Positions 1 to 64,000 of a stretch of 64,000 bases of DNA are shown in pieces. Made by a program: the position numbers and the translations under genes. Source of the stretch: Agromyces aureus (GTDB taxonomy: Bacteria > Actinomycetota > Actinomycetes > Actinomycetales > Microbacteriaceae); NCBI RefSeq assembly GCF_001660485.1, contig NZ_CP013979.1, positions 3,906,001-3,970,000 on the forward strand, given 5' to 3'. The notes under the pieces were generated by a model that was not told where the DNA came from, did no database searches, and saw only the letters and a program-made list of their open reading frames with translations. Numbering within the stretch: the first letter of the stretch is position 1; every line of letters begins with the position of its first letter.

Positions 1-978
1 CAGGGCGTCGATCTCGACGTCACCTCGATGCTCGCCGCACGCACCACGATCGACCGCGCCACGAGCACGCTCCGCAAGGCGGAGTCCTCGCTCGCCGATG
101 CGAAGTCGACCCGCGAGGTCGCGCGCTCACTGGCCCGCCGTGCGGACACCACCGCGACGGCCCTCCGCGCCGAGGCCGACGCGGCCGGGCGCGCGTACTT
201 CGCCGCCGCGCAGGGCGACGGCAGCACCGTCTCCTCGCTCGACGCCGTGTTCGGCTCCGGCAAGGACCTCCTCGCGGGCCTCGCCGGCATGGACCGGGTC
301 TCGAAGATCGCGGGCGACGCCAAGTCGCTCGAGAAGATCGCCGCCGCACGAGACGAAGAGGCCGACGAGGCCGAGGCGAATGCCGAAGAAGCCTGGGCTG
401 CGGCCGACGAGACCGGCGTCGACGAGCGCGAAGGCGAGGTGGCCGACGCCGAACTCGTGCTCGCCGACGCGAAGGACTCGCTCGACGGGCTGCAGGCGAT
501 GGCCGCGGCGCAGAGCGTCGCCCTCATCAACACGCTCCCGGCCGACTCCGGCCAGCTGAGCGAGCAGGGCTGGTCGCAGCCGGTCGCCGGTCGCATGACC
601 GACGGCTACGGTCCCCGCCCGAACAAGCCCGTCGCCGGCGTCAACGAGTTCCATCGGGGCACGGATGTCGCGGCATCCTGCAACTCCCCGGTCTACGCCG
701 CGACGGGCGGCGTCGTCGTCGAGGCCAGGGCCAACGGCAGCTACGGCAACTGGATCCTGGTCGATCACGGGGCCGGCGTCGCGACCGGCTACGCGCACCT
801 CGTCAACGGGGGCATCCTCGTGAACGCCGGAGACACCGTGACCGCCGGCCAGCTCATCGGCATGGTCGGCAGCACGGGCGCATCCACCGGGTGCCACCTG
901 CACTTCGAGGTGCGCCTCGACGGCGTGGCGGTCGACGCTCGACCGTTCATGGCGGCGCGCGGCATCCTCGTCGGCTGA
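1..978 (+). CDS. M23-family peptidoglycan metallopeptidase, 5' end outside window
   Basis: Probable secreted LytM-type endopeptidase acting on peptidoglycan cross-links. The frame is open from the first base, so the true start and any signal peptide lie upstream. The first ~180 visible codons are Ala/Glu/Asp-rich with long heptad-like runs, consistent with a coiled-coil region as in other M23 proteins. The peptidase domain occupies roughly codons 195-320. Zinc-site motifs HRGTD (His at codon 218) and HLHFE (His at codon 299) are intact, so it should be catalytically active rather than an LytM activator with lost ligands. It ends 89 bp before hutU on the same strand, with no apparent functional link. 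The family call is sure; the physiological role (division or general wall turnover) is open. Confidence 0.9.
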
Positions 979-1067
979 GCCCGGCATCTCCCCCGCGTCT
1001 GGGATCCCGGACGCGCGCGACGCGGCATCCGTTGTCGCCCCCGACCGCGTGCGCGAGCATCGAAGAC

Positions 1068-2774
1068 ATGACCGACGCACCCACCGCCGAGCGCGCCACG
1101 ACGACCGGCCCGCGCACCGTCCGAGCCGCCCGCGGCACCACCCTCTCGGCGAAGAGCTGGCAGACCGAGGCGCCGCTGCGCATGCTCATGAATAATCTCG
1201 ATCCCGAGGTGGCCGAACGCCCCGACGACCTGGTCGTGTACGGCGGCACCGGCAAGGCCGCGCGCAACTGGGAGTCGTTCGACGCGATCGTGCGCACGCT
1301 CGAGGGCCTCGAGGCCGACGAGACGCTGCTGGTGCAGTCCGGCAAGCCGGTCGGCGTGTTCCGCACGCACGAGTGGGCGCCTCGCGTGCTCATCGCCAAC
1401 TCGAACCTCGTGGGCGACTGGGCCACCTGGCCCGAGTTCCGCAAGCTCGAGCAGCAGGGCCTCACCATGTACGGACAGATGACCGCAGGCTCGTGGATCT
1501 ACATCGGCACGCAGGGCATCCTGCAGGGCACCTACGAGACGTTCGGGGCGATCGCCCGCAAGCGGTTCGACGGATCCCTCGCCGGCACGCTGACCCTCAC
1601 CGGCGGCTGCGGCGGCATGGGCGGAGCGCAGCCGCTCGCCGTCACGATGAACGGCGGAGCGGTGCTCGTCGTCGACGTCGACGAGTCGCGCCTGCAGCGT
1701 CGCGTGGAGCACGGATACCTCGACGAGTACACGGCAGACCTCGATGAGGCGATCGCCCGCGTGCTCGCGGCGAAGGCGTCCCGCACGCCGCTCAGCATCG
1801 GCGTCGTCGGCAACGCCGCGACGGTCTTCGGCGACCTGCTCCTCCGCCACCGCTCGGGCGACCTCGTGGTCGACATCGTGACCGACCAGACCAGCGCCCA
1901 CGACCCGCTCGCCTACCTCCCGGTCGGCGTCGAGTTCGGCGACTGGAGCGCCGAGGCCGAGCGCGACCCCGAGGCCTTCACCGATCGCGCGCGCGGCAGC
2001 ATGGCGAAGCAGGTCGCGGCCATGGCCGGGTTCCAGGATGCCGGAGCCGAGGTCTTCGACTACGGCAACTCGATCCGCCGCGAGGCCGAGCTCGGCGGGC
2101 TCGCGCACGATCGCGCGTTCGCGTTCCCGGGATTCGTTCCCGCGTACATCCGCCCGCTCTTCGCCGAGGGCAAGGGCCCGTTCCGCTGGGCGGCCCTCTC
2201 GGGCGATCCGGCCGACATCGCCGCGACCGACCGGGCGATCCTCGAGCTCTTCCCCGACGACGAGCACCTGCGTCGCTGGATCACCCAGGCCGGCGAGAAG
2301 GTGCACTTCGAGGGGCTGCCCGCGCGCATCTGCTGGCTCGGCTACCAGGAGCGACACCTCGCGGGGCTCAAGTTCAACGAGATGGTCGCGTCGGGCGAGC
2401 TGTCGGCGCCCGTCGTGATCGGGCGCGACCACCTCGACTCGGGCAGCGTCGCGAGCCCGTACCGCGAGACCGAGGCCATGGCCGACGGCTCCGATGCGAT
2501 CGCCGACTGGCCGCTGCTGAACGCCCTGCTGAACACCGCCTCGGGCGCCACCTGGGTCTCGATCCACCACGGCGGTGGCGTCGGCATCGGCCGCTCGATC
2601 CACGCCGGACAGGTGATCGTGGCCGACGGCACCGAGCTCGCGGCCGAGAAGATCGCGCGCGTGCTCGTGAACGACCCCGGCACCGGCGTCATGCGCCATG
2701 TCGACGCGGGCTACGAGCGCGCTCGTGAGGTCGCGGCCGAGCGCGGCCTGCGCGTGCCCATGCAGGAGGGCTGA
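1068..2774 (+). CDS. hutU: Urocanate hydratase (urocanase)
   Basis: Converts urocanate to 4-imidazolone-5-propionate, second step of histidine degradation, in the cytosol. The 568-residue length is normal. The N-terminal [19 protein letters not shown] region is characteristic of the family, and the glycine-rich NAD+-binding stretch [11 protein letters not shown] starts near residue 179. The frame stays open upstream of 1068, but MTDAPTAER at 1068 gives the usual N-terminus and the upstream extension is arginine/proline-rich without homology. hutI follows 4 bp after the stop, with its ribosome-binding site inside the end of hutU, so the two are translated as one operon. hutH is not in this window. 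A ureohydrolase that could serve as HutG lies at 21798-22778. Confidence 0.95.
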
Positions 2775-2778
2775 GCGG

Positions 2779-4131
2779 ATGTCGCGGGCCACCCTCGTCA
2801 CGCACATCGGCGAACTCGTCACGAACGACCCCGCACCCGGTCGCGAGGGCGGCCCGCTCGGCATCATCCGCGACGCCGCGGTGCTCATCGACGGCGGAGT
2901 CGTGACGTGGGTCGGCAGGGCGGCCGAGGCGTCGAACGCGCATCCATCCGTCGAATTCCGCCCTTCAGGCCTCGTCCGTGGGGCGAACATCGACGGATCA
3001 CTGGATGCCCGTGAGCGAGCGGACGTTGCGGGAACGACGCTCGACGTCGAGGTCGTCGAGGTTGTCGACGTGGGCGGCCGCGCCCTGATCCCGGGTTTCG
3101 TCGACAGCCACACGCACCTCGTGTTCGGCGGCGACCGGGCCGACGAGTTCGCGGCTCGCATGGCCGGTCGGGCGTACGAGGCGGGCGGCATCCGCTCGAC
3201 CGTCGCCGCGACCCGGGCCGCGACCGACGATGAACTGCGCACGCGGCTCGCGACGTTCGTCGCCGAGCTGCACGCGCAGGGCACGACGACGTTCGAGATC
3301 AAGTCGGGCTACGGCCTGAGCGTGGTCGACGAGGAGCGCCTCGTTCGCCTCGCCCGGGAGGTCACCGACGAGGTGACGTTCCTCGGCGCGCACGTCGTGC
3401 CGTTCGAGTTCCGCGAGGATCCGCGGTTCACCGCACCCGACGGAGCCGGCACCCCCGAAGCCGCCGCCCGAGCGGCCGACGCGTACGTCGACCTCGTGGT
3501 CGGCGAGATGCTCGACGCCTGCGCTCCGCATGCGCGCTGGGTCGACGCGTTCTGCGAGCGCGGCGCCTTCACGCCCGAGCAGTCCCGGCGCGTGCTCGAG
3601 GCGGGCGCGGCGGCCGGGCTTGGCATCCGCGTGCACGGCAACCAGTTGGGCCACGGCGGCGGGGTCCGTCTCGCAGTCGAGCTCGGCGCGGCATCCGTCG
3701 ACCACTGCACCTACCTCGACGAGGCGGATGTCGCGGCGCTCGCGGCATCCGGCACCGTGGCGACGCTACTGCCGGGCGTCGAGTTCTCGACGCGCCAGCC
3801 GTACCCCGACGCGCGCCGCCTCATCGACGCGGGCGTCTCCGTCGCGCTCGCGAGCGACTGCAACCCCGGATCGAGCTTCACGAGCTCGCTGCCGTTCTGC
3901 ATCGCCGTCGCCGTGCGCGACATGGGCCTGACGCCCGCCGAGGCACTCTGGGCGTCGACCGCGGGTGGCGCGCTGGCCCTACGTCGAACGGATGTCGGTG
4001 CTCTTCGCCCGGGTGCCCGCGCCGACCTCGTCGAGCTCGACGCGCCGAGCCACGTGCACCTCGCCTATCGGCCGGGCGTGCCGCTCGTGCGGCGGGTCTG
4101 GGCGGCGGGCGAGCTCGTCGCCGGCGCCTGA
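2779..4131 (+). CDS. hutI: Imidazolonepropionase
   Basis: Metal-dependent amidohydrolase that opens 4-imidazolone-5-propionate to N-formimino-L-glutamate, third step of histidine degradation. It has 450 residues, slightly longer than the usual ~400-420. An N-terminal insertion of about 30 residues follows the first strand. Metal ligands are visible as D109-S-H111-T-H113, the [10 protein letters not shown] segment starting at H286, and D360 in SDCNPGSS. The start is ATG 2779, preceded by AGGAGGG at 2763-2769 inside the hutU coding end; the frame extends upstream but only over hutU sequence. Operon with hutU is near certain from the 4-bp spacing. Confidence 0.95.
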
Positions 4132-4135
4132 CGCC

Positions 4136-4154
4136 GGCGCCTGACGCAGGCGCC
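4136..4154. terminator. GC-rich hairpin between convergent genes
   Basis: Perfect 7-bp arms GGCGCCT/AGGCGCC around a 5-nt loop lie between the convergent ends of hutI and the 4167-4424 gene. There is no U-run, so termination is only suggested by position. A related GCCGGCGCC repeat just upstream could form an alternative fold. Confidence 0.35.
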
Positions 4155-4166
4155 GAAGCGCGCGCG

Positions 4167-4424
4167 TCAGCCCCGACGAACCTCGATCGCGCTCACGCCG
4201 CTGAACCCGAGCCAGGCGCGGTCGCCCGATTCGACGAGGGTCGCGAGCACGTGATCGCACGAGTTGCAGCGCACGACCGTGCCTGCGGGGCTCGTGAAGA
4301 CGATGGCCCGCGCGAACTCGTCGACCGCGCCGCAGCCGTTGCACCTGGCGATCGCCGTGGTCACGTCGAACGAGAAGAATTCGGCGAGCGCTCCGGCGAG
4401 CGCGTTGCCGTCGAGATGCTGCAT
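4167..4424 (-). CDS. DUF6510-type small zinc-ribbon-like protein
   Basis: An 85-residue protein with two CxxC pairs (CNGC and, about 25 residues later, CNSC) that would make a four-cysteine zinc ribbon or rubredoxin-like site. I recognise it as the small DUF6510-type protein found beside this kind of oxidoreductase pair in actinobacteria; its activity is unknown. The start ATG at 4424 shares one base with the stop of the flavin reductase gene (TGATG), so translation is coupled and the protein is third in a three-gene operon. It could be an assembly factor or small electron carrier for the molybdoenzyme at 5278-5868. That is inference from context and cysteines only. Confidence 0.75.
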   Translation of the reverse strand: MQHLDGNALAGALAEFFSFDVTTAIARCNGCGAVDEFARAIVFTSPAGTVVRCNSCDHVLATLVESGDRAWLGFSGVSAIEVRRG

Positions 4425-5281
4425 CAGGTGCCTCCGAAGCGTTCGGTGCGAATGGCCCGGGCGTCGTGCCCGAGTTCGATGAGCCACGAGGCGACGCGTT
4501 CGACGAATCCGGTCGAGCCACACACGTAGACGAGCGGGGTCTCGGATGCCGGGAGCACCGCCTCGGCGAGGGCCTCCCTCGTGATGCGGGCGGGCGCCGT
4601 CGGCCAGCCCGCGGGCGCCTCGCGCGTGTAGACGAGGTCGAGCCTGAACGGGGCGGATGCCGCGACCAGGCGTTCGAACTCGGGCGCGAAGAACACGTCG
4701 GCCGGCGTGCGCACGGAGTACAGCAGGCGGAAGGGCGTGGCGTCGTCGGCGTCGGCATGTGCCTGCGCCATGGCGACGAACGGCACGACGCCGGAGCCGC
4801 CGGCGATGAGCTGCACGGGTCGCGTCGCCTCGGCGACGGGCCGCGCCGCGACATCCGCCCCACCGGTCGGCCCGCCCGCGACATCCGCCCCACCAGTGAC
4901 CTCCGCCCCACCGCTGACCGCCGCCGCGGCGGGCTGCCACACGAAGAACGCGCCGAGCGGCCCGTGCACCTCGAAGCGGTCGCCGGCGCGCGCGACGTCG
5001 ACGAGGAACGGCGACACCTCGCCGTCGGGCACCCGGTCGACCGCGAGCACGACGCGCGTCGTGTCACCGGTCGCCGGGCCGGCCGACGCGATCGAGTACG
5101 AGCGGGTCGCCGTGTACCCGTCGGGGGCGGTGAGCCGCACATCGAGGTGCTGCCCCGCGGCGTTGCCCGGCCAGCCCTCGACGTCGAGCTCGAGTCGCGC
5201 GGCGGTCGTGGTCTCTGGCGTGTTCGCGACGACCGTCGCCGGGTGCCATCCCGACCGCGGAACGCTGGGGCGCCCGATCAC
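4424..5281 (-). CDS. FAD-binding oxidoreductase (ferredoxin-reductase type)
   Basis: A 285-residue NAD(P)H-dependent flavin reductase of the ferredoxin-NADP+ reductase fold. The N-terminal half has the FAD motif RSYSIAS. The C-terminal half has the nucleotide-binding stretch GGSGVVPFVAM and a terminal YVCGSTGFVE. No [2Fe-2S] domain is present, so electrons must pass directly or through a partner. The GTG start at 5281 overlaps the stop of the upstream molybdoenzyme gene by 4 nt (GTGA), strong evidence that the two proteins form one system. A Gly/Ala/Asp-rich loop between the two lobes is encoded by three near-copies of a 'gacatccgccccacc' word (about 4850-4915), apparently a local expansion. 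The likely role is to supply electrons to, or accept them from, the sulfite-oxidase-like protein. Confidence 0.88.
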   Translation of the reverse strand: MIGRPSVPRSGWHPATVVANTPETTTAARLELDVEGWPGNAAGQHLDVRLTAPDGYTATRSYSIASAGPATGDTTRVVLAVDRVPDGEVSPFLVDVARAGDRFEVHGPLGAFFVWQPAAAAVSGGAEVTGGADVAGGPTGGADVAARPVAEATRPVQLIAGGSGVVPFVAMAQAHADADDATPFRLLYSVRTPADVFFAPEFERLVAASAPFRLDLVYTREAPAGWPTAPARITREALAEAVLPASETPLVYVCGSTGFVERVASWLIELGHDARAIRTERFGGT

Positions 5282-5868
5282 CAGTACCGCTCCTCCTGCC
5301 ACGGGTCGCCGTGGATGTGGTAGCCGTTCTGCTCCCAGAATCCGGGGTCGTCGCGCGGCATCATGACGAGCGAGCGCACCCACTTCGCGCTCTTCCAGAA
5401 GTACAGGTGCGGCACGATGAGTCGGGCCGGGCCGCCGTGCTCGGGGTCGAGCGGTTCGCCGTCGAACTCGGTGACCACCCAGGCCTGCCCGTTGAGCAGT
5501 TCGTCGAGCGGCACATTGGTCGTGTACCCGCCGTAGCTGTGCGCCATGACGAAGTCGAACTGCGACTCGACGTTCTCGAAGAGCGTGTCGAGCGAGACGC
5601 CGCGCCAGCTCGTGCCGAGCTTCGACCAGTGCGTCACGCAGTGGATGTCGGTACTCACGTCTTCGTGCGGCAGGGCGTTGAACTCGTCCCACGACCACCG
5701 ATGGGTCGCACCCTCGGTGACGATGCGCAGCTCCCACTCGGCGGTGTCGACCTCGGGGGTCGGCCCGGCCGAGAGCACCGGGAAGTCGTGCACGAGCGTC
5801 TGCCCTGGCGGCAGCCGATCGTCGCGCTCGCGCGACCTGCCGCCGAATCCTCGTGTGATGAACGACAT
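5278..5868 (-). CDS. Sulfite-oxidase-like molybdopterin-dependent oxidoreductase
   Basis: A 196-residue protein of the sulfite oxidase/YedY molybdopterin fold. The Mo-ligating cysteine is C77 in DIHCVTHWSK, followed by LGTSWRGV, which is diagnostic of the family. It lacks a Tat signal and the dimerisation domain of true sulfite oxidases, so it is a short cytoplasmic-type member whose substrate I cannot name. Start ATG 5868 has GGAGG 8 nt upstream; the longer frame to 5949 lacks a site. It is first in an operon with the flavin reductase and the DUF6510-type protein, and divergent from moeA 121 bp away, which fits its need for molybdenum cofactor. Confidence 0.9.
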   Translation of the reverse strand: MSFITRGFGGRSRERDDRLPPGQTLVHDFPVLSAGPTPEVDTAEWELRIVTEGATHRWSWDEFNALPHEDVSTDIHCVTHWSKLGTSWRGVSLDTLFENVESQFDFVMAHSYGGYTTNVPLDELLNGQAWVVTEFDGEPLDPEHGGPARLIVPHLYFWKSAKWVRSLVMMPRDDPGFWEQNGYHIHGDPWQEERYW

Positions 5869-5977
5869 CCGCACTTCCTCCCGCTCGACTGCGACTGGTG
5901 CTGCTCGGTTCCCCCGCCCGACGATACCCACGTGACGCGCGCCTGTCACCGGTCATCGCACGACCCGGGGTCGGCGA

Positions 5978-5983
5978 TACCGT
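5978..5983 (+). promoter_or_regulatory. Putative -10 element of leaderless moeA
   Basis: TACCGT ends 6 nt before the moeA ATG, so transcription would start at or next to the start codon. No ribosome-binding site is present. The same geometry recurs at several other genes in the window. Confidence 0.45.
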
Positions 5984-5989
5984 AGACGC

Positions 5990-7297
5990 ATGGCGAGCAC
6001 GCGGGCCGCGTTCCACGAGACGGCCACCCTGATCCCGGTCGCGCAGCACCTCGAGCGGGTGCTGGCCGAGGTCCGAGCCGACGCCGGCGTGCGGGTCGAC
6101 CGGGTCGAGTCCGTGCGACTCGCGGATGCCGCGGGGCGGGTGCTCGCGACCTCCGTCGCGGCCGTGGTCCCCTCGCCGCCCTTCGACAACTCGGCCATGG
6201 ACGGCTTCGCCGTGCGGTGGGCGGATGCCGCGTCCGCGACGCCCGAGGCTCCGGTCGCGCTGCGCGTGGTCGCCGACCACGCGGCCGGTTCGGCGGATGC
6301 GCACCACGCGCGGCCGCTCGGCCCCGGCGAGGCCGCGCGCATCATGACCGGAGCGCCGGTGCCCGCCGGCGCCGACACCGTGGTGCCGGTCGAGCGCACC
6401 GACGGCGGCCAGCCGACGAGCGCGACTCCCGTCGTGCAGGTGTTCAGCATGCCCGATCGCGGACGGCACATCCGGCGTGCGGGTGAAGACCTGCGAGTCG
6501 GCGACCTGCTCCTCGAGGCGGGAAGGCTCCTCGGCCCGCGCCAGGTGGCGGCCGCGGCCACCGCCGGCCACGGCACGCTCGAGGTCGTGCGCAGGCCCCG
6601 CGTCTCGGTCGTCGCGACGGGCAGCGAGCTCACCGAACCCGGCGAGGCGCTGCATCCCGGCCGCATCCCCGACTCGAACTCGCTGCTGCTCGCCTCGCTC
6701 GTGCGCGAGACCGGATGCGAGGTGGTCGAGGTCGTGCGCATGCCCGACGACGAGTCGCTGCTGCTCGCCTGGCTCGACGAACGCGAGCCTGCCGACGCCG
6801 TCGTGTTCACCGGGGGTGTGAGCGTCGGCGCCTACGACGTCGTGCGACGTGTGCTCGCGGACCTCGGCACGGTCGACTTCGTGCGGGTGGCCATGCAGCC
6901 CGGATCCCCGCAGGCCTTCGGCCGCCTCGCCGACGGCACGCCCGTGTTCGGCCTGCCCGGCAACCCCGTCGCGGTCGCCGTCTCGTTCGAGGTGTTCGTG
7001 CGCCCCGCGCTGCTCGCACTGCAGGGTCGGAGCGACGTTCAGCGGCGCCGGCTGCGCGCGACCGTCGAGACCGGCTGGGACTCGCCGGCCGGGCGACTGC
7101 AGGTGATGCCCGTCGCGTTCGTCGAGCCGGGCGAGGGCGCCGGCGTGGACGGCGACGCCGTGCGGCCCGCGACGCGCGGCGGCACGGGCTCGCACCTCTC
7201 CGGGGGCCTCGCCGCGGCATCCGGATTCGCGATCGTGCCCGAGCATGTCTCGCGCGTCGAGGCGGGCGACGTCGTCGAGGTCCTGGTGACCCCGTGA
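5990..7297 (+). CDS. moeA: Molybdopterin molybdotransferase, copy 1
   Basis: Inserts molybdate into adenylylated molybdopterin, the last common step of molybdenum cofactor synthesis. At 435 residues it is slightly longer than usual because of an N-terminal extension. Family signatures are PPFDNSAMDGFAVR, the GPGEAARIMTGAPVP stretch, ATGSEL, FTGGVSVGAYD and FGLPGNPVA. The ATG at 5990 is the first in frame and sits 6 nt after a TACCGT box. The stop overlaps a possible GTG start of mobA (GTGA), so moeA, mobA and the DUF6457 gene form an operon. A second, distinct moeA lies at 16981-18213, which suggests specialised roles or redundancy. Confidence 0.95.
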   Translation: MASTRAAFHETATLIPVAQHLERVLAEVRADAGVRVDRVESVRLADAAGRVLATSVAAVVPSPPFDNSAMDGFAVRWADAASATPEAPVALRVVADHAAGSADAHHARPLGPGEAARIMTGAPVPAGADTVVPVERTDGGQPTSATPVVQVFSMPDRGRHIRRAGEDLRVGDLLLEAGRLLGPRQVAAAATAGHGTLEVVRRPRVSVVATGSELTEPGEALHPGRIPDSNSLLLASLVRETGCEVVEVVRMPDDESLLLAWLDEREPADAVVFTGGVSVGAYDVVRRVLADLGTVDFVRVAMQPGSPQAFGRLADGTPVFGLPGNPVAVAVSFEVFVRPALLALQGRSDVQRRRLRATVETGWDSPAGRLQVMPVAFVEPGEGAGVDGDAVRPATRGGTGSHLSGGLAAASGFAIVPEHVSRVEAGDVVEVLVTP

Positions 7298-7329
7298 TCG
7301 ACCACGGGGCCGGGCGCGACGATCGGGCG

Positions 7330-8028
7330 ATGACGGATGCCGCGACGCGCCCCCTCGACGCCGTGCTCCTCGCCGGCGGGCGGGCGACCAGGCTCGACGG
7401 CGCGAGCAAGCCAGAGCAGACCGTCGGCGAGCGCACGCTCCTCGACCTCGCGATCGACGCGGCTCGTCGCGCGGGCGCCCGGAGCATCGTCGTGGTCGGC
7501 CCCTCGTCGCTGCACGCCCCCGGATGCCTCGTCGTGCGCGAGGATCCCCCCTTCGGCGGTCCCGTCGCCGCGATCGCCGCCGGACTCGCGGTGCTCGCCG
7601 CCCCCCGCCGGTCGAGGAGCGAAGCGTCTCGAGACCAGCGGACCCCGCACGACCCCGACGCCGACGCCGACGTGCTCGTGCTCGCCTGCGACCTCCCGCA
7701 GGCCACCGCCGCGGTCGAGCGCCTGCTCGACGGACGCGGCCAGCACGACACCGCCGACGGTGTCTGCCTCGTCGACGCCGACGGCCGCACCCAGTGGCTC
7801 ACGGCGATCTACGCCCGGGCCGCCCTCGACCGGGCCTTCGCCGTGCTCGACCGCGGCCCCGACGGAGCCGCCATGCGCCATCTGTTCGACGGGCTCGACC
7901 GCACCGAGATCGCCGACGACGGCACCGCCGAAGACGTCGACACGTGGGCGGACCTCGACCGCGCTCGTGAGCGCGCCGACATCCGCTCGTCCGAATCCCT
8001 TCGAACCGACCCGAGGAGCACCCCATGA
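7330..8028 (+). CDS. mobA: Molybdenum cofactor guanylyltransferase
   Basis: Adds GMP to molybdopterin to make the guanine-dinucleotide cofactor used by DMSO-reductase-type enzymes such as the FdhF-like protein at 24979. The nucleotidyltransferase motif LLAGGRATRLDGASKPE is at the N-terminus; the length is 232 residues. ATG 7330 is chosen, but GTG 7294, overlapping the moeA stop, is in frame and would add 12 residues. A 12-residue stretch RRSRSEASRDQR (7606-7640) is not expected in this family and is encoded by a copy of the 35-bp dispersed repeat, so the repeat has become part of the protein. Its reading frame is preserved. Confidence 0.9.
   Translation: MTDAATRPLDAVLLAGGRATRLDGASKPEQTVGERTLLDLAIDAARRAGARSIVVVGPSSLHAPGCLVVREDPPFGGPVAAIAAGLAVLAAPRRSRSEASRDQRTPHDPDADADVLVLACDLPQATAAVERLLDGRGQHDTADGVCLVDADGRTQWLTAIYARAALDRAFAVLDRGPDGAAMRHLFDGLDRTEIADDGTAEDVDTWADLDRARERADIRSSESLRTDPRSTP
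7606..7640. repeat. 35-bp dispersed hairpin repeat, copy inside mobA
   Basis: Full copy of the repeat that begins CGCCGGTCGAGGAGCG and ends TCTCGAGACCAGCG. The ends are partly complementary (GGTC/GACC with inner GAG/CTC), giving a REP-like hairpin. Here it lies within coding sequence. Confidence 0.85.
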
Positions 8029-8309
8029 CGCCCGACGCGCCCGACCCGAACCCGAACCGCAACCCCAACCCGCCCGCCCCCGCAGACCTCGACGCGTGGG
8101 TGGCCGAGATCGCCGCCGAACTCGGACTCGACCCGGCGGATGTGCCCGTCGGCGACATCCTCGACCTCACGCGCAGGGTCGCCCACGGCGTGGCCCGCCC
8201 CGCGGGCCCCGTGACGGCGTTCATGGTCGGCCTCGCAGTCGGTCGCGGCACGGCGACCGGCACCGCGAGCGAGGTCGCCGATCGCATCGGAACGCGCGCC
8301 AACGGCTGA
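8025..8309 (+). CDS. DUF6457 domain protein
   Basis: A 94-residue acidic helical protein with a Pro/Asn-rich N-terminus, then DLDAWVAEIAAELGL and a core LDLTRRVAHGVARPAGP. I recognise it as the DUF6457 type, often found next to or fused to MobA in actinobacteria; its function is not established. Its ATG overlaps the mobA stop (ATGA) and has GAGGAG at 8013-8018, so it is co-translated with mobA. A role in guanylyltransfer or cofactor handover is inferred from context only. Confidence 0.8.
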   Translation: MTPDAPDPNPNRNPNPPAPADLDAWVAEIAAELGLDPADVPVGDILDLTRRVAHGVARPAGPVTAFMVGLAVGRGTATGTASEVADRIGTRANG

Positions 8310-8328
8310 GCCCGACCCCCGACCCCCG

Positions 8329-8365
8329 CGACCGAGCGCAGGGGCCGAGCCCTCGCGTTCGGTCG
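8329..8365. terminator. Imperfect hairpin between convergent genes
   Basis: CGACCGA and TCGGTCG arms with a mismatched inner stem lie between the end of the DUF6457 gene and the end of the narK remnant. No U-run is present; a terminator role is plausible from position. Confidence 0.35.
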
Positions 8366-8368
8366 GGC

Positions 8369-8850
8369 TCAGACCTTCGCGCCCGGTCGCGCGTCCCTCA
8401 GCATGCCGGCCACGACCAGCGCGGCCGCACCGACGATCACGAGCAGCCAGAGGCCGAGCGCGTAGGAGTTCGTCTCGGCGTTGCAGGTCGCGCCCATGAC
8501 GAGCGGCGGGAAGTCGCCGCCGAGGCCGCCCGCCGCCGCCACGACGCCGGTGACCGCGCCGACCTTGTCCTTCGGGGTCGATGGGCCGATCCAGGCGAAC
8601 ACGGCGCCCATGCCGAGGCCCATCGCGGCCGCCATGAGGATGAACGTGACGCCCGTGAGGATGCCCTCGGGCGGTTGCTGCCCCACGATGTACGCGAGCG
8701 AGACGATGCCCGCGAGCGAGATCAGCGAGATGACCTTCGGCCCCACGCGGTCCGAGAAACGCGCCGCCGATCGGCCTGGTGACCACCGCGGCGACCGCGA
8801 ATAGCGCCGTGCGGGTGCCTGCACCCACGGGGTCGACGTCGTCGAGACCA
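8369..8850 (-). pseudogene. NarK-type nitrate/nitrite transporter, 3' remnant with frameshift
   Basis: The C-terminal part of a major-facilitator nitrate/nitrite transporter remains: transmembrane segments around LISLAGIVSLAYIVG, FILMAAAMGLGMGAVFAWIG, VTGVVAAAGGLGGDFPPLVMG and ALGLWLLVIVGAAALVVAGML. The upstream piece GTRTALFAVAAVVTRPIGG continues in another frame, so about one extra base sits near 8757-8765. Recognisable homology stops near 8850, so the N-terminal half is missing, and no start or ribosome-binding site exists. It is a decayed gene. Its position in a molybdenum cluster suggests that nitrate uptake and reduction once belonged here and were lost. Confidence 0.8.
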
Positions 8851-8972
8851 GCCCCGCACCCAGCACCCCGTCGCCTCCTCCACAGGGCGAGCTTTCGCCC
8901 GCCACCCTCAGCCGCGTTCGGCACGCGAGTCGCGTGCATGGCCGGCGCGGCAGTATGCACTCGAGAACACCC

Positions 8973-9002
8973 GGCACTCCGGCACTCCGGCACTCCGGCA
9001 CC
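8973..9002. repeat. 8-bp tandem repeat GGCACTCC
   Basis: Three exact copies of GGCACTCC (8973-8996) plus a partial fourth (GGCACC) lie just 5' of the gene at 9051. The stretch 8850-9050 otherwise holds no gene and looks like a deletion scar next to the narK remnant. Confidence 0.85.
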
Positions 9003-9050
9003 GTGTTCCAGAGCGAAACCCCCGCCTGCTCGAGAGGAGCCGACCCGGCG

Positions 9051-9506
9051 ATGAACGACCACTCCCTGAAAGCGGACGCGGAGACGGGCCGATTGGTAAC
9101 CGACCTCGCCTACCTGCTGGGCACGACCAAGAAGCGGGTCCTCTCCGAGGCGGTCGCCGCGTACGCGGCATCCCGAATGCCGGCCTCTCACGAACGACGG
9201 CCGTTCCTGGATCTGCCCGTGCGTCAGCGGCTCGCGCTGCGGCGCGACGAACTGCTTCGGGCGTACGAAGGTCAGGGGGCGTCCGACGTTCGCCTCATCG
9301 GACCGTTCGCGGCAGGCGACGACGTCGACCTCGTCGAGATCCTCGCCGAGACCGACATCATGATGGGCGGCGACGCGGTCGACGTGCTCGCCGCGATCGC
9401 GCGGGAGATCCTGGCGACACGCGTCGAGGTCACCTCGGCGACTGCGGTCGCCTTCTCCGACCCCGAGCTGCTGAAGCGGCTGCGCGGCGAGTCGACCCCG
9501 CTCTGA
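9051..9506 (+). CDS. Hypothetical protein with degenerate nucleotidyltransferase-like domain
   Basis: A 151-residue protein; ATG 9051 has GAGAGGAG 11 nt upstream. The first ~45 residues (RLVTDLAYLLGTTKKRVLSEAVAAYA) resemble a ribbon-helix-helix or HTH DNA-binding segment. The remainder (RLALRRDELLRAYEGQGASDVRLIGPFAAGDD followed by helix-strand elements) resembles the minimal nucleotidyltransferase fold of MntA-type antitoxins. The catalytic GSxxRGE and paired Asp residues are not recognisable (GPFAAGDD instead). No HEPN partner is adjacent. It could be an orphan antitoxin or a repurposed regulator; the function is unknown and the fold call is tentative. Confidence 0.6.
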   Translation: MNDHSLKADAETGRLVTDLAYLLGTTKKRVLSEAVAAYAASRMPASHERRPFLDLPVRQRLALRRDELLRAYEGQGASDVRLIGPFAAGDDVDLVEILAETDIMMGGDAVDVLAAIAREILATRVEVTSATAVAFSDPELLKRLRGESTPL

Positions 9507-9527
9507 CGCCCCGCGCGGTTCGCCACG

Positions 9528-9562
9528 CGCCGGTCGAGGAGCGAAGCGTCTCGGGACCAGCG
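9528..9562. repeat. 35-bp dispersed hairpin repeat
   Basis: Full-length copy with one substitution (TCTCGGGACC instead of TCTCGAGACC). It lies between the convergent ends of the 9051 gene and moaE, the typical intergenic location for this element. Confidence 0.85.
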
Positions 9563-9581
9563 CCCCCGCTCGAACCTCAGC

Positions 9582-10031
9582 TCAGAGGTTCACCCACTCC
9601 GTCGTACCGCCGTCGAGGTGCTGGCGCTTCCAGATGGGCGTGTGTTCCTTGATGCGGTCGACGAGCAGCGCGCACGCGGCGAACGCCTGGGCACGATGGG
9701 GTGCGGCGACGGATGCCACGAGCGCGACGTCGCCGATGACGAGCGAGCCGATGCGGTGGGCCGCGGCGATCCGCAACCCGGTCTCACGCGCCACCTGCTG
9801 GAGCGTCTCGCGCAGGAAGTCCTCCGCGGCCGGGTGCGCCTCGTAGTCGAGCGCGGTGACCGACTCGCCGTGATCGTGGTCGCGGATCACCCCCTCGAAC
9901 GTGACGAGCGCACCGTTCTCGGCCGAGCGCACGAAGGCCTCGATCGCGTCGCGGTCGAGCACGTCGGTCGTGACGCGGGCGAGCACGTCGGGCGCGGTCG
10001 CCTCCGGCTCGGACTGCTCGTGCTCAGACAT
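9582..10031 (-). CDS. moaE: Molybdopterin synthase catalytic subunit
   Basis: Transfers sulfur from MoaD thiocarboxylate to precursor Z to make molybdopterin. It is 149 residues with typical features: GALVTFEGVIRDHDHGESV, the ALDYEAHPAAE segment, HRIGSLVIGDVAL, and the C-terminal KEHTPIWKRQ with the active-site lysines. The start could be ATG 10031 or the preceding GTG 10034; both overlap the stop of the fused moaC gene by a few bases, so the genes are coupled. No moaD is present in the window, so the small subunit must be encoded elsewhere. Confidence 0.93.
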   Translation of the reverse strand: MSEHEQSEPEATAPDVLARVTTDVLDRDAIEAFVRSAENGALVTFEGVIRDHDHGESVTALDYEAHPAAEDFLRETLQQVARETGLRIAAAHRIGSLVIGDVALVASVAAPHRAQAFAACALLVDRIKEHTPIWKRQHLDGGTTEWVNL

Positions 10032-11166
10032 CACGTGCTCCTTCGGCGTGGACGGTGGCCGTGGGCGGCACGATCGAGTGCGGCGCCGGGTGCGGCGTGG
10101 GGTGCGGCGTCGGGTGTGGAACCGGCCGAGGTGCGGCCTCGGAGCGCGGCGCGTGGTCGCCGCCGGCGACCTGGTCGACGAGGTGCGGCAGCAGGTCGTC
10201 GAGCACGGCGAGCCCGTCGGCGACGCCGCCCCGCGATCCGGGGAGGTTCACGACGACCGTTCGCCCGGCGATGCCCGCTCGTGCCCGGCTGAGCGCGGCC
10301 GTCGGGGTCGCGGCTCGGCCCGCGGCGCGGATCGCTTCGGCGACCCCCGGCAACTCCTGGTCGAGCACGGCGAGCGTGGCCTCGGGCGTGCGGTCGCCGG
10401 GGTTCACGCCCGTGCCTCCGGTCGTGATGAGCACGGTGGGCGAGCCGGCGACGGAGCCGCGCACGGCGTCGGCGATGTCGGCGTCGGCGACCACGACGAG
10501 TTCGGGCGCGTCGAATCCACGCGCGCGGAGCCAATCCACGATCGCGGGACCGGTCGTGTCGGGCGCCTCCCCCGCGGCAGCCCGGGTCGACGCGACGATC
10601 ACGATCGCCCGGCGGCCGCCCGCGGCATCCGCCCGACCGGTCTCGGAGTGCACCGACCCGTCGGGAACGGCATCGAGCGCAGCGGTCTCGCCCGCGGCAT
10701 CCGCTCGCCAGATGCCGCGCTTGCCGCCGCGCTTCTCGACGAGCCTGATGCCGCCGGTCTGCGCGGCCGGGTCGACCGCCTTGACCATGTCGTGCAGCGT
10801 CAGTGCGGCGACCGCGACGGCGGTGAGCGCCTCCATCTCGATGCCGGTGCGCGCGGTGGTCGACACGGTCGCGCGGATGGTCACGGCGGCGGCCTCGAAC
10901 CCGAAGTCGATCGACACGGCGTCGAGCGGCACGATGTGTGCGAGCGGGATCAGCTCGCTCGTGCGCTTGGCAGCCTGGATGCCGGAGATGCGCGCGGTGG
11001 GCAGCACGTCTGCCTTCTTCAGCGCATCGCCCTGCACGAGCGCGACCACCTCGGCGGTCGTGTCGAGGCGGCCCTCGGCGATCGCGACCCGACGTGTGAC
11101 GGGCTTGCCGCCGACGTCGACCATGCGCGCTCGGCCGTCGTCGTCGAGATGCGTGAGCGGGTTCAT
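10024..11166 (-). CDS. moaCB: Fused MoaC / MogA-MoaB molybdenum cofactor protein
   Basis: A 380-residue bifunctional protein. Residues ~1-158 are MoaC (cyclic pyranopterin monophosphate synthase accessory) with KADVLPTARISGIQAAK, LIPLAHIVPLD and GIEMEALTAV. Residues ~185-335 are a MogA/MoaB molybdopterin adenylyltransferase with VLITTGGTGVNPGDRTPEA and NLPGSRGG. The two domains are joined by an Asp/Ala-rich linker. The C-terminal ~45 residues are a His/Pro tail (PHPTPHPTPHPAPHS) from a short DNA repeat at 10078-10125, possibly metal-binding. A TAGCGT hexamer (11173-11178) ends 6 nt before the ATG, so the message may be leaderless. It overlaps moaE. Confidence 0.93.
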   Translation of the reverse strand: MNPLTHLDDDGRARMVDVGGKPVTRRVAIAEGRLDTTAEVVALVQGDALKKADVLPTARISGIQAAKRTSELIPLAHIVPLDAVSIDFGFEAAAVTIRATVSTTARTGIEMEALTAVAVAALTLHDMVKAVDPAAQTGGIRLVEKRGGKRGIWRADAAGETAALDAVPDGSVHSETGRADAAGGRRAIVIVASTRAAAGEAPDTTGPAIVDWLRARGFDAPELVVVADADIADAVRGSVAGSPTVLITTGGTGVNPGDRTPEATLAVLDQELPGVAEAIRAAGRAATPTAALSRARAGIAGRTVVVNLPGSRGGVADGLAVLDDLLPHLVDQVAGGDHAPRSEAAPRPVPHPTPHPTPHPAPHSIVPPTATVHAEGARDV

Positions 11167-11281
11167 ACCCTCACGCTAGCGACCATCGGCCGCGTCGTTA
11201 ACCCGGCGACGGGTCGCGATCGCCGTTGCGGCGTTCGCGACCCGTCGGTCGAGGGTGCGGATCAGCGAGGGCTTCTGCCCG

Positions 11282-13234
11282 TCAGGCCGCCACGGGCGCC
11301 GCTCGCAGGAGCGCCCGCACCGAGGTCGTGCGCCGCCGCGCGACCACGAGCGTCGTGACGCCGAACGAGAGCACGGCCCAGACCGCGAGCCCGACGAAGG
11401 CCGCGCCAACGCCGGTGGTCGAGGTGAGGGCCGAGACCATGCCGTTGTACGCCGGGGCCGTGGGCAGCAGACCCGCGAGGTCGGCGAGCACGCCGGGCAC
11501 GGTCGAGACGATGCCGGTTGCGACGGTGAGCACGCCGATCAGGGCCGAGACCCAACGGCCCGCCCCGCCGAACGCGGCGATGAGGCCCTGGTTGACGGCG
11601 GCGAAGGCGACGCCCGCGGCGACGCACAGCGAGGCGAAGACGAGCCACTCGCCGACGTCGTACGACGCGGCGAGCTGCACGACACCGGCGACGAGCACGC
11701 CCTGCAGGGCACCGAGGGCCGCAGCCGGCGCGAACCCGCGCAACGCGAGCATGGCCGAAGGCGACCGCGAGGTGAGCGCGCGCCGCGAGACGGCCTGCAG
11801 CACCACGAAGGTCGCGAGTCCGCCGAACCAGAGCGCGAGCGTTGCGAGCAGCGGAATCGCGGATGCCCCGAACAGCGAGCTGCCCGCACCATCGGCCTTC
11901 ACGGGGTCGGCGACGACCGAGGCGAGGCTCTGCGCCTCGGCGTCGGTGTACGACGGCACGGCTTCGGACGCGGTGCGCAGGCCCGTGGCCAGTTCGCCCG
12001 TGCCGTCGGCGAGCGACTGCACGCCGGTTGCGAGCGTGCCGGCCCCGGTGGCGAGCTGATCGGCGCCCGAGCTCAGCTGCGTCGCGCCGTCGCCGAGTGC
12101 GCGTGCGCCGTCGGCCGACTGCGTCGTGCCGGCGGCGAGCTGCGTGAGACCGCCCGCGAGCTCGTCGGTCTTGGCGGCGATCTCGGTGAGGCCGGCGCTG
12201 GTGCCGGAGGTCAGGGCGGCGATGCCCGAGGACGTCGGCGCGGCATAGCCGCTGGCCGTGCCCGCGCTCTTCGCGACGGCGCCCGCAGCGGACGCGGCCT
12301 TCGCGACGTCGTCGCAGTACGCGGTCGAGGCGCCGGACGTCGCGCACTGGGCCTGCAGCGCGCCGAGCGCCTTGGCCAGGTCGAGGCTTCCGGTCGCGGC
12401 GTCGGCCGCGTTCGAGGCCGAGAGTTGCGCGGCGCCGACGAGCTCCTGGTTGTTCACGCCGGCGGCGACCTGGCGGATTCCGCCGGCGAGCGCACTCGCG
12501 CCTGAAGCGGCGCCGGCCGTGCCGTCGGCGATCGTGTCGAGCCCGCTGCCGAGCTCGCCCGCCCCGGTCGCGATGCCGCTCGCCCCGGTCGCCAGCTGGG
12601 TCGCCCCATCGGGCAGGGCCGCTGCACCGTCGGCCGCGCTCTGCGCGCCGTCGGCGAGCTTCACGGCGCCGTCGGCGGCCGTGCCGAGCTGCGTACCCAG
12701 GTCGGTGAAGCCGACGAACACGTTCTCGAGGTACGTGGTCGACAGCTGTTCGCCGAGCACCGTGGTCGCGGTCTGCGCGACCTGCGCGGTGATGGCGTCG
12801 TCGACGACGAGGCTGTCTGGCGGGGTCGAGACCTTGATGGTCGCGCGCTCGGGCGTGCCGCCGGGGGCGGTCGAGGTCGCGGCCGCCGAGAAGTTCTCGG
12901 GGATCGTGATGACCGCGGCGTAGGTGCCGTCGGCGAGCCCGGCCTTCGCGTCTTCGGTGTTCGAGAGGGTCCAGGTCAGGTTGGCGTCGTCATCGCCGGT
13001 GCCCTCGACGAGGCCGGCCGTCAACTGGCGGCCGAGCGGCACGACCTGGTCGTCGATCGTGACCGGTTCGTCGTTGTTCACGATGGCTGCGTTGAGTTCG
13101 CCGAGCCGCTCGGTCGGGTTGTAGAGCGCGGCGACGAGGATGCCGCCGATCACGACGGGCAGCAGGAGCACGCCGATGATCGTGAGCCAGGTGACGGGGC
13201 GCTTCGAGCGCGCGCGTTCGATGGGGAGCGTCAT
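11282..13234 (-). CDS. YhgE/Pip-family membrane protein
   Basis: A 650-residue polytopic protein. One transmembrane helix (residues ~15-35, TWLTIIGVLLLPVVIGGILV) is followed by a large extracellular region ending in long ADGAxxLAxGAxxLxxG repeats (an amphipathic rod, residues ~175-420), then about five C-terminal transmembrane helices ending in VVARRRTTSV. This is the phage-infection-protein/YhgE layout; members resemble ABC-2-type permeases and sit beside export systems. The ATG overlaps the MMPL stop (ATGA), so the two are co-translated. Together with the TetR gene it looks like an inducible lipid or drug export module. The substrate is unknown. Confidence 0.9.
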   Translation of the reverse strand: MTLPIERARSKRPVTWLTIIGVLLLPVVIGGILVAALYNPTERLGELNAAIVNNDEPVTIDDQVVPLGRQLTAGLVEGTGDDDANLTWTLSNTEDAKAGLADGTYAAVITIPENFSAAATSTAPGGTPERATIKVSTPPDSLVVDDAITAQVAQTATTVLGEQLSTTYLENVFVGFTDLGTQLGTAADGAVKLADGAQSAADGAAALPDGATQLATGASGIATGAGELGSGLDTIADGTAGAASGASALAGGIRQVAAGVNNQELVGAAQLSASNAADAATGSLDLAKALGALQAQCATSGASTAYCDDVAKAASAAGAVAKSAGTASGYAAPTSSGIAALTSGTSAGLTEIAAKTDELAGGLTQLAAGTTQSADGARALGDGATQLSSGADQLATGAGTLATGVQSLADGTGELATGLRTASEAVPSYTDAEAQSLASVVADPVKADGAGSSLFGASAIPLLATLALWFGGLATFVVLQAVSRRALTSRSPSAMLALRGFAPAAALGALQGVLVAGVVQLAASYDVGEWLVFASLCVAAGVAFAAVNQGLIAAFGGAGRWVSALIGVLTVATGIVSTVPGVLADLAGLLPTAPAYNGMVSALTSTTGVGAAFVGLAVWAVLSFGVTTLVVARRRTTSVRALLRAAPVAA

Positions 13235-16143
13235 GCGTTCACCTCGGTGGTCGAGTGTGCGGGTGCCGTCGCGTTCGGGGCGACGAGTTCGATGAAGGGT
13301 GCGTCGGGGTGACCGGCCGCCGCGAGCAGCGGGAGGGCGTTCGCCGCGTCGCCGGTCGAGACCACGACGGTGACGGATGCCTCGAGCGAGGCGTCCCAGA
13401 GCACGGAGGCGAGCCGGTCGCGGGTCACCGGGTCGGTGATGCGGTCGACGCCGTCGATGACGACGATGCCGGTGCGGCCGCGGACGGCCCTGCGCAGCTC
13501 GGCCACCGGATCGTCGGCCTCGGCGAGCAGCGCGACGCCGACGTGGGCGCGCACCCAGGCCGAGCGCCCGGGCAGGAGGTGGCCGGCGACGCGCAGGCGC
13601 CCACCGGTCGAGTCGATGCGACCCGCGATCGTCAGCAGCATGGCGCGCGTGGCGATCTCGTCGGCGCCGGCGACGACGAGTGCGCCGCCCGGCTCGACCC
13701 GCAGGCTCACGCCCTCGAAGACGACGACGTCGCGCTCGACGAGCGAGAGGTCGGATGCCACGATGGCCGCCGTGGTCTCGGGTTCGGGCCAGTCGGCGAG
13801 CGCCCGCTCGCGTTCGACGGCCTCCCCCTCGATGTCGAAGTGCGGCAGCAGGCGGTCGAGCCACTTGGGCAGCCACCAGGCCTTGTCGCCGAGCAGGGCC
13901 ATGACGGCGGGCACGAGCGTCATGCGCACGATGAACGCGTCGATCGCGATGCCCACCGAGAGCCCGAGCGCGATGGGCTTGAGCGAGGAGTCGCCCTCTG
14001 GCACGAACGCGGCGAACACCGCGAACATGATGACGGCCGCGGCCGTGACGACGCGGGCCGAGGCGGTGAAGCCCGAGCGCACCGCGCCGAGGGCGATGTC
14101 GCGCGGCTGGCGGCTGGAGTGGCCGTCGAGCGCACGGCGCGCGTGCACGTAGTCCTCGCGCATGCGGCTGACGAGGAACACCTGGTAGTCCATCGCGAGT
14201 CCGAACAGCACGCCCATGGCGACGATCGGCATGAAGCTGATGATCGGCCCGACCTTGGTGACGTGCAGCAGGTCGGCGCCCCAGCCCCATTCGAAGACCG
14301 CGGCGACGACGCCGAAGGCGGCGACGACCGAGAGCAGGTAGCCGGCAGCCGCCGTGATCGGCACCCAGATCGACCGGAACACGATCGCGAGCAGGATCAG
14401 CGACAGCCCGACCACGAAGACCCCGAAGGGCACGAGCGCCTCGCCGAGGCGGTCGGAGATGTCGATCGCGACGGCCGTGAATCCGGTGACCTTGAGGTCG
14501 ATGCCGTACTCGTCGAGGAAGTGGTCGTGCAGCCCACGGAGCTCGCGCACCAGGTCGGCGGTGGCGGGGTCGTCGGGCGCGGTCGTGGGGATGACCTGCA
14601 CGATGCCGGTGTCGGCCGTCTCGTTGGGCACCGCGAGCGCAACGGTCTCGACACCCGGCAGCGTGGAGATCTCGTCGCCGAGGTCCTGCATGAGCCCGAG
14701 CGGGTCGGTCGAGGTGACGATCGTGCCGGTGAGCACGAGCGGCCCGTTGAAGCCGGGCCCGAAGTGCTCGGCGACGAGGTCGTACGAGACGCGGGCGGGG
14801 TCGTCCTTCGGCAGCATGCCGGCGTTCGGCAGGGCGAGCGCGAGGCTGGCGGCGGGGATCGCGATGATGCCGAGGCCCAGCACGACCGCGACGGTCGTGA
14901 CGACCGGATGCCGCGTCACGAGTCCGACCCAGCGCGTGGCGAATCCACGGCGTGCGGTCGCGCCGGTCGCGGCGTGCGCTTCCTGCGCCTGCGGCCCGGC
15001 GGGGGCAGCGGATGCCGCATCCGCACCGACGTGCGACGGGCGCCCGTCTGCGACATCCGCCCCCTGCTGCAGCGCACGCTGCTGCGCCGCACGCCGGCGT
15101 CCGCGCGGCTCGCGCCGCTTCCACCCGACGACGCGGCCCTTGACGAGCCCGAGGAACGCGGGCGTGAGGGTGATCGCCACGAGCACGGCGATGGCGACCG
15201 AGACGGCTGCGGCGATGCCCATGACCGTGAGGAACGGGATGTTCGCGAAGCCGAGGCCGATGAGCGCGATGAGCACCGTGATGCCCGCGAAGACGACGGC
15301 AGAACCGGCGGTGCCGGTCGCGCGCGCGGCGGACTCCTCTGGGTCTTCTCCGGCTCTCACCTGGTCTTGATGTCGCGCCATGATGAACAGCGCGTAGTCG
15401 ATGCCGACCGCGAGGCCGAGCATGAGCGCGAGCAGCGGGGTCGTCGACGAGATGGTCGCGAACGCCGTCGAGAGCATGATGAGCGAGAGCGAGAGGGCGA
15501 CGCCGATGACCGCGGAGGCGAGCGGCAGTCCGGCCATCCTGATCGATCGGAACGTGACGATGAGCACGAAGAGCGCGATGAGCAGGCCGACGCCCTCGGT
15601 GAGGGTGATGCCCGGCACCGAGAGCGCGAAGAGGTCGCCGCCGAGCACGACCTCCGTGCCCTCGGGCAGCGACGCGCCGAGCTCGTCGGTCATCTCGTGC
15701 AGCTTCGTCTTGGTCGACTCGGGAACGTCGGTCGCCTCGCCGTCGAACTGCAGGCGCACGAGCGCCGCGGTCTCGTCGTCGGAGATGAGCCCCGTGACCA
15801 TCTCGTTGTACGGGTCGGTCACGGCGAGCACGCCGTCGAGGCCCTCGATGTCGGTGATGGTCTGCTCGATGCCGGTCTTGAAGGCGTCGTCCTCGACGCT
15901 CGAGCCGTCGGGCGCGACCACGATGAACTGCGCGCTCGTGCCGCTGGCCTGCGGGAATGACCGGTTCAGCTGCTCGAGGCCGGCCTGCGCCTCGGTGCCG
16001 GGGATCGAGAAGCTGTTGCTCGTGCCCTTGCCGAAGAGGGCGAACGCGCCTCCCGCGATGACGAGGAGGAGCAGCCACGAGACGAGCACGCGCCACGGGT
16101 GGCGGTACGACCAGCGGCCGAGCGAGTAGAGCAGAGTGGACAA
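13231..16143 (-). CDS. MMPL-family transporter with degenerate ABC-ATPase-like C-terminal domain
   Basis: A 970-residue RND-superfamily MMPL transporter. Two repeats each have an extracytoplasmic loop and transmembrane helices, including the acidic TM4 pattern GLAVGIDYALFIMARHQDQ and its counterpart GLAMDYQVFLVSRMRED. Residues ~780-970 form an extra domain that looks like an ABC nucleotide-binding domain (VVFEGVSLRVEPGGALVVAG, GGRLRVAGHLLPG, IVVIDGVDRITDP). The Walker A lysine, signature LSGGQ and Walker B glutamate are lost, so it cannot hydrolyse ATP in the usual way. TTG 16143 is chosen: GGAGG lies 8 nt upstream, while longer frames run through the operator at 16178-16212. It forms an operon with the YhgE-like gene and diverges from a TetR gene. 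Lipid or drug export is inferred. Confidence 0.9.
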   Translation of the reverse strand: MSTLLYSLGRWSYRHPWRVLVSWLLLLVIAGGAFALFGKGTSNSFSIPGTEAQAGLEQLNRSFPQASGTSAQFIVVAPDGSSVEDDAFKTGIEQTITDIEGLDGVLAVTDPYNEMVTGLISDDETAALVRLQFDGEATDVPESTKTKLHEMTDELGASLPEGTEVVLGGDLFALSVPGITLTEGVGLLIALFVLIVTFRSIRMAGLPLASAVIGVALSLSLIMLSTAFATISSTTPLLALMLGLAVGIDYALFIMARHQDQVRAGEDPEESAARATGTAGSAVVFAGITVLIALIGLGFANIPFLTVMGIAAAVSVAIAVLVAITLTPAFLGLVKGRVVGWKRREPRGRRRAAQQRALQQGADVADGRPSHVGADAASAAPAGPQAQEAHAATGATARRGFATRWVGLVTRHPVVTTVAVVLGLGIIAIPAASLALALPNAGMLPKDDPARVSYDLVAEHFGPGFNGPLVLTGTIVTSTDPLGLMQDLGDEISTLPGVETVALAVPNETADTGIVQVIPTTAPDDPATADLVRELRGLHDHFLDEYGIDLKVTGFTAVAIDISDRLGEALVPFGVFVVGLSLILLAIVFRSIWVPITAAAGYLLSVVAAFGVVAAVFEWGWGADLLHVTKVGPIISFMPIVAMGVLFGLAMDYQVFLVSRMREDYVHARRALDGHSSRQPRDIALGAVRSGFTASARVVTAAAVIMFAVFAAFVPEGDSSLKPIALGLSVGIAIDAFIVRMTLVPAVMALLGDKAWWLPKWLDRLLPHFDIEGEAVERERALADWPEPETTAAIVASDLSLVERDVVVFEGVSLRVEPGGALVVAGADEIATRAMLLTIAGRIDSTGGRLRVAGHLLPGRSAWVRAHVGVALLAEADDPVAELRRAVRGRTGIVVIDGVDRITDPVTRDRLASVLWDASLEASVTVVVSTGDAANALPLLAAAGHPDAPFIELVAPNATAPAHSTTEVNA

Positions 16144-16177
16144 GGGCAGCGCCTCCGAGCCGGATGTCAGGACAGTT

Positions 16178-16212
16178 CGATACAGCGCTGTATCCGATAC
16201 GTAGTTGTATCG
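16178..16212. promoter_or_regulatory. Operator pair for the divergent TetR regulator
   Basis: A perfect 16-bp palindrome GATACAGCGCTGTATC (16179-16194) abuts a second inverted repeat CGATAC-N6-GTATCG (16195-16212). Both share GATAC/GTATC half-sites. They lie between the divergent MMPL and TetR genes, the expected place for a TetR autoregulatory operator controlling both. Confidence 0.75.
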
Positions 16213-16265
16213 TAGATCGGAGAGGGCCTGCAAACCTGTGGCCTTCATGTGAATACGGGGGTTGA

Positions 16266-16940
16266 ATGGCCATGGTCGAGTCCGCAGTGACCGCGCCGCG
16301 CAGTCGCGAGAACACACGGCGCAAGCTGCTCGACGCCGCCGCGCAGGTGTTCGCCGAGGTCGGGCTCGCCGCGGCATCCGTCGAGGCGGTCTGCGATCGC
16401 GCCGGGTTCACACGCGGGGCGTTCTACTCCAACTTCGATTCGAAGGACGAGCTGTTCCTCGAACTCGCCGGTCGCGTCACGCAGGGCCGCGTCGAAGCGG
16501 TCACCGCGCGCGTCGCCGAGCTCGAGTGCGACGGCGCGTTCGCGTCGAGCCAGACCGACGTCTTCGAGATCCTCGATCAGGTGCTGGATGTCTCGGCCGA
16601 CGACCGGCTCGGCGTGCTCCTCATGAGCGAGATCCGCATCCATGCGCTCCGCAGCCCCGAGATGGCGGCCGCGTATCTCGAGCAGGAGGCCGAGATGCAG
16701 CGCAGCGTCGCGCAGATCGTCGCCGACATCGGGCGAGCGAAGGGCATCACGTTCCGGGTGTCGGCGCTCGAGGCGGCCCGCGTCATGCTGCTCGTCTGGG
16801 AGGGCAGCGCCGTGCGAGCGGCCATCGCCGGCGAGAACGCCGACCGCATCCATCGGGCGACGAGCACGGAGCTCGCCCTCGTCGCGCAACTCGTCATCGA
16901 CGGACCGGCGACGACCTACGACGAAGACGAAGAGGAGTAG
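16266..16940 (+). CDS. TetR-family transcriptional regulator
   Basis: A 224-residue repressor. The N-terminal HTH spans residues ~15-62 (RRKLLDAAAQVFAEVGLAAASVEAVCDRAGFTRGAFYSNF), matching the TetR domain; the C-terminal ligand domain is helical. The tail is acidic (DEDEEE). The start may be ATG 16266 (4 nt after GGGGG) or ATG 16272 (10 nt). It diverges from the MMPL/YhgE operon with palindromic operators in between, so it probably represses that operon and itself and is released by a substrate of the exporter. The ligand cannot be inferred. Confidence 0.9.
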   Translation: MAMVESAVTAPRSRENTRRKLLDAAAQVFAEVGLAAASVEAVCDRAGFTRGAFYSNFDSKDELFLELAGRVTQGRVEAVTARVAELECDGAFASSQTDVFEILDQVLDVSADDRLGVLLMSEIRIHALRSPEMAAAYLEQEAEMQRSVAQIVADIGRAKGITFRVSALEAARVMLLVWEGSAVRAAIAGENADRIHRATSTELALVAQLVIDGPATTYDEDEEE

Positions 16941-16980
16941 GCAGCCCCCGCCCGCGACCCGCCCGCGCCGCGACCCGCGC

Positions 16981-18213
16981 TCAGAGCGCGATGGTCTCCA
17001 CCCTCTCGCCCGCGGCGAGTTCGGTCACGTCCTCGGGCACGACGATGAGCAGGTCGGATGCCGCGAGCGCCGCCACGAGGTGCGACCCGGGTCCGCCGAT
17101 GGCCACCGCCCGACCTTGCGCGTCTCGACGCCCGCGTCGGTACTGGCGTCGTCCGGCGATCGAGACGAGCGGCTCGGCGAGCGGAATGGACTCGACGGAT
17201 GCCGCGGGCAGGCCGGCGATCGCTCGCAGCGTCGGCGCGACGAACAGCTCGAACGAGAGCTGCGCGCTCACGGGATTTCCGGGGAACCCGATCACGGGCA
17301 TGCCGCGGTAGGCGGCCGCGGCCTGCGGGCCGCCGGGCTGCATCGCGACCGCACCGACCCAGGCTCCGAGCGGCTCGAGCAGTTCGCGCACGACCTCGTA
17401 GGCGCCCTGCGAGATGCCGCCGCTCGTGATCACGAGCTCGGCGCCGGCGTCGCGCGCCGCATCGAGCCGGAGGCGCAGCTGCTCGACCTCGTCGCGGACG
17501 CGGGCCTCGAACACCACGACCGCACCGGCGGCCCGCACGGCCGCGGCGAGCGCGACGCCGTTCGCATCGGGGATCTCGCCCGCGCCGAGTTCAGCGCCCG
17601 GCGCGACGAGCTCGCTGCCGGTGCTGACGACGGCGACGCGCACGCGCTCGCGCACGAGCAGTTCGGTGAGGCCGGATGCCGCGGCCGCCGCCAGGTGGCG
17701 GGAGCCGAGCTTCAGGCCCGGCGGCAGCACGTCGTCGCCTGCCGCGAGGTCGGATCCGGCCTCGCGCACGTACTCGCCGGCCGCCCGGGAGCGGAGGATG
17801 CGCACGGCGCCGGCCCCGCCGACATCCGCACCGCCGGACCCGTCGCCCGTCTCGGTGTCCTCGACCGGCACGACGGCGTCGGCTCCCTCCGGCACCGGCG
17901 CACCGGTCATGATGCGCACGGCGGTTCCGGGCGCGAGCGGCGCCGGCAGACCGGGGGCCGCGGCGACCTCGCCCACGACGGGCAGGGTCACCGGGGCATC
18001 CGTCGCGCCCGCGACATCCTCAGCCCGTACGGCGAAGCCGTCCATCTGCGCGTTGCGGAACGGCGGCAGGGCGATGGGGGACTCGACCGGCGACGCCGTG
18101 ATGCGGCCGAGCGCCTCGGCGACCGGCACGCGTTCGGTGGGCCTCGCACCCAGCCCCGAGAGCAGCGAGCGCACGAACGAGGCATGCTCCTCGACGCTCG
18201 GGCGCGCGCTCAT
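16981..18213 (-). CDS. moeA: Molybdopterin molybdotransferase, copy 2
   Basis: Second MoeA-family protein, 410 residues, with FRNAQMDGFAVRAEDV, GTAVRIMTGAPVPEGAD, VSTGSELV, ITSGGISQGAYEVV and IGFPGNPVSAQ. It differs clearly from the 5990-7297 copy across its length, so it is an old paralogue, not a recent duplicate. It diverges from the HTH-TOBE gene that leads modABC. Many actinobacteria carry two MoeA proteins; one may serve a subset of enzymes or a different metal form. No strong ribosome-binding site is seen before ATG 18213. A C-terminal ARRQYRRGRRDAQGRAV loop is unusually basic. Confidence 0.93.
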   Translation of the reverse strand: MSARPSVEEHASFVRSLLSGLGARPTERVPVAEALGRITASPVESPIALPPFRNAQMDGFAVRAEDVAGATDAPVTLPVVGEVAAAPGLPAPLAPGTAVRIMTGAPVPEGADAVVPVEDTETGDGSGGADVGGAGAVRILRSRAAGEYVREAGSDLAAGDDVLPPGLKLGSRHLAAAAASGLTELLVRERVRVAVVSTGSELVAPGAELGAGEIPDANGVALAAAVRAAGAVVVFEARVRDEVEQLRLRLDAARDAGAELVITSGGISQGAYEVVRELLEPLGAWVGAVAMQPGGPQAAAAYRGMPVIGFPGNPVSAQLSFELFVAPTLRAIAGLPAASVESIPLAEPLVSIAGRRQYRRGRRDAQGRAVAIGGPGSHLVAALAASDLLIVVPEDVTELAAGERVETIAL

Positions 18214-18360
18214 CGGCTGGACTCCATGCGGTGAGACTCGGTCTGCGCGGCGGCGAAACGGATCATGCCCCGATTCTCGCAGGCGCGTCGCCGAACGCCC
18301 GAAGCGTCGGCGAGGCGTCCGAACGAACCGGCACGCGACAGCATCACGAACACATCACGC

Positions 18361-18396
18361 TTTCCATAGTACGAGAGATGATTTCCATAGTATGAG
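18361..18396. promoter_or_regulatory. Direct-repeat operator before the HTH-TOBE/modABC operon
   Basis: Two copies of TTTCCATAGTAYGAG begin at 18361 and 18382, exactly 21 bp (two helical turns) apart, in an AT-richer island between divergent moeA2 and the HTH-TOBE gene. TAGTAT in the second copy (18388-18393) can serve as a -10 box. The HTH type of the downstream protein (MerR/BldC-like) fits binding to direct repeats. Molybdate-responsive autoregulation is inferred. Confidence 0.65.
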
Positions 18397-18434
18397 GAGA
18401 GTAACGTGACAGTTCCGCGAATACGGGAGAAACC

Positions 18435-18851
18435 ATGACTCAGTTCCGCATCAGCGAAGCGGCCGCACTCCTCGGGGTCAGCGACGACACCGTGCGCCGC
18501 TGGGCCGATCAGGGCCGCCTCACGCTCGCGCGCGGCGCGAACGGCATGCAGGTCGTCGAGGGCGCCGAACTCGTCGCCCTCATGACCGAGCACGCCGGGG
18601 GCAGTGCGCTCGCCGACGCCTTCCCGCTCGCACGCACGTCCGCCCGCAACCACTTCATCGGCCTCGTCACCGCAGTGCAGCGTGACGGCATCATGGCGCA
18701 GGTCGAGCTGCAGGCCGGCCCCTTCCGAGTGGTCTCGCTCATGAGCCGCGAGGCCGCAGACGAGCTCGGCCTCGAACCCGGAGTGCTCGCCGCGGCGAGC
18801 GCGAAGGCCACCGTCGTCACGATCGACCTGCCAGAAGGAGCCAAGCCATGA
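18435..18851 (+). CDS. HTH-TOBE molybdate-binding type regulator
   Basis: A 138-residue protein. Residues 1-55 are an excisionase/MerR-like HTH (FRISEAAALLGVSDDTVRRWADQGRL). Residues ~70-135 form one TOBE/molbindin domain (ARNHFIGLVTAVQRDGIMAQVELQAG, then VVSLMSREAADELGLEPG). This pairing is found in molybdate-uptake operons and replaces the LysR-like HTH of ModE. It has GGGAGA before the ATG and overlaps modA by 4 nt (ATGA). It probably senses molybdate or tungstate through TOBE oligomers and controls the operon through the direct repeats at 18361-18396. Confidence 0.88.
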   Translation: MTQFRISEAAALLGVSDDTVRRWADQGRLTLARGANGMQVVEGAELVALMTEHAGGSALADAFPLARTSARNHFIGLVTAVQRDGIMAQVELQAGPFRVVSLMSREAADELGLEPGVLAAASAKATVVTIDLPEGAKP

Positions 18852-19687
18852 CCCGTTCTCCCCGCACGACCCTCCGCACCGCGACCGGCCTCGCCGCGGC
18901 CGCCCTCGTCGCGCTCGCCCTCGCGGGCTGCGTCACGAGCGGCGACGAGCCAGCCGAGACCTCTGCGCCCCCGACCGAGACCACCGCGACCCTCGAGGCC
19001 GCCGACGTCACGGTGCTCGCCGCGGCATCCCTCACCGAGGCGTTCGACGACCTCGCCGCTCAGTTCGAGGAGGCGAACCCCGACGTCACGATCACGGTGA
19101 GCTACGGCGGCAGCGGCGCGCTCGCGACCCAGATCATCGAGGGCGCCCCGGCCGACGTGTTCGCCTCGGCGGCCGAGCCGCCCATGCAGCAGGTCGTCGA
19201 CGCCGGGCTCGCGACCGGCCCGGTGGTCTTCGCCACGAACACGCTCGAGCTCGTCGTTCCGGCGGGCAATCCCGCCGGCGTCACCGGGCTCGACGACCTC
19301 GCGAACCCCGACCTGCGCATCGCGCTCTGCGACGAGTCGGTGCCGTGCGGCGCGGCCTCCGCGAAGCTGCTCGCGAACGAGGGCATCACCGCGGCACCCG
19401 ACACCCTCGAATCCGACGTCAAGGCCGTGCTCACGAAGGTCTCGCTCGGCGAGGTCGACGCGGCGCTCGTCTACCGCACCGACGTGAAGGCCGCGGGCGA
19501 CGACGTCGAGGGCATCGAGGTGCCGGCCGCAGCCGACGTCGTGAACCGCTACCCGATCGCCGCGATCACCGACCCGTCCTCCGACGCCGACGAGGCGCAG
19601 GTCGCGGCCGCCGCGGCGTTCGTCGAGTTCGTCACGGGCGACGCCGGTCGCAAGACGCTCGACACGTACGGCTTCGGCACCCCGTAG
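18848..19687 (+). CDS. modA: Molybdate ABC transporter substrate-binding lipoprotein
   Basis: A 279-residue solute-binding lipoprotein that captures molybdate outside the membrane. The signal peptide has lipobox LALAGC with C28 as the lipidation site, followed by a Thr/Pro/Glu-rich tether. The mature part begins VTVLAAASLTEAFDDLAAQF and contains YGGSGALATQI and ADVFASA, all typical of ModA anion-binding loops. GTG/ATG alternatives are absent; the ATG overlaps the upstream stop. It is second in the regulator-modA-modB-modC operon. Confidence 0.95.
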   Translation: MTRSPRTTLRTATGLAAAALVALALAGCVTSGDEPAETSAPPTETTATLEAADVTVLAAASLTEAFDDLAAQFEEANPDVTITVSYGGSGALATQIIEGAPADVFASAAEPPMQQVVDAGLATGPVVFATNTLELVVPAGNPAGVTGLDDLANPDLRIALCDESVPCGAASAKLLANEGITAAPDTLESDVKAVLTKVSLGEVDAALVYRTDVKAAGDDVEGIEVPAAADVVNRYPIAAITDPSSDADEAQVAAAAAFVEFVTGDAGRKTLDTYGFGTP

Positions 19688-20505
19688 TGGCGCGGGCGGC
19701 AGCACGCAGCACCGGGCGCCTCGCCTGGCCGATCACCGCGATCGCCGTCGTGGCGCTCGCGGTGCTCGTGCTGCCGCTCGTCGCGCTCGTCGTGCGGGCG
19801 CCGTGGGCCGACCTCCCCGAACTCCTCGGCAGCAGCGCCGTGCTCGAAGCACTGGTGCTCTCGTTCACCACGGCGATCACCGCGACGGCGGTCTGCCTCG
19901 TGCTCGGCATCCCGCTCGCCGCGCTCATCGCCCACGCCGAGTCCTGGCCCACCCTGCCGCGACGGCTGCTGCGCGCGGCCGTCACGGTTCCGCTCGTGCT
20001 GCCGCCCGTCGTCGGCGGCATCGCCCTGCTCATGCTCCTCGGCCGCCGGGGGCTCATCGGTCAGTGGCTCGACGAGACCTTCGGCCTCACGATCCCGTTC
20101 ACGACGGGTGCGGTCGTCATCGCGCAGATCTTCGTGGCGCTGCCCTTCCTGGTGTTCGCGGTCGAGGGTGCGCTGCGATCCTCCGACCGGCGCACCGAGC
20201 TCGCGGCGGCCACGCTCGGCGCCTCGCGCTGGCAGGTGTTCCGCCACGTGACGCTGCCGCTCGTCGCACCGGGCGTCGCCGCGGGCGCCGTGCTCTGCTT
20301 CACTCGCGCGCTCGGCGAGTTCGGCGCGACCATCACCTTCGCGGGTTCTCTGCCCGGCACGACCCGCACGCTGCCGATCGCGAGCTACCTCGCCATGCAG
20401 ACCGACCCCGACGAGGCCGTCGCGCTCGCGCTGCTGCTGCTCGCGGTCTCGGTGATCGTGCTGCTCACCCTGCGCGACCGCTGGCTTCCGGGGTCAACGG
20501 CATGA
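19687..20505 (+). CDS. modB: Molybdate ABC transporter permease
   Basis: A 272-residue inner permease with about six transmembrane helices. The cytoplasmic coupling motif is ELAAATLGASRWQVFRHVTLPLVAPG (EAA loop), followed by GAVLCFTRALGEFGAT, a ModB signature. The GTG start at 19687 shares one base with the modA TAG stop (TAGTG); the frame upstream only overlaps modA. It is coupled to modC by ATGA. Confidence 0.95.
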   Translation: MARAAARSTGRLAWPITAIAVVALAVLVLPLVALVVRAPWADLPELLGSSAVLEALVLSFTTAITATAVCLVLGIPLAALIAHAESWPTLPRRLLRAAVTVPLVLPPVVGGIALLMLLGRRGLIGQWLDETFGLTIPFTTGAVVIAQIFVALPFLVFAVEGALRSSDRRTELAAATLGASRWQVFRHVTLPLVAPGVAAGAVLCFTRALGEFGATITFAGSLPGTTRTLPIASYLAMQTDPDEAVALALLLLAVSVIVLLTLRDRWLPGSTA

Positions 20506-21248
20506 GCCTCGAGCCACGGGCATCGGATGCCGCGGGCGGCCGCCCCGGCCTCCAGGTCGACCTCGCGTTGAGCTTCGGCGCGACGCGCATCGCGGCGGCG
20601 TTCGAGGTGCAGCCCGGATGCCCGCTCGCGATCATCGGGCCGAACGGCGCCGGCAAGTCGAGCGTGCTCGCCGCGATCGCCGGGCTCGTGCCGCTCGATG
20701 CCGGCGCGATCTCGATCGGCTCCCGGCGCGTCGACGCGCTGCCGCCCGAGCACCGACGAGTGGGCGTCGTGTTCCAGGACTACGTGCTCTTCCCGCACCT
20801 GAACGTGCGCGACAACGTCGCGTTCGCGGCCCGCATGCGCGGCTCGCGCGCCGCCGCCCGCGTGGCGGCGCAACCGTGGCTCGAGCGCTACGACCTCGTG
20901 TCGCTCGCCGACCGGCTGCCGTCGGAACTCTCGGGCGGCCAGCGCCAGCGCGCGGCGCTCGCCCGTGCGCTCGCGGCCGATCCCGACGTGCTGCTCCTCG
21001 ACGAGCCGATGTCCGCGCTCGACGTCGAGGTCCGCGCCGAGATGCGCACCGAGCTCGCCATCCACGTGCGCGACTTCGGTGGCGCGACCGTGCTCGTCAC
21101 GCACAGCCCTGCCGATGCCGCCCGGCTCGCGGACTCCGTGCTCGTGCTCGAGGCCGGCCGGGTGACCCAGCGCGGCACGCTCGACGAGCTTCGCGCCGAC
21201 CCGGCGACGCCGTACGTGCGGCGCCTGCTCGCGGCATCCGACGACTGA
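20502..21248 (+). CDS. modC: Molybdate ABC transporter ATP-binding protein
   Basis: A 248-residue ATPase driving molybdate import. Walker A GPNGAGKS spans residues 46-53, Q-loop FQDYVLFPHL ~91-100, signature LSGGQ 143-147, Walker B LLLDEP with E168, and H-loop H201. Canonical ModC carries a C-terminal TOBE domain; this one ends soon after the nucleotide-binding domain. The operon's TOBE domain is instead on the separate regulator at 18435. It is last in the operon and converges with the phosphatase gene 6 bp away. Confidence 0.93.
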   Translation: MSLEPRASDAAGGRPGLQVDLALSFGATRIAAAFEVQPGCPLAIIGPNGAGKSSVLAAIAGLVPLDAGAISIGSRRVDALPPEHRRVGVVFQDYVLFPHLNVRDNVAFAARMRGSRAAARVAAQPWLERYDLVSLADRLPSELSGGQRQRAALARALAADPDVLLLDEPMSALDVEVRAEMRTELAIHVRDFGGATVLVTHSPADAARLADSVLVLEAGRVTQRGTLDELRADPATPYVRRLLAASDD

Positions 21249-21254
21249 GCCCGC

Positions 21255-21752
21255 CTACCGAGGCGTGTCGGACTTCGGCGTGTCGAACCTGGTCGCGACC
21301 GGTGTCTGGAACTCCACCTCGACCCACTCGTCGATGTCGAAGTCGAGCTCGAGCACCGCGCACGTCGGCATCTCGCCGATCGACTCGGTGAGGTCGTACG
21401 CGAGGTCGGACAGGCCGGGGTCGTGGGCCACGATCATGGCGCGCCCGACCTCGTCGTCGAGTTCGCCGACGACGCGCAGGATCGTCTGCGGCGACGACCC
21501 GTACAGCCGGTCGTCGAGCTCGACGGATGCCGCGTCGAGGCCGAGTGCGGTCGCGATGAGCTTCGCCGTGGCCTGCGCCCGCAGTGCGGTGCTCGACACG
21601 ATCGCGTCGGGGATCGACCCTCGCTCGAGGAGCCTCGCGCCCATCACGGGCGCGTCGCGCAGCCCGCGATCGTTGAGCGGGCGGTCGTGATCGGCGAGGC
21701 CTGGCTGACCCCAGTCGGACTTGGCGTGGCGCACGAGGATGAGCGTCTTCAT
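21255..21752 (-). CDS. SixA-type histidine phosphatase
   Basis: A 165-residue member of the histidine phosphatase superfamily. The catalytic RHAKS is at residues 8-12, with a second conserved His in MIVAHDPGLSDL. Short length and the VRHAKSDWGQPGLADHDRPLNDRG start match SixA-like phosphohistidine phosphatases; the in vivo substrate is unknown. Upstream on the minus strand CAGACT ends 6 nt before the ATG, so leaderless expression is possible. The C-terminus ends FDTPKSDTPR, beyond the usual domain. Confidence 0.88.
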   Translation of the reverse strand: MKTLILVRHAKSDWGQPGLADHDRPLNDRGLRDAPVMGARLLERGSIPDAIVSSTALRAQATAKLIATALGLDAASVELDDRLYGSSPQTILRVVGELDDEVGRAMIVAHDPGLSDLAYDLTESIGEMPTCAVLELDFDIDEWVEVEFQTPVATRFDTPKSDTPR

Positions 21753-21797
21753 GCGCCGAGTCTGCCACCGCCCGCCGAAGGCCGCATCGGCTCGCGG

Positions 21798-22778
21798 TCA
21801 GTGGTTCGACGCGCTCGCGGCATCGCCTCCGGCATCGCCCGCGGCGTCGTCCCTCGCGGCGAGCCCGGCCGCGAACTCGAGCACGCACAGCGCCGCGAGG
21901 CGCACCGTGCGGTGATCTGCGGCATCCGTCGTCGCATCGATCTCGACGAGGTCGGCGCTGCGCACCAGTGGGTCGGATGCCGCGGCCCGCACGAGTGCGC
22001 GCAGCTCCCACGCGGCGAGGCCACCGGGAACCGAGGCGGGGCAGGCCGGAGCGACCGACCGGTCGCACACGTCGACGTCCACGTCGAGGTGCACCGGGCC
22101 ACCGGCCGCACCCGCGATGGCGAGCGCCTCGGCCATGACATCGGCCGGCGCACGGTGGTGCAGCTCATCGCGGTGGATCACCGTGATGCCGAGGTCGTGC
22201 GCCCGATGGGCATAGGCCGCGGAGTTGGCGAAGTCGGCGATGCCGATCTGCACGATGCGCGATGGATCGAGCCCGGCCTCGACGAGCCGGCGCACCGGGG
22301 ACCCGTTCGAGACGCCGTCGCGCAGGTCGTAGTGCGCGTCGATCGTGACGAGACCCGCGCGGTCGAGATCGTCGCCCCAGGCGCCGAGCGCGGTTGCGAC
22401 CGTCACGGAGTTGTCGCCGCCGAGCGCCATGAGCGCGCGAGCGCGACCGAGCGCCTCGGAAACGGCGGCGACCGTGCGCGCTTCGCCCTCCGGCCCGTCG
22501 GGCTCGTGGATGTCGCCGACATCGGCGATCATCAGGCGCTCGTCGAGATCGAGCACGGCGCCGCCCCGGGCGCGATCGGGCATCAGCGCGGGGCTGTACC
22601 GTCGCAGCGCCTCGCGGATCGCGGCGGGCGTCGCGTGCGCGGCGGTCGGCGACAGCGAGGTGCGCCAGGCCCCGACGCCGAGGATCGCCAGATCGACGGA
22701 TGCCGCGGCAGCCGTCTCATCGAGGGCGGGCCAAGCACCGGCGCGCGGCCAGCTCGGGTCGTTCGACAACGTGGACAT
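21798..22778 (-). CDS. Ureohydrolase (arginase/agmatinase/formimidoylglutamase family), possible HutG
   Basis: A 326-residue manganese ureohydrolase. Metal-site motifs are DAHYD (147-151) and LDVDVDVCD (231-239), and GGDNS at 120-124 where most members have GGDHS, so the first histidine ligand is replaced by Asn. The SVAPACPASVPGG motif is typical. Because hutU and hutI are nearby and no other HutG candidate is seen, formimidoylglutamate is a reasonable substrate, but arginine, agmatine or guanidino acids cannot be excluded. TAGCGT (22785-22790) ends 6 nt before the ATG, suggesting a leaderless message. Confidence 0.85.
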   Translation of the reverse strand: MSTLSNDPSWPRAGAWPALDETAAAASVDLAILGVGAWRTSLSPTAAHATPAAIREALRRYSPALMPDRARGGAVLDLDERLMIADVGDIHEPDGPEGEARTVAAVSEALGRARALMALGGDNSVTVATALGAWGDDLDRAGLVTIDAHYDLRDGVSNGSPVRRLVEAGLDPSRIVQIGIADFANSAAYAHRAHDLGITVIHRDELHHRAPADVMAEALAIAGAAGGPVHLDVDVDVCDRSVAPACPASVPGGLAAWELRALVRAAASDPLVRSADLVEIDATTDAADHRTVRLAALCVLEFAAGLAARDDAAGDAGGDAASASNH

Positions 22779-22854
22779 GGCAGCACGCTACCGAGCGCGC
22801 CGCACGGACGTCGCGTCATCGGCCCCGCTCACGTCTGCGATCCCGGACGCCGTG

Positions 22855-22938
22855 CGCCGGTCGAGGAGCGCGCCACCCGCGCCCCGCCGAGGAGCGCCAC
22901 CCACGCCGGTCGAGGAGCGAAGCGTCTCGAGACCAGCG
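22855..22938. repeat. Dispersed hairpin repeat: one full and two partial copies
   Basis: A full copy (22904-22938) is preceded by a partial CGCCGGTCGAGGAGCG (22855-22870) and a shorter CGCCGAGGAGCG (22885-22896). It lies in the 174-bp gap between two minus-strand genes. The clustering suggests local duplication or repeated insertion. Confidence 0.85.
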
Positions 22939-22952
22939 CCGATGCACCGGCC

Positions 22953-23978
22953 TCAGCTCCGCAACGCCGCCAGCAACTCCCGTTCCCGCCCGGCGGAAAG
23001 GCCCGCACCCCGCGCGCGGTCGAGCCCCTGGTCGCGTTCCCACGCGAGCGTCTCCTCGAGCAGCTGGCCGATCGGTCGCAGCACGAGCCCGGCCGCCTTC
23101 GCCGCGGCATTCGAGCGGTCCTGGAACGCGCGCCACTCGGGGTCGCGGATCCACAGGGGCAGCGACTCCGGCCCAGACCACTCGGCGACGCCCTGATCGG
23201 CCAACCACCCCGGCGACGCCGCCACCAGCTCCCCGCGGTACCCGGCTACGGCGGTCGCAGCCTCGAGCACCTCGCCGAACGTACCCCGATCGCCGACCGC
23301 GTTATACGCGCCCGTGCCGAACGCACCCGCTGCGACTCCACCCGCCGCCCCCCGCTCGGCCTGGTCGAGCGTGAACCGCACGAGGTCGTCGACGTGGATC
23401 GCCTGCACCGCATCGGCGAGCACGTCGGGCACGAGCACGGGGCCACCGTCGCGCGCGGCACGGGCGGCCCGCGCGACCCAGTACCCGCTGCGCCCGGAGG
23501 CATCGCCCGGCCCGGCGATGAGCCCGGGCCTGATCGTCAGGAACCGCTCGCCGAACACCTCGCCGTACGCGCGCTCGATCGCCGACTTCGCCTCGCCGTA
23601 CGTCTCGGGCGTCGACTCGTCGGCCTCGAGCGGGGGCAGCAGCGCTGCGCGCTCGTCGGCTCCTGGCTCGTTCTGCGAGGCGTAGACGTTGCCCGACGAG
23701 ATGAACGTCAGGTGCCCGACCGCGTCCGCGAGCGCCGCGGCCGCCGCTCGCGCGTAACCGGGTTGACGGGTGACATCGATCGCGGCATCCCAGTCGCGTC
23801 CGGCGACCGCCGCAGACGCATTGTCCGACGAGCGATCGGCCCGCACGAGCTCGACGCCCGGCGCGACCTCGCCGGACTCCCCGCGGGCGAGGCACACCAC
23901 CCGGTGCCCCCGCGCCACCGCCTCCGTCGCGAGCGAACGTCCGAGCCATTGCGTGCCGCCGAGGATGAGCAGGTCCAT
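22953..23978 (-). CDS. NAD-dependent epimerase/dehydratase-like SDR protein
   Basis: A 341-residue extended short-chain dehydrogenase. The N-terminal Rossmann motif is MDLLILGGTQWLGRSLA; the active-site region has ISSGNVYAS and YGEAKSAIE (YxxxK). The sequence resembles the NAD-dependent epimerase/reductase group of actinobacteria whose substrates are unknown. No sugar-pathway neighbours are present, so the function cannot be assigned. It diverges from fdhD. Its 3' side borders the repeat cluster. Confidence 0.82.
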   Translation of the reverse strand: MDLLILGGTQWLGRSLATEAVARGHRVVCLARGESGEVAPGVELVRADRSSDNASAAVAGRDWDAAIDVTRQPGYARAAAAALADAVGHLTFISSGNVYASQNEPGADERAALLPPLEADESTPETYGEAKSAIERAYGEVFGERFLTIRPGLIAGPGDASGRSGYWVARAARAARDGGPVLVPDVLADAVQAIHVDDLVRFTLDQAERGAAGGVAAGAFGTGAYNAVGDRGTFGEVLEAATAVAGYRGELVAASPGWLADQGVAEWSGPESLPLWIRDPEWRAFQDRSNAAAKAAGLVLRPIGQLLEETLAWERDQGLDRARGAGLSAGRERELLAALRS

Positions 23979-24092
23979 GCCGTCATCCCACCACAGGGGG
24001 CGTGCCGTGGATACCCGTGTTCACGCTCCGCGAACCGATCGATTCGACCGGGATCGCATGGCGCGCACGGAAGACCGTGATAGGCAGGACGC

Positions 24093-24977
24093 ATGGGCAG
24101 GATCACCGCACGGACGCGGGTCACACGAATCACGGTCGGCGCTCGCACGAGCCGCCGCGACGACCTCCTCGCGGTCGAGGAACCGCTCGAGATCCGGGTC
24201 GGGCGCCAGCCCCTCGCGGTCACGATGCGCACCCCTGGCCACGACATCGATCTCGCCGTCGGCTTCCTCGTCTCCGAGGGCGTCGTCTCGAGCGGCGACC
24301 AGGTCGCCGGCGCCATCCACTGCGCCGGTGCCGACGGTGAGAACACGTACAACGTCCTCGACCTCACGCTCGCCAGCGGCATCCCCCAGCCGGATGCCGC
24401 GGCGCGGCGAAGCACGTACGTGTCGAGCTCGTGCGGCGTCTGCGGCAAGGCGAGCATCGAGGCCGTGCACACGCGCACCTCGCACCCCGTGGCCGACGCC
24501 GACCTGCGGGTGGATGCCGAGACGCTCGCGCGCTTCCCCGAACGCCTGCGCGCGGGTCAGGAGATCTTCGAGAAGACCGGCGGCCTGCACGCGGCCGCGC
24601 TCTTCGACGGGCGCACCGGCGAGATGATCGTGCTCCGAGAAGACGTCGGGCGGCACAACGCCGTCGACAAGGTCATCGGCTGGGCGGCGCGCGAAGGCCT
24701 GCTCCCGCTTCACGGCCTGGTCCTGCAGGTGTCGGGCCGAGCGAGCTTCGAGCTCACGCAGAAGGCGACCATGGCCGGCATCCCGGTGCTCGCGGCCGTG
24801 TCCGCACCCTCGTCGCTCGCGGTCGAGCACGCGAAGCAGGCCGGCATCACGCTCGTCGGGTTCATGCGCGGCGACTCGATGGTCGTCTACGCGGGCGACG
24901 AGCGCATCACCATGCCGTCCCCGCCGGATGCCGCGCCCACCGCGGGCCCCGTCCCCGGCCACGTCACGGCGGGCTGA
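24093..24977 (+). CDS. fdhD: Formate dehydrogenase accessory sulfurtransferase
   Basis: Transfers sulfur from a cysteine desulfurase to the molybdenum cofactor of formate dehydrogenase, which activates the enzyme. At 294 residues it has the essential CxxC (C114-G-V-C117 in SSSCGVCGKASIE) and later DVGRHNAVDKVIG and VSGRASFELTQKA. It is followed after 1 bp by the GTG start of the FdhF-like gene, its presumed client. TAGGCA lies 6 nt before the ATG, a weak match to the leaderless pattern seen elsewhere. Confidence 0.95.
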   Translation: MGRITARTRVTRITVGARTSRRDDLLAVEEPLEIRVGRQPLAVTMRTPGHDIDLAVGFLVSEGVVSSGDQVAGAIHCAGADGENTYNVLDLTLASGIPQPDAAARRSTYVSSSCGVCGKASIEAVHTRTSHPVADADLRVDAETLARFPERLRAGQEIFEKTGGLHAAALFDGRTGEMIVLREDVGRHNAVDKVIGWAAREGLLPLHGLVLQVSGRASFELTQKATMAGIPVLAAVSAPSSLAVEHAKQAGITLVGFMRGDSMVVYAGDERITMPSPPDAAPTAGPVPGHVTAG

Positions 24978-24978
24978 C

Positions 24979-27276
24979 GTGACGAGTGAACCGACGGCCG
25001 ACGTCGTACCCGAGCCGTATCCCGACCTCGAGGTCGGCCACAACAAGTCCTGGGCGGTCGGCGCCCCCGGCATCCTGCACTCCATGGAGCCGGCCCTGAA
25101 GCACATGGGCCTCTCCCGCACGGCCCGACTCGCGCTGGCGATCAACCAGAAGGACGGCTTCGACTGCATGAGCTGCGCGTGGCCCGACCCCGGCCACCGC
25201 AACGTGCTCGAGTTCTGCGAGAACGGCATGAAGGCGACGACGTGGGAGGCCACTCCGATCACGGTGCCGCGCTCGTTCTGGGCCGAGCACTCGCTGACCT
25301 CGCTCCTCGCCCGCGACGAGTACTGGCTGGGCCAGCAGGGCCGGCTCACCGAACCCGTCCACAAGCCGGCCGGTTCCGACCACTACGAACCCATCTCGTG
25401 GGATGCCGCGTTCGACCTGATCGCCGACCACCTCAACGGTCTCGACTCAGCCGATCGCGCTGCGTTCTACACGAGCGGTCGCACGTCGAACGAGGCCGCG
25501 TTCCTCTACCAGCTCTTCGTGCGCGCCCTCGGAACCAACAACCTGCCCGACTGCTCGAACATGTGCCACGAGTCCACGGGCACCGCGCTCGGCGCGACCA
25601 TCGGCATCGGCAAGTCGACGGTGGCGTACGACGACTTCGGCAAGGCCGACCTCGTCATCGTCATGGGCCAGAACCCCGGTACGAACCACCCCCGCATGCT
25701 TACGGCCCTCGAGGAGACGAAGCGCAACGGCGGCCGTGTGGTCTCGGTCAACGTCCTCCCCGAGGCCGGGCTGGTTCGCTACAAGAACCCGCAGAAGGTA
25801 CGCGGTATCCTCGGCAAGGGCACCGTGATCGCCGACCGCTTCCTGCAGATCCGCTCCGGAGGCGACATGGCGCTCCTCCAGGCCGTGTCCAAGCGCGTGC
25901 TCGACGCCGAGGAGCTGGCCCCGGGAACCGTGCTCGACCACGCGTTCCTCGAGGAGCACACCGTCGGACTCGACGCCCTGCGCGAGCACCTCGCGTCCCT
26001 CGACGAGGCCGCCGTCGCTGCGGCCACCGGACTCACGGCGGACGAGATCGACGCCCTCGCGGCCGAGTACCTCGCCGCCGATCGCGTCATCATCACGTGG
26101 GCCATGGGCCTCACCCAGCACAAGAAGGCCGTGCCGACGATCAAGGAGATCGTCAACCTGCTGCTGCTGCGCGGCAACATCGGCAAGCCCGGCGCCGGCG
26201 CCTCGCCGATCCGCGGACACAGCAACGTGCAGGGGGACCGCACGATGGGCATCTGGGAGCGGATGCCCGAGACCTTCCTCGCGGCGCTCGAGCGGGAGTT
26301 CGCCTTCCCGGTGCCGCGCACGCACGGCGCGGATGCGCTGCACACGGTGCACGGACTCCGCGACGGCGACCTCGACGTGTTCATGGCGCTGGGCGGCAAC
26401 TTCGTCGGCGCGATCTCGGACACCGCCGTCGCCGAGGCTGCGATGCGGGGGGCGAAGCTCACCGTGCAGGTATCGACGAAGCTCAATCGCTCGCACGTCG
26501 TGACGGGGGAGGAGGCCCTGATCCTCCCGACCCTCGGCCGCACCGAGGTCGACCTGCAGGGCGACGTGCCGCAGTTCGTGTCGGTCGAGGACAGCGTGTG
26601 CGCGGTGCACGCGAGCCACGGCGCCATCCCGCCCGCTGCCGACGGCCTGCTCTCCGAGATCGCGATCGTCTGCCGCCTCGCAGACGCGACCCTGGGCGGA
26701 CGTCACGACATCCCCTGGCGCGAGTTCGAGGCCGACTACGACCTGATCCGCGACCGGATCGCGCGCGTGGTGCCCGGCTTCGCGACGTTCAACGTGGACA
26801 TCCGCAAGCAGGGCGGCTTCATCCTGCCGAACGGGCCGCGCGACGAGCGCCGCTTCGACACCGTCGCCGGCAAGGCCATGATCACGGTGAACGAGCTCGA
26901 GCACATCGAACGCCCGGCCGGCCGGCTGATCCTGCAGACGCTCCGCTCGCACGACCAGTTCAACACCACGATCTACAGCCTCAACGACCGGTACCGCGGC
27001 ATCAAGAAGGGACGCGACGTGGTGTTCGTGCACCCCGACGACCTGGCGGACCTCGGCCTGGACGACGGCGACCGGGTCGACGTGGTCGGCGAGTGGCCCG
27101 GACAGCCCGACCGCGTCCTCGCGAACCAGCGTCTCGTCGCCTACCCGACCGCACGCGGATGCGCCGCGGCCTACTACCCGGAGGCGAACGTGCTCGTCCC
27201 CCTCGAGAGCGCGGCCGAGGAGTCGAACACGCCCGTCTCGAAAGCCGTGATCGTGCGCCTCGTGCCGCGCAGCTGA
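24979..27276 (+). CDS. FdhF/YdeP-family molybdopterin oxidoreductase (formate dehydrogenase-like)
   Basis: A 765-residue molybdopterin-dinucleotide enzyme of the DMSO-reductase superfamily. The N-terminal region has CMSC (C63, C66) and C80, a reduced cysteine set compared with canonical [4Fe-4S] sites. The cofactor domains show SNMCHESTGTALGATIGIGK, MGQNPGTNHPRM, RGHSNVQGDRTMGIW and MALGGNFVGAISD, as in the YdeP/FdhF group. The C-terminal molybdopterin-binding lobe has HDQFNTTIYSLNDRYRG. A non-redox cysteine or serine sits in the active-site region, so the reaction is not certain; formate oxidation is the usual annotation. No electron-transfer subunits are adjacent. GTG 24979 starts 1 bp after fdhD. 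Confidence 0.88.
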   Translation: MTSEPTADVVPEPYPDLEVGHNKSWAVGAPGILHSMEPALKHMGLSRTARLALAINQKDGFDCMSCAWPDPGHRNVLEFCENGMKATTWEATPITVPRSFWAEHSLTSLLARDEYWLGQQGRLTEPVHKPAGSDHYEPISWDAAFDLIADHLNGLDSADRAAFYTSGRTSNEAAFLYQLFVRALGTNNLPDCSNMCHESTGTALGATIGIGKSTVAYDDFGKADLVIVMGQNPGTNHPRMLTALEETKRNGGRVVSVNVLPEAGLVRYKNPQKVRGILGKGTVIADRFLQIRSGGDMALLQAVSKRVLDAEELAPGTVLDHAFLEEHTVGLDALREHLASLDEAAVAAATGLTADEIDALAAEYLAADRVIITWAMGLTQHKKAVPTIKEIVNLLLLRGNIGKPGAGASPIRGHSNVQGDRTMGIWERMPETFLAALEREFAFPVPRTHGADALHTVHGLRDGDLDVFMALGGNFVGAISDTAVAEAAMRGAKLTVQVSTKLNRSHVVTGEEALILPTLGRTEVDLQGDVPQFVSVEDSVCAVHASHGAIPPAADGLLSEIAIVCRLADATLGGRHDIPWREFEADYDLIRDRIARVVPGFATFNVDIRKQGGFILPNGPRDERRFDTVAGKAMITVNELEHIERPAGRLILQTLRSHDQFNTTIYSLNDRYRGIKKGRDVVFVHPDDLADLGLDDGDRVDVVGEWPGQPDRVLANQRLVAYPTARGCAAAYYPEANVLVPLESAAEESNTPVSKAVIVRLVPRS

Positions 27277-27305
27277 AGCCTCAGGACGCCTCGAGTCGGA
27301 ACGCA

Positions 27306-27336
27306 CGAAGGGCCGCCCCAGTGGGGCGGCCCTTCG
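27306..27336. terminator. Strong hairpin after the FdhF-like gene
   Basis: A perfect 14-bp stem CGAAGGGCCGCCCC / GGGGCGGCCCTTCG with an AGT loop follows 30 bp after the stop. The same stem sequence recurs after purF (61274-61307). It lies between the convergent fdhF-like and rrn transcripts, so it may work in both directions. Confidence 0.8.
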
Positions 27337-27371
27337 TTCGCACCTCCGAGGAGGTTGGTGTGTGTTAAATG

Positions 27372-27403
27372 CAGGAAGGCCACCCGTTGGGGTGGCCTTC
27401 CTG
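27372..27403. terminator. Hairpin at the 3' end of the rrn operon
   Basis: 14-bp arms CAGGAAGGCCACCC / GGGTGGCCTTCCTG around a GTTG loop lie just past the 5S rRNA 3' end on the minus strand. It is a likely terminator for the rRNA operon and may also back up the preceding plus-strand terminator. Confidence 0.8.
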
Positions 27404-27412
27404 GTAATGGTT

Positions 27413-27531
27413 GTCCGGCGGTGTCCTACTCTCCCACAGGGTCCCCCCTGCAGTACCATCGGCGCTGCGAGTCTTAGCTTCCGGGTTCGGAATGTGTCCG
27501 GGCGTTTCCCTCGCGCTATGGCCGCCGAAAC
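27413..27531 (-). rRNA. rrf: 5S ribosomal RNA
   Basis: The minus strand reads GTTTCGGCGGCCATAGCG at the 5' end and contains CCGGAAGCTAAGACTC and GGTACTGCAGGGGGGACCC, ending at CACCGCCGGAC. The length of ~119 nt and order after 23S are normal. Boundaries are estimated to within a few bases. Confidence 0.95.
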
Positions 27532-27680
27532 TCTTGCCACAACCGGCACCATCCCTGGGGGGTGGTGGGTGTGTAGTCTCGGTGAACCTCATCGGTGCGT
27601 GTGCTGGTGCCGGCCCGGTGGTCCGGGGGCGCCTGCTCAGGCACGATGGGTGTCGTGTGTTGAGTTGTGTGTTTGTGTTT

Positions 27681-27717
27681 CCGTCTGTTGGGAACCACAG
27701 AGTGGACGCGAGTCATC
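27681..27717. repeat. 3' arm of pre-23S processing stem
   Basis: CCGTCTGTTGGGAACCACAG and the adjoining AGTGGACGCGAGTCATC on the plus strand are an inverted near-copy of 31015-31050 in the 16S-23S spacer. In the transcript the two arms would pair and bracket 23S rRNA, the classic RNase III processing stem. Confidence 0.75.
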
Positions 27718-27771
27718 AGGCCACACACACGCCTTTTACGTGAATGAACACTTTCGTGTGTGTGTAGTGAG

Positions 27772-32876
<5,105 letters not shown>

Positions 32877-33262
32877 ATGGTTCCCAACACCGAAGTGTCA
32901 GGGAGTTTGTTCACTGACAGAGAAACAACTGACTCTAAAAATCAAATTGTCCATCAATCAAAGGAATCCCACCACCGAAGTGGATGGGGTTCAAAAAATT
33001 GGCATTGAACATAGTGCACGCTGTTGAGTTCTCAAGAACCAGACGCCAACAAAACAACCAACCCACCAACGTGAGCAGCCATTCAGGGCAACCTGTACAA
33101 CCTACCATCACCGGACCCGGCAACCAAATCTGCGAACAGACCCGGACACCACGCGAACGAGTCGCGATCGTCAGGAAATGGGGGTTATCATTCTAGGCTT
33201 GAAATCACCGAGTCGCATTGTCTGCGCCTTCGAGGTTATTTGGCTAGAACCACCGCACACCC
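32877..33262 (-). promoter_or_regulatory. rrn leader and promoter region
   Basis: No protein gene is supported between 16S and the TetR gene at 33524. On the minus strand the leader carries TTGAGAACTCAACAGCG (around 33024-33040), typical of actinobacterial rrn leaders, and the pre-16S stem arm CATTGAACATAG (33003-33014 plus strand). TAGAAT (minus strand, 33195 to 33190) is a candidate -10 box. I could not fix a -35 or the number of promoters. The stretch 33263-33490 shows nothing definite. Confidence 0.5.
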
Positions 33263-33491
33263 GGCTGATCTGCGCTTCCGCTTCTCAGCCGCCGTTGCGA
33301 CATGTAAGAACTTACGCGGACGGGACGCCCGACGCCAAATCAGCCACGCAGCCCGGGCGTGTCGCACCTCTGAACGTGCGGCCGACGGCGCGGCGGCCGA
33401 GGGTGCGCGACCGGCGATCGACGTGCGCCACCGGCATCCGCTCGCTCGATCCGACCGTCGCGAAAAGCCGTTTCATCCGTGTTCATCCTTC

Positions 33492-33517
33492 TGAGTGAGC
33501 GCTCATTCAGTTATGAT
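33492..33517 (+). promoter_or_regulatory. TetR operator and -10 box
   Basis: TGAGTGAGCGCTCATTCA (33492-33509) is an imperfect 18-bp palindrome with the GAGCGCTC core common to TetR operators. It is followed by TATGAT (33512-33517), which ends 6 nt before the TetR ATG. The repressor would bind between -35 and -10 of its own leaderless transcript. Confidence 0.75.
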
Positions 33518-33523
33518 CTCGGC

Positions 33524-34219
33524 ATGACCGAACGAACACGACGGGCGAAGCCCATGAGCCGCGACGAGCGGCGTGCGTCGATCATGGACGCGGCGGTTCC
33601 ACTGCTCGTGCAGTACGGGCGCGACGTGACGAGCAAGCAGCTCGCCGAAGCGGCCGGCGTCGCCGAGGGCACCCTGTACTCCGTGTTCGCCGATAAGGAC
33701 GAGCTCATCCACGACTCGATCCACCGCCACATCGAGGCGACGTCGATGGTCGACGCGATCCGCGAGATCCCCGAGTCCACCGACCTCGACGGCGTCATCC
33801 GCGCGATCGTCGAGTTGACGCAGCACCGCACCGAGCAGATCTTCGCGCTCGTCGCGATCCTCGGCTTCCACGAGCGAACCCCCGAGCACGCCAAGCGTCG
33901 TCCGCCCGACAACGAGCCCGTCATCCAGGCGATCGCCGACGTGCTGCTGCCGCACCGCGACCGACTCACGGTCACTCCCCGTCGCGCCGCGCAGTTCATC
34001 CGATACGCGACCTTCTCGATGACCCATCCGATGATCACGAACGGCGAGGTCGTGCCGGCCGACGAGATCAGCGCGCTGCTGCTGCACGGCTTCTCGGTCG
34101 CAACCGGTGCCGCCACCACGACCGCCTCCGCCGACGAACGCCGCGCCGCGGCATCCGCCACCGCATCACCCGACGTCGTCACCCCGATCAGCCCCGCCAC
34201 CGCACCCCTCACTGCGTAG
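33524..34219 (+). CDS. TetR-family regulator of the ABC exporter
   Basis: A 231-residue repressor. HTH: RRASIMDAAVPLLVQYGRDVTSKQLAEAAGVAEGTLYSVFADKDEL (residues ~14-60). It has a helical ligand domain and an Ala/Thr-rich tail of ~30 residues. The start is ATG 33524, just after the palindrome and TATGAT box; the upstream extension of the frame crosses the operator and is rejected. The ABC gene follows 11 bp later, so regulator and exporter are one autoregulated operon, probably induced by an exported compound. Confidence 0.9.
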   Translation: MTERTRRAKPMSRDERRASIMDAAVPLLVQYGRDVTSKQLAEAAGVAEGTLYSVFADKDELIHDSIHRHIEATSMVDAIREIPESTDLDGVIRAIVELTQHRTEQIFALVAILGFHERTPEHAKRRPPDNEPVIQAIADVLLPHRDRLTVTPRRAAQFIRYATFSMTHPMITNGEVVPADEISALLLHGFSVATGAATTTASADERRAAASATASPDVVTPISPATAPLTA

Positions 34220-34230
34220 AAAGCCGCATC

Positions 34231-35967
34231 ATGCTCATCTCCCTGTTGAAGCGCTACGTCAAGCCGTACTCGTGGCTGGTCGTCGCCGTCATCGTCTTCC
34301 AACTGGCGCAGTCGATGGCCTCGCTCTACCTGCCGACGTTGAACGCCGACATCATCGACCAGGGCGTCGCCACCGGTGACACCGCGTACATCCTCACGAC
34401 GGGCGGCTGGATGCTGCTCATCACGCTCGCGCAGGTCGCGTGCTCGATCACGGCCGTCTACTTCGGCGCGAAGGTCGCCATGGCCGTCGGGCGCGACCTT
34501 CGGCGCGGAGTGTTCCGCAAGGTCGGCGAGTTCTCGGAGCGCGAGGTCTCGAAGTTCGGCGCCCCGTCGCTGATCACCCGCACGACGAACGACGTGCAGC
34601 AGGTGCAGATGCTCGTGCTGATGACCTCGACGATGCTCGTCTCGGCCCCGATCCTCGCCATCGGCGGCGTGATCATGGCCATGCAGCAGGACCTCGAGCT
34701 CTCCTGGCTGATCGCGATCAGCGTGCCCGTGCTGCTCATCGCCGTCGGGCTCATCGTGAGCCGCATGGTGCCGCTGTTCCGCGTGATGCAGAAGAAGATC
34801 GACCGCCTGAACCTCGTGCTGCGCGAGCAGCTCACCGGCATCCGAGTCATCCGCGCGTTCGTGCGCGAGCCCGAGGAGCGCGACCGGTTCGAGGTCGCCA
34901 ATGCCGAGATCACGGATGTCGCGACGCGCGCCGGCCGCCTGATGGCACTCATGTTCCCCGTGGTCATGGCCGTGCTCAACGTCTCGAGCGTCGCCGTGCT
35001 CTGGTTCGGCGCGTTCCGCATCGAGGACGGCAGTATGCAGGTCGGAACGCTCATGGCGTTCCTGCAGTACCTGATGCAGATCCTCATGGCCGTCATGATG
35101 GCGACCTTCATGGCCGTGATGATCCCGCGGGCATCGGTCAGCGCCGATCGCATCGGCGAGGTGCTCGAGACCAGCTCGAGCGTCGTGCCGCCGCTCGAGC
35201 CCACGACCGTGGTGAGCATGCACGGCGCCATCGAGCTCGACGACGTGAGTTTCGCCTACCCCGGCGCCGAGTCACCGGTGCTGCGGAACCTGACGTTCCT
35301 CACCGAGCCCGGCACGACCACCGCGGTGATCGGCAGCACCGGCTCGGGCAAGACGACGCTCGTGAACCTGCTGCCCCGCCTGTTCGATGCGACCGAGGGC
35401 AGCGTGCGCATCGACGGGGTCGACGTGCGCGACCTCGAGCCCGACGCGCTCTGGGAGCGCATCGGCCTGGTTCCCCAGAAGCCGTACCTGTTCTCGGGCA
35501 CGGTCGCCTCGAACCTCCGCTACGGAAAGCCGGATGCCACCGATGACGAGCTCTGGCACGCGCTCGAGGTCGCGCAGGCGAAGGGGTTCGTCTCGGCCAT
35601 GCCGGGCGGCCTCGAGGCCCCCATCGCCCAGGGCGGCACGAATGTCTCCGGTGGTCAACGCCAACGACTGGCCATCGCGAGAGCGCTCGTGAAACGTCCG
35701 GAGATCTACGTATTCGACGACTCGTTCTCGGCGCTCGACGTCGCGACCGACGGGCGCCTTCGCCGCGCCCTCCGCGCCGACATCGGCGATGCCTCGATGT
35801 TCGTGGTCGCCCAGCGCGTCTCGAGCATCGTCGACGCCGACCAGATCCTCGTGCTCGAGCACGGCGAGATCATCGCCCGCGGAACGCACGAGGAGCTCCT
35901 CGCGAACTCCCCCACCTACGAGGAGATCGTCTCCAGCCAGCTCAGCGCCGAGGAGGCCGCAGCATGA
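34231..35967 (+). CDS. Heterodimeric ABC exporter, degenerate-site subunit
   Basis: A 578-residue half-transporter with six transmembrane helices (residues 1-310) and one nucleotide-binding domain. Walker A GSTGSGKTT starts at G368; signature VSGGQ is canonical (472-476). The Walker B catalytic Glu is Asp (FDD, D497) and the H-loop His is Gln (VAQRVSS, Q528). With the complementary changes in the next protein, this is the pattern of heterodimeric exporters such as TM287/288 or LmrCD with one inactive ATP site. The stop overlaps the next start (ATGA). Multidrug export is inferred. Confidence 0.93.
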   Translation: MLISLLKRYVKPYSWLVVAVIVFQLAQSMASLYLPTLNADIIDQGVATGDTAYILTTGGWMLLITLAQVACSITAVYFGAKVAMAVGRDLRRGVFRKVGEFSEREVSKFGAPSLITRTTNDVQQVQMLVLMTSTMLVSAPILAIGGVIMAMQQDLELSWLIAISVPVLLIAVGLIVSRMVPLFRVMQKKIDRLNLVLREQLTGIRVIRAFVREPEERDRFEVANAEITDVATRAGRLMALMFPVVMAVLNVSSVAVLWFGAFRIEDGSMQVGTLMAFLQYLMQILMAVMMATFMAVMIPRASVSADRIGEVLETSSSVVPPLEPTTVVSMHGAIELDDVSFAYPGAESPVLRNLTFLTEPGTTTAVIGSTGSGKTTLVNLLPRLFDATEGSVRIDGVDVRDLEPDALWERIGLVPQKPYLFSGTVASNLRYGKPDATDDELWHALEVAQAKGFVSAMPGGLEAPIAQGGTNVSGGQRQRLAIARALVKRPEIYVFDDSFSALDVATDGRLRRALRADIGDASMFVVAQRVSSIVDADQILVLEHGEIIARGTHEELLANSPTYEEIVSSQLSAEEAAA

Positions 35968-38036
35968 CCACCGAGCAGCGCAACGACGCACACCCCGACA
36001 CCGGCGCGATCAGCGCGGCCACCCAGGCCGAGATCGCCTCCGAGGCCGAGGCAGCCCCTGCACCCGCGGCGCCCCCGCGTCGCGGCGGCGGCCCGTTCGG
36101 TGGCGGCATGCAGGCCCCCGTGCAGAAGGCGATCGACTTCTGGCCGTCGGCCAAGCGACTCATCGGGCGACTGCGCCCCGAGGCGTGGCCGGTCATCTCG
36201 GTGACGATCCTCGCCATCATCGGCGTCGTGTTCAGCGTGCTCGGGCCGAAGCTGCTCGGCGAGGGCACGAACATCATCTTCGAGGGCGTCGTCTCGTCGG
36301 CGCTCGGCGAGCAGATGCCGGCCGGCACCACGCAGGCGCAGGCCATCGAGATGCTGCGCGCCGCCGGGCAGGACGACATCGCCAACATGGTCTCGGCCAT
36401 GAACGACTTCCAGGTCGGCCAGGGCATCGACTTCCAGGCACTCGGCATGGTGCTCATGGGCGTGCTCGCGCTCTACCTGCTGGCCTCGCTCTTCATGTGG
36501 CTGCAGGGCTGGGTGCTGAACGGCGCGATCCAGCGCACCGTGTACCGGCTGCGGGAGGACGTCGAGGAGAAGATCAACCGGCTGCCGCTGAAGTACTTCG
36601 ACGCCCTGCAGCGCGGCGAGGTGCTCTCGAGGGTCACCAACGACATGGACAACGTCTCGCAGAGCCTGCAGCAGACGATGAGCCAGATGCTGACCTCGCT
36701 GCTCACCGTGGTCGGCGTGCTCGTCATGATGTTCACGATCTCGCCGCTGCTCGCGGCCGTCGCCCTCGTGACGATCCCGCTCTCGGCCGTCATCACGGTC
36801 GTCATCGCCAAGCGGTCGCAGAAGCTGTTCGCCGCGCAGTGGAAGCACACCGGCACGCTCAACGCCCGCATCGAGGAGACCTTCACCGGCCACTCGCTCG
36901 TGAAGGTGTTCGGCCGCCAGAAGGAGGTCGACGAGGCGTTCGACGCCAAGAACGACGAGCTGTACGCCGCGAGCTTCGGTGCCCAGTTCGTGTCGGGCAT
37001 CATCATGCCCGCGATGATGTTCGTCGGGAACCTCGTCTACGTCGCGATCGCGGTCGTCGGCGGGCTCATGGTCGCCGGCGGCACCATGCGCCTCGGCGAC
37101 GTGCAGGCGTTCATCCAGTACTCGCGCCAGTTCACCCAGCCGCTCAGCCAGCTCGGCTCCATGGCCAACCTGCTGCAGTCGGGCGTCGCGAGCGCCGAGC
37201 GCATCTTCGAGCTGCTGGACGCCGAGGAGCAGGACCCCGACCCCGAGACGCCCGCGTCACCGGCATCCGTCACCGAGGGTGGCGAAGCGGGAGCGCGCCT
37301 GGCGTTCGAGGACGTCTCGTTCAGCTACTCGCCCGACAAGCCGCTCATCGAGCACATGAACCTCGTGGCCGAGCCGGGCTCGACCGTCGCCATCGTCGGC
37401 CCCACGGGCGCCGGCAAGACGACGCTCGTGAACCTCATCATGCGGTTCTACGATGTCGACTCGGGTCGCATCACGTACAACGGCGTCGACATCAACGACA
37501 TGACCCGCGACGACCTGCGCTCGCGCACCGGCATGGTGCTGCAGGACACCTGGCTGTTCGGCGGCACGATCCGAGAGAACATCGCCTACGGGCGACCGGG
37601 TGCCACGGAGGAGGAGATCCTCGCCGCGGCCGTCGCCGCCTACGTCGACCGGTTCGTGCACGCCCTGCCCGACGGGTACGACACCGTGCTCGACGACGAG
37701 GCCGGCAACCTCTCGGCCGGCGAGAAGCAGCTCATCACCATCGCGCGGGCGTTCCTCGCCCGTCCGAACGTGCTGATCCTCGACGAGGCGACGAGCTCGG
37801 TCGACACGCGCACCGAAGTGCTCGTGCAGAAGGCCATGGCCGCGCTGCGCGAGAACCGCACCAGCTTCGTCATCGCGCACCGGCTCTCGACGATCCGCGA
37901 CGCCGACGTGATCCTCGTCATGGAGAACGGGTCGATCGTCGAGCAGGGCTCGCACACGCAACTGCTCGCCGCGAAGGGCGCGTACTACCGCCTCTACAAC
38001 GCGCAGTTCGAGGCGCCGGTCGACGAACAGGTCTGA
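35964..38036 (+). CDS. Heterodimeric ABC exporter, catalytic-site subunit
   Basis: A 690-residue partner. A ~55-residue N-terminal Ala/Pro-rich extension precedes six transmembrane helices, with an unusual extracytoplasmic insertion after TM1 (residues ~95-150). Walker A GPTGAGKTT starts at G479; Walker B LDE has E608; H639 is present. Its signature is LSAGEKQ (583-589) instead of LSGGQ. Thus Walker and His residues here pair with the intact signature of the first subunit to make the single hydrolytic site. A strong terminator follows at 38047. Confidence 0.93.
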   Translation: MTTEQRNDAHPDTGAISAATQAEIASEAEAAPAPAAPPRRGGGPFGGGMQAPVQKAIDFWPSAKRLIGRLRPEAWPVISVTILAIIGVVFSVLGPKLLGEGTNIIFEGVVSSALGEQMPAGTTQAQAIEMLRAAGQDDIANMVSAMNDFQVGQGIDFQALGMVLMGVLALYLLASLFMWLQGWVLNGAIQRTVYRLREDVEEKINRLPLKYFDALQRGEVLSRVTNDMDNVSQSLQQTMSQMLTSLLTVVGVLVMMFTISPLLAAVALVTIPLSAVITVVIAKRSQKLFAAQWKHTGTLNARIEETFTGHSLVKVFGRQKEVDEAFDAKNDELYAASFGAQFVSGIIMPAMMFVGNLVYVAIAVVGGLMVAGGTMRLGDVQAFIQYSRQFTQPLSQLGSMANLLQSGVASAERIFELLDAEEQDPDPETPASPASVTEGGEAGARLAFEDVSFSYSPDKPLIEHMNLVAEPGSTVAIVGPTGAGKTTLVNLIMRFYDVDSGRITYNGVDINDMTRDDLRSRTGMVLQDTWLFGGTIRENIAYGRPGATEEEILAAAVAAYVDRFVHALPDGYDTVLDDEAGNLSAGEKQLITIARAFLARPNVLILDEATSSVDTRTEVLVQKAMAALRENRTSFVIAHRLSTIRDADVILVMENGSIVEQGSHTQLLAAKGAYYRLYNAQFEAPVDEQV

Positions 38037-38046
38037 CCGGGAACGA

Positions 38047-38084
38047 CGAAGGGGCTGCGTGCGAGTGATCGCACGCAGCCCCTT
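38047..38084 (+). terminator. Hairpin after the ABC exporter operon
   Basis: A 16-bp stem (left arm 38049-38064, right arm 38069-38084) with a GTGA loop is followed by a short T-rich segment. It lies 12 bp past the stop and before the convergent RND gene. Confidence 0.8.
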
Positions 38085-38108
38085 TCGTGTTCGAGCGGAT
38101 GCCGCGGG

Positions 38109-41100
38109 TCAGGCTCCCGGGCGCGGCTCGGGCGCGTCAGGGCCGCTGCCGTCGGTGGCGGCGGGCCCCTCGGTGCCGTCGGCACCGGTCGGCTCGGTCG
38201 GTGCACCGGTCACGGGTGCGCCGGTCTCGGGATCACTGGTCTCGGGACGCTCGGCTCCTCGACCGGCGGTGTCCGTCGGCGCGCTCGGTGCGGTGGTCTC
38301 GTCGGGCGCGCTGGTCCAAGGTTCGCTGGTCTCGAGACGCTCCGCTCCTCGACCGGCGGGGACCAGCGCGGGCTCCGCGGCGGTCGCGGCGGGCTCGGCG
38401 GGCTCGGCACGCGCGGCGCGCTTGGCCGCGCGACGTTCGCGCCCGCCCTCGACGAGGTTGTAGATCACCGGCAGCACGACGAGCGTGAGGACGGTCGACG
38501 ACAGCAGGCCGCCGATGACCACGATCGCGAGCGGCTGCGAGATGAAGCCGCCGTGGCCGGTGATGCCGAGCGCCATCGGCACGAGCGCGAAGATCGTGGC
38601 CAACGCCGTCATGAGGATCGGGCGCAGACGGCGGGAAGCGCCGTGCACGAGCGCGTCGCGCACGTTCATGCCGCGATCTCGATACTGGTTGACGAGGTCG
38701 ACGAGCACGATGGCGTTCGTCACGACGATGCCGACGAGCATCAGCACGCCGATCAGCGAGGGAACGCCGAGCGGCACGCCCGTGATGACCTGCAGCGCGA
38801 TCGCGCCGGTCGCCGCGAACGGCACCGAGACGAGCAGCAGCAGGGGCTGCAGCAGCGAGCGGAACGTCGCGACCATCACGATGTAGACGATCAGGATCGC
38901 CGCGAGCAGTGCGAGCCCGAGCTGCGAGAACGACTCGGCCTGGTCGGCCGAGACGCCGCCGATCTCCGCGGTGGTGCCCGCGGGCAGGTCCACCTCGGCG
39001 AGCGCCGTCGACACGTCGGCGTTGGCCGCCGTGAGGTCGTCGCCCGCCGGAGTCGCGGTGACGGTCGCGCTGCGGAGGCCCTGCACGGTGGTGATGGAGG
39101 TCGGGCCGTCGATCGTCTCGACCGTCGCGAGCGTGTCGAGACGCACCAGACCGGTCGCCGTGGGCACCTCGAGCGCCTGCAGTTCCTCGATCGTGGTCGG
39201 CGGGTTCTCGTCGGCGATGTAGATGGTGAGCGTCTGCTCGTCGATGACGATGGACCCCTGGGCCCTCGGCGACATCTTGCTCGACACGAGGCCGCCGAGC
39301 GCGACCTCGGAGAAGCCGGCCTCTGCGGCCGCGGTGCGGTCGATCTCGACGGCGATGTACTCGCGCGACTCCGACAGGTTCGAACTGACCTGGGTCAGCG
39401 AGTCGAAGCTCTCGAACTCCTCGACCATGGCGTCGGTGGCCGACTGCAGGTCTTCGGCGTTCGACGCCGTGATGTTGACCGCGATGTCGTTCGAGGCGCC
39501 GAAGCCGCTCGACGCGGTGAGCGTGACCTGGCCGACGTCGGAGAGGCCGTCGAGCGACTCCTTCACGTCTGCCTGCAACACCTCCTGGTCTGCGTCTTCG
39601 TCGGTCGTGATCGAGTAGGTGACCGTCGCACTGCCACCGCCGAAGATCGCCGCGAGTCCGCTGCCCGATCCGATCGAGGTCTGCACGGTCTCGACGCCCT
39701 CGGTGTCGAGGATCGCCTGCTCGACCGGCTCGGACGCCGCGTCCATCGCATCGAGGCTCGAGCCCACCGGGAGCTCCTGCGTCACCTGGAAGGTGTTCTG
39801 GCCCGACGACCCGAGGAAGTTCGTCTTCATGAGCGGGATCATGGCGACCGTTCCGCCGAGCACGAGCACGGCGATGAGGATCGTCACGAAGCTGTGCTTC
39901 AGCGTCCAGGCGATGATCGGCAGGTAGCCGCGCTGCAGGCGAGAGGGGTGCTCGAGTTCGTCGGGCGCGCCTGCGCCGGCCTGGTCGACGAAGGCGGCGG
40001 CCGCGGCATCCGTTCCGGCCTCGCCACCGTGCGCGTGCACCTTGGCGGGCTTCAGGAACCAGTACGCGAGCACGGGCACGATCGTGAGCGACACGAGCAG
40101 CGACGCGAGGAGCGCGATCGTGACCGTGAGCGAGAACGGACGGAAGAGCTCGCCGGTCACGCCCTCGACGAGCGCGATCGGCACGAACACCGCGACCGTC
40201 GTGATGGTCGAGGCCGTGATCGCACCGGCGACCTCGCGCACGGCGTGCACGATCGTGTCGGCCTTGTCGACCCCGGCGACGAGATGGCGCTTGATGTTCT
40301 CGATCACCACGATCGAGTCGTCGACCACGCGGCCGATCGCGATCGTCAGCGCGCCGAGCGTGAGGATGTTCAGCGTGTACCCCGTGGCCTGCAGGCCGAT
40401 GAAGGTGATGAGCACCGACGTGGGGATCGAGATCGCGGTGACGAGGGTCGCGCGAACCGAGAGCAGGAACAGCAGGATCACGATGACGGCGAACGCGAGC
40501 CCCAGCAGGCCCTCGGTCGCGAGCGACTCGATCGACTGCTGGATGTAGGGCGCCTGGTCGAAGACGACCGTGAACTCGGCGCCCGGGTTCGTCGTGTCGA
40601 GCGACGCCTGGAGGTCGGGCAGCAGCGCGGTCACCGCGGTCGAGACGTCGACCGTGTTGGCGGCCGGCAGCTTCGTGACCTGGATCGTGAGCGCCGGCTC
40701 GCCGTTCACGCGCGAGATGCTCGTGACCGGGTTCTCGGTGATCTCGACGGAGGCCACGTCGCCGATCGTCAGGGCGACGGGAACGCTCGCGGCGGCGGCC
40801 GCACCCGGAAGCGCAGCACCCTCTGGGAGGGTCGTGCCGCCGGGCAGGGCAGAACCGTCGGGCAGTGCGCCGGCCGCGGCATCCGTGTCGACCGGAGCGG
40901 TCGGAGCGGCCTCGGTGCCCCCGAGCACCGGCAGCGCGGTGAGCTCGTCGACGCTCTCGATGCGGGCGCCGGTCTGCACGGCGTAGGTCTTGTCGCCCTC
41001 GGTGATCGAGCCGGCGGGAATGAGCACGCCGTTCTGGGCGAGTGCATCGCTGACGGCCTGCGAGGTGAGCCCGTACGACGCGAGCTTCGCGGGGTCGGGC

Positions 41101-41657
41101 GTGATCGTGACGCGCTGGCCGGAGTCGCCGACGAGCGTCGCGTCGCGGACCCCGTCGACGTCCTTGATCTCGCCGAGGGTCGTGCGGGTCAGCTCGTCGG
41201 AGAGGGTCGCGGGGTCGTCGGCGCCGGTGACGGCGATCTGCAGCACCGGGAAGTCGTCGAGGCTGAGCGCGAGCACCTGCGGGTCGACGTCGTCGGGCAG
41301 CTGGCTCGAGATGCGGTTGATGGAGGAGAGCAGCTTCTGCTCGGCGAAGGCCAGGTCGGTGCCGTAGGTGAAGCTCGCGGTGACCCTCGAGACGCCGGTC
41401 GAGCTGTTCGTCGACGTGTCCTCGAGGCCGGTGATGCCCTGGATCGCGGTCTCGATCGGCGTGGAGACATCGGTGTTCACCACGTCGGGCGACGCGCCCG
41501 GGTACTGCGTGATGATCGACAGCTGCGGGAAGGAGATCGACGGAGCGAGCTCCTGCTTGAGCGTGGTCAGCGAGATTCCGCCGAAGATCGCCACCACCAC
41601 CGTGACGAGCGCGATGAGCGCGCGGTTCTTCATGCTGAGCGCAGCGAGCAGTGACAT
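38109..41657 (-). CDS. RND-superfamily efflux permease (HAE1/AcrB type)
   Basis: A 1182-residue permease with twelve transmembrane helices and two large extracytoplasmic loops: first helix at residues ~12-30 (ALIALVTVVVAIFGGISL), GRVVDDSIVVIENIKRH in TM4 with the paired Asp residues, and a second set around GIVVTNAIVLVDLVNQYRDRG. Gram-positive members act without an outer-membrane duct; no adaptor gene is adjacent. A ~60-residue Ala/Pro/Gly insertion is in the first loop. The C-terminal ~90 residues are disordered and contain two copies of GRGAERxETS encoded by dispersed repeats. The substrate is unknown. Start ATG 41657 is the first Met of MSLLAALSMKNRAL. Confidence 0.92.
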   Translation of the reverse strand: MSLLAALSMKNRALIALVTVVVAIFGGISLTTLKQELAPSISFPQLSIITQYPGASPDVVNTDVSTPIETAIQGITGLEDTSTNSSTGVSRVTASFTYGTDLAFAEQKLLSSINRISSQLPDDVDPQVLALSLDDFPVLQIAVTGADDPATLSDELTRTTLGEIKDVDGVRDATLVGDSGQRVTITPDPAKLASYGLTSQAVSDALAQNGVLIPAGSITEGDKTYAVQTGARIESVDELTALPVLGGTEAAPTAPVDTDAAAGALPDGSALPGGTTLPEGAALPGAAAAASVPVALTIGDVASVEITENPVTSISRVNGEPALTIQVTKLPAANTVDVSTAVTALLPDLQASLDTTNPGAEFTVVFDQAPYIQQSIESLATEGLLGLAFAVIVILLFLLSVRATLVTAISIPTSVLITFIGLQATGYTLNILTLGALTIAIGRVVDDSIVVIENIKRHLVAGVDKADTIVHAVREVAGAITASTITTVAVFVPIALVEGVTGELFRPFSLTVTIALLASLLVSLTIVPVLAYWFLKPAKVHAHGGEAGTDAAAAAFVDQAGAGAPDELEHPSRLQRGYLPIIAWTLKHSFVTILIAVLVLGGTVAMIPLMKTNFLGSSGQNTFQVTQELPVGSSLDAMDAASEPVEQAILDTEGVETVQTSIGSGSGLAAIFGGGSATVTYSITTDEDADQEVLQADVKESLDGLSDVGQVTLTASSGFGASNDIAVNITASNAEDLQSATDAMVEEFESFDSLTQVSSNLSESREYIAVEIDRTAAAEAGFSEVALGGLVSSKMSPRAQGSIVIDEQTLTIYIADENPPTTIEELQALEVPTATGLVRLDTLATVETIDGPTSITTVQGLRSATVTATPAGDDLTAANADVSTALAEVDLPAGTTAEIGGVSADQAESFSQLGLALLAAILIVYIVMVATFRSLLQPLLLLVSVPFAATGAIALQVITGVPLGVPSLIGVLMLVGIVVTNAIVLVDLVNQYRDRGMNVRDALVHGASRRLRPILMTALATIFALVPMALGITGHGGFISQPLAIVVIGGLLSSTVLTLVVLPVIYNLVEGGRERRAAKRAARAEPAEPAATAAEPALVPAGRGAERLETSEPWTSAPDETTAPSAPTDTAGRGAERPETSDPETGAPVTGAPTEPTGADGTEGPAATDGSGPDAPEPRPGA
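38234..38268. repeat. 35-bp dispersed hairpin repeat inside RND gene
   Basis: Inverted-orientation copy (CTGGTCTCGGGACGCT then CTCCTCGACCGGCG) within the 3' end of the RND permease gene, encoding GRGAERPETS. Confidence 0.85.
38324..38358. repeat. 35-bp dispersed hairpin repeat inside RND gene, second copy
   Basis: Second inverted-orientation copy, 90 bp from the first and in the same reading frame (GRGAERLETS). Two copies in frame, with linking sequence also similar, suggest a segmental duplication of the tail. Confidence 0.85.
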
Positions 41658-41799
41658 GAGGTCAATCCTCGCAGTGCGGGGGTTCCCATTCGGTCACGGA
41701 TGCCTGTGAAAACGAGTATCCGTCCTCCGAATCTCATCGTGTCCTCTAGCCCTGCTCGGGGGACAGTCGGTATGGTGCACACAGGATGGGGGTGATCCG

Positions 41800-42876
41800 G
41801 TGGCTTCGCTGACGAGTTCGAGACGCCGAACGGGCATCCGCTACGCCATCCTCGGCGCCGGCATCTCGGCCGCCTGGCTCACCATCTCGCTCTTCTCGGG
41901 CGCCCAGAGCGCCTCGGCCGACGAACGCGACGGCGGGGGCCTGCTCGGCGCGGTCGGCTCCCTGCTCGGTGGGGTCTCGGCCACGACCGGCGCCGTCGGC
42001 GACACCCTCGGAGCCGTCGTCGGCACGGCCGTCGAGCCCGTGAACTCGGTGCTCGAACCCGTCGTCGCCGCGGTGCCCGCACCCGTGGCTCCCGTCGTCG
42101 AGCTCGTCCCGCCCGTCGTGGACGGTACGACCGACACCGTCGACACTGTCGTCGAGACCGTCGACACCGCGGTCGTCGGCACGGTCGGCGAGGCGACGCA
42201 GGCGCTGACGGAGGTCGCGAGCGGCGGCACCGTCGGCAGGATCCTCGATCCCGTGGTCGGCACGGTCGACCGGGTCGTCGGCGGTGTTCCGGTGCTCGGC
42301 CCCGTGGTCGGCGGGCTCCTCGGCGACTCCGGGGTCAGCGGCGTCGTGACGCCCGTGACCGGCGCGGTCGACGGTCTCCTCGGCGGCCTCATCGGTTCGA
42401 CGGGCGAACTTCCCGGCGGTGTGCTGCCCGAGATCCCCGGCATCCCCCTGCTGCCCGGTGACGGGTCTGCCGGCGGATCCGAGGGCCAGGAGCCCTCGCT
42501 TCCGGTGTCGCCTCCGGCGATCGGCGAGTCTCGCGGCCCTGAGCCGCCAGGAACCGGCGCCACCGGTCTCACGTTCGCCGCGACATCCGGCGCTCATCAC
42601 GGCCTCGATTCACCTCCGCCCGGCGTCGGCGACGCCGCAGCGCAGGCGGGACTCGTGCGCACGGTCGCGCCTCAGGGCGGCACCGGCGGCCCGGCCGGCG
42701 CGCCATTGCCCTCCGGCGGTCCCACTGCAGGCGCGGGTTCAAGTGCGGGCGTGCTCGGCTCCGACCTCGTCGGCGCCTCGCAGCTGCTCGATGCCATGGT
42801 CACCCAGGCGCTCACCTCGGTCGACGACGCACTGCCGTCGTCGCCCGTCTTCGGCACCGACACCACCCCTGACTGA
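41800..42876 (+). CDS. Hypothetical exported valine/glycine-rich repeat protein
   Basis: A 358-residue protein starting with GTG, with GGGGGTGA upstream. A positively charged, hydrophobic N-terminus and ASADE (after about residue 40) suggest a signal peptide. The body is made of hydrophobic, Val/Gly/Pro/Thr-rich degenerate repeats (LLGGVSATTGAVGDTLGAVVG, VVDGTTDTVDTVVETVD, VPVLGPVVGGLLGD) with no charged catalytic residues. It has no visible C-terminal anchor. It precedes the chaplin-like gene by 123 bp and is likely a hydrophobic surface or secreted structural protein. I do not recognise a named family. Confidence 0.7.
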   Translation: MASLTSSRRRTGIRYAILGAGISAAWLTISLFSGAQSASADERDGGGLLGAVGSLLGGVSATTGAVGDTLGAVVGTAVEPVNSVLEPVVAAVPAPVAPVVELVPPVVDGTTDTVDTVVETVDTAVVGTVGEATQALTEVASGGTVGRILDPVVGTVDRVVGGVPVLGPVVGGLLGDSGVSGVVTPVTGAVDGLLGGLIGSTGELPGGVLPEIPGIPLLPGDGSAGGSEGQEPSLPVSPPAIGESRGPEPPGTGATGLTFAATSGAHHGLDSPPPGVGDAAAQAGLVRTVAPQGGTGGPAGAPLPSGGPTAGAGSSAGVLGSDLVGASQLLDAMVTQALTSVDDALPSSPVFGTDTTPD

Positions 42877-42999
42877 CGGGGGCCGTTCCGCCTGCTCGCA
42901 GGCGCGCCGTTCTGCGCGCCTCGAGACGACGGACACGGTCATCGCTCCGCGCCGCATCGCGCCCGGAGCATCCAACCCATCCAGTCAAGGAGAACACTC

Positions 43000-44193
43000 A
43001 TGGATCTCAAGCGATTCGCCACGAGGGCGCTGTACGCGACCCTCCTCACCGGGGGGCTCACGCTCCTCGGCGCCGGCGTCGCGCACGCCTCGGAGACGAG
43101 CGGCGACGACGGCCTCCTCTCGGGCACGCAGGCGATCGTCTCGCTCGCGGTACCGATCACGATCTCGGGCAACGGCATCTCGGTCGTCGGCGACTCGTCG
43201 TCGACGGATGCCACGACCGAGGTCGCGCCGGCACCCGCTGCCGAGCCGGCAGCCGCAGCCCCGACCACCAGCGGCGACGACTCGCTGCTCGGCGGCCTCC
43301 AGGGCCTCGTCGACATCGCGATCCCGGTCACCGTGGGCGGCAACGCCATCTCGGTCATCGGCGACTCGTCGACGACGGATGCCACGACCGAGGTCGCACC
43401 GGCACCCGCTGCCGAGCCGGCAGCCGCAGCCCCGACCACGAGCGGCGACGACTCGCTGCTCGGCGGCCTCCAGGGCCTCGTCGACGTCGCGATCCCGGTC
43501 ACCGTGGGCGGCAACGCCATCTCGGTCATCGGCGACTCGTCGTCGACGGATGCCACGACGCAGGTCGCACCCGCGACGGGCACCGGCACCGGGGGCGGCG
43601 CAACGACCAGCGGCGACGACTCGCTGCTGGGCGGCACGCAGGCGATCATCGGCGCCGTCGTCCCGGTCACCGTGGGCGGCGACGCCATCTCGGTCATCGG
43701 CGACAGCACGTCGACGGATGCCGCGACGACCGTCGCCCCCACGACCGGCGGCGGGAACGCGTCGACGTCGGGCGTCGGCGGACTGCTCGGGGGAACCCAG
43801 CTGATCCCGAGCGTCTCGCTGCCGATCACCGTGGGCGGCAACGCCATCTCGGTCATCGGCGACAGCACGACCGGAGGATCCACGACCGTCGTGGTTCCGG
43901 TCGACCCCACCGACCCCGTGGACCCGGTCGACCCGGTCGACCCGGTCGACCCGGTCGACCCCGTCGACCCCGTGGACCCCGTGGACCCGGGCACCCCGAG
44001 TGAGCCGGGCACGCCCGGGACGACGGGCGGCACCGGCACGAACACGAGCGTGGCGAGCGAGACCGTGACCATGGTCGCGGACGCCTCGCTCGCCTCGACC
44101 GGTGTCGAGTCGAACTGGTTCCCGCTCGCGGGCCTGCTGCTCGCGATGGGATTGGGGCTGGTCGCGCTGCGCCGACGCCCGACGCGGCGCTGA
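43000..44193 (+). CDS. Chaplin-like, LAXTG-anchored surface repeat protein
   Basis: A 397-residue protein with AAGGAG 6 nt before ATG 43000. The signal peptide ends near VAHA-SE (residue ~30). Five repeats follow, each with a core like IPVTVGGNAISVIGDSS; this matches the chaplin pattern (VPVNVCGNSVSVIG) but without cysteines. Repeats 2 and 3 are almost identical at DNA level with a 171-bp (57-codon) period. A (VDP)n linker precedes the sorting signal LASTG (residues 364-368), a hydrophobic helix and a RRRPTRR tail, a class-E sortase LAXTG signal. It is therefore probably cell-wall-linked, possibly amyloid-forming and surface-hydrophobic as in Streptomyces long chaplins. The sortase is not in the window. 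Confidence 0.85.
   Translation: MDLKRFATRALYATLLTGGLTLLGAGVAHASETSGDDGLLSGTQAIVSLAVPITISGNGISVVGDSSSTDATTEVAPAPAAEPAAAAPTTSGDDSLLGGLQGLVDIAIPVTVGGNAISVIGDSSTTDATTEVAPAPAAEPAAAAPTTSGDDSLLGGLQGLVDVAIPVTVGGNAISVIGDSSSTDATTQVAPATGTGTGGGATTSGDDSLLGGTQAIIGAVVPVTVGGDAISVIGDSTSTDAATTVAPTTGGGNASTSGVGGLLGGTQLIPSVSLPITVGGNAISVIGDSTTGGSTTVVVPVDPTDPVDPVDPVDPVDPVDPVDPVDPVDPGTPSEPGTPGTTGGTGTNTSVASETVTMVADASLASTGVESNWFPLAGLLLAMGLGLVALRRRPTRR
43900..43989. repeat. 9-bp minisatellite encoding Val-Asp-Pro
   Basis: About ten GTCGACCCS/GTGGACCCS units in tandem encode the wall-spanning (VDP)n linker. Several neighbouring units are identical, so copy number may vary between strains. Confidence 0.9.
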
Positions 44194-44302
44194 GCGAGCC
44201 GGTCGGGGTCGCGGTCCGCGGCCCCGACCGCTCACGGCTTCGACGAAGCGGCGATCCGAGCCGCAGTGCCCGGGTCGCCGCTTCAGCGTGCCGCCATGCG
44301 CG

Positions 44303-45781
44303 TCAGACCACCGAGGCCAGCAACTCGGGATCCGGCTCGCCGAGCGGCACGCCGCCGAGCGAGCGCCAGGCGCGGCCGAGCGCCTGGAGTGCGGCATCCG
44401 TCGCGTCGAGCGGCTGGCAGATGGGCACGCGCAGGAAGCGCTCGAATGCGCCGTCGATGCCGAACCGCGGGCCCGCGGTGACGATGAGCCCCTCCTGTCG
44501 CGCCGCGAGCACGAGCTGCGAGCTCACGGGTGCACCGAGGCCGATCCAGGTCACGATGCCACCGTCGACGTGGGGCACGTGCCACTCGGGCACCAGTTCG
44601 GCGACCCGCCGTTCGACGAGCGCGCGCCCGGCCCGAAGTTGCTCGCGTCGGAGCGCGAGGATGTCGTCCATGCGCTCGAGGCCGCGCGTCACGAGCAGCT
44701 GGTCGAGGATCGGCGTACCGAGGTCGCCGGGTGGCCGTACCGCGAGCAGCCGGCGGATCAGCGGCCGATCGGCGCGGATCCAGCCGACGCGCAACCCGCC
44801 CCAGATGGTCTTGCCGACGCTGCCGATGAGCACGGCGGGTCCGTCGGCCGCCATGGGCGGGAACGCCTCCGCGCGGTCGATGTCGAGTTCGGCGATGGTC
44901 TCGTCGGCGATGACGACCGTGCCCTGCCTGGCGGCCGCGTCGAGCACGCGCCCCCTCGACTCACGGCTCATGGTGCGGCCGGTCGGGTTCTGGAAGTCGG
45001 GCATGAGGTAGGCCAGCACGGGGTTCGAGTGCCGGATGGACTGCACGAGGCTCATGGCCTCTTCGCGGTCGGCGGCGATGGCGGCGTCGGTCGCGCCCGC
45101 GACCGGTCCCACGGGGCCGTCCCCATGCGGTGCCACGGGCGATCCGACGAGCCTCGCACCGGCTCCGCGCAGCGCCTCGTACGCGTGCGGATAGGTCGGC
45201 ATCTCGATGAGCGCCCGGTCGCCTCGAGCGACGACGGTGCGCGCGACGAGCGCGATGGCGTGCTGCGCACCGATCGTCACCATGATCTGGTCGGGCGAGG
45301 TCGGCAGGCCGCGACGCGTGTACCGGTCGGCGATCGCCTCGCGCAGCGGCAGGATGCCGATCGGGTCGTAGCCGGAGTCGCCGAGGTGCGCGGGCAGGTC
45401 CTCGGCCGCCTGCCTGGCCAGGTCGGCGAGCCAGGGCAGTGCCGGAGGCGCCGCCTTCGAGAAGTCGAGGTACTCGGACTCGAGCGAGGCCGGCAGGATC
45501 GCGGGCGCCCCGGGAAGCCTGGCCACGCTGCCGGATCCGCGGACGCTGTGCAGGTGGTCGAGTTCGCGAAGCCGACGATAGGCGGCCGCGACGGTCGTGC
45601 GGCTGAGCCCGAGTCGTTCGGCGAGGTCCCGTTCGGCGGGCAGTCGCGTCTCGACGGGGATGCGCCCGTCGACGATGAGCAGTCGGATGCGGTCGGCCAG
45701 CGCTTCGTAGGCGCTGCCCCGTCCGCGCCAGTCGCCGAGGAGCACCTCGAGCGAACGGGCACTGAGCGATCGGTCAACCAT
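44303..45781 (-). CDS. yczR: MocR-like regulator YczR (GntR HTH + aminotransferase fold)
   Basis: A 492-residue MocR/PdxR-type factor. Residues ~22-90 are a GntR winged helix (RLPAERDLAERLGLSRTTVAAAYRRL); the rest is a type-I aminotransferase domain with the PLP lysine in LIGSVGKTIWGGLRVGW. The divergent neighbour is a YczE membrane protein; this pair is the diagnostic layout of the YczR subgroup. TAAAGT (minus strand, 45793 to 45788) ends 6 nt before the ATG, so it is probably leaderless. It likely activates or represses yczE through the operators at 45797-45841 in response to a PLP-linked signal. Confidence 0.88.
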   Translation of the reverse strand: MVDRSLSARSLEVLLGDWRGRGSAYEALADRIRLLIVDGRIPVETRLPAERDLAERLGLSRTTVAAAYRRLRELDHLHSVRGSGSVARLPGAPAILPASLESEYLDFSKAAPPALPWLADLARQAAEDLPAHLGDSGYDPIGILPLREAIADRYTRRGLPTSPDQIMVTIGAQHAIALVARTVVARGDRALIEMPTYPHAYEALRGAGARLVGSPVAPHGDGPVGPVAGATDAAIAADREEAMSLVQSIRHSNPVLAYLMPDFQNPTGRTMSRESRGRVLDAAARQGTVVIADETIAELDIDRAEAFPPMAADGPAVLIGSVGKTIWGGLRVGWIRADRPLIRRLLAVRPPGDLGTPILDQLLVTRGLERMDDILALRREQLRAGRALVERRVAELVPEWHVPHVDGGIVTWIGLGAPVSSQLVLAARQEGLIVTAGPRFGIDGAFERFLRVPICQPLDATDAALQALGRAWRSLGGVPLGEPDPELLASVV

Positions 45782-45796
45782 GAGGCCACTTTAGGA

Positions 45797-45841
45797 GAAT
45801 TGGATGTATACGAAAAGGCCAATCATGGAATTGGATTGGCC
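45797..45841. promoter_or_regulatory. Operator region between yczR and yczE
   Basis: Direct repeats GAATTGGAT (45797-45805 and 45828-45836, 31 bp apart) overlap an inverted repeat GGCCAATC (45817-45824) / GATTGGCC (45834-45841). The GTATAC at 45806-45811 could provide a -10 on either strand. ATTGG half-sites in direct and inverted arrangement are typical of MocR operators. Confidence 0.65.
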
Positions 45842-45842
45842 C

Positions 45843-46574
45843 ATGCTCTCCCGTCCCGCCGCCTTCCGCGATCCCGCGCCGATCCTCGCGCGACGTCTCG
45901 TGCAGCTCTACGTCGGCCTGCTGTTCTACGGCATCGGCATCGCGCTCATCGTGCGGGGCGAGCTCGGGGTCGCCCCGTGGGATGTGCTGACGCAGGGCAT
46001 CTCGAAGCAGACGGGCCTGAACTTCGGACTCGTCACGGTCATCACGAGCGTGTTCGTGCTGCTGCTCTGGATCCCGATCCGGCAGAAGCCCGGGTTCGGC
46101 ACGATCATGAACGTGCTGCTCGTCGGGCCGGCGGCCGACCTGGGGCTCTGGCTCATCCCGTCGGGGCTCGACCTCTGGGTGCGCATCCTGCTGCTGCCCG
46201 CCGGCATCCTCGTGCTCGCGATGGCGACCGGCCTGTACATCGGCGCGCACTTCGGCCCCGGGCCGCGCGACGGCCTCATGACCGGTATCCATGCGCGCAC
46301 CGGATGGCGCATCTGGATCGTGCGCACGAGCATCGAGCTCATCGTGCTCGCCGCGGGCTGGCTGCTCGGCGGCAACGTCGGCATCGGCACGGTCGCGTTC
46401 GCGCTGCTCATCGGTCCGCTGTGCGGCTACACGATCCCGCTGTTCGCCATCAGGCGAGCACCGGTCGAGCGAGCGGATGCCGGCGCCTCCGGCGAGCGCG
46501 AGTCGACGTCGACCGCGGCGGGCCCGACCCCGGCGTCGACTGCGGCGCCGTCGACGACCTCGACGGCCCCCTGA
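45843..46574 (+). CDS. yczE: YczE-family membrane protein
   Basis: A ~243-residue integral membrane protein with about five helices (LVQLYVGLLFYGIGIALIV, VTVITSVFVLLLWI and others) and conserved GELGVAPWDVLTQGISK and HFGPGPRDGLMTG motifs of the YczE/YitT-related family. The C-terminus is an Ala/Thr/Ser-rich tail. The start is uncertain: ATGs at 45804, 45825 and 45843 are in frame. 45804 has AGGAG but lies inside the operator and upstream of a plausible transcription start, so 45843 is preferred. Its role is unknown; regulated by the adjacent YczR. Confidence 0.85.
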   Translation: MLSRPAAFRDPAPILARRLVQLYVGLLFYGIGIALIVRGELGVAPWDVLTQGISKQTGLNFGLVTVITSVFVLLLWIPIRQKPGFGTIMNVLLVGPAADLGLWLIPSGLDLWVRILLLPAGILVLAMATGLYIGAHFGPGPRDGLMTGIHARTGWRIWIVRTSIELIVLAAGWLLGGNVGIGTVAFALLIGPLCGYTIPLFAIRRAPVERADAGASGERESTSTAAGPTPASTAAPSTTSTAP

Positions 46575-46657
46575 ACTCGGCGGGTCGGCGCGGAGGGACA
46601 CCCGCCGACCCGTCGTGATCCTCTCGGCGCCGGTGCGGGCCGAACGCTCGGGTCGGG

Positions 46658-46701
46658 CGCTGGTCTCGATACGGCGCTGACGCTGCGCTCCTCGACCGGC
46701 G
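46658..46701. repeat. Dispersed hairpin repeat, 44-bp variant
   Basis: Same ends as the 35-bp element (CGCTGGTCTCGA ... CTCCTCGACCGGCG) but the middle is expanded by 9 bases. It lies between convergent yczE and the PadR gene. Confidence 0.8.
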
Positions 46702-46738
46702 GGTTCGACCGACCGACGAGGCGCGATGCGTCGAGGGC

Positions 46739-47401
46739 TCAGCGCTCGGAGAGCGTCGCGAGCACGTCGGCCCGCACCTGGGAGAGGCGCGCCTTCAGCA
46801 GCGTCACGGATTCCGCACGCACGCGTCCGCGATGGGTGCGGAGATCGGTGCGCAGCTGCTGGCGGAACTCCGCGATCGCGAGGTCGGCCTCCTGCAGCGC
46901 GCGCTCGGACTCGATGCGGTCGGCATCCGACGAACCAGGCCCACCCGTCGCACCGGCAGCACCCGAGCCCGCGCCGCCGCCCGCCGCGCCCGCGGTGGTC
47001 GTGGTCGCGGCGCGCTTGGCCTCGCGCGCGGCGCTCGCCAGTTCGGCGCGCAGCGAGCGCATGGCGTCGTTCACTTCGGCGCGCACGCCGTCGGCCAGGC
47101 GTCGCACCGAGTCGGTGACCTCGTTCTCGATGTCGTCGAGCTCGTGCCGGCGCGACTCGAGCTCGGCACGACCGGCGTCGGTGATCTCGTAGACGGTCTT
47201 GCGCCCATCGGCCGCCTTGGTGACGAGTCCCTCTTCTTCGAGCTTCGCCAGGCGCGGGTAGATGGTGCCCGCACTCGGCGTGTACGTGCCGCCGAACTGG
47301 TCGCTCAGCGCCTGGATCAGCTCGTACCCGTGGCGCGACTGCTCGGCGAGCAGCGCCAGCAGGTAGAGCCGCAGGCTGCCGTGGGCGAAGACGGGGGTCA
47401 T
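46739..47401 (-). CDS. PadR-family transcriptional regulator
   Basis: A 220-residue regulator. Residues ~5-85 form the PadR winged helix (HGSLRLYLLALLAEQSRHGYELIQAL ... GTIYPRLAKLEEEGLV). The C-terminal half is a long helical, partly coiled-coil segment with an Ala/Gly linker. Its ATG overlaps the stop of the DUF4097 gene (ATGA), so the two are one operon transcribed from the promoter at 48388-48416. It most likely represses that promoter via CGATATATCG boxes. Confidence 0.92.
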   Translation of the reverse strand: MTPVFAHGSLRLYLLALLAEQSRHGYELIQALSDQFGGTYTPSAGTIYPRLAKLEEEGLVTKAADGRKTVYEITDAGRAELESRRHELDDIENEVTDSVRRLADGVRAEVNDAMRSLRAELASAAREAKRAATTTTAGAAGGGAGSGAAGATGGPGSSDADRIESERALQEADLAIAEFRQQLRTDLRTHRGRVRAESVTLLKARLSQVRADVLATLSER

Positions 47402-48339
47402 ACGGATGCCTCGGCGTCGCGTTCGGCGCCGACTCCGGCCCCGGCGGAGCCGCCGGCATCCGCCGTGCCGCTGTCGTCGGAGGTGCCTTCGCTCGATGCG
47501 GCGCCGGTCCAGCTCGTGCTGCCGGTGGACTCGCTCCCAGCACGCGTCATCACCGAGATCGAACCCGAGACGCTGTTCGCGGCGAGGTCGAGCCAGGTGC
47601 CCGCGAGTTCGCCCGTGATGCGCTCGAAGCCCTTGCCGAGCACGCCCTTGATGCGGGTGTCGTCGAGGAGCACGGTGCCGCCGACCGTGTTGATGCGGAA
47701 GCGGGCCCCCGCTCCGGCGTCGTAGCGAACGGTGAGCGAACCCGAGACCGTGTTGGTGTCGATCTTGCCGGGCGTGCCCTTGGCGTCGACGATCATGCTG
47801 CCCGAGACGGTGTCGGCGTCGAAGAGGTAGATCTCGCCGGTGGCGACGACATCGCCCGACACGGAGTGCGCGTCGATGGAGCCGAGGTGATTGCCGACCG
47901 AGATCTCGCCCGAGACACTCGACACGTCGAGGTCGCCCTCGTGGTTGTCGACGACGATGCTGCCGGAGACGGTGCTGATCTTCGCGTCGGTCGTGAAGCC
48001 GGCGATGAGGGCGTCGCCCGAGATCATGCCGAGCTTCAGCGCGACGTGGCGCGGCGCGAGGATCGACACGTCGGCCTTCGCGCTGCCGGCCCAGCCCTTG
48101 AAGACGTCGATGAAGTTGTCCCAGCCGAGCTGGGGGTGGTCGATCTCGACCACGTCGCCGTTGATCGAGACCTTGAGGTCCTTGCCGGTGACGCCGCTGA
48201 TCTCGATGCGGGCGCCGGGCTCGTCGTGCGCGATGACGTCGACCTTGCCGCCGATGAGGCCGACCTTGAGTCGCCGAACGAGCTCGAGGTCGATCACGCG
48301 CGATTCGCCGGGGTTGATGACCCATTGTTCGATGGTCAT
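47398..48339 (-). CDS. DUF4097-family beta-repeat protein
   Basis: A 313-residue protein with the DUF4097 parallel beta-helix-like repeats: about eight turns with a VSGS/VSGD motif (ISTVSGSIVV, VSSVSGEISV, AHSVSGDVVA, ADTVSGSMIV, NTVSGSLTV). It has no signal peptide or membrane segment, and a Ser/Gly/Ala/Thr-rich tail. ATG 48339 has AGAAGGAG upstream; the longer frame is rejected as it runs into the operator. It is paired with PadR here, as DUF4097 proteins often are with PadR or anti-sigma-like regulators. A role in sensing envelope stress is guesswork. Confidence 0.88.
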   Translation of the reverse strand: MTIEQWVINPGESRVIDLELVRRLKVGLIGGKVDVIAHDEPGARIEISGVTGKDLKVSINGDVVEIDHPQLGWDNFIDVFKGWAGSAKADVSILAPRHVALKLGMISGDALIAGFTTDAKISTVSGSIVVDNHEGDLDVSSVSGEISVGNHLGSIDAHSVSGDVVATGEIYLFDADTVSGSMIVDAKGTPGKIDTNTVSGSLTVRYDAGAGARFRINTVGGTVLLDDTRIKGVLGKGFERITGELAGTWLDLAANSVSGSISVMTRAGSESTGSTSWTGAASSEGTSDDSGTADAGGSAGAGVGAERDAEASV

Positions 48340-48387
48340 GAGGTGCTCCTTCTGTTGCGGTCGGATGCCGCGGCATCCGGAAGTCGT

Positions 48388-48429
48388 CATATCGCGATAT
48401 ATCGCGTCTCTGACAAACACGATATATCG
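48388..48429 (-). promoter_or_regulatory. DUF4097-padR promoter with two PadR boxes
   Basis: On the minus strand TTGTCA (48416-48411), a 17-bp spacer and GATATG (48393-48388) make a -35/-10 pair. The spacer is a 14-bp palindrome CGCGATATATCGCG (48393-48406), and a second CGATATATCG box (48420-48429) is centred exactly 25 bp away. This fits PadR autorepression. Confidence 0.8.
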
Positions 48430-48468
48430 CGTTGTCGCGAATTGCAAGGAGGGACGGATGCTGCGAGC

Positions 48469-48499
48469 TTGACCTTGACGTAACGTCAACCTCTAACGT
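48469..48499 (+). promoter_or_regulatory. MerR-type promoter with 19-bp spacer and dyad
   Basis: TTGACC (48469-48474) and TAACGT (48494-48499) are separated by 19 bp, and the spacer begins with the perfect dyad TTGACGT-A-ACGTCAA (48475-48489). An over-long spacer with the operator inside is the hallmark of MerR/TipA promoters. It sits upstream of the MerR gene, so it is autoregulated. Confidence 0.85.
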
Positions 48500-48553
48500 G
48501 GCATCCGTTGGGCGAAGAGCCTGACGGCCACCGACGAAGAGAAGGGAACCGCC

Positions 48554-49312
48554 GTGGACTGGTCGATCCAGGAGATCGCGAAGCTCGCCGGAACCACGAG
48601 CCGCACGCTGCGTCACTACGACGACATCGGACTGCTCGCCCCGGCCCGCATCGGCTCGAACGGCTACCGGTACTACGACGCCGAGGCGCTCGTGCGACTG
48701 CAGCGCATCATGCTGCTGCGCGACCTGGGCCTCGGACTCCCGGCGGTGGCCGACGTGCTCGAGCGCGAGGACCGCGCTCCGCACGCCCTGCGGAGCCATC
48801 TCGAATGGCTGCGCAAGGAGGAACAGCGGCTGGCACGGCAGATCGTGTCGGTCGAACGGACGATCGACGCATTGGAAGGAGGTGAACGACTCATGGCAGA
48901 GCAGATGTTCGACGGGTTCGACCACACCGAGTACAAGGAGGAGGTCGAGCAGCGTTGGGGCGCCGACGCGTACGCGAAGAGCGACGCGTGGTGGCGTTCG
49001 ATGAGCGCCGACGAGAAGCGGGCCTGGCAGCAGCGCCTCGCGAGCCTCAACGCCGACTGGATCGCCGCGCACGCGCGCGGCATCGACCCGGCCGGTGATG
49101 AAGGGCAGGCGCTCGCGCAGCGCCAGTTCGAGTGGCTGCGCGGCATTCCCGGCACGCCGGGCGGCGGCGCAGCGGGCCCGAGCAGGGAGTACTTCCTCGG
49201 CCTCGCCGAGATGTACGTGGCAGACGAGCGCTTCGGCGCGAACTACGGCGGCCTCGACGGCGCCCGCTTCGTGCGGGACGCGATGACCGCGTACGCGGAG
49301 CGCGAGCTGTAG
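48554..49312 (+). CDS. MerR-family regulator with TipAS domain
   Basis: A 252-residue TipA-like activator. Residues 1-70 are the MerR HTH and wing (WSIQEIAKLAGTTSRTLRHYDDIGLLAPARIGSNGYRYYD), then a dimerisation coiled coil. Residues ~118-250 are a TipAS ligand domain (YKEEVEQRWGADAYAKSDAWWRSMSADEKRAW, YFLGLAEMYVADERFGANYGG). TipAS domains trap thiopeptide-like or other amphipathic drugs, so it probably activates itself in response to an antibiotic. GTG 48554 has AAGGGAA upstream; an in-frame ATG near residue 115 could give a free TipAS form as in Streptomyces. Confidence 0.92.
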   Translation: MDWSIQEIAKLAGTTSRTLRHYDDIGLLAPARIGSNGYRYYDAEALVRLQRIMLLRDLGLGLPAVADVLEREDRAPHALRSHLEWLRKEEQRLARQIVSVERTIDALEGGERLMAEQMFDGFDHTEYKEEVEQRWGADAYAKSDAWWRSMSADEKRAWQQRLASLNADWIAAHARGIDPAGDEGQALAQRQFEWLRGIPGTPGGGAAGPSREYFLGLAEMYVADERFGANYGGLDGARFVRDAMTAYAEREL

Positions 49313-49351
49313 CAGTCGAGCGTCGTCGGTGGGCCGTGATTGGGTGAGGGC

Positions 49352-49873
49352 ATGACGGATGTCGCGCTCGTGCCCTGGTCCGCCGACGACCTCGACCTGC
49401 TTCGCCGCGCCAACACGCCCGAACTCATGGACCAGATGGGCGGCCCCGAGACCGACGAACAGGTCATCGCGCGCCATGCCCGATACCTGCGCCTCCAGGC
49501 CGAGGGCACCGCGCACCAGTTCCGCATCATGATCCCCGGCCACCCCGAGGGCGTCGGCATGGTCGGCTACTGGAACCACGAGCACGCAGGCGCGCCCGCG
49601 TTCGAGTCGGGGTGGTCGGTCGAGGCCGAGTACCGCGGGCTGGGCATCGCACCGGCGGCCGTGGCCGTCATGCTCGAGGTCGCGCGCGCCTCGGGCGAGG
49701 TGCTTCCGGTGCACGCGTACCCCCGCGTCGACAACGCCGCCTCGAACGCCGTCTGCCGCAAGGCCGGGTTCACCCTGCTCGGCCCGCTGGAGTTCGAGGT
49801 CAAGCCCGGCATCGTGCTGCACACGAACGACTGGGTGCACGACCTGGCCCCGAACCCGTCGACCACGACGTAA
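49352..49873 (+). CDS. GNAT-family N-acetyltransferase
   Basis: A 173-residue acetyltransferase of the RimJ/RimL-like type. The acetyl-CoA region is FESGWSVEAEYRGLGIAPAAVAVMLEVAR, with the pattern slightly changed from Q/RxxGxG/A. It is followed by HAYPRVDNAASNAVCRKAGFTLLGP (N-x-x-S-x-x-V-x-x-K-x-G-F), diagnostic of the fold. The substrate is unknown. ATG 49352 is preferred over TTG 49340. The TAA stop doubles as part of a candidate -10 box for crcB. Confidence 0.87.
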   Translation: MTDVALVPWSADDLDLLRRANTPELMDQMGGPETDEQVIARHARYLRLQAEGTAHQFRIMIPGHPEGVGMVGYWNHEHAGAPAFESGWSVEAEYRGLGIAPAAVAVMLEVARASGEVLPVHAYPRVDNAASNAVCRKAGFTLLGPLEFEVKPGIVLHTNDWVHDLAPNPSTTT

Positions 49874-49876
49874 TCT
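49871..49876 (+). promoter_or_regulatory. Putative -10 of leaderless crcB, overlapping a stop codon
   Basis: TAATCT ends 6 nt before the GTG start of crcB, and its first three bases are the TAA stop codon of the acetyltransferase gene. No ribosome-binding site precedes the GTG. Confidence 0.5.
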
Positions 49877-49882
49877 CGACGC

Positions 49883-50302
49883 GTGCGCTCGTATCTCGCC
49901 GTCCTCGTCGGCGGACTCCTCGGCACCGCCCTCCGCCTGGCGTGCGACCTCGCGCTGCCGCACGGCGACGACGAGTTCCCGTTCAGCACCCTCGCCGTGA
50001 ACCTCGTGGGCGCGTTCCTGCTCGGCTGGCTCGTCGGCGGCCTCTGGACCAGGCCGTCGACCCCGAACTGGGTGAAGGCCGGCATCGGCTCCGGCGTGAT
50101 CGGGTCGTTCACCACCATGTCGGCCGTCCTGGCCGCGGTCGTGCTGCTGACGGGTGCCGGCGAGGCCTGGCTCGCGATCCTCTACCTGGCCGTCTCCGCC
50201 GTCGGGGGCCTCGGGCTCGCGGCGGTCGGACTCCGCATCGGATCCGGCATCGCGCATCGGCCGATGCCGACCACCGTCACGGATGCCGGTCAGACCCTGT
50301 GA
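49883..50302 (+). CDS. crcB: Fluoride channel subunit CrcB/Fluc, copy 1
   Basis: A 139-residue four-helix Fluc protein that exports fluoride. Motifs: GGLLGTALRLACD, FSTLAVNLVGAFLLGWLVG with the conserved Asn, and GSGVIGSFTTMSAV in TM3 with the phenylalanine and hydroxyl residues of the pore. It is GTG-started, preceded by a TAATCT box and no Shine-Dalgarno. Its stop overlaps the GTG of the second copy (GTGA), so the two subunits are co-translated and probably form a heterodimer, as in other Gram-positives. Confidence 0.93.
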   Translation: MRSYLAVLVGGLLGTALRLACDLALPHGDDEFPFSTLAVNLVGAFLLGWLVGGLWTRPSTPNWVKAGIGSGVIGSFTTMSAVLAAVVLLTGAGEAWLAILYLAVSAVGGLGLAAVGLRIGSGIAHRPMPTTVTDAGQTL

Positions 50303-50679
50303 CCGGGCAGCTCACGCCTCTCGTGGTGGCCGCCGTGCTCGTGGCGGGCTCGGTCGGCGCCGTCATCCGCTTCGCGCTCTCACGCGCCCTGCCCGTTCGG
50401 CCGGGGCACCTGCCCCGCGGCATCCTCATCGTGAACGTCGTCGGGTCCGGTCTCGCCGGTGCGTTCTTCGGGCTCGCCGAACGTGCGGCGATCGACGGCG
50501 ACCTGCGGCTCGTGCTCGTCACCGGCTTCTGCGGCGGCCTCACCACGTTCAGCACCTGGAGCGTCGAGACCATCGAGCTGCTCGACGGCGGCCGGTGGCG
50601 AGCAGCGATCCTCAACGTGCTGGTCACGCTCGCCCTCGGCATCGCGGCGGCCGCCGGCGCGTACCTGCTGCTGCGGTGA
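50299..50679 (+). CDS. crcB: Fluoride channel subunit CrcB/Fluc, copy 2
   Basis: A 126-residue Fluc partner with GSVGAVIRFALSRAL, RGILIVNVVGSGLAGAFFG and VTGFCGGLTTFSTWSVETIELL, the last being the classical GFCGGxTTFSTF-like TM3 motif. It is more canonical than the first copy in the TM3 region. The C-terminal helix is short. The overlap with copy 1 argues for a dual-topology heterodimer. No fluoride riboswitch is visible upstream of the pair. Confidence 0.93.
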   Translation: MTGQLTPLVVAAVLVAGSVGAVIRFALSRALPVRPGHLPRGILIVNVVGSGLAGAFFGLAERAAIDGDLRLVLVTGFCGGLTTFSTWSVETIELLDGGRWRAAILNVLVTLALGIAAAAGAYLLLR

Positions 50680-50745
50680 GGCGCTGCCCGGCCGCCGCCC
50701 GGCCGCGGGATCTCGCCGATCTCCGGCCACGCGGCATCCGTCGAC

Positions 50746-50773
50746 TTGACATGGTCGGTGGCGGGTGTAGTCT
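50746..50773 (+). promoter_or_regulatory. Strong promoter of the KimA-like transporter gene
   Basis: A perfect -35 TTGACA (50746-50751), a 16-bp spacer and -10 TAGTCT (50768-50773) with a TG just upstream. Transcription should start near 50780, two bases before the GTG start codon, so the message is leaderless or nearly so. Confidence 0.75.
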
Positions 50774-50781
50774 CATCCGCC

Positions 50782-52893
50782 GTGACAAATGAGGCGGATT
50801 CACCGCCACCAGAACTGAAATCGCCGAAGCACTGGATCATCGGCGACCCGCTGCCGACCGAGAAGCTCGAGGGGCAGCTCCTTCCGAAGCACCTGGCGCT
50901 CCCGATCTTCGCGAGCGACCCCCTGAGCTCCGTGGCGTACGCGCCGCAGGAACTGCTCATGATCCTCACGGTCGGCGGTCTCGCCTTCCTGAGCTTCGCG
51001 CCGTGGGTCGCCGTGGCGGTCGTCGTGCTGCTCGTGACGGTGGTCGCGTCGTACCGCCAGCTGATCCGCGCGTACCCGTCGGGCGGCGGCGACTACGAGG
51101 TCGCGCACAAGAACCTCGGCGAGAAGGCCGGCCTCGTGGTCGCCTCCGCGCTGCTCGTCGACTACGTCATGACCGTCGTGGTGTCGGTCGCGTCGGGCGT
51201 CGACAACATCATCTCGGCGATCCCCGAGCTCGACCCGTTCCGCGTCGAACTCGCCGTGGTCTTCGTCATCATCCTGGCCGCCGTGAACCTGCGCGGCGTG
51301 AGCGAGTCGTCGAAGGCGTTCGCCGTGCCGACCTACCTCTTCATCGGCAGCGTCTTCGTGATGATCGTGGTCGGCCTGACGCGCACGGTCATGGGCGATC
51401 CGCCCGTGGCCGATTCGGCGCAGTTCCAGGTCGACGCCGAATCGCTCACGCAGGCGGGCATCATCCTGCTGCTGCTGCGCTCCTTCGCGAGCGGATGCTC
51501 CGCCCTCACGGGCGTGGAGGCCATCGCGAACGGCGTGCCCGCGTTCCGCCGCCCCAAGGTGCGCAACGCGCAGCGCACGCTCGTGCTCATGGGCGGCATC
51601 GCGATCATCCTGTTCGCCGGACTCACGGCGCTCGCGCTCATCTCGCAGGTGCACTACGCCGAGGATCCATGCCACCTCATCGGCTGGGCCGAGTGCGCGA
51701 CCGAACCCCAGCAGAGCCTCATGGCGCAGGTCGCCGCCGCGACGTTCGGCGACTCGACCGTGTTCTTCTACCTGATCCAGGCGACCACGGCGCTCGTGCT
51801 GCTCCTCGCGGCCAACACGGCGTTCAACGGATTCCCGCTGCTCGGCTCGGTGCTCGCGCGCGACGGCTACGCCCCCAAGTCTCTCTCGACGCGCGGCGAC
51901 CGGCTCATCTACTCGAACGGCGTGCTCATTCTCGCGCTCGCGGCATCCGTGATCCTGGTGGTGTTCCAGGCGAACCTGACCGTGCTGATCCAGCTGTACA
52001 TCATCGGCGTGTTCGTGTCGTTCACGCTCGGGCAGACCGGCATGGTGCGGCACTGGCTGCGCGAGCTCTCGAAGCACCGGCACCCCGCCGCGAAGTCCTC
52101 GGCGCAGCGCCGCGCCCCCGACGACGAACGCGCCCTGTCGAGGTCGGCGATGCTGCGCGCGCTCGTGATCAACTCGATCGGCGCGGGCATGACCGCGGTC
52201 GTGCTCATCGTCGTGACCGTCACGAAGTTCACGCACGGCGCCTGGATCGTCTTCGTCATGATGCCGATCCTGTTCACGCTCATGGTGGGTGTGAACCGCT
52301 ACTACCGCGACGTCGAACGCGAGATCGAGCCCGACCCGATCACCACGTTCGGCGCGACCGGCGACCACGCGATCGTGCTCGTGGGGCGCATGCAGAAGCC
52401 CGTGCTCAAGGCCCTCGACTACGCCATCGCGGCGCGCCACGACTCCCTCGAGGCGGTGCACGTCTCGCTCGACGAGGACGCGACGAAGCAGCTGAAGAAG
52501 GACTGGGTGAAGCAGAACGTGCACGTGAAACTGCGCATCCTGTCGTCGCCGTACCGCGACCTCAGCTACCCGCTGATCCAGTACATCAAGCAGCGCCGCG
52601 CCGAGCACGGCTCCGAGGTCGTGACGGTCTACCTGCCGCAGTTCATCGTGGGCCACTGGTGGGAGGGCGTCCTCCACAACCACAAGGCTCGCCGCATCAG
52701 CCAGAAGCTGCTGCTCGTGCACGGCGTCACCGTGACCCTCGTGCCGTGGCTGCTCGACTCGTCGGACCTCATCTACGGTCGCCGCTCGCGCCCCCTGCCC
52801 GGCCAGGACCGCCGAGGCGAGCCCGTGCGCCCGCCGCGCCGATCGACCGTCGACAGCACCGGCCCCACGGGCAAGCCGCAGCAGAAGCCCTAG
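50782..52893 (+). CDS. KimA-like APC-superfamily potassium transporter
   Basis: A 703-residue transporter. The N-terminal GDPLPTEKLEGQLLPKHLALPIFASDPLSSVAYAP motif resembles the KimA/YdaO K+/H+ symporter family. It is followed by about twelve transmembrane helices (residues ~45-510) and a soluble USP-like domain (~530-690) that in B. subtilis KimA binds regulatory c-di-AMP. An amino-acid permease function is the main alternative. GTG 50782 is chosen because of the strong promoter just upstream. The frame further upstream lies inside the promoter. C-terminal ~25 residues are Arg/Pro-rich. Confidence 0.88.
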   Translation: MTNEADSPPPELKSPKHWIIGDPLPTEKLEGQLLPKHLALPIFASDPLSSVAYAPQELLMILTVGGLAFLSFAPWVAVAVVVLLVTVVASYRQLIRAYPSGGGDYEVAHKNLGEKAGLVVASALLVDYVMTVVVSVASGVDNIISAIPELDPFRVELAVVFVIILAAVNLRGVSESSKAFAVPTYLFIGSVFVMIVVGLTRTVMGDPPVADSAQFQVDAESLTQAGIILLLLRSFASGCSALTGVEAIANGVPAFRRPKVRNAQRTLVLMGGIAIILFAGLTALALISQVHYAEDPCHLIGWAECATEPQQSLMAQVAAATFGDSTVFFYLIQATTALVLLLAANTAFNGFPLLGSVLARDGYAPKSLSTRGDRLIYSNGVLILALAASVILVVFQANLTVLIQLYIIGVFVSFTLGQTGMVRHWLRELSKHRHPAAKSSAQRRAPDDERALSRSAMLRALVINSIGAGMTAVVLIVVTVTKFTHGAWIVFVMMPILFTLMVGVNRYYRDVEREIEPDPITTFGATGDHAIVLVGRMQKPVLKALDYAIAARHDSLEAVHVSLDEDATKQLKKDWVKQNVHVKLRILSSPYRDLSYPLIQYIKQRRAEHGSEVVTVYLPQFIVGHWWEGVLHNHKARRISQKLLLVHGVTVTLVPWLLDSSDLIYGRRSRPLPGQDRRGEPVRPPRRSTVDSTGPTGKPQQKP

Positions 52894-52900
52894 GGCTCGG

Positions 52901-54085
52901 CTAGAGCATCGCCATGATCTGGCGCGCGATCATGCGCCCGGCGCGACTCGCGCCGACGGTCGACGCCTGCGGGCCGTATCCGGCGAGGAAGATCCGCGGG
53001 TCGTTCCACGAGGCGCCCTGACCGACGCTGATGCCGCCGGCCTTCTCGCGGAGCTTCAGCGGCGAGAGGTGCCGCAGCTCGGGCCGGAACCCCGTGGCCC
53101 AGATGATCGCGTCGGCGCGCACCTCGCTCGCGGGGTGGTCGTCGTCGCCCTCCCAGACGACCCGGTCGGCGTCGATGCGGTCGAACATGGGGCGTGCGAC
53201 GAGCAGGCCACGCTCGATGCCCGCGGCGATGCGGCGGTTCTTCGGCACGCCGGTGCCGCTCACGATCGACGGCAGTGCGCGTCCGGACCGGGCCGCTTCG
53301 TCTTGCTTGGCGACCGCGGCGGAGGCCCCCTCGAGGTCGAGCTCCTGGCGATCGAGCCAGTCGATCGGGCGGCGCGAGACCCACGTGAGCTCGGCGGCGA
53401 TGCCCTCGAGCTCGAGCATGAAGCCGATCGCCGAGGTGCCCCCGCCCACCACGACGACGTGCTGGTCGCGGAAGGCCTCGGCGTCGGCGAAGTCGGAGGT
53501 GTGCAGGTGTCGGCCCTGGAAGGCGGTCATGCCGGGGTAGTAGGGCACGAACGGCGAGCCCCAGGTGCCCGTGGCGTTCACGAGGAACTGGACCGCGAGC
53601 TCGTGCCGCGGCGCGGCCTGCTCGGGCGGTTCCTGGAACGACTTGCGCATGCGTCCGAAGAATCCGCGCGCGCGCTGCTCGTCGAGCGGCTGCGGGCTGA
53701 GGTCGTCGTAGCGCACGACGAGGTCGACACCCTCGTTCGTGACCGAGCGCACGTCCATCGGGCGACGCACCTTGAGGTCGAAGTGCTCCTCGAACCGGCC
53801 GTAGTAGTCGGCCACGACCTCGCGCGCCGGCAGCGTGCGATCAGCGGTGTCGAAGCTCAGCCCGAGCTCGGCCATTCCGGGCAGGTCGTTGACGCGATGC
53901 GCCGTGCCGAGGCGGAGCGACGACCACCGGTGCTGCCAGGCACCGCCCGCGCCCGGAGCCCGATCGAGCATCACGAAGTCCTCGCCGGCGACCAGCTGGA
54001 AGCGGCGCAGGTAGTACGCGACCGAGAGGCCTGCCTGCCCTGCGCCGATCACCGCGATCTTCACGCGTTCAGGGCTCGACGTCAC
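52901..54085 (-). CDS. FAD-dependent NAD(P)-binding oxidoreductase (flavin monooxygenase-like)
   Basis: A 394-residue flavoprotein. The N-terminal FAD motif is IAVIGAGQAGLSVAYYL; the second nucleotide-binding motif VVVVGGGTSAIGFMLEL begins near residue 190; the motif ATGFRPELRHLSP lies near the C-terminus. This is the layout of single-component flavin monooxygenases and related disulfide reductases; the substrate is unknown. The start is uncertain: GTG 54085 (VTSSPERVK) has GGAGG too close, GTG 54064 begins right at the FAD strand, and ATG 54151 adds an unlikely extension. It converges with the KimA-like gene 7 bp away. Confidence 0.85.
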   Translation of the reverse strand: MTSSPERVKIAVIGAGQAGLSVAYYLRRFQLVAGEDFVMLDRAPGAGGAWQHRWSSLRLGTAHRVNDLPGMAELGLSFDTADRTLPAREVVADYYGRFEEHFDLKVRRPMDVRSVTNEGVDLVVRYDDLSPQPLDEQRARGFFGRMRKSFQEPPEQAAPRHELAVQFLVNATGTWGSPFVPYYPGMTAFQGRHLHTSDFADAEAFRDQHVVVVGGGTSAIGFMLELEGIAAELTWVSRRPIDWLDRQELDLEGASAAVAKQDEAARSGRALPSIVSGTGVPKNRRIAAGIERGLLVARPMFDRIDADRVVWEGDDDHPASEVRADAIIWATGFRPELRHLSPLKLREKAGGISVGQGASWNDPRIFLAGYGPQASTVGASRAGRMIARQIMAML

Positions 54086-54268
54086 GCCTCCATCGAACCA
54101 TGCCCAGCTGTGCGCGCGCCCAACTCCGAGTGCACTTCGGCCGCTGTGCATGGCAACGTCTGAGTGCCTGACGGCGGTGCTAAACTGACGGCCGGACGAA
54201 ATTCATATAAACCAGAAGCGCCGGGTGAAGAGCATTCCACCTGGCCAGACGTCGTAAGGGGGTCACGC

Positions 54269-54484
54269 ATGGGGCGCGGCCGTCAGAAAGCCAAGCACAC
54301 CAAGGTCGCTCGGGAGCTGAAGTACTTCAGCCCGAACACCGACTACAACGCGCTTGAGCGCGAACTCACGAGTAGTTCGCATGACGAATATTCCGAAGAA
54401 GCTGCGAAGTGGGCGGAGTACGCTGCCGACGACGACGACGACAGCTACGCGACCGACGACGAACAGCACGAGCAACGCGCGTAG
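54269..54484 (+). CDS. DUF3073 family protein
   Basis: A 71-residue small protein: basic N-terminus MGRGRQKAKHTKVARELKYFSP, then DYNALERELTSS and a very acidic tail (DDDDDSYATDDEQHEQ). It matches the DUF3073 family found only in actinobacteria, commonly beside purM. ATG 54269 has AAGGGGG at 54256-54262. The charge segregation suggests a nucleic-acid or ribosome-associated role, but the function is unknown. Confidence 0.92.
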   Translation: MGRGRQKAKHTKVARELKYFSPNTDYNALERELTSSSHDEYSEEAAKWAEYAADDDDDSYATDDEQHEQRA

Positions 54485-54489
54485 CCTGC

Positions 54490-55308
54490 TCAGCTGTACT
54501 TGTGCGTTTCCGCGAGTTCTGCGCGCCATGAGGCCGCCTGCTCGACGAACGACTCCAGTTCGGCGCGCGTCGAACCCCGAGTGATCGCTCGCAGCACGAC
54601 CTCGTCGAGCGGGTCGCTCGCACGCGCGTACGCCGCGAGACCGGCCGCGTCGTCGATCGTGGACTCGATCGCCCGGAACCCGAGCCGGTCGAAGTTGGCC
54701 GAGTAGGCCGGGAACGCGTCGTACTTCGTGGACTCCTCGACGAGCATCGGCCTGGCCGCCTCGTCGACGATCGTGCGCACGTAGAGCACGCCGCGGGTCG
54801 GGCGACCGTTCGCGTCGGCGGCGAGCTCGCGCATCGCGGTGGACGCGGCATCCGGAGTCAGCCAGTTGAGCAGCACGCCGTCGGCTTCCTCGGCCGCGAG
54901 GCGGCGCATCCGCGGTCCGAGCGCGCCGACCACGATCGACGCATCGGTCCGCTCGCGCAGCTCGGCGATCGCATCGCGCACGGCGCCGAGCGGCCGCGGT
55001 GCACGGCCAGAGCCGATGCCGAGCGACGTACGCCCGACGGGCAGGCCGTCGACGTCGAGCGATGCGGCGGGACGACGGTCGACGGGGATCACGCCGGTCG
55101 CCAGGCGCAGGTTCGAGGTGACGGATGCCGCGACGCGGAGTCCGTCGAGCGAGTCGCCGCCCGGCACGTCGTTGAGCCAGAGCGCGTCGAAGCCGAGGCG
55201 CTCGATGCGCGGGGCGAGCGCGAGCAGCGTCTCGGGCGAGGTCGTGCCCATCAGGCCGATCGAGACGGCCTGTGCGGTGTGCGGTGCCGGTGCGTTCGTC
55301 TGCGACAT
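54490..55308 (-). CDS. LLM-class flavin-dependent oxidoreductase
   Basis: A 272-residue luciferase-like (F420 or FMN) oxidoreductase with the N-terminal VSIGLMGTTSPETLLALAPRIERLGFDALWLND and TSNLRLATGVIPVDRR, then GLPVGRTSLGIGSGRA. It is shorter than typical ~330-residue members and lacks part of the insertion loops. It sits between purM and the DUF3073 gene, which are usually neighbours, so it may be an insertion. It is 17 bp from purM on the same strand. The substrate is unknown. Confidence 0.85.
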   Translation of the reverse strand: MSQTNAPAPHTAQAVSIGLMGTTSPETLLALAPRIERLGFDALWLNDVPGGDSLDGLRVAASVTSNLRLATGVIPVDRRPAASLDVDGLPVGRTSLGIGSGRAPRPLGAVRDAIAELRERTDASIVVGALGPRMRRLAAEEADGVLLNWLTPDAASTAMRELAADANGRPTRGVLYVRTIVDEAARPMLVEESTKYDAFPAYSANFDRLGFRAIESTIDDAAGLAAYARASDPLDEVVLRAITRGSTRAELESFVEQAASWRAELAETHKYS

Positions 55309-55325
55309 GCGTCGAACCCCGGAGG

Positions 55326-56432
55326 TCAGCTCGAGTAACCGCCGACGAGGCGGACCGCTCCGCCGTCGACGCCCTTGGCGCCCTGCTCGAAGCCGTCGAG
55401 GTCGCGCGCGCCGATGGTGACCGTGCCGGCCTGCCAGGACGGCAGACCGAGCCGCTCGAGCGCGGCGATCACGTCGGCCGCGGCATCCGCCTCGACGACG
55501 GCGAAGAAGCCGATGCCGAGGTTCCAGGTGCCCTCGGAGCTCTCGAGCGTCGAACCGGCGAGCGCGCTCAGCGAGCGGAAGACCGCGGCGGGCGACCACG
55601 TCGAACGGTCGACCTCGACCCACGAGCCGACCGGCATCACGCGGGCGAGGTTCGCGGCGATGCCGCCACCGGTGACGTGCGAGAGCGAGTGGATGCTCGA
55701 ACCGAGCCGCTCGTCGGCGAGCAGTTCGACGAGCGGGCCGCTGTACAGGCGGGTCGGTTCGAGGAGCGCCTCGCCCCAGGTCGTGCCGAGGTCGGCCGCG
55801 GTGTCGCCGTAGTGCAGGCCCGCGTTCGCCAGGATGTGACGCACGAGGGAGAATCCGTTGGAGTGCAGGCCGCTCGAGGAGATCGCGATGACCGCGTCGC
55901 CGTCGCGCACGCGCTCGGCACCGAGCAGGCGGTCGGCCTCGACCACGCCGACGGCCGCACCGGCCACGTCGTAGTCGTTGACGCCCATGAGCCCCGGGTG
56001 TTCGGCGGTCTCGCCGCCCACGAGCGCGGTGCCCGTCTCGGCGCACGCCTTCGCGATGCCGGTGACGATCGAGGCGATGCGCTCGGGCACGACCTTGCCG
56101 CACGCGATGTAGTCGGTCATGAAGAGCGGCTTCGCGCCGACCACGACGATGTCGTCGACGACCATGCCGACCAGGTCTTGACCGATCGTGTCGTGCTTGT
56201 CGAGTGCCTGCGCGATCGCGATCTTCGTGCCGACGCCGTCGGTCGACGTGGCGAGCAGCGGCCGCTCGTACGCCTTCGCGAAGGACAGGTCGAAGAGCCC
56301 CGCGAATCCGCCGACGCCGCCGAGCACGTTGGGACCGTGCGTCGCGGCCACGGAGGCCTTCATGAGTTCGACGGCGAGGTCGCCTGCTGCGGTGTCGACT
56401 CCGGCAGCGGCGTAGGACGAGTTCGCGCTCAC
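55326..56432 (-). CDS. purM: Phosphoribosylformylglycinamidine cyclo-ligase
   Basis: AIR synthetase, fifth step of purine synthesis: cyclises FGAM using ATP. It is 368 residues with SYAAAGVDTAAGDLAVELMK, LLATSTDGVGTKIAIA, DLVGMVVDDIVVVGAKPLFMTDY and HVTGGGIAANLARVMP, all canonical. GTG 56432 is chosen because TACCCT (minus strand, 56444 to 56439) ends 6 nt upstream and the following VSANSSYAAAG is the usual start; the frame to 56783 is overlap only. purF lies 3.3 kb away on the other strand instead of adjacent. Confidence 0.95.
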   Translation of the reverse strand: MSANSSYAAAGVDTAAGDLAVELMKASVAATHGPNVLGGVGGFAGLFDLSFAKAYERPLLATSTDGVGTKIAIAQALDKHDTIGQDLVGMVVDDIVVVGAKPLFMTDYIACGKVVPERIASIVTGIAKACAETGTALVGGETAEHPGLMGVNDYDVAGAAVGVVEADRLLGAERVRDGDAVIAISSSGLHSNGFSLVRHILANAGLHYGDTAADLGTTWGEALLEPTRLYSGPLVELLADERLGSSIHSLSHVTGGGIAANLARVMPVGSWVEVDRSTWSPAAVFRSLSALAGSTLESSEGTWNLGIGFFAVVEADAAADVIAALERLGLPSWQAGTVTIGARDLDGFEQGAKGVDGGAVRLVGGYSS

Positions 56433-56508
56433 CCGACAAGGGTACCCGGCGCACGGCACGCCGAAACCCGCTCGTCCCGGCATCCCGGCCGCGCGACCCG
56501 CCCGAGCG

Positions 56509-56514
56509 TAGAAT
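56509..56514 (+). promoter_or_regulatory. Putative -10 of leaderless gene 56521
   Basis: TAGAAT ends 6 nt before ATG 56521, with no ribosome-binding site. It shares the 88-bp gap with the oppositely oriented leaderless purM promoter. Confidence 0.45.
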
Positions 56515-56520
56515 CCGGGC

Positions 56521-57129
56521 ATGCACGAGGGCACACCGTCGTGGGTGATCCGAGAGAACGCGAGTCGGCCGGTGCTGATCGCGTTGTACCTCCGCGCGGC
56601 GCTCGGGGTCGCATCCCCGGTCGAGTTGCCGCGAGTGCGCGATGTCGGCAAGGTCGGCGCGACGCTCGTCATCGACCAGCACGACCTGCTCGAGGCGCAG
56701 TGGCGCGACTGGTGGGCGATGACGGTCGAACCCGAGGCGCATCCGTCGGCCGTGCCCCTGCAACTCGTCGAGGCGTACGACACGGAGATCGCACTGCCGG
56801 TCTCGGGCGCCGAGGTGCTGCTCGCCGCGATCCCGGCGCACGCCGAGGCCGCGCGCGCCTGGGCCGAATGGACGCAGGACTCCTACCGTGCGGCATCCAG
56901 TGCGCGGCGCGGCGACTCGTACCGCGCCTACGCCGGCACGATCGCCGAGCACGAACGCGAAGTCGGACGCCGGGCCCACTCGTTCGAGTTGAACGTCGAG
57001 GTGCTGCCGCTCGCGACGTCCGGCGTCTGGTGGATCGGCGAGAAGACCGTCGCGGTGACGGATTCGCTGCGGTCGGATGCGTCGGCGTTCGACGATGCGA
57101 TCCATCCGATCATCGCGGAGTTGGCGTAG
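56521..57129 (+). CDS. Hypothetical protein
   Basis: A 202-residue soluble, acidic protein with no family I can name. It is Trp/Ala/Glu-rich (QWRDWWAMTVEPEAHPSA, AEWTQDSYRAASS) with a conserved-looking C-terminal block SFELNVEVLPLATSGVWWIGEKTVAVTDSLRSD. There is no signal peptide or membrane helix. It diverges from purM and has a leaderless-type TAGAAT box. The gene looks real by codon use and position, but its function is unknown. Confidence 0.75.
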   Translation: MHEGTPSWVIRENASRPVLIALYLRAALGVASPVELPRVRDVGKVGATLVIDQHDLLEAQWRDWWAMTVEPEAHPSAVPLQLVEAYDTEIALPVSGAEVLLAAIPAHAEAARAWAEWTQDSYRAASSARRGDSYRAYAGTIAEHEREVGRRAHSFELNVEVLPLATSGVWWIGEKTVAVTDSLRSDASAFDDAIHPIIAELA

Positions 57130-57141
57130 GGGTTCCCGGGG

Positions 57142-57176
57142 CGCTGGTCTCGAGACGCTGTGCTCCTCGACCGGCG
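57142..57176. repeat. 35-bp dispersed hairpin repeat
   Basis: Inverted-orientation copy 12 bp after the stop of the 56521 gene and 29 bp before the thioesterase start. Here it could act on both termination and the downstream promoter. Confidence 0.85.
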
Positions 57177-57205
57177 GAGGCGGGAGGCGTGCCAGACTCG
57201 GAGGC

Positions 57206-57640
57206 ATGAGCATCTGGTTCGGCGAGCCCTCGGTCGAGTGGGCGAATGCACGCTGCGAGGGCACCGCGATCCGTTCCCTCGGCATCGAGATGACCGAGGT
57301 CACCGATGAATCGTTGAAGGGACGGATGCCGGTCGACGGCCGCACGCGTCAGCCGGGCGGCGTGCTGCACGGCGGGGCATCCGTCGCCTTGGCCGAGACC
57401 CTCGCGAGCTGGGGCGCGAGCTTCACCGTCGACCCCGAGCAGTTCTACTGCGTCGGCATGGAGATCAACGCGAACCACGTGCGCCCGGTCGCCGACGGGT
57501 TCGTGCACGGCGAGGCGCGGCCGATCACCCGCGGCCGCACGACGCAGGTGTGGGACATCCGCATCACCGACGACAACGGCAAGCTCGTCTGCGTGTCGCG
57601 CTGCACGATGGCCGTGCTCGCGAAGCCGTCGGAGTACTGA
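57206..57640 (+). CDS. Hotdog-fold thioesterase (PaaI-like)
   Basis: A 144-residue acyl-CoA thioesterase of the hotdog fold. The core motif GGVLHGGASVALAETLASWGA (residues ~51-71) carries the catalytic HGG, and GMEINANHVRPVADG is typical of the 1,4-dihydroxy-2-naphthoyl-CoA/PaaI group. No menaquinone or phenylacetate genes are adjacent, so a housekeeping acyl-CoA hydrolase is likely. ATG 57206 has GGAGG only 1 nt upstream, so translation may instead be leaderless. Confidence 0.9.
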   Translation: MSIWFGEPSVEWANARCEGTAIRSLGIEMTEVTDESLKGRMPVDGRTRQPGGVLHGGASVALAETLASWGASFTVDPEQFYCVGMEINANHVRPVADGFVHGEARPITRGRTTQVWDIRITDDNGKLVCVSRCTMAVLAKPSEY

Positions 57641-57680
57641 CGCCGCCGGTGCCGCCTGCGCCTCGGGCATCGCGAACGGC

Positions 57681-59087
57681 TCAGCGTGCCGCGTCGATCG
57701 AGGCGATGACCGCCGCGACGGCCTGCTCGAAGCGCAGGTCGGGCGGTGCGCCGAACCCGACGACCATCGTCGGCGGCCGGCTCGACGCCGTGGCCCGGTC
57801 GGCCGCATAGGCGGCGAGGCCGTCGAAGCGCAGGCCGCGCTCGGCTCCGGCCGCGACGACGTCCTCCTCGCGCACACCCTCGGGCAGTTCGAGCAGGCAG
57901 TGGAGGCCGGCGGCGAGGCCGAGCACCTTCGCGTCGGGCGCGCCCTCGGCGAGCAGCCCCTCGAACCGTTCGCGGCGGGCCCGGTAGCGCGTGCGCAGGG
58001 TGCGGACGCTGCGGTCGTATCCGCCCGAGGCGACGAGCACGGCGAGCGCCGCCTGCCCGATCGCGTCGGTCGCCGCGCCCGTGCGTCGGCGCGCGGCGAG
58101 CACCCCGTCGCGGAGCATCGGCGGCACGACGCCCCAGCCGATGCCGACGGCGGGCGAGAGCGCCTTGCTCGCCGTGCCGCCATAGACGGTGGAGTCGGGC
58201 GCGAGTGACTGGAACGCCCCGATCGAGCGCCCGTCGAAGCGGAACTCGCCGTCGTAGTCGTCTTCGATCACGATGCCCCCGGTGGCGGCCCACTCGGCGA
58301 GCGAGGCTCGACGCGCCGACGAGAGCGGCACGCCCGTCGGGAACTGGTGCGCCGGGGTCAGGAGCACGGCATCGACGGCCGCGTCGTGGAGGCGGGCCAC
58401 GTCGACCCCCTCGGCGTCGACCGCGAGCGGTACGAGCTCGAGTCCGGCCGCCTCGAGCACCTCGCGGTGCGAGACGTGCCCGTACGCCTCGACGGCGATG
58501 CGGCGGCCGCCTCGGGTCGCGATCGCGCGGGCGACGAGCGCGAGCAGCTCGCCGAACCCGTGCGTGACGATGACGTCGCCGGCCTGCGCGCGGACGCCCC
58601 TGGCCCTGGCGAGGTACTCGGCCAGCGCGGCCCGCAACGGCGCGACACCCTCGGTCGGCCCGTAGCCGAGCGAGGCGCTCGACGCCTCGGCGAGCGCCTC
58701 GCGCATGGCGGCCAGCCAGGCCGACCGCGGGAAGGCGGAGGCGTCGGGCAGCCCGCCCCTGAGGTCGAGCTCGAACCGCGTCGAACGCGTGACCGGTGCC
58801 AACGCCGAGGCCGGTGAGGGGGCGATGCGTTCGCGCACCCTGGTGCCCGATCCGACGCGAGCCTCGAGCCGCCCCTCGCCGAGCAGGCGCTCGTAGGCCT
58901 CGACCACGCTGTTGCGCGCGATGCCGAGATCGGCGGCGAGGGCGCGCGAGGCGGGCAGCCGCGTTCCGGCCGCGAGCGAGCCGTCGTCGATGGCGTCGCG
59001 CAACGCGCGCTCGAGCGATTGCACCTTGTGCCGTGGGTCGAGCACGACGTGGAGATCCAATCCAGCATTGGCCCAGTCATCCGCCAT
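57681..59087 (-). CDS. MocR/PdxR-type regulator (GntR HTH + aminotransferase fold)
   Basis: A 468-residue member of the MocR group. Residues ~20-85 are a GntR HTH (TRLPASRALAADLGIARNSVVEAYERLLGEG), then a linker and an aminotransferase-like domain with the PLP lysine in VYGGTASKALSPAVGIGW. It is more PdxR-like than the YczR copy. It diverges from an AhpD-like gene 47 bp away, which it probably controls, rather than pyridoxine genes. TAACGT (minus strand) lies 8 nt before the ATG. Confidence 0.9.
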   Translation of the reverse strand: MADDWANAGLDLHVVLDPRHKVQSLERALRDAIDDGSLAAGTRLPASRALAADLGIARNSVVEAYERLLGEGRLEARVGSGTRVRERIAPSPASALAPVTRSTRFELDLRGGLPDASAFPRSAWLAAMREALAEASSASLGYGPTEGVAPLRAALAEYLARARGVRAQAGDVIVTHGFGELLALVARAIATRGGRRIAVEAYGHVSHREVLEAAGLELVPLAVDAEGVDVARLHDAAVDAVLLTPAHQFPTGVPLSSARRASLAEWAATGGIVIEDDYDGEFRFDGRSIGAFQSLAPDSTVYGGTASKALSPAVGIGWGVVPPMLRDGVLAARRRTGAATDAIGQAALAVLVASGGYDRSVRTLRTRYRARRERFEGLLAEGAPDAKVLGLAAGLHCLLELPEGVREEDVVAAGAERGLRFDGLAAYAADRATASSRPPTMVVGFGAPPDLRFEQAVAAVIASIDAAR

Positions 59088-59134
59088 GGGAATGGACGTT
59101 ACCAGCGTCGATCTCGCTCCGTACCGTGAACCCC

Positions 59135-59623
59135 ATGACCACGACGACGACGACCATCACCCCCGCCCGCCGCCTCGACTTCGACGGCGTCGCGCCCGCC
59201 TTCACCCGCGCCGTCAGCGCGCTCGACGACGCCGCCTCCGCCGAGGCCGACCGCGCCGGCATCGAGCAGGGACTCCGCGACCTGCTGAAGCTGCGCGCCT
59301 CGCAGCTCAACGGCTGCGCCTACTGCGTCGACCTGCACTCCCACGACGCCAGGGAGGCCGGGGAATCCGACCAGCGCATCTTCGCCGTCGCCGTGTGGCC
59401 CGAGGCCAACTTCTTCACCGCCCGCGAACGTGCCGCCCTCGCGCTGACCGACTCGGTGACCCGCCTCTCGGAGACGCACGTGCCCGACGGAGTGTGGAGC
59501 GAGGCATCCGCTCACTTCACCGATGACGAGCTCGCCGCACTGCTCGCACTGCTCGTGTCGATCAACGCGTGGAACGAGATCTCGGTCGCGACGCGCGGCT
59601 GGCGGGCCAAGAAGCGCGGCTGA
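59135..59623 (+). CDS. AhpD-like carboxymuconolactone decarboxylase-family protein
   Basis: A 162-residue AhpD-family protein. The catalytic disulfide motif CAYCVDLHSHDAREAG (CxxC-x3-H) lies near residues 69-84, after RASQLNG, as in peroxidase-linked thiol reductases. It has an N-terminal poly-Thr stretch. It is divergent from the MocR-like gene and likely its target; a similar pairing is known for oxidative or carbonyl stress regulons. TACCGT (59122-59127) precedes the ATG by 7 nt. Confidence 0.9.
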   Translation: MTTTTTTITPARRLDFDGVAPAFTRAVSALDDAASAEADRAGIEQGLRDLLKLRASQLNGCAYCVDLHSHDAREAGESDQRIFAVAVWPEANFFTARERAALALTDSVTRLSETHVPDGVWSEASAHFTDDELAALLALLVSINAWNEISVATRGWRAKKRG

Positions 59624-59768
59624 TCAGGCCGCCGATGCCGCGCAGGTGCGACGCTCGATGCTCAGCCGAGCACCAGCCCGCACCCAGTCGGCTCACACGC
59701 GCACGTGTGGGAGGATTGTGCAGTCCGCTCGGACACCCTTCCCCCACCTTCGAGGAGCCATCGCTCGC

Positions 59769-61226
59769 ATGTGCGGCATCGTCGGAATCGTCTCGACCGA
59801 ACCCGTCAACCAGCAGGTCTACGACAGCCTGCTCCTCCTGCAGCACCGCGGTCAGGACTCGACCGGCATCGCGACCGCCGACGGCCCCGTGTTCCACATG
59901 GCCAAGGCGCGCGGGCAGGTGCGCGAGGCGTTCCGCACGCGCGACATGCGCTCGCTCATGGGCAACATCGGCCTCGGCCACGTGCGCTACACGACCAAGG
60001 GCGCGGCCGAGCGCGAGGAGGAGGCCCAGCCGTTCTACGTGAACGCGCCGTACGGCATCATCCTCGTGCACAACGGCAACCTCACGAACACGCGCGAGCT
60101 GAGCGAAGACCTGTTCCGCATCGACCGTCGCCACGTGAACTCGACGAGCGACACCGAGATGCTGCTGAACGTGCTCGCGACCGAGCTGCAGGGGCAGATC
60201 ACCGGCCTCGACCTCGACCCCGACCAGGTGTTCGCCGCGGTCGAGCAGGTGCACGAGCGCGTCGAGGGCTCCTACGCGGTCATCGCGCTCATCGCCGGCC
60301 ACGGCCTGCTCGCGTTCCGCGACCCGTTCGGCATCCGCCCGCTGATCCTCGGACGCCGCGTCACCTCCAAGGGCAAGGAGGAGTGGATCGTCGCCTCCGA
60401 GTCGCTCGTGCTCGAGAACGGCGACTACGAGATCGTGCGCGACGTCGAGCCCGGCGAGGCGATCTTCATCACGCTCGACGGCCAGATGATCTCGCGCCAG
60501 TGCGCCAAGAACCCGCGCCTCGTGCCGTGCTCGTTCGAGTACGTCTACCTCGCCCGCCCCGACTCCGTCATGAACGGCATCTCGGTCTACGAGTCGCGCC
60601 TGCGCATGGGCGATCGCCTCGCCGACACGATCGCGAAGCACATGCCGCTCGGCGATGCCGACGTGGTCATGCCCATTCCCGACTCGTCGCGCCCGTCGGC
60701 CATGCAGGTCGCCCAGAAGCTCGGCATCGAATACCGCGAGGGCTTCTACAAGAACCGCTACGTCGGCCGCACGTTCATCATGCCCGGCCAGTCGGAGCGC
60801 AAGCGCTCGGTGCGTCAGAAGCTGAACGCCATGGGCACCGAGTTCCGCGGCAAGAACATCCTCATCGTCGACGACTCGATCGTGCGCGGCACCACCTCGC
60901 AGCAGATCGTGCAGATGGCCCGCGACGCCGGGGCGAACAAGGTGACCTTCGCCTCGGCGGCACCCCCCGTGCGCTTCCCGCACGTGTACGGCATCAACAT
61001 GCCCTCGCGTCAGGAGCTCATCGCGCACGACCGCAAGATTCCCGAGATCGGGGCCGAGCTCGGCGCCGACCACATGATCTACCAGGAGGTCGCCGACCTG
61101 CAGGCCGCGATCACCGAGGGCACCTCCATCGAGGCGCTCGACCTGTCGTGCTTCACGGGCGAGTACGTCACGGGCACGGTCAGCGAGGAGTACCTCGGCT
61201 GGGTCGAGCAGACGCAGCTCAGCTGA
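59769..61226 (+). CDS. purF: Amidophosphoribosyltransferase
   Basis: First committed enzyme of purine synthesis: makes 5-phosphoribosylamine from PRPP and glutamine. At 485 residues it starts MCGIVGIV, so cysteine 2 becomes the N-terminal nucleophile after Met removal and there is no propeptide. The glutaminase half has RGQDSTGIA, the PRTase half the PRPP motif ILIVDDSIVRGTTS. GAGGAG lies 11 nt before the ATG. It is separated from purM by five genes in mixed orientation. A strong terminator follows. Confidence 0.97.
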   Translation: MCGIVGIVSTEPVNQQVYDSLLLLQHRGQDSTGIATADGPVFHMAKARGQVREAFRTRDMRSLMGNIGLGHVRYTTKGAAEREEEAQPFYVNAPYGIILVHNGNLTNTRELSEDLFRIDRRHVNSTSDTEMLLNVLATELQGQITGLDLDPDQVFAAVEQVHERVEGSYAVIALIAGHGLLAFRDPFGIRPLILGRRVTSKGKEEWIVASESLVLENGDYEIVRDVEPGEAIFITLDGQMISRQCAKNPRLVPCSFEYVYLARPDSVMNGISVYESRLRMGDRLADTIAKHMPLGDADVVMPIPDSSRPSAMQVAQKLGIEYREGFYKNRYVGRTFIMPGQSERKRSVRQKLNAMGTEFRGKNILIVDDSIVRGTTSQQIVQMARDAGANKVTFASAAPPVRFPHVYGINMPSRQELIAHDRKIPEIGAELGADHMIYQEVADLQAAITEGTSIEALDLSCFTGEYVTGTVSEEYLGWVEQTQLS

Positions 61227-61273
61227 ACGACGTCGGCACGCGGCATCCGGATGTCGCGTGCACGGCGAAGGCA

Positions 61274-61307
61274 CGAAGGGCCGCCCCGATCACGGGGCGG
61301 CCCTTCG
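61274..61307 (+). terminator. Hairpin after purF
   Basis: A 15-bp stem CGAAGGGCCGCCCCG / CGGGGCGGCCCTTCG with an ATCA loop, 48 bp past purF. Fourteen bases of each arm are identical to the terminator at 27306-27336. Confidence 0.85.
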
Positions 61308-61324
61308 ACGTCTGGGGGCGAGCG

Positions 61325-61756
61325 TTAAGGCGTCTCGTCGACGCGGTGCGCGACCTCGTGCTCGACGCCGACCGACGCCGCGCGCTTGGCCAGGGCACGG
61401 TCGAACGCGAGCGCGACGAGGGCGCCGAGGGCGACGCCGATGGAGGCGCAGATCAGCAGCAGGAACCCGAACACCTGGCCGCCGTCGGTGCCGACCGGCA
61501 CGAACTCGCTCTGCTGCGGCGTGAACGAGAGCGTCAGCACGAGCGCGACGATCGCGCCGAGACCGGCGCCGAGCGTCATGAACCGGCCGTACTTCGGCGC
61601 GCGACGCACGGTGACGGTGTCGCTCGTGACCTCGGTCTCGATGAGGACCTCGGATGCCGCAGCGGGCTGGGGTGCGGCGGACTCGACGATGATCGGCTCG
61701 ACGGCTGCGGTGGCCGCGGGCTCGTTCGACTCGGCGGGGATGGGGGCGTTGCTCAC
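61325..61756 (-). CDS. Hypothetical small membrane protein
   Basis: A 143-residue protein with an acidic, Ala/Glu/Pro-rich cytoplasmic N-terminus and two transmembrane helices (FMTLGAGLGAIVALVLTLSF and GFLLLICASIGVALGALVALAFDRALA). No domain is recognised; homologues commonly sit downstream of purF in this lineage, as far as I know. GTG 61756 (VSNAPIPAE) is preferred to ATG 61774 since GACAAT ends 6 nt before it. Function unknown. Confidence 0.8.
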   Translation of the reverse strand: MSNAPIPAESNEPAATAAVEPIIVESAAPQPAAASEVLIETEVTSDTVTVRRAPKYGRFMTLGAGLGAIVALVLTLSFTPQQSEFVPVGTDGGQVFGFLLLICASIGVALGALVALAFDRALAKRAASVGVEHEVAHRVDETP

Positions 61757-61868
61757 CCCACCATTGTCGCGCATGCGGCTGAACGCCCGCCGCGCGGCAT
61801 CCGACCCGCTGAAGACGACGCCGGGCCGCCGACCCGGTGAGGTCGACGGCCCGGCGGGTGACTCGGTG

Positions 61869-64000
61869 TCAGCTCTGGGTCGAGTTGCGACGCGAGCGGA
61901 TGACGAGCACGGCGACGATCGCGAGCACGATCACCAGGAGCGCGGCCGAGAGCGCCCAGATCCACCACGTCGATCCGGCGTCTGCGGTCTCGTCGATCGC
62001 GGTCGACTTCGCCTTCGCGTCGTCGACGTCGGCGGCCTCGACCGCGGCCGGAGCGGCCACGACGCAGTCGCTCGAGACGGTGGCGGTGAACGACACCGGG
62101 TCGAGCTCCTCGCCGGCCGGGTACGTTCCGAACGCGGCCGCGCCGTCGGTCGTGAGCACTGCCGTCGCCTCGCCGGTCAGCACACCGTCGACGACCTCGA
62201 CACCGTCTGTGAGCTCGAGGTCGGCGAAGCGCACCGACTTCAGGTCGATCGGCGCGCCGTCCTGCGTCGTGCCCGCGACGTCGAGCAGCAGCGTCGCGCC
62301 GCCCTCGCCGTCGAGCTCGATCTTCGGGTTGGCGATCGTCGTGTCGAGGGCGCCGTCGTGGCCGGTGAACTCGATCGTGCCGTCGTAGGCGAGCACGCCT
62401 CGACCGGACTCGTCGAGCGTGCCCGACGCGGTCGTGAAGGCGAAGATGCCGCCATTCTCGGTGACGCCGGTGAGCGTCCAGTCGCCGTTGGCGATGCCGC
62501 TCGTCAGGTAGCTGCGGAAGGACTCCTTGAAGCCCCAGTCGAGGCTTCCAGCGGTCACCTTGCAGGTGCCGGCGGCCGCGGCCGGCACGACGAACTGCAC
62601 GCCGACCGACGTCGAGCCCTGGAAGGTCAGGGTGTGCGTGCCCGGCTCGAGCGAAGCGGGAATGCTGCCCGTCCAGGTGACGTTGCCCGCCGCGTCGGCT
62701 GACAGGTCTTCGGCGAGCACGATCGGCGTCGAATAGACGACGGCCGCGACGTCCGACTCGTTCGGTTCGAAGCCGCCGGCCGTCACGGTGACGCGCTGAC
62801 CCGCACCGAGCGCCTCGAGCGACGCGGCATCGAGCACGATGCCGGTCGTCGCGGGCGGGGTGGCCGGGAAGCTCTTCTTCACGGCCGCCGCCGAGGGTGC
62901 GGATGCGACGACGACCGTACCGCCGCCGTTGCCGCCCGCGGCGACACCGGCCGAGCCGATCACGACGGTGAGCGGGTCGAGGCTCTGACCTGCTCCGTAG
63001 TAGCCCTGGAAGGCGGCTGCTCCGGCCGAGCTCAGGGTGACCGGGGCGCTGGCGAAGCGCGTCGCTCCATCGACGATCGAACGCGTCGCCGACCCCAGGT
63101 CGACGGATGCGAGCTCGACGCGGTCGCCGTTCACCGAGACGACGAGCGCCGCCGAACCGACACCCTTGGCAACGAGGGTCGGGTTGCTGAAGCTCAGGTC
63201 GAGTGCACCGTTGTGGCCCGTGAACCGCACGGTTCCGGCGTAGTCGGCCGAGCCGGTCGTGGTGATCGGGCTGAACGAGCTGCCCGACTGCACGAAGCGG
63301 AACGACGAGCCGTTCGAGCTGGCGCCGCCGCCGACGGCGATCGAGCCGTTCGCGTTGACGCCCGTGATGTACGCGCGGAACGAGCTGGAGACGCCCCAGT
63401 CGAGCGAACCGGCCGCGATCACGACGGGCGGCGTGGTGGTGCCACCGCCGGGGTTGCCGCCGGTGCCACCTCCGTTGTTGCCGCCGTTGTTGCCGCCGCC
63501 CGTGCTCGGGAGGAGCGTGATCGGCGCGAACGCGTCGAGCGAGCGGTCGGTCGCCGAGAGCCCGTGGGCTGCCGACGAGGCGACCTGGTAGGTCTTCGAG
63601 CGGTCGAAGCTGCCGGCCGCGATCGTGAAGGTCGTCGTGAACGAGCCGTCGACGATCTTCGAGGTCGGCACCCACGTCGACGCGATCCAGCCGTCGTTGA
63701 CGAGCGGGCCCTGACCGTTCCAGATCGAGGTCTCGCCGACGAGCACGTACGCGCCGTTCGCGGCACCCGCCCCGGTGAAGCCGGTGCCCGTGATCGTGAG
63801 CGTGTTCTTCGTCGCCGGGTCGACCCCCGCGACGGGCTCGACGCTCAGCTTCGGGGCCTCGATCGGCGCGCCGAAGCTGATCGGCACGGCGAGCTCGTTC
63901 GCGGCCTGCACGGCACCACCGGCGCCGAGCGTGAAGACCGCGAGCGTGTACCCGTCCTTCGCCTTCGCGTCGAGCTCGGCCTTGGTCACGTTCACCTTCC
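61869..64000 (-). CDS. HtaA-domain surface heme-binding protein, 5' end outside window
   Basis: The C-terminal ~710 residues of a large exported protein. Two HtaA domains are visible, with AGSLDWGVSSSFRAYITG near 63,420 and AGSLDWGFKESFRSYLTSG near 62,550 (descending). Such domains bind heme at the corynebacterial surface. They are preceded by an immunoglobulin-like region and a Gly/Asn/Thr-rich linker (GGGNNGGNNGGGTGG). The C-terminus has a transmembrane helix WWIWALSAALLVIVLAIVAVLV and an RSRRNS tail, so it is membrane-anchored rather than sortase-linked. The frame is open to the window end; more HtaA domains and the signal peptide probably lie beyond. Heme capture for iron use is likely. 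Confidence 0.88.
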   Translation of the reverse strand, partial: KVNVTKAELDAKAKDGYTLAVFTLGAGGAVQAANELAVPISFGAPIEAPKLSVEPVAGVDPATKNTLTITGTGFTGAGAANGAYVLVGETSIWNGQGPLVNDGWIASTWVPTSKIVDGSFTTTFTIAAGSFDRSKTYQVASSAAHGLSATDRSLDAFAPITLLPSTGGGNNGGNNGGGTGGNPGGGTTTPPVVIAAGSLDWGVSSSFRAYITGVNANGSIAVGGGASSNGSSFRFVQSGSSFSPITTTGSADYAGTVRFTGHNGALDLSFSNPTLVAKGVGSAALVVSVNGDRVELASVDLGSATRSIVDGATRFASAPVTLSSAGAAAFQGYYGAGQSLDPLTVVIGSAGVAAGGNGGGTVVVASAPSAAAVKKSFPATPPATTGIVLDAASLEALGAGQRVTVTAGGFEPNESDVAAVVYSTPIVLAEDLSADAAGNVTWTGSIPASLEPGTHTLTFQGSTSVGVQFVVPAAAAGTCKVTAGSLDWGFKESFRSYLTSGIANGDWTLTGVTENGGIFAFTTASGTLDESGRGVLAYDGTIEFTGHDGALDTTIANPKIELDGEGGATLLLDVAGTTQDGAPIDLKSVRFADLELTDGVEVVDGVLTGEATAVLTTDGAAAFGTYPAGEELDPVSFTATVSSDCVVAAPAAVEAADVDDAKAKSTAIDETADAGSTWWIWALSAALLVIVLAIVAVLVIRSRRNSTQS

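Follow-up and report, generated by a model that had tools for sequence, protein, structure and literature searches.

The locus

The window analysed here is a stretch of 64,000 nucleotides from Agromyces aureus (assembly GCF_001660485.1, contig NZ_CP013979.1, positions 3,906,001 to 3,970,000). It includes a tetR-MMPL-yhgE block that is located within a molybdenum cofactor cluster (9582-18213). The features of this region, in window coordinates, are:

9582-10034, strand not given: MoaE (molybdenum cofactor cluster)
10024-11166, strand not given: MoaC fused to a molybdopterin-binding domain (molybdenum cofactor cluster)
11282..13234, minus strand: YhgE/Pip family protein of 650 residues (TIGR03061, PF12698, hydropathy)
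13231..13234, minus strand: ATGA overlap of the MMPL stop codon TGA and the yhgE start codon ATG (sequence)
13231..16143, minus strand: MMPL-family RND transporter of 970 residues with a C-terminal domain like an ABC nucleotide-binding domain (NBD) (PF03176, 6.8e-78)
16179..16194, no strand: perfect 16-base palindrome GATACAGCGCTGTATC, candidate operator between tetR and the MMPL gene (sequence)
16266..16940, plus strand: divergent TetR-family regulator (PF00440, 3.8e-16)
16981-18213, strand not given: MoeA (molybdenum cofactor cluster)
19803-21248, strand not given: ABC ATPase frame, beyond the molybdenum cofactor cluster

The MMPL protein passes the PF03176 cut-off (262.4 bits against 20.5). 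Its likely start is a TTG with GGAGG upstream, a position also given by P0001. The transmembrane part contains the Asp-Tyr pairs GIDY and AMDY, which we take to be the proton relay; these pairs are the one feature of the protein itself that points to a putative proton-driven exporter. The palindrome GATACAGCGCTGTATC is a possible TetR operator, and a second inverted repeat, CGATAC..GTATCG, adjoins it in the tetR-MMPL gap. A scan of 11100-16500 found no promoters or terminators. At 8369-9001 there is a partial MFS transporter (PF07690, 3.6e-7, below the cut-off), seemingly a gene remnant.

The hydropathy of the YhgE protein reveals one N-terminal hydrophobic segment, a large heptad-repeat part and several C-terminal hydrophobic segments. 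The YhgE/Pip family is presumably akin to EsaA. The N-terminal model TIGR03061 is matched above its cut-off (3.1e-35, 121.2 against 96.15), and the match to TIGR03929 is below the cut-off. The preliminary description had called this neighbour ABC-2 permease-like, a relation borne out by PF12698 (ABC2_membrane_3; 2.2e-13, 50.5 against 31.6). The window protein agrees with the YhgE/Pip family in its N-terminal model and in its homology to ABC-2, which is stated for the PIP family as well (PMC3924187); however, it differs from the family models in that the C-terminal model TIGR03062 stays below its cut-off (9.1e-15, 54.8 against 102.2) and in the NBD-like partner, fused or separate.

The tail of the MMPL protein resembles an ABC nucleotide-binding domain

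The elements of the tail discussed below are:

13276..13776, minus strand: NBD-like core without helical subdomain (sequence and predicted model)
13429..13470, minus strand: Walker B-like strand GIVVIDGVDRITDP, Asp retained and followed by G instead of the catalytic acid
13549..13602, minus strand: GRLRVAGHLLPGRSAWVR, the most strongly conserved part of the tail (310 tails)
13642..13668, minus strand: degenerate Walker A GADEIATRA, with T and R at the K and S/T positions (alignment)

It had been proposed that the last ~190 residues of the MMPL protein (13234..13806) read like an ABC ATPase. Pfam detects no ABC domain in this tail, which does not reach the PF00005 gathering score. When the tail is submitted alone, NCBIfam ABC models match it in two halves, all far under their cut-offs: PhnT (4.9e-5), UrtE (4.2e-4) and CcmA (5.5e-4) on the first half, and YbbA (1.7e-3) on the second. 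Nevertheless, a profile built from 23 tails matches solved ABC NBDs with E-values from 3.8e-11, and the predicted structure is a confident compact fold in which the fold search found the ABC NBD topology, in agreement with the proposal. Profile and predicted model together establish the tail as an ABC-type NBD without the ATPase site and without the helical subdomain. Neither outcome that would have contradicted the proposal, a fold search without ABC-like topology or homologues with an unrelated tail and no YhgE nearby, was observed.

Three other accounts of the resemblance were discarded. A chance similarity is excluded by the profile and fold results, and a window-only oddity or assembly artefact by the existence of hundreds of relatives; as to another P-loop family, all five stand-alone proteins with a match to ABC_tran score higher there than with AAA/STAND models.

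With ABC NBDs (PF00005; TM_1403, LolD, FtsE, MlaF) the tail shares the fold, the order of the elements and the Walker B strand with its Asp (IVVIDG). Unlike them, it is fused to an RND-type transporter and has lost the catalytic residues: the Walker A pattern GxxGxGK[ST], and with it the lysine, is absent, the sequence reading GADEIATR; the catalytic acid after Walker B is replaced by G and the switch, without its His, reads STGD; the LSGGQ signature and the helical subdomain are missing when the tail is aligned with 10 canonical NBDs from its own genome. The earlier remark that the tail has no Walker A lysine and no signature motif was therefore correct.

Conservation of the active site among related tails

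A search with the window tail, in which 8000 candidates were scored, returned 678 proteins at E<=0.001, and counts on named relatives rest on the 120 of these that were listed. A second search, with a Walker A-bearing query and again 8000 candidates, gave 103 proteins at E<=1e-6. Many of these carry both PF03176 and PF00005, a combination that is already in precomputed domain lists; fused P0126 passes the PF00005 cut-off. Among the matches listed, the named sources include Agromyces and Microbacterium for the window query, and Amycolatopsis, Bifidobacterium and Mycobacterium for the other.

Residue frequencies were obtained from 310 tails, i.e., 217 proteins (223 listed relatives minus 6 that fail an anchor pattern or length limit), 73 of 80 family loci (7 dropped likewise) and 20 genome-contig loci; this set counts the window twice and likely holds further duplicates. 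Lysine occupies the Walker A position in 89 of the 310 (0.29) and arginine in 61, and the full G-x4-GK-S/T pattern is found in 82. By source, these are 76 of 102 relatives of the Walker A-bearing query, 5 of 73 family loci and 1 of 20 genome-contig loci; none of the 115 proteins collected from the search with the window tail has it. On a 184-row tree the state of this lysine changes at least 9 times; as the lysine is found in canonical NBDs and in several of the stand-alone relatives, repeated loss is the natural reading. An acid (D/E) follows the Walker B Asp in 81 of the 89 tails with K, in 7 of the 61 with R and in 6 of the 159 with neither. Joint loss of the lysine and this acid, counted in independent pairs on the tree, goes in the expected direction but is not significant (7 pairs; 3.4 in the same direction and 0.1 in the opposite one; median p 0.25). 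No signature motif is present in the 310 tails, where three regular-expression matches fall in the strand after Walker A, or in 18 stand-alone homologues; His is at the switch position in 1 of the 310 and at the next position in 11.

The best conserved residues lie elsewhere. They are the GR after the first helix (0.97 and 0.96), the Walker B Asp (0.91) and the stretch GRLRVAGHLLPGRSAWVR, with the pattern G-x-L-x-V-x-G-x-x-L-P-x(5)-V-R (0.75-1.00 over 310 tails; G 1.00, L 0.80, V 0.97, G 0.96, L 0.91, P 0.98, V 0.75, R 0.85). This distribution, which leaves out Walker A, indicates that a surface and the fold are retained rather than an ATP site.

These data bear on two alternatives. One is that the NBD-like domain and YhgE form half of a working ABC exporter that hydrolyses ATP, the MMPL part riding along, and that the window copy died recently. 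The 82 complete Walker A motifs, the acid in 81 of the 89 lysine-bearing tails and the Walker A retained by the stand-alone proteins L263, L264, L265, L267 and L271 would agree with this; however, the lack of a signature in fused and stand-alone proteins alike, the near absence of the switch His and the count of 0 of 115 among the window's listed relatives make it unlikely. The second is that the tail is a sensor that binds nucleotide without hydrolysis and gates the MMPL protein, the window member having lost its ligand and become constitutive. Walker A is indeed retained in many proteins without the hydrolysis apparatus, and the changes of the lysine, at least 9, by which nucleotide binding looks dispensable, are in line with it; but the sensor leaves the adjacency of YhgE unexplained and the top-conserved residues are away from Walker A, so we regard it as improbable.

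Tailed MMPL genes are followed by yhgE

The 80 family loci, the window included, were picked because the match extended to the tail, from at least 82 such places in total. In all 80 a yhgE homologue lies next to the tailed MMPL gene on the same strand; a possible yhgE start at a 4-base overlap with the MMPL end exists in 66, and in the other 14 it lies between 1 base ahead of the stop and 13 bases beyond it. In a gene-order sample, yhgE is beside the MMPL gene in 24 of 25 tailed and in 0 of 3 tail-less loci, the tailed exception (L134) being a sequence that stops 88 bases past the MMPL gene. On genome contigs yhgE accompanies 18 of the 20 tailed MMPL genes and none of the 60 tail-less ones; both tailed exceptions (L155, L156) are cut by a contig end, and L129 and L145 have the same sequence. 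Behind the MMPL gene, 53 of the 60 tail-less loci have at least 1.5 kb, 4 have less, and 3 (L173, L174, L201) are cut by a contig end; none of these 60 proteins has more than 120 residues past the last matched residue. The window MMPL protein differs from those of the 63 tail-less loci (3 + 60), which have neither the C-terminal domain nor the yhgE neighbour, and a close gene link between tail and yhgE holds across the three samples. Fisher's test for 18/0 versus 0/60 gives p 4.7e-18, a value that ignores common descent; as the 37 tailed proteins of the MMPL-body tree described below stand on one side of one branch, the link may be one event kept many times.

In P0114 and P0044 one reading frame runs from MMPL through the tail into YhgE, which is either a natural fusion or a frameshift in the source data.

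NBD-like genes standing alone beside yhgE

Twenty yhgE loci away from tailed MMPL genes were read, one of them from the window's own genome. With the 310-tail profile, 17 of them show a match in a stand-alone frame adjacent to yhgE (E up to 4.7e-4), and L261 joins them with profile filters off, giving 18 of 20. In the 17 measured loci the NBD-like gene is directly before yhgE; it ends at most 93 bases from a candidate start of yhgE, and 13 of the pairs overlap by 4 bases. By this profile the yhgE genes of L266 and L270 stand without an NBD-like neighbour, a point against the coupling explanation given below; L266 has an MMPL-like frame. The pair from the window's genome (L255) is:

G000:C1:4031000-4049000, 6593-9793 (~4037.6-4040.8 kb of the contig), strand not given: second yhgE with a separate NBD-like gene whose Walker A is dead (EQRPT) (profile)

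Separate dead NBD-like genes of this kind before yhgE also occur in L260, L262 and L274. Six stand-alone proteins form one group on the NBD tree, five of them with a full Walker A, and PF00005 is above the cut-off in 5 of 8 stand-alone proteins scanned, L263 among them.

A locus with three separate genes for MMPL, ATPase and YhgE was not found among the 20, the search for canonical ATPases relying on a motif pattern alone; this pattern recognised one locus, twice (L273), with two signature-bearing ABC-type frames nearby plus its own NBD-like gene. The preliminary description had envisaged such triads, followed by a fusion that then lost catalysis. The separate NBD-like gene beside other yhgE genes does exist, the three-gene arrangement does not appear in these loci, and the catalytic residues are gone, but the order of events may have to be revised: none of the NBD-like relatives read has an ABC signature, whether it is fused or separate, so that the loss of classical ATP hydrolysis may have preceded the fusion. 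At the level of the sequence, what was lost later in the window's lineage is the nucleotide-binding Walker A. The survey of loci recovered both fused and separate domains, with a variable Walker A.

Probable history of the fusion

The alignment separates short tails without the helical subdomain, which make up clade A (the window's) and clade C (2 rows, Brachybacterium), from long tails with a degenerate helical subdomain, clades B and D. On an MMPL-body tree of 62 rows (37 tailed, 25 tail-less), obtained by a quick method with one long tail-less row and no inferred root, the tailed proteins are all set apart by one branch (support 98), and each clade is likewise set apart by a branch of its own. 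On the NBD tree, the stand-alone proteins make two groups, fused A makes one and fused B, C and D together make another, with supports of 80-88 at the splits. The MMPL-body tree fits one fusion event that involved a long NBD-like gene, after which clades A and C each lost the helical subdomain.

Co-variation and selection

Over 73 loci, tail distances correlate with those of YhgE (partial r 0.41) more than with those of their own MMPL body (0.21), and two subsets give 0.37 versus 0.21 and 0.44 versus 0.31, with permutations that ignore phylogeny. YhgE and the MMPL body are closer still (partial r 0.72), as expected from plain one-operon linkage; hence the co-variation of tail and YhgE is only suggestive. 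Against L117, the nearest relative with DNA compared, the tail has a dN/dS of 0.27 and the body one of 0.15; against four farther relatives, where saturation is possible, the values are 0.43-0.60 and 0.40-0.45, and the tail exceeds the body for L117 and three of these four.

A tail that mostly evolves faster than its body, changes its Walker A repeatedly and has its helical part deleted could be a functionless passenger in decay, retained through its in-frame fusion and translational coupling to yhgE. Nevertheless, the confident compact fold of the model, the near-invariant residues across 310 tails and a dN/dS of 0.27 against L117 render this very unlikely.

A probable coupling role for the tail

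The explanation that we favour, and consider probable as a whole, is that a non-catalytic tail couples the proton-driven MMPL protein to the ABC-2-like YhgE after a gene fusion. Beneath an ABC-2 permease one expects an NBD; YhgE being ABC-2-like, the product of the NBD-like gene that precedes yhgE suits this position. The starting point is a signature-less NBD-like family whose gene, if separate, directly precedes yhgE at the loci read. Such a gene would have been joined to the 3' end of the MMPL gene in the ancestor of a single MMPL clade, as suggested by the single supported MMPL-tree branch and the kept gene order. The tail would then lie under the membrane part of YhgE, in the place of the ABC subunit, holding both proteins in one complex; relatives whose Walker A is complete may in addition use it as a nucleotide-binding switch, whereas in the window's lineage it would be a purely structural module and the proton gradient, through the MMPL protein, would drive export.

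The MmpL/MMPL RND transporters (e.g. MmpL3) share PF03176 with the window protein, and the M. tuberculosis MmpLs are called proton-driven carriers (PMC8277102). Such carriers, an ABC-2-like YhgE and a neighbouring NBD-like gene are the grounds for viewing the tail as a non-catalytic coupling module. From the observed fold, family and gene link we infer a docking or regulatory role, in which the contact with YhgE and the energetics would be as outlined; kept with a partner membrane protein in many Actinobacteria, the tail probably serves to hook MMPL and YhgE together. A bolder proposal, in which we place limited credence, is that Actinomycetes have a hybrid transporter class in which a pseudo-NBD passes the power of a proton-driven RND/MMPL pump on to YhgE, an ABC-2-type permease; the ABC engine block would be kept as a coupling part, with ATP swapped for the proton gradient.

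In the literature searched, which includes only a minority of subscription papers and preprints, no description of the MMPL-NBD fusion, its link with YhgE or the loss of catalysis was found. By their energy source, RND and ABC transporters count as two distinct classes, and here a conserved fusion of both stands beside an ABC-2-like YhgE. The fusion hands the YhgE/Pip proteins a likely partner, so that their function becomes testable. Within the family, NBDs also grade naturally from those that bear Walker A to those that are fully dead, with or without the helical subdomain, a series useful for studying what a pseudo-NBD is for. In P0180, P0188-P0190, P0192 and P0209 the Walker A loop is ~3 residues shorter (e.g. 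HGAGKTALL), a naturally shrinking P-loop.
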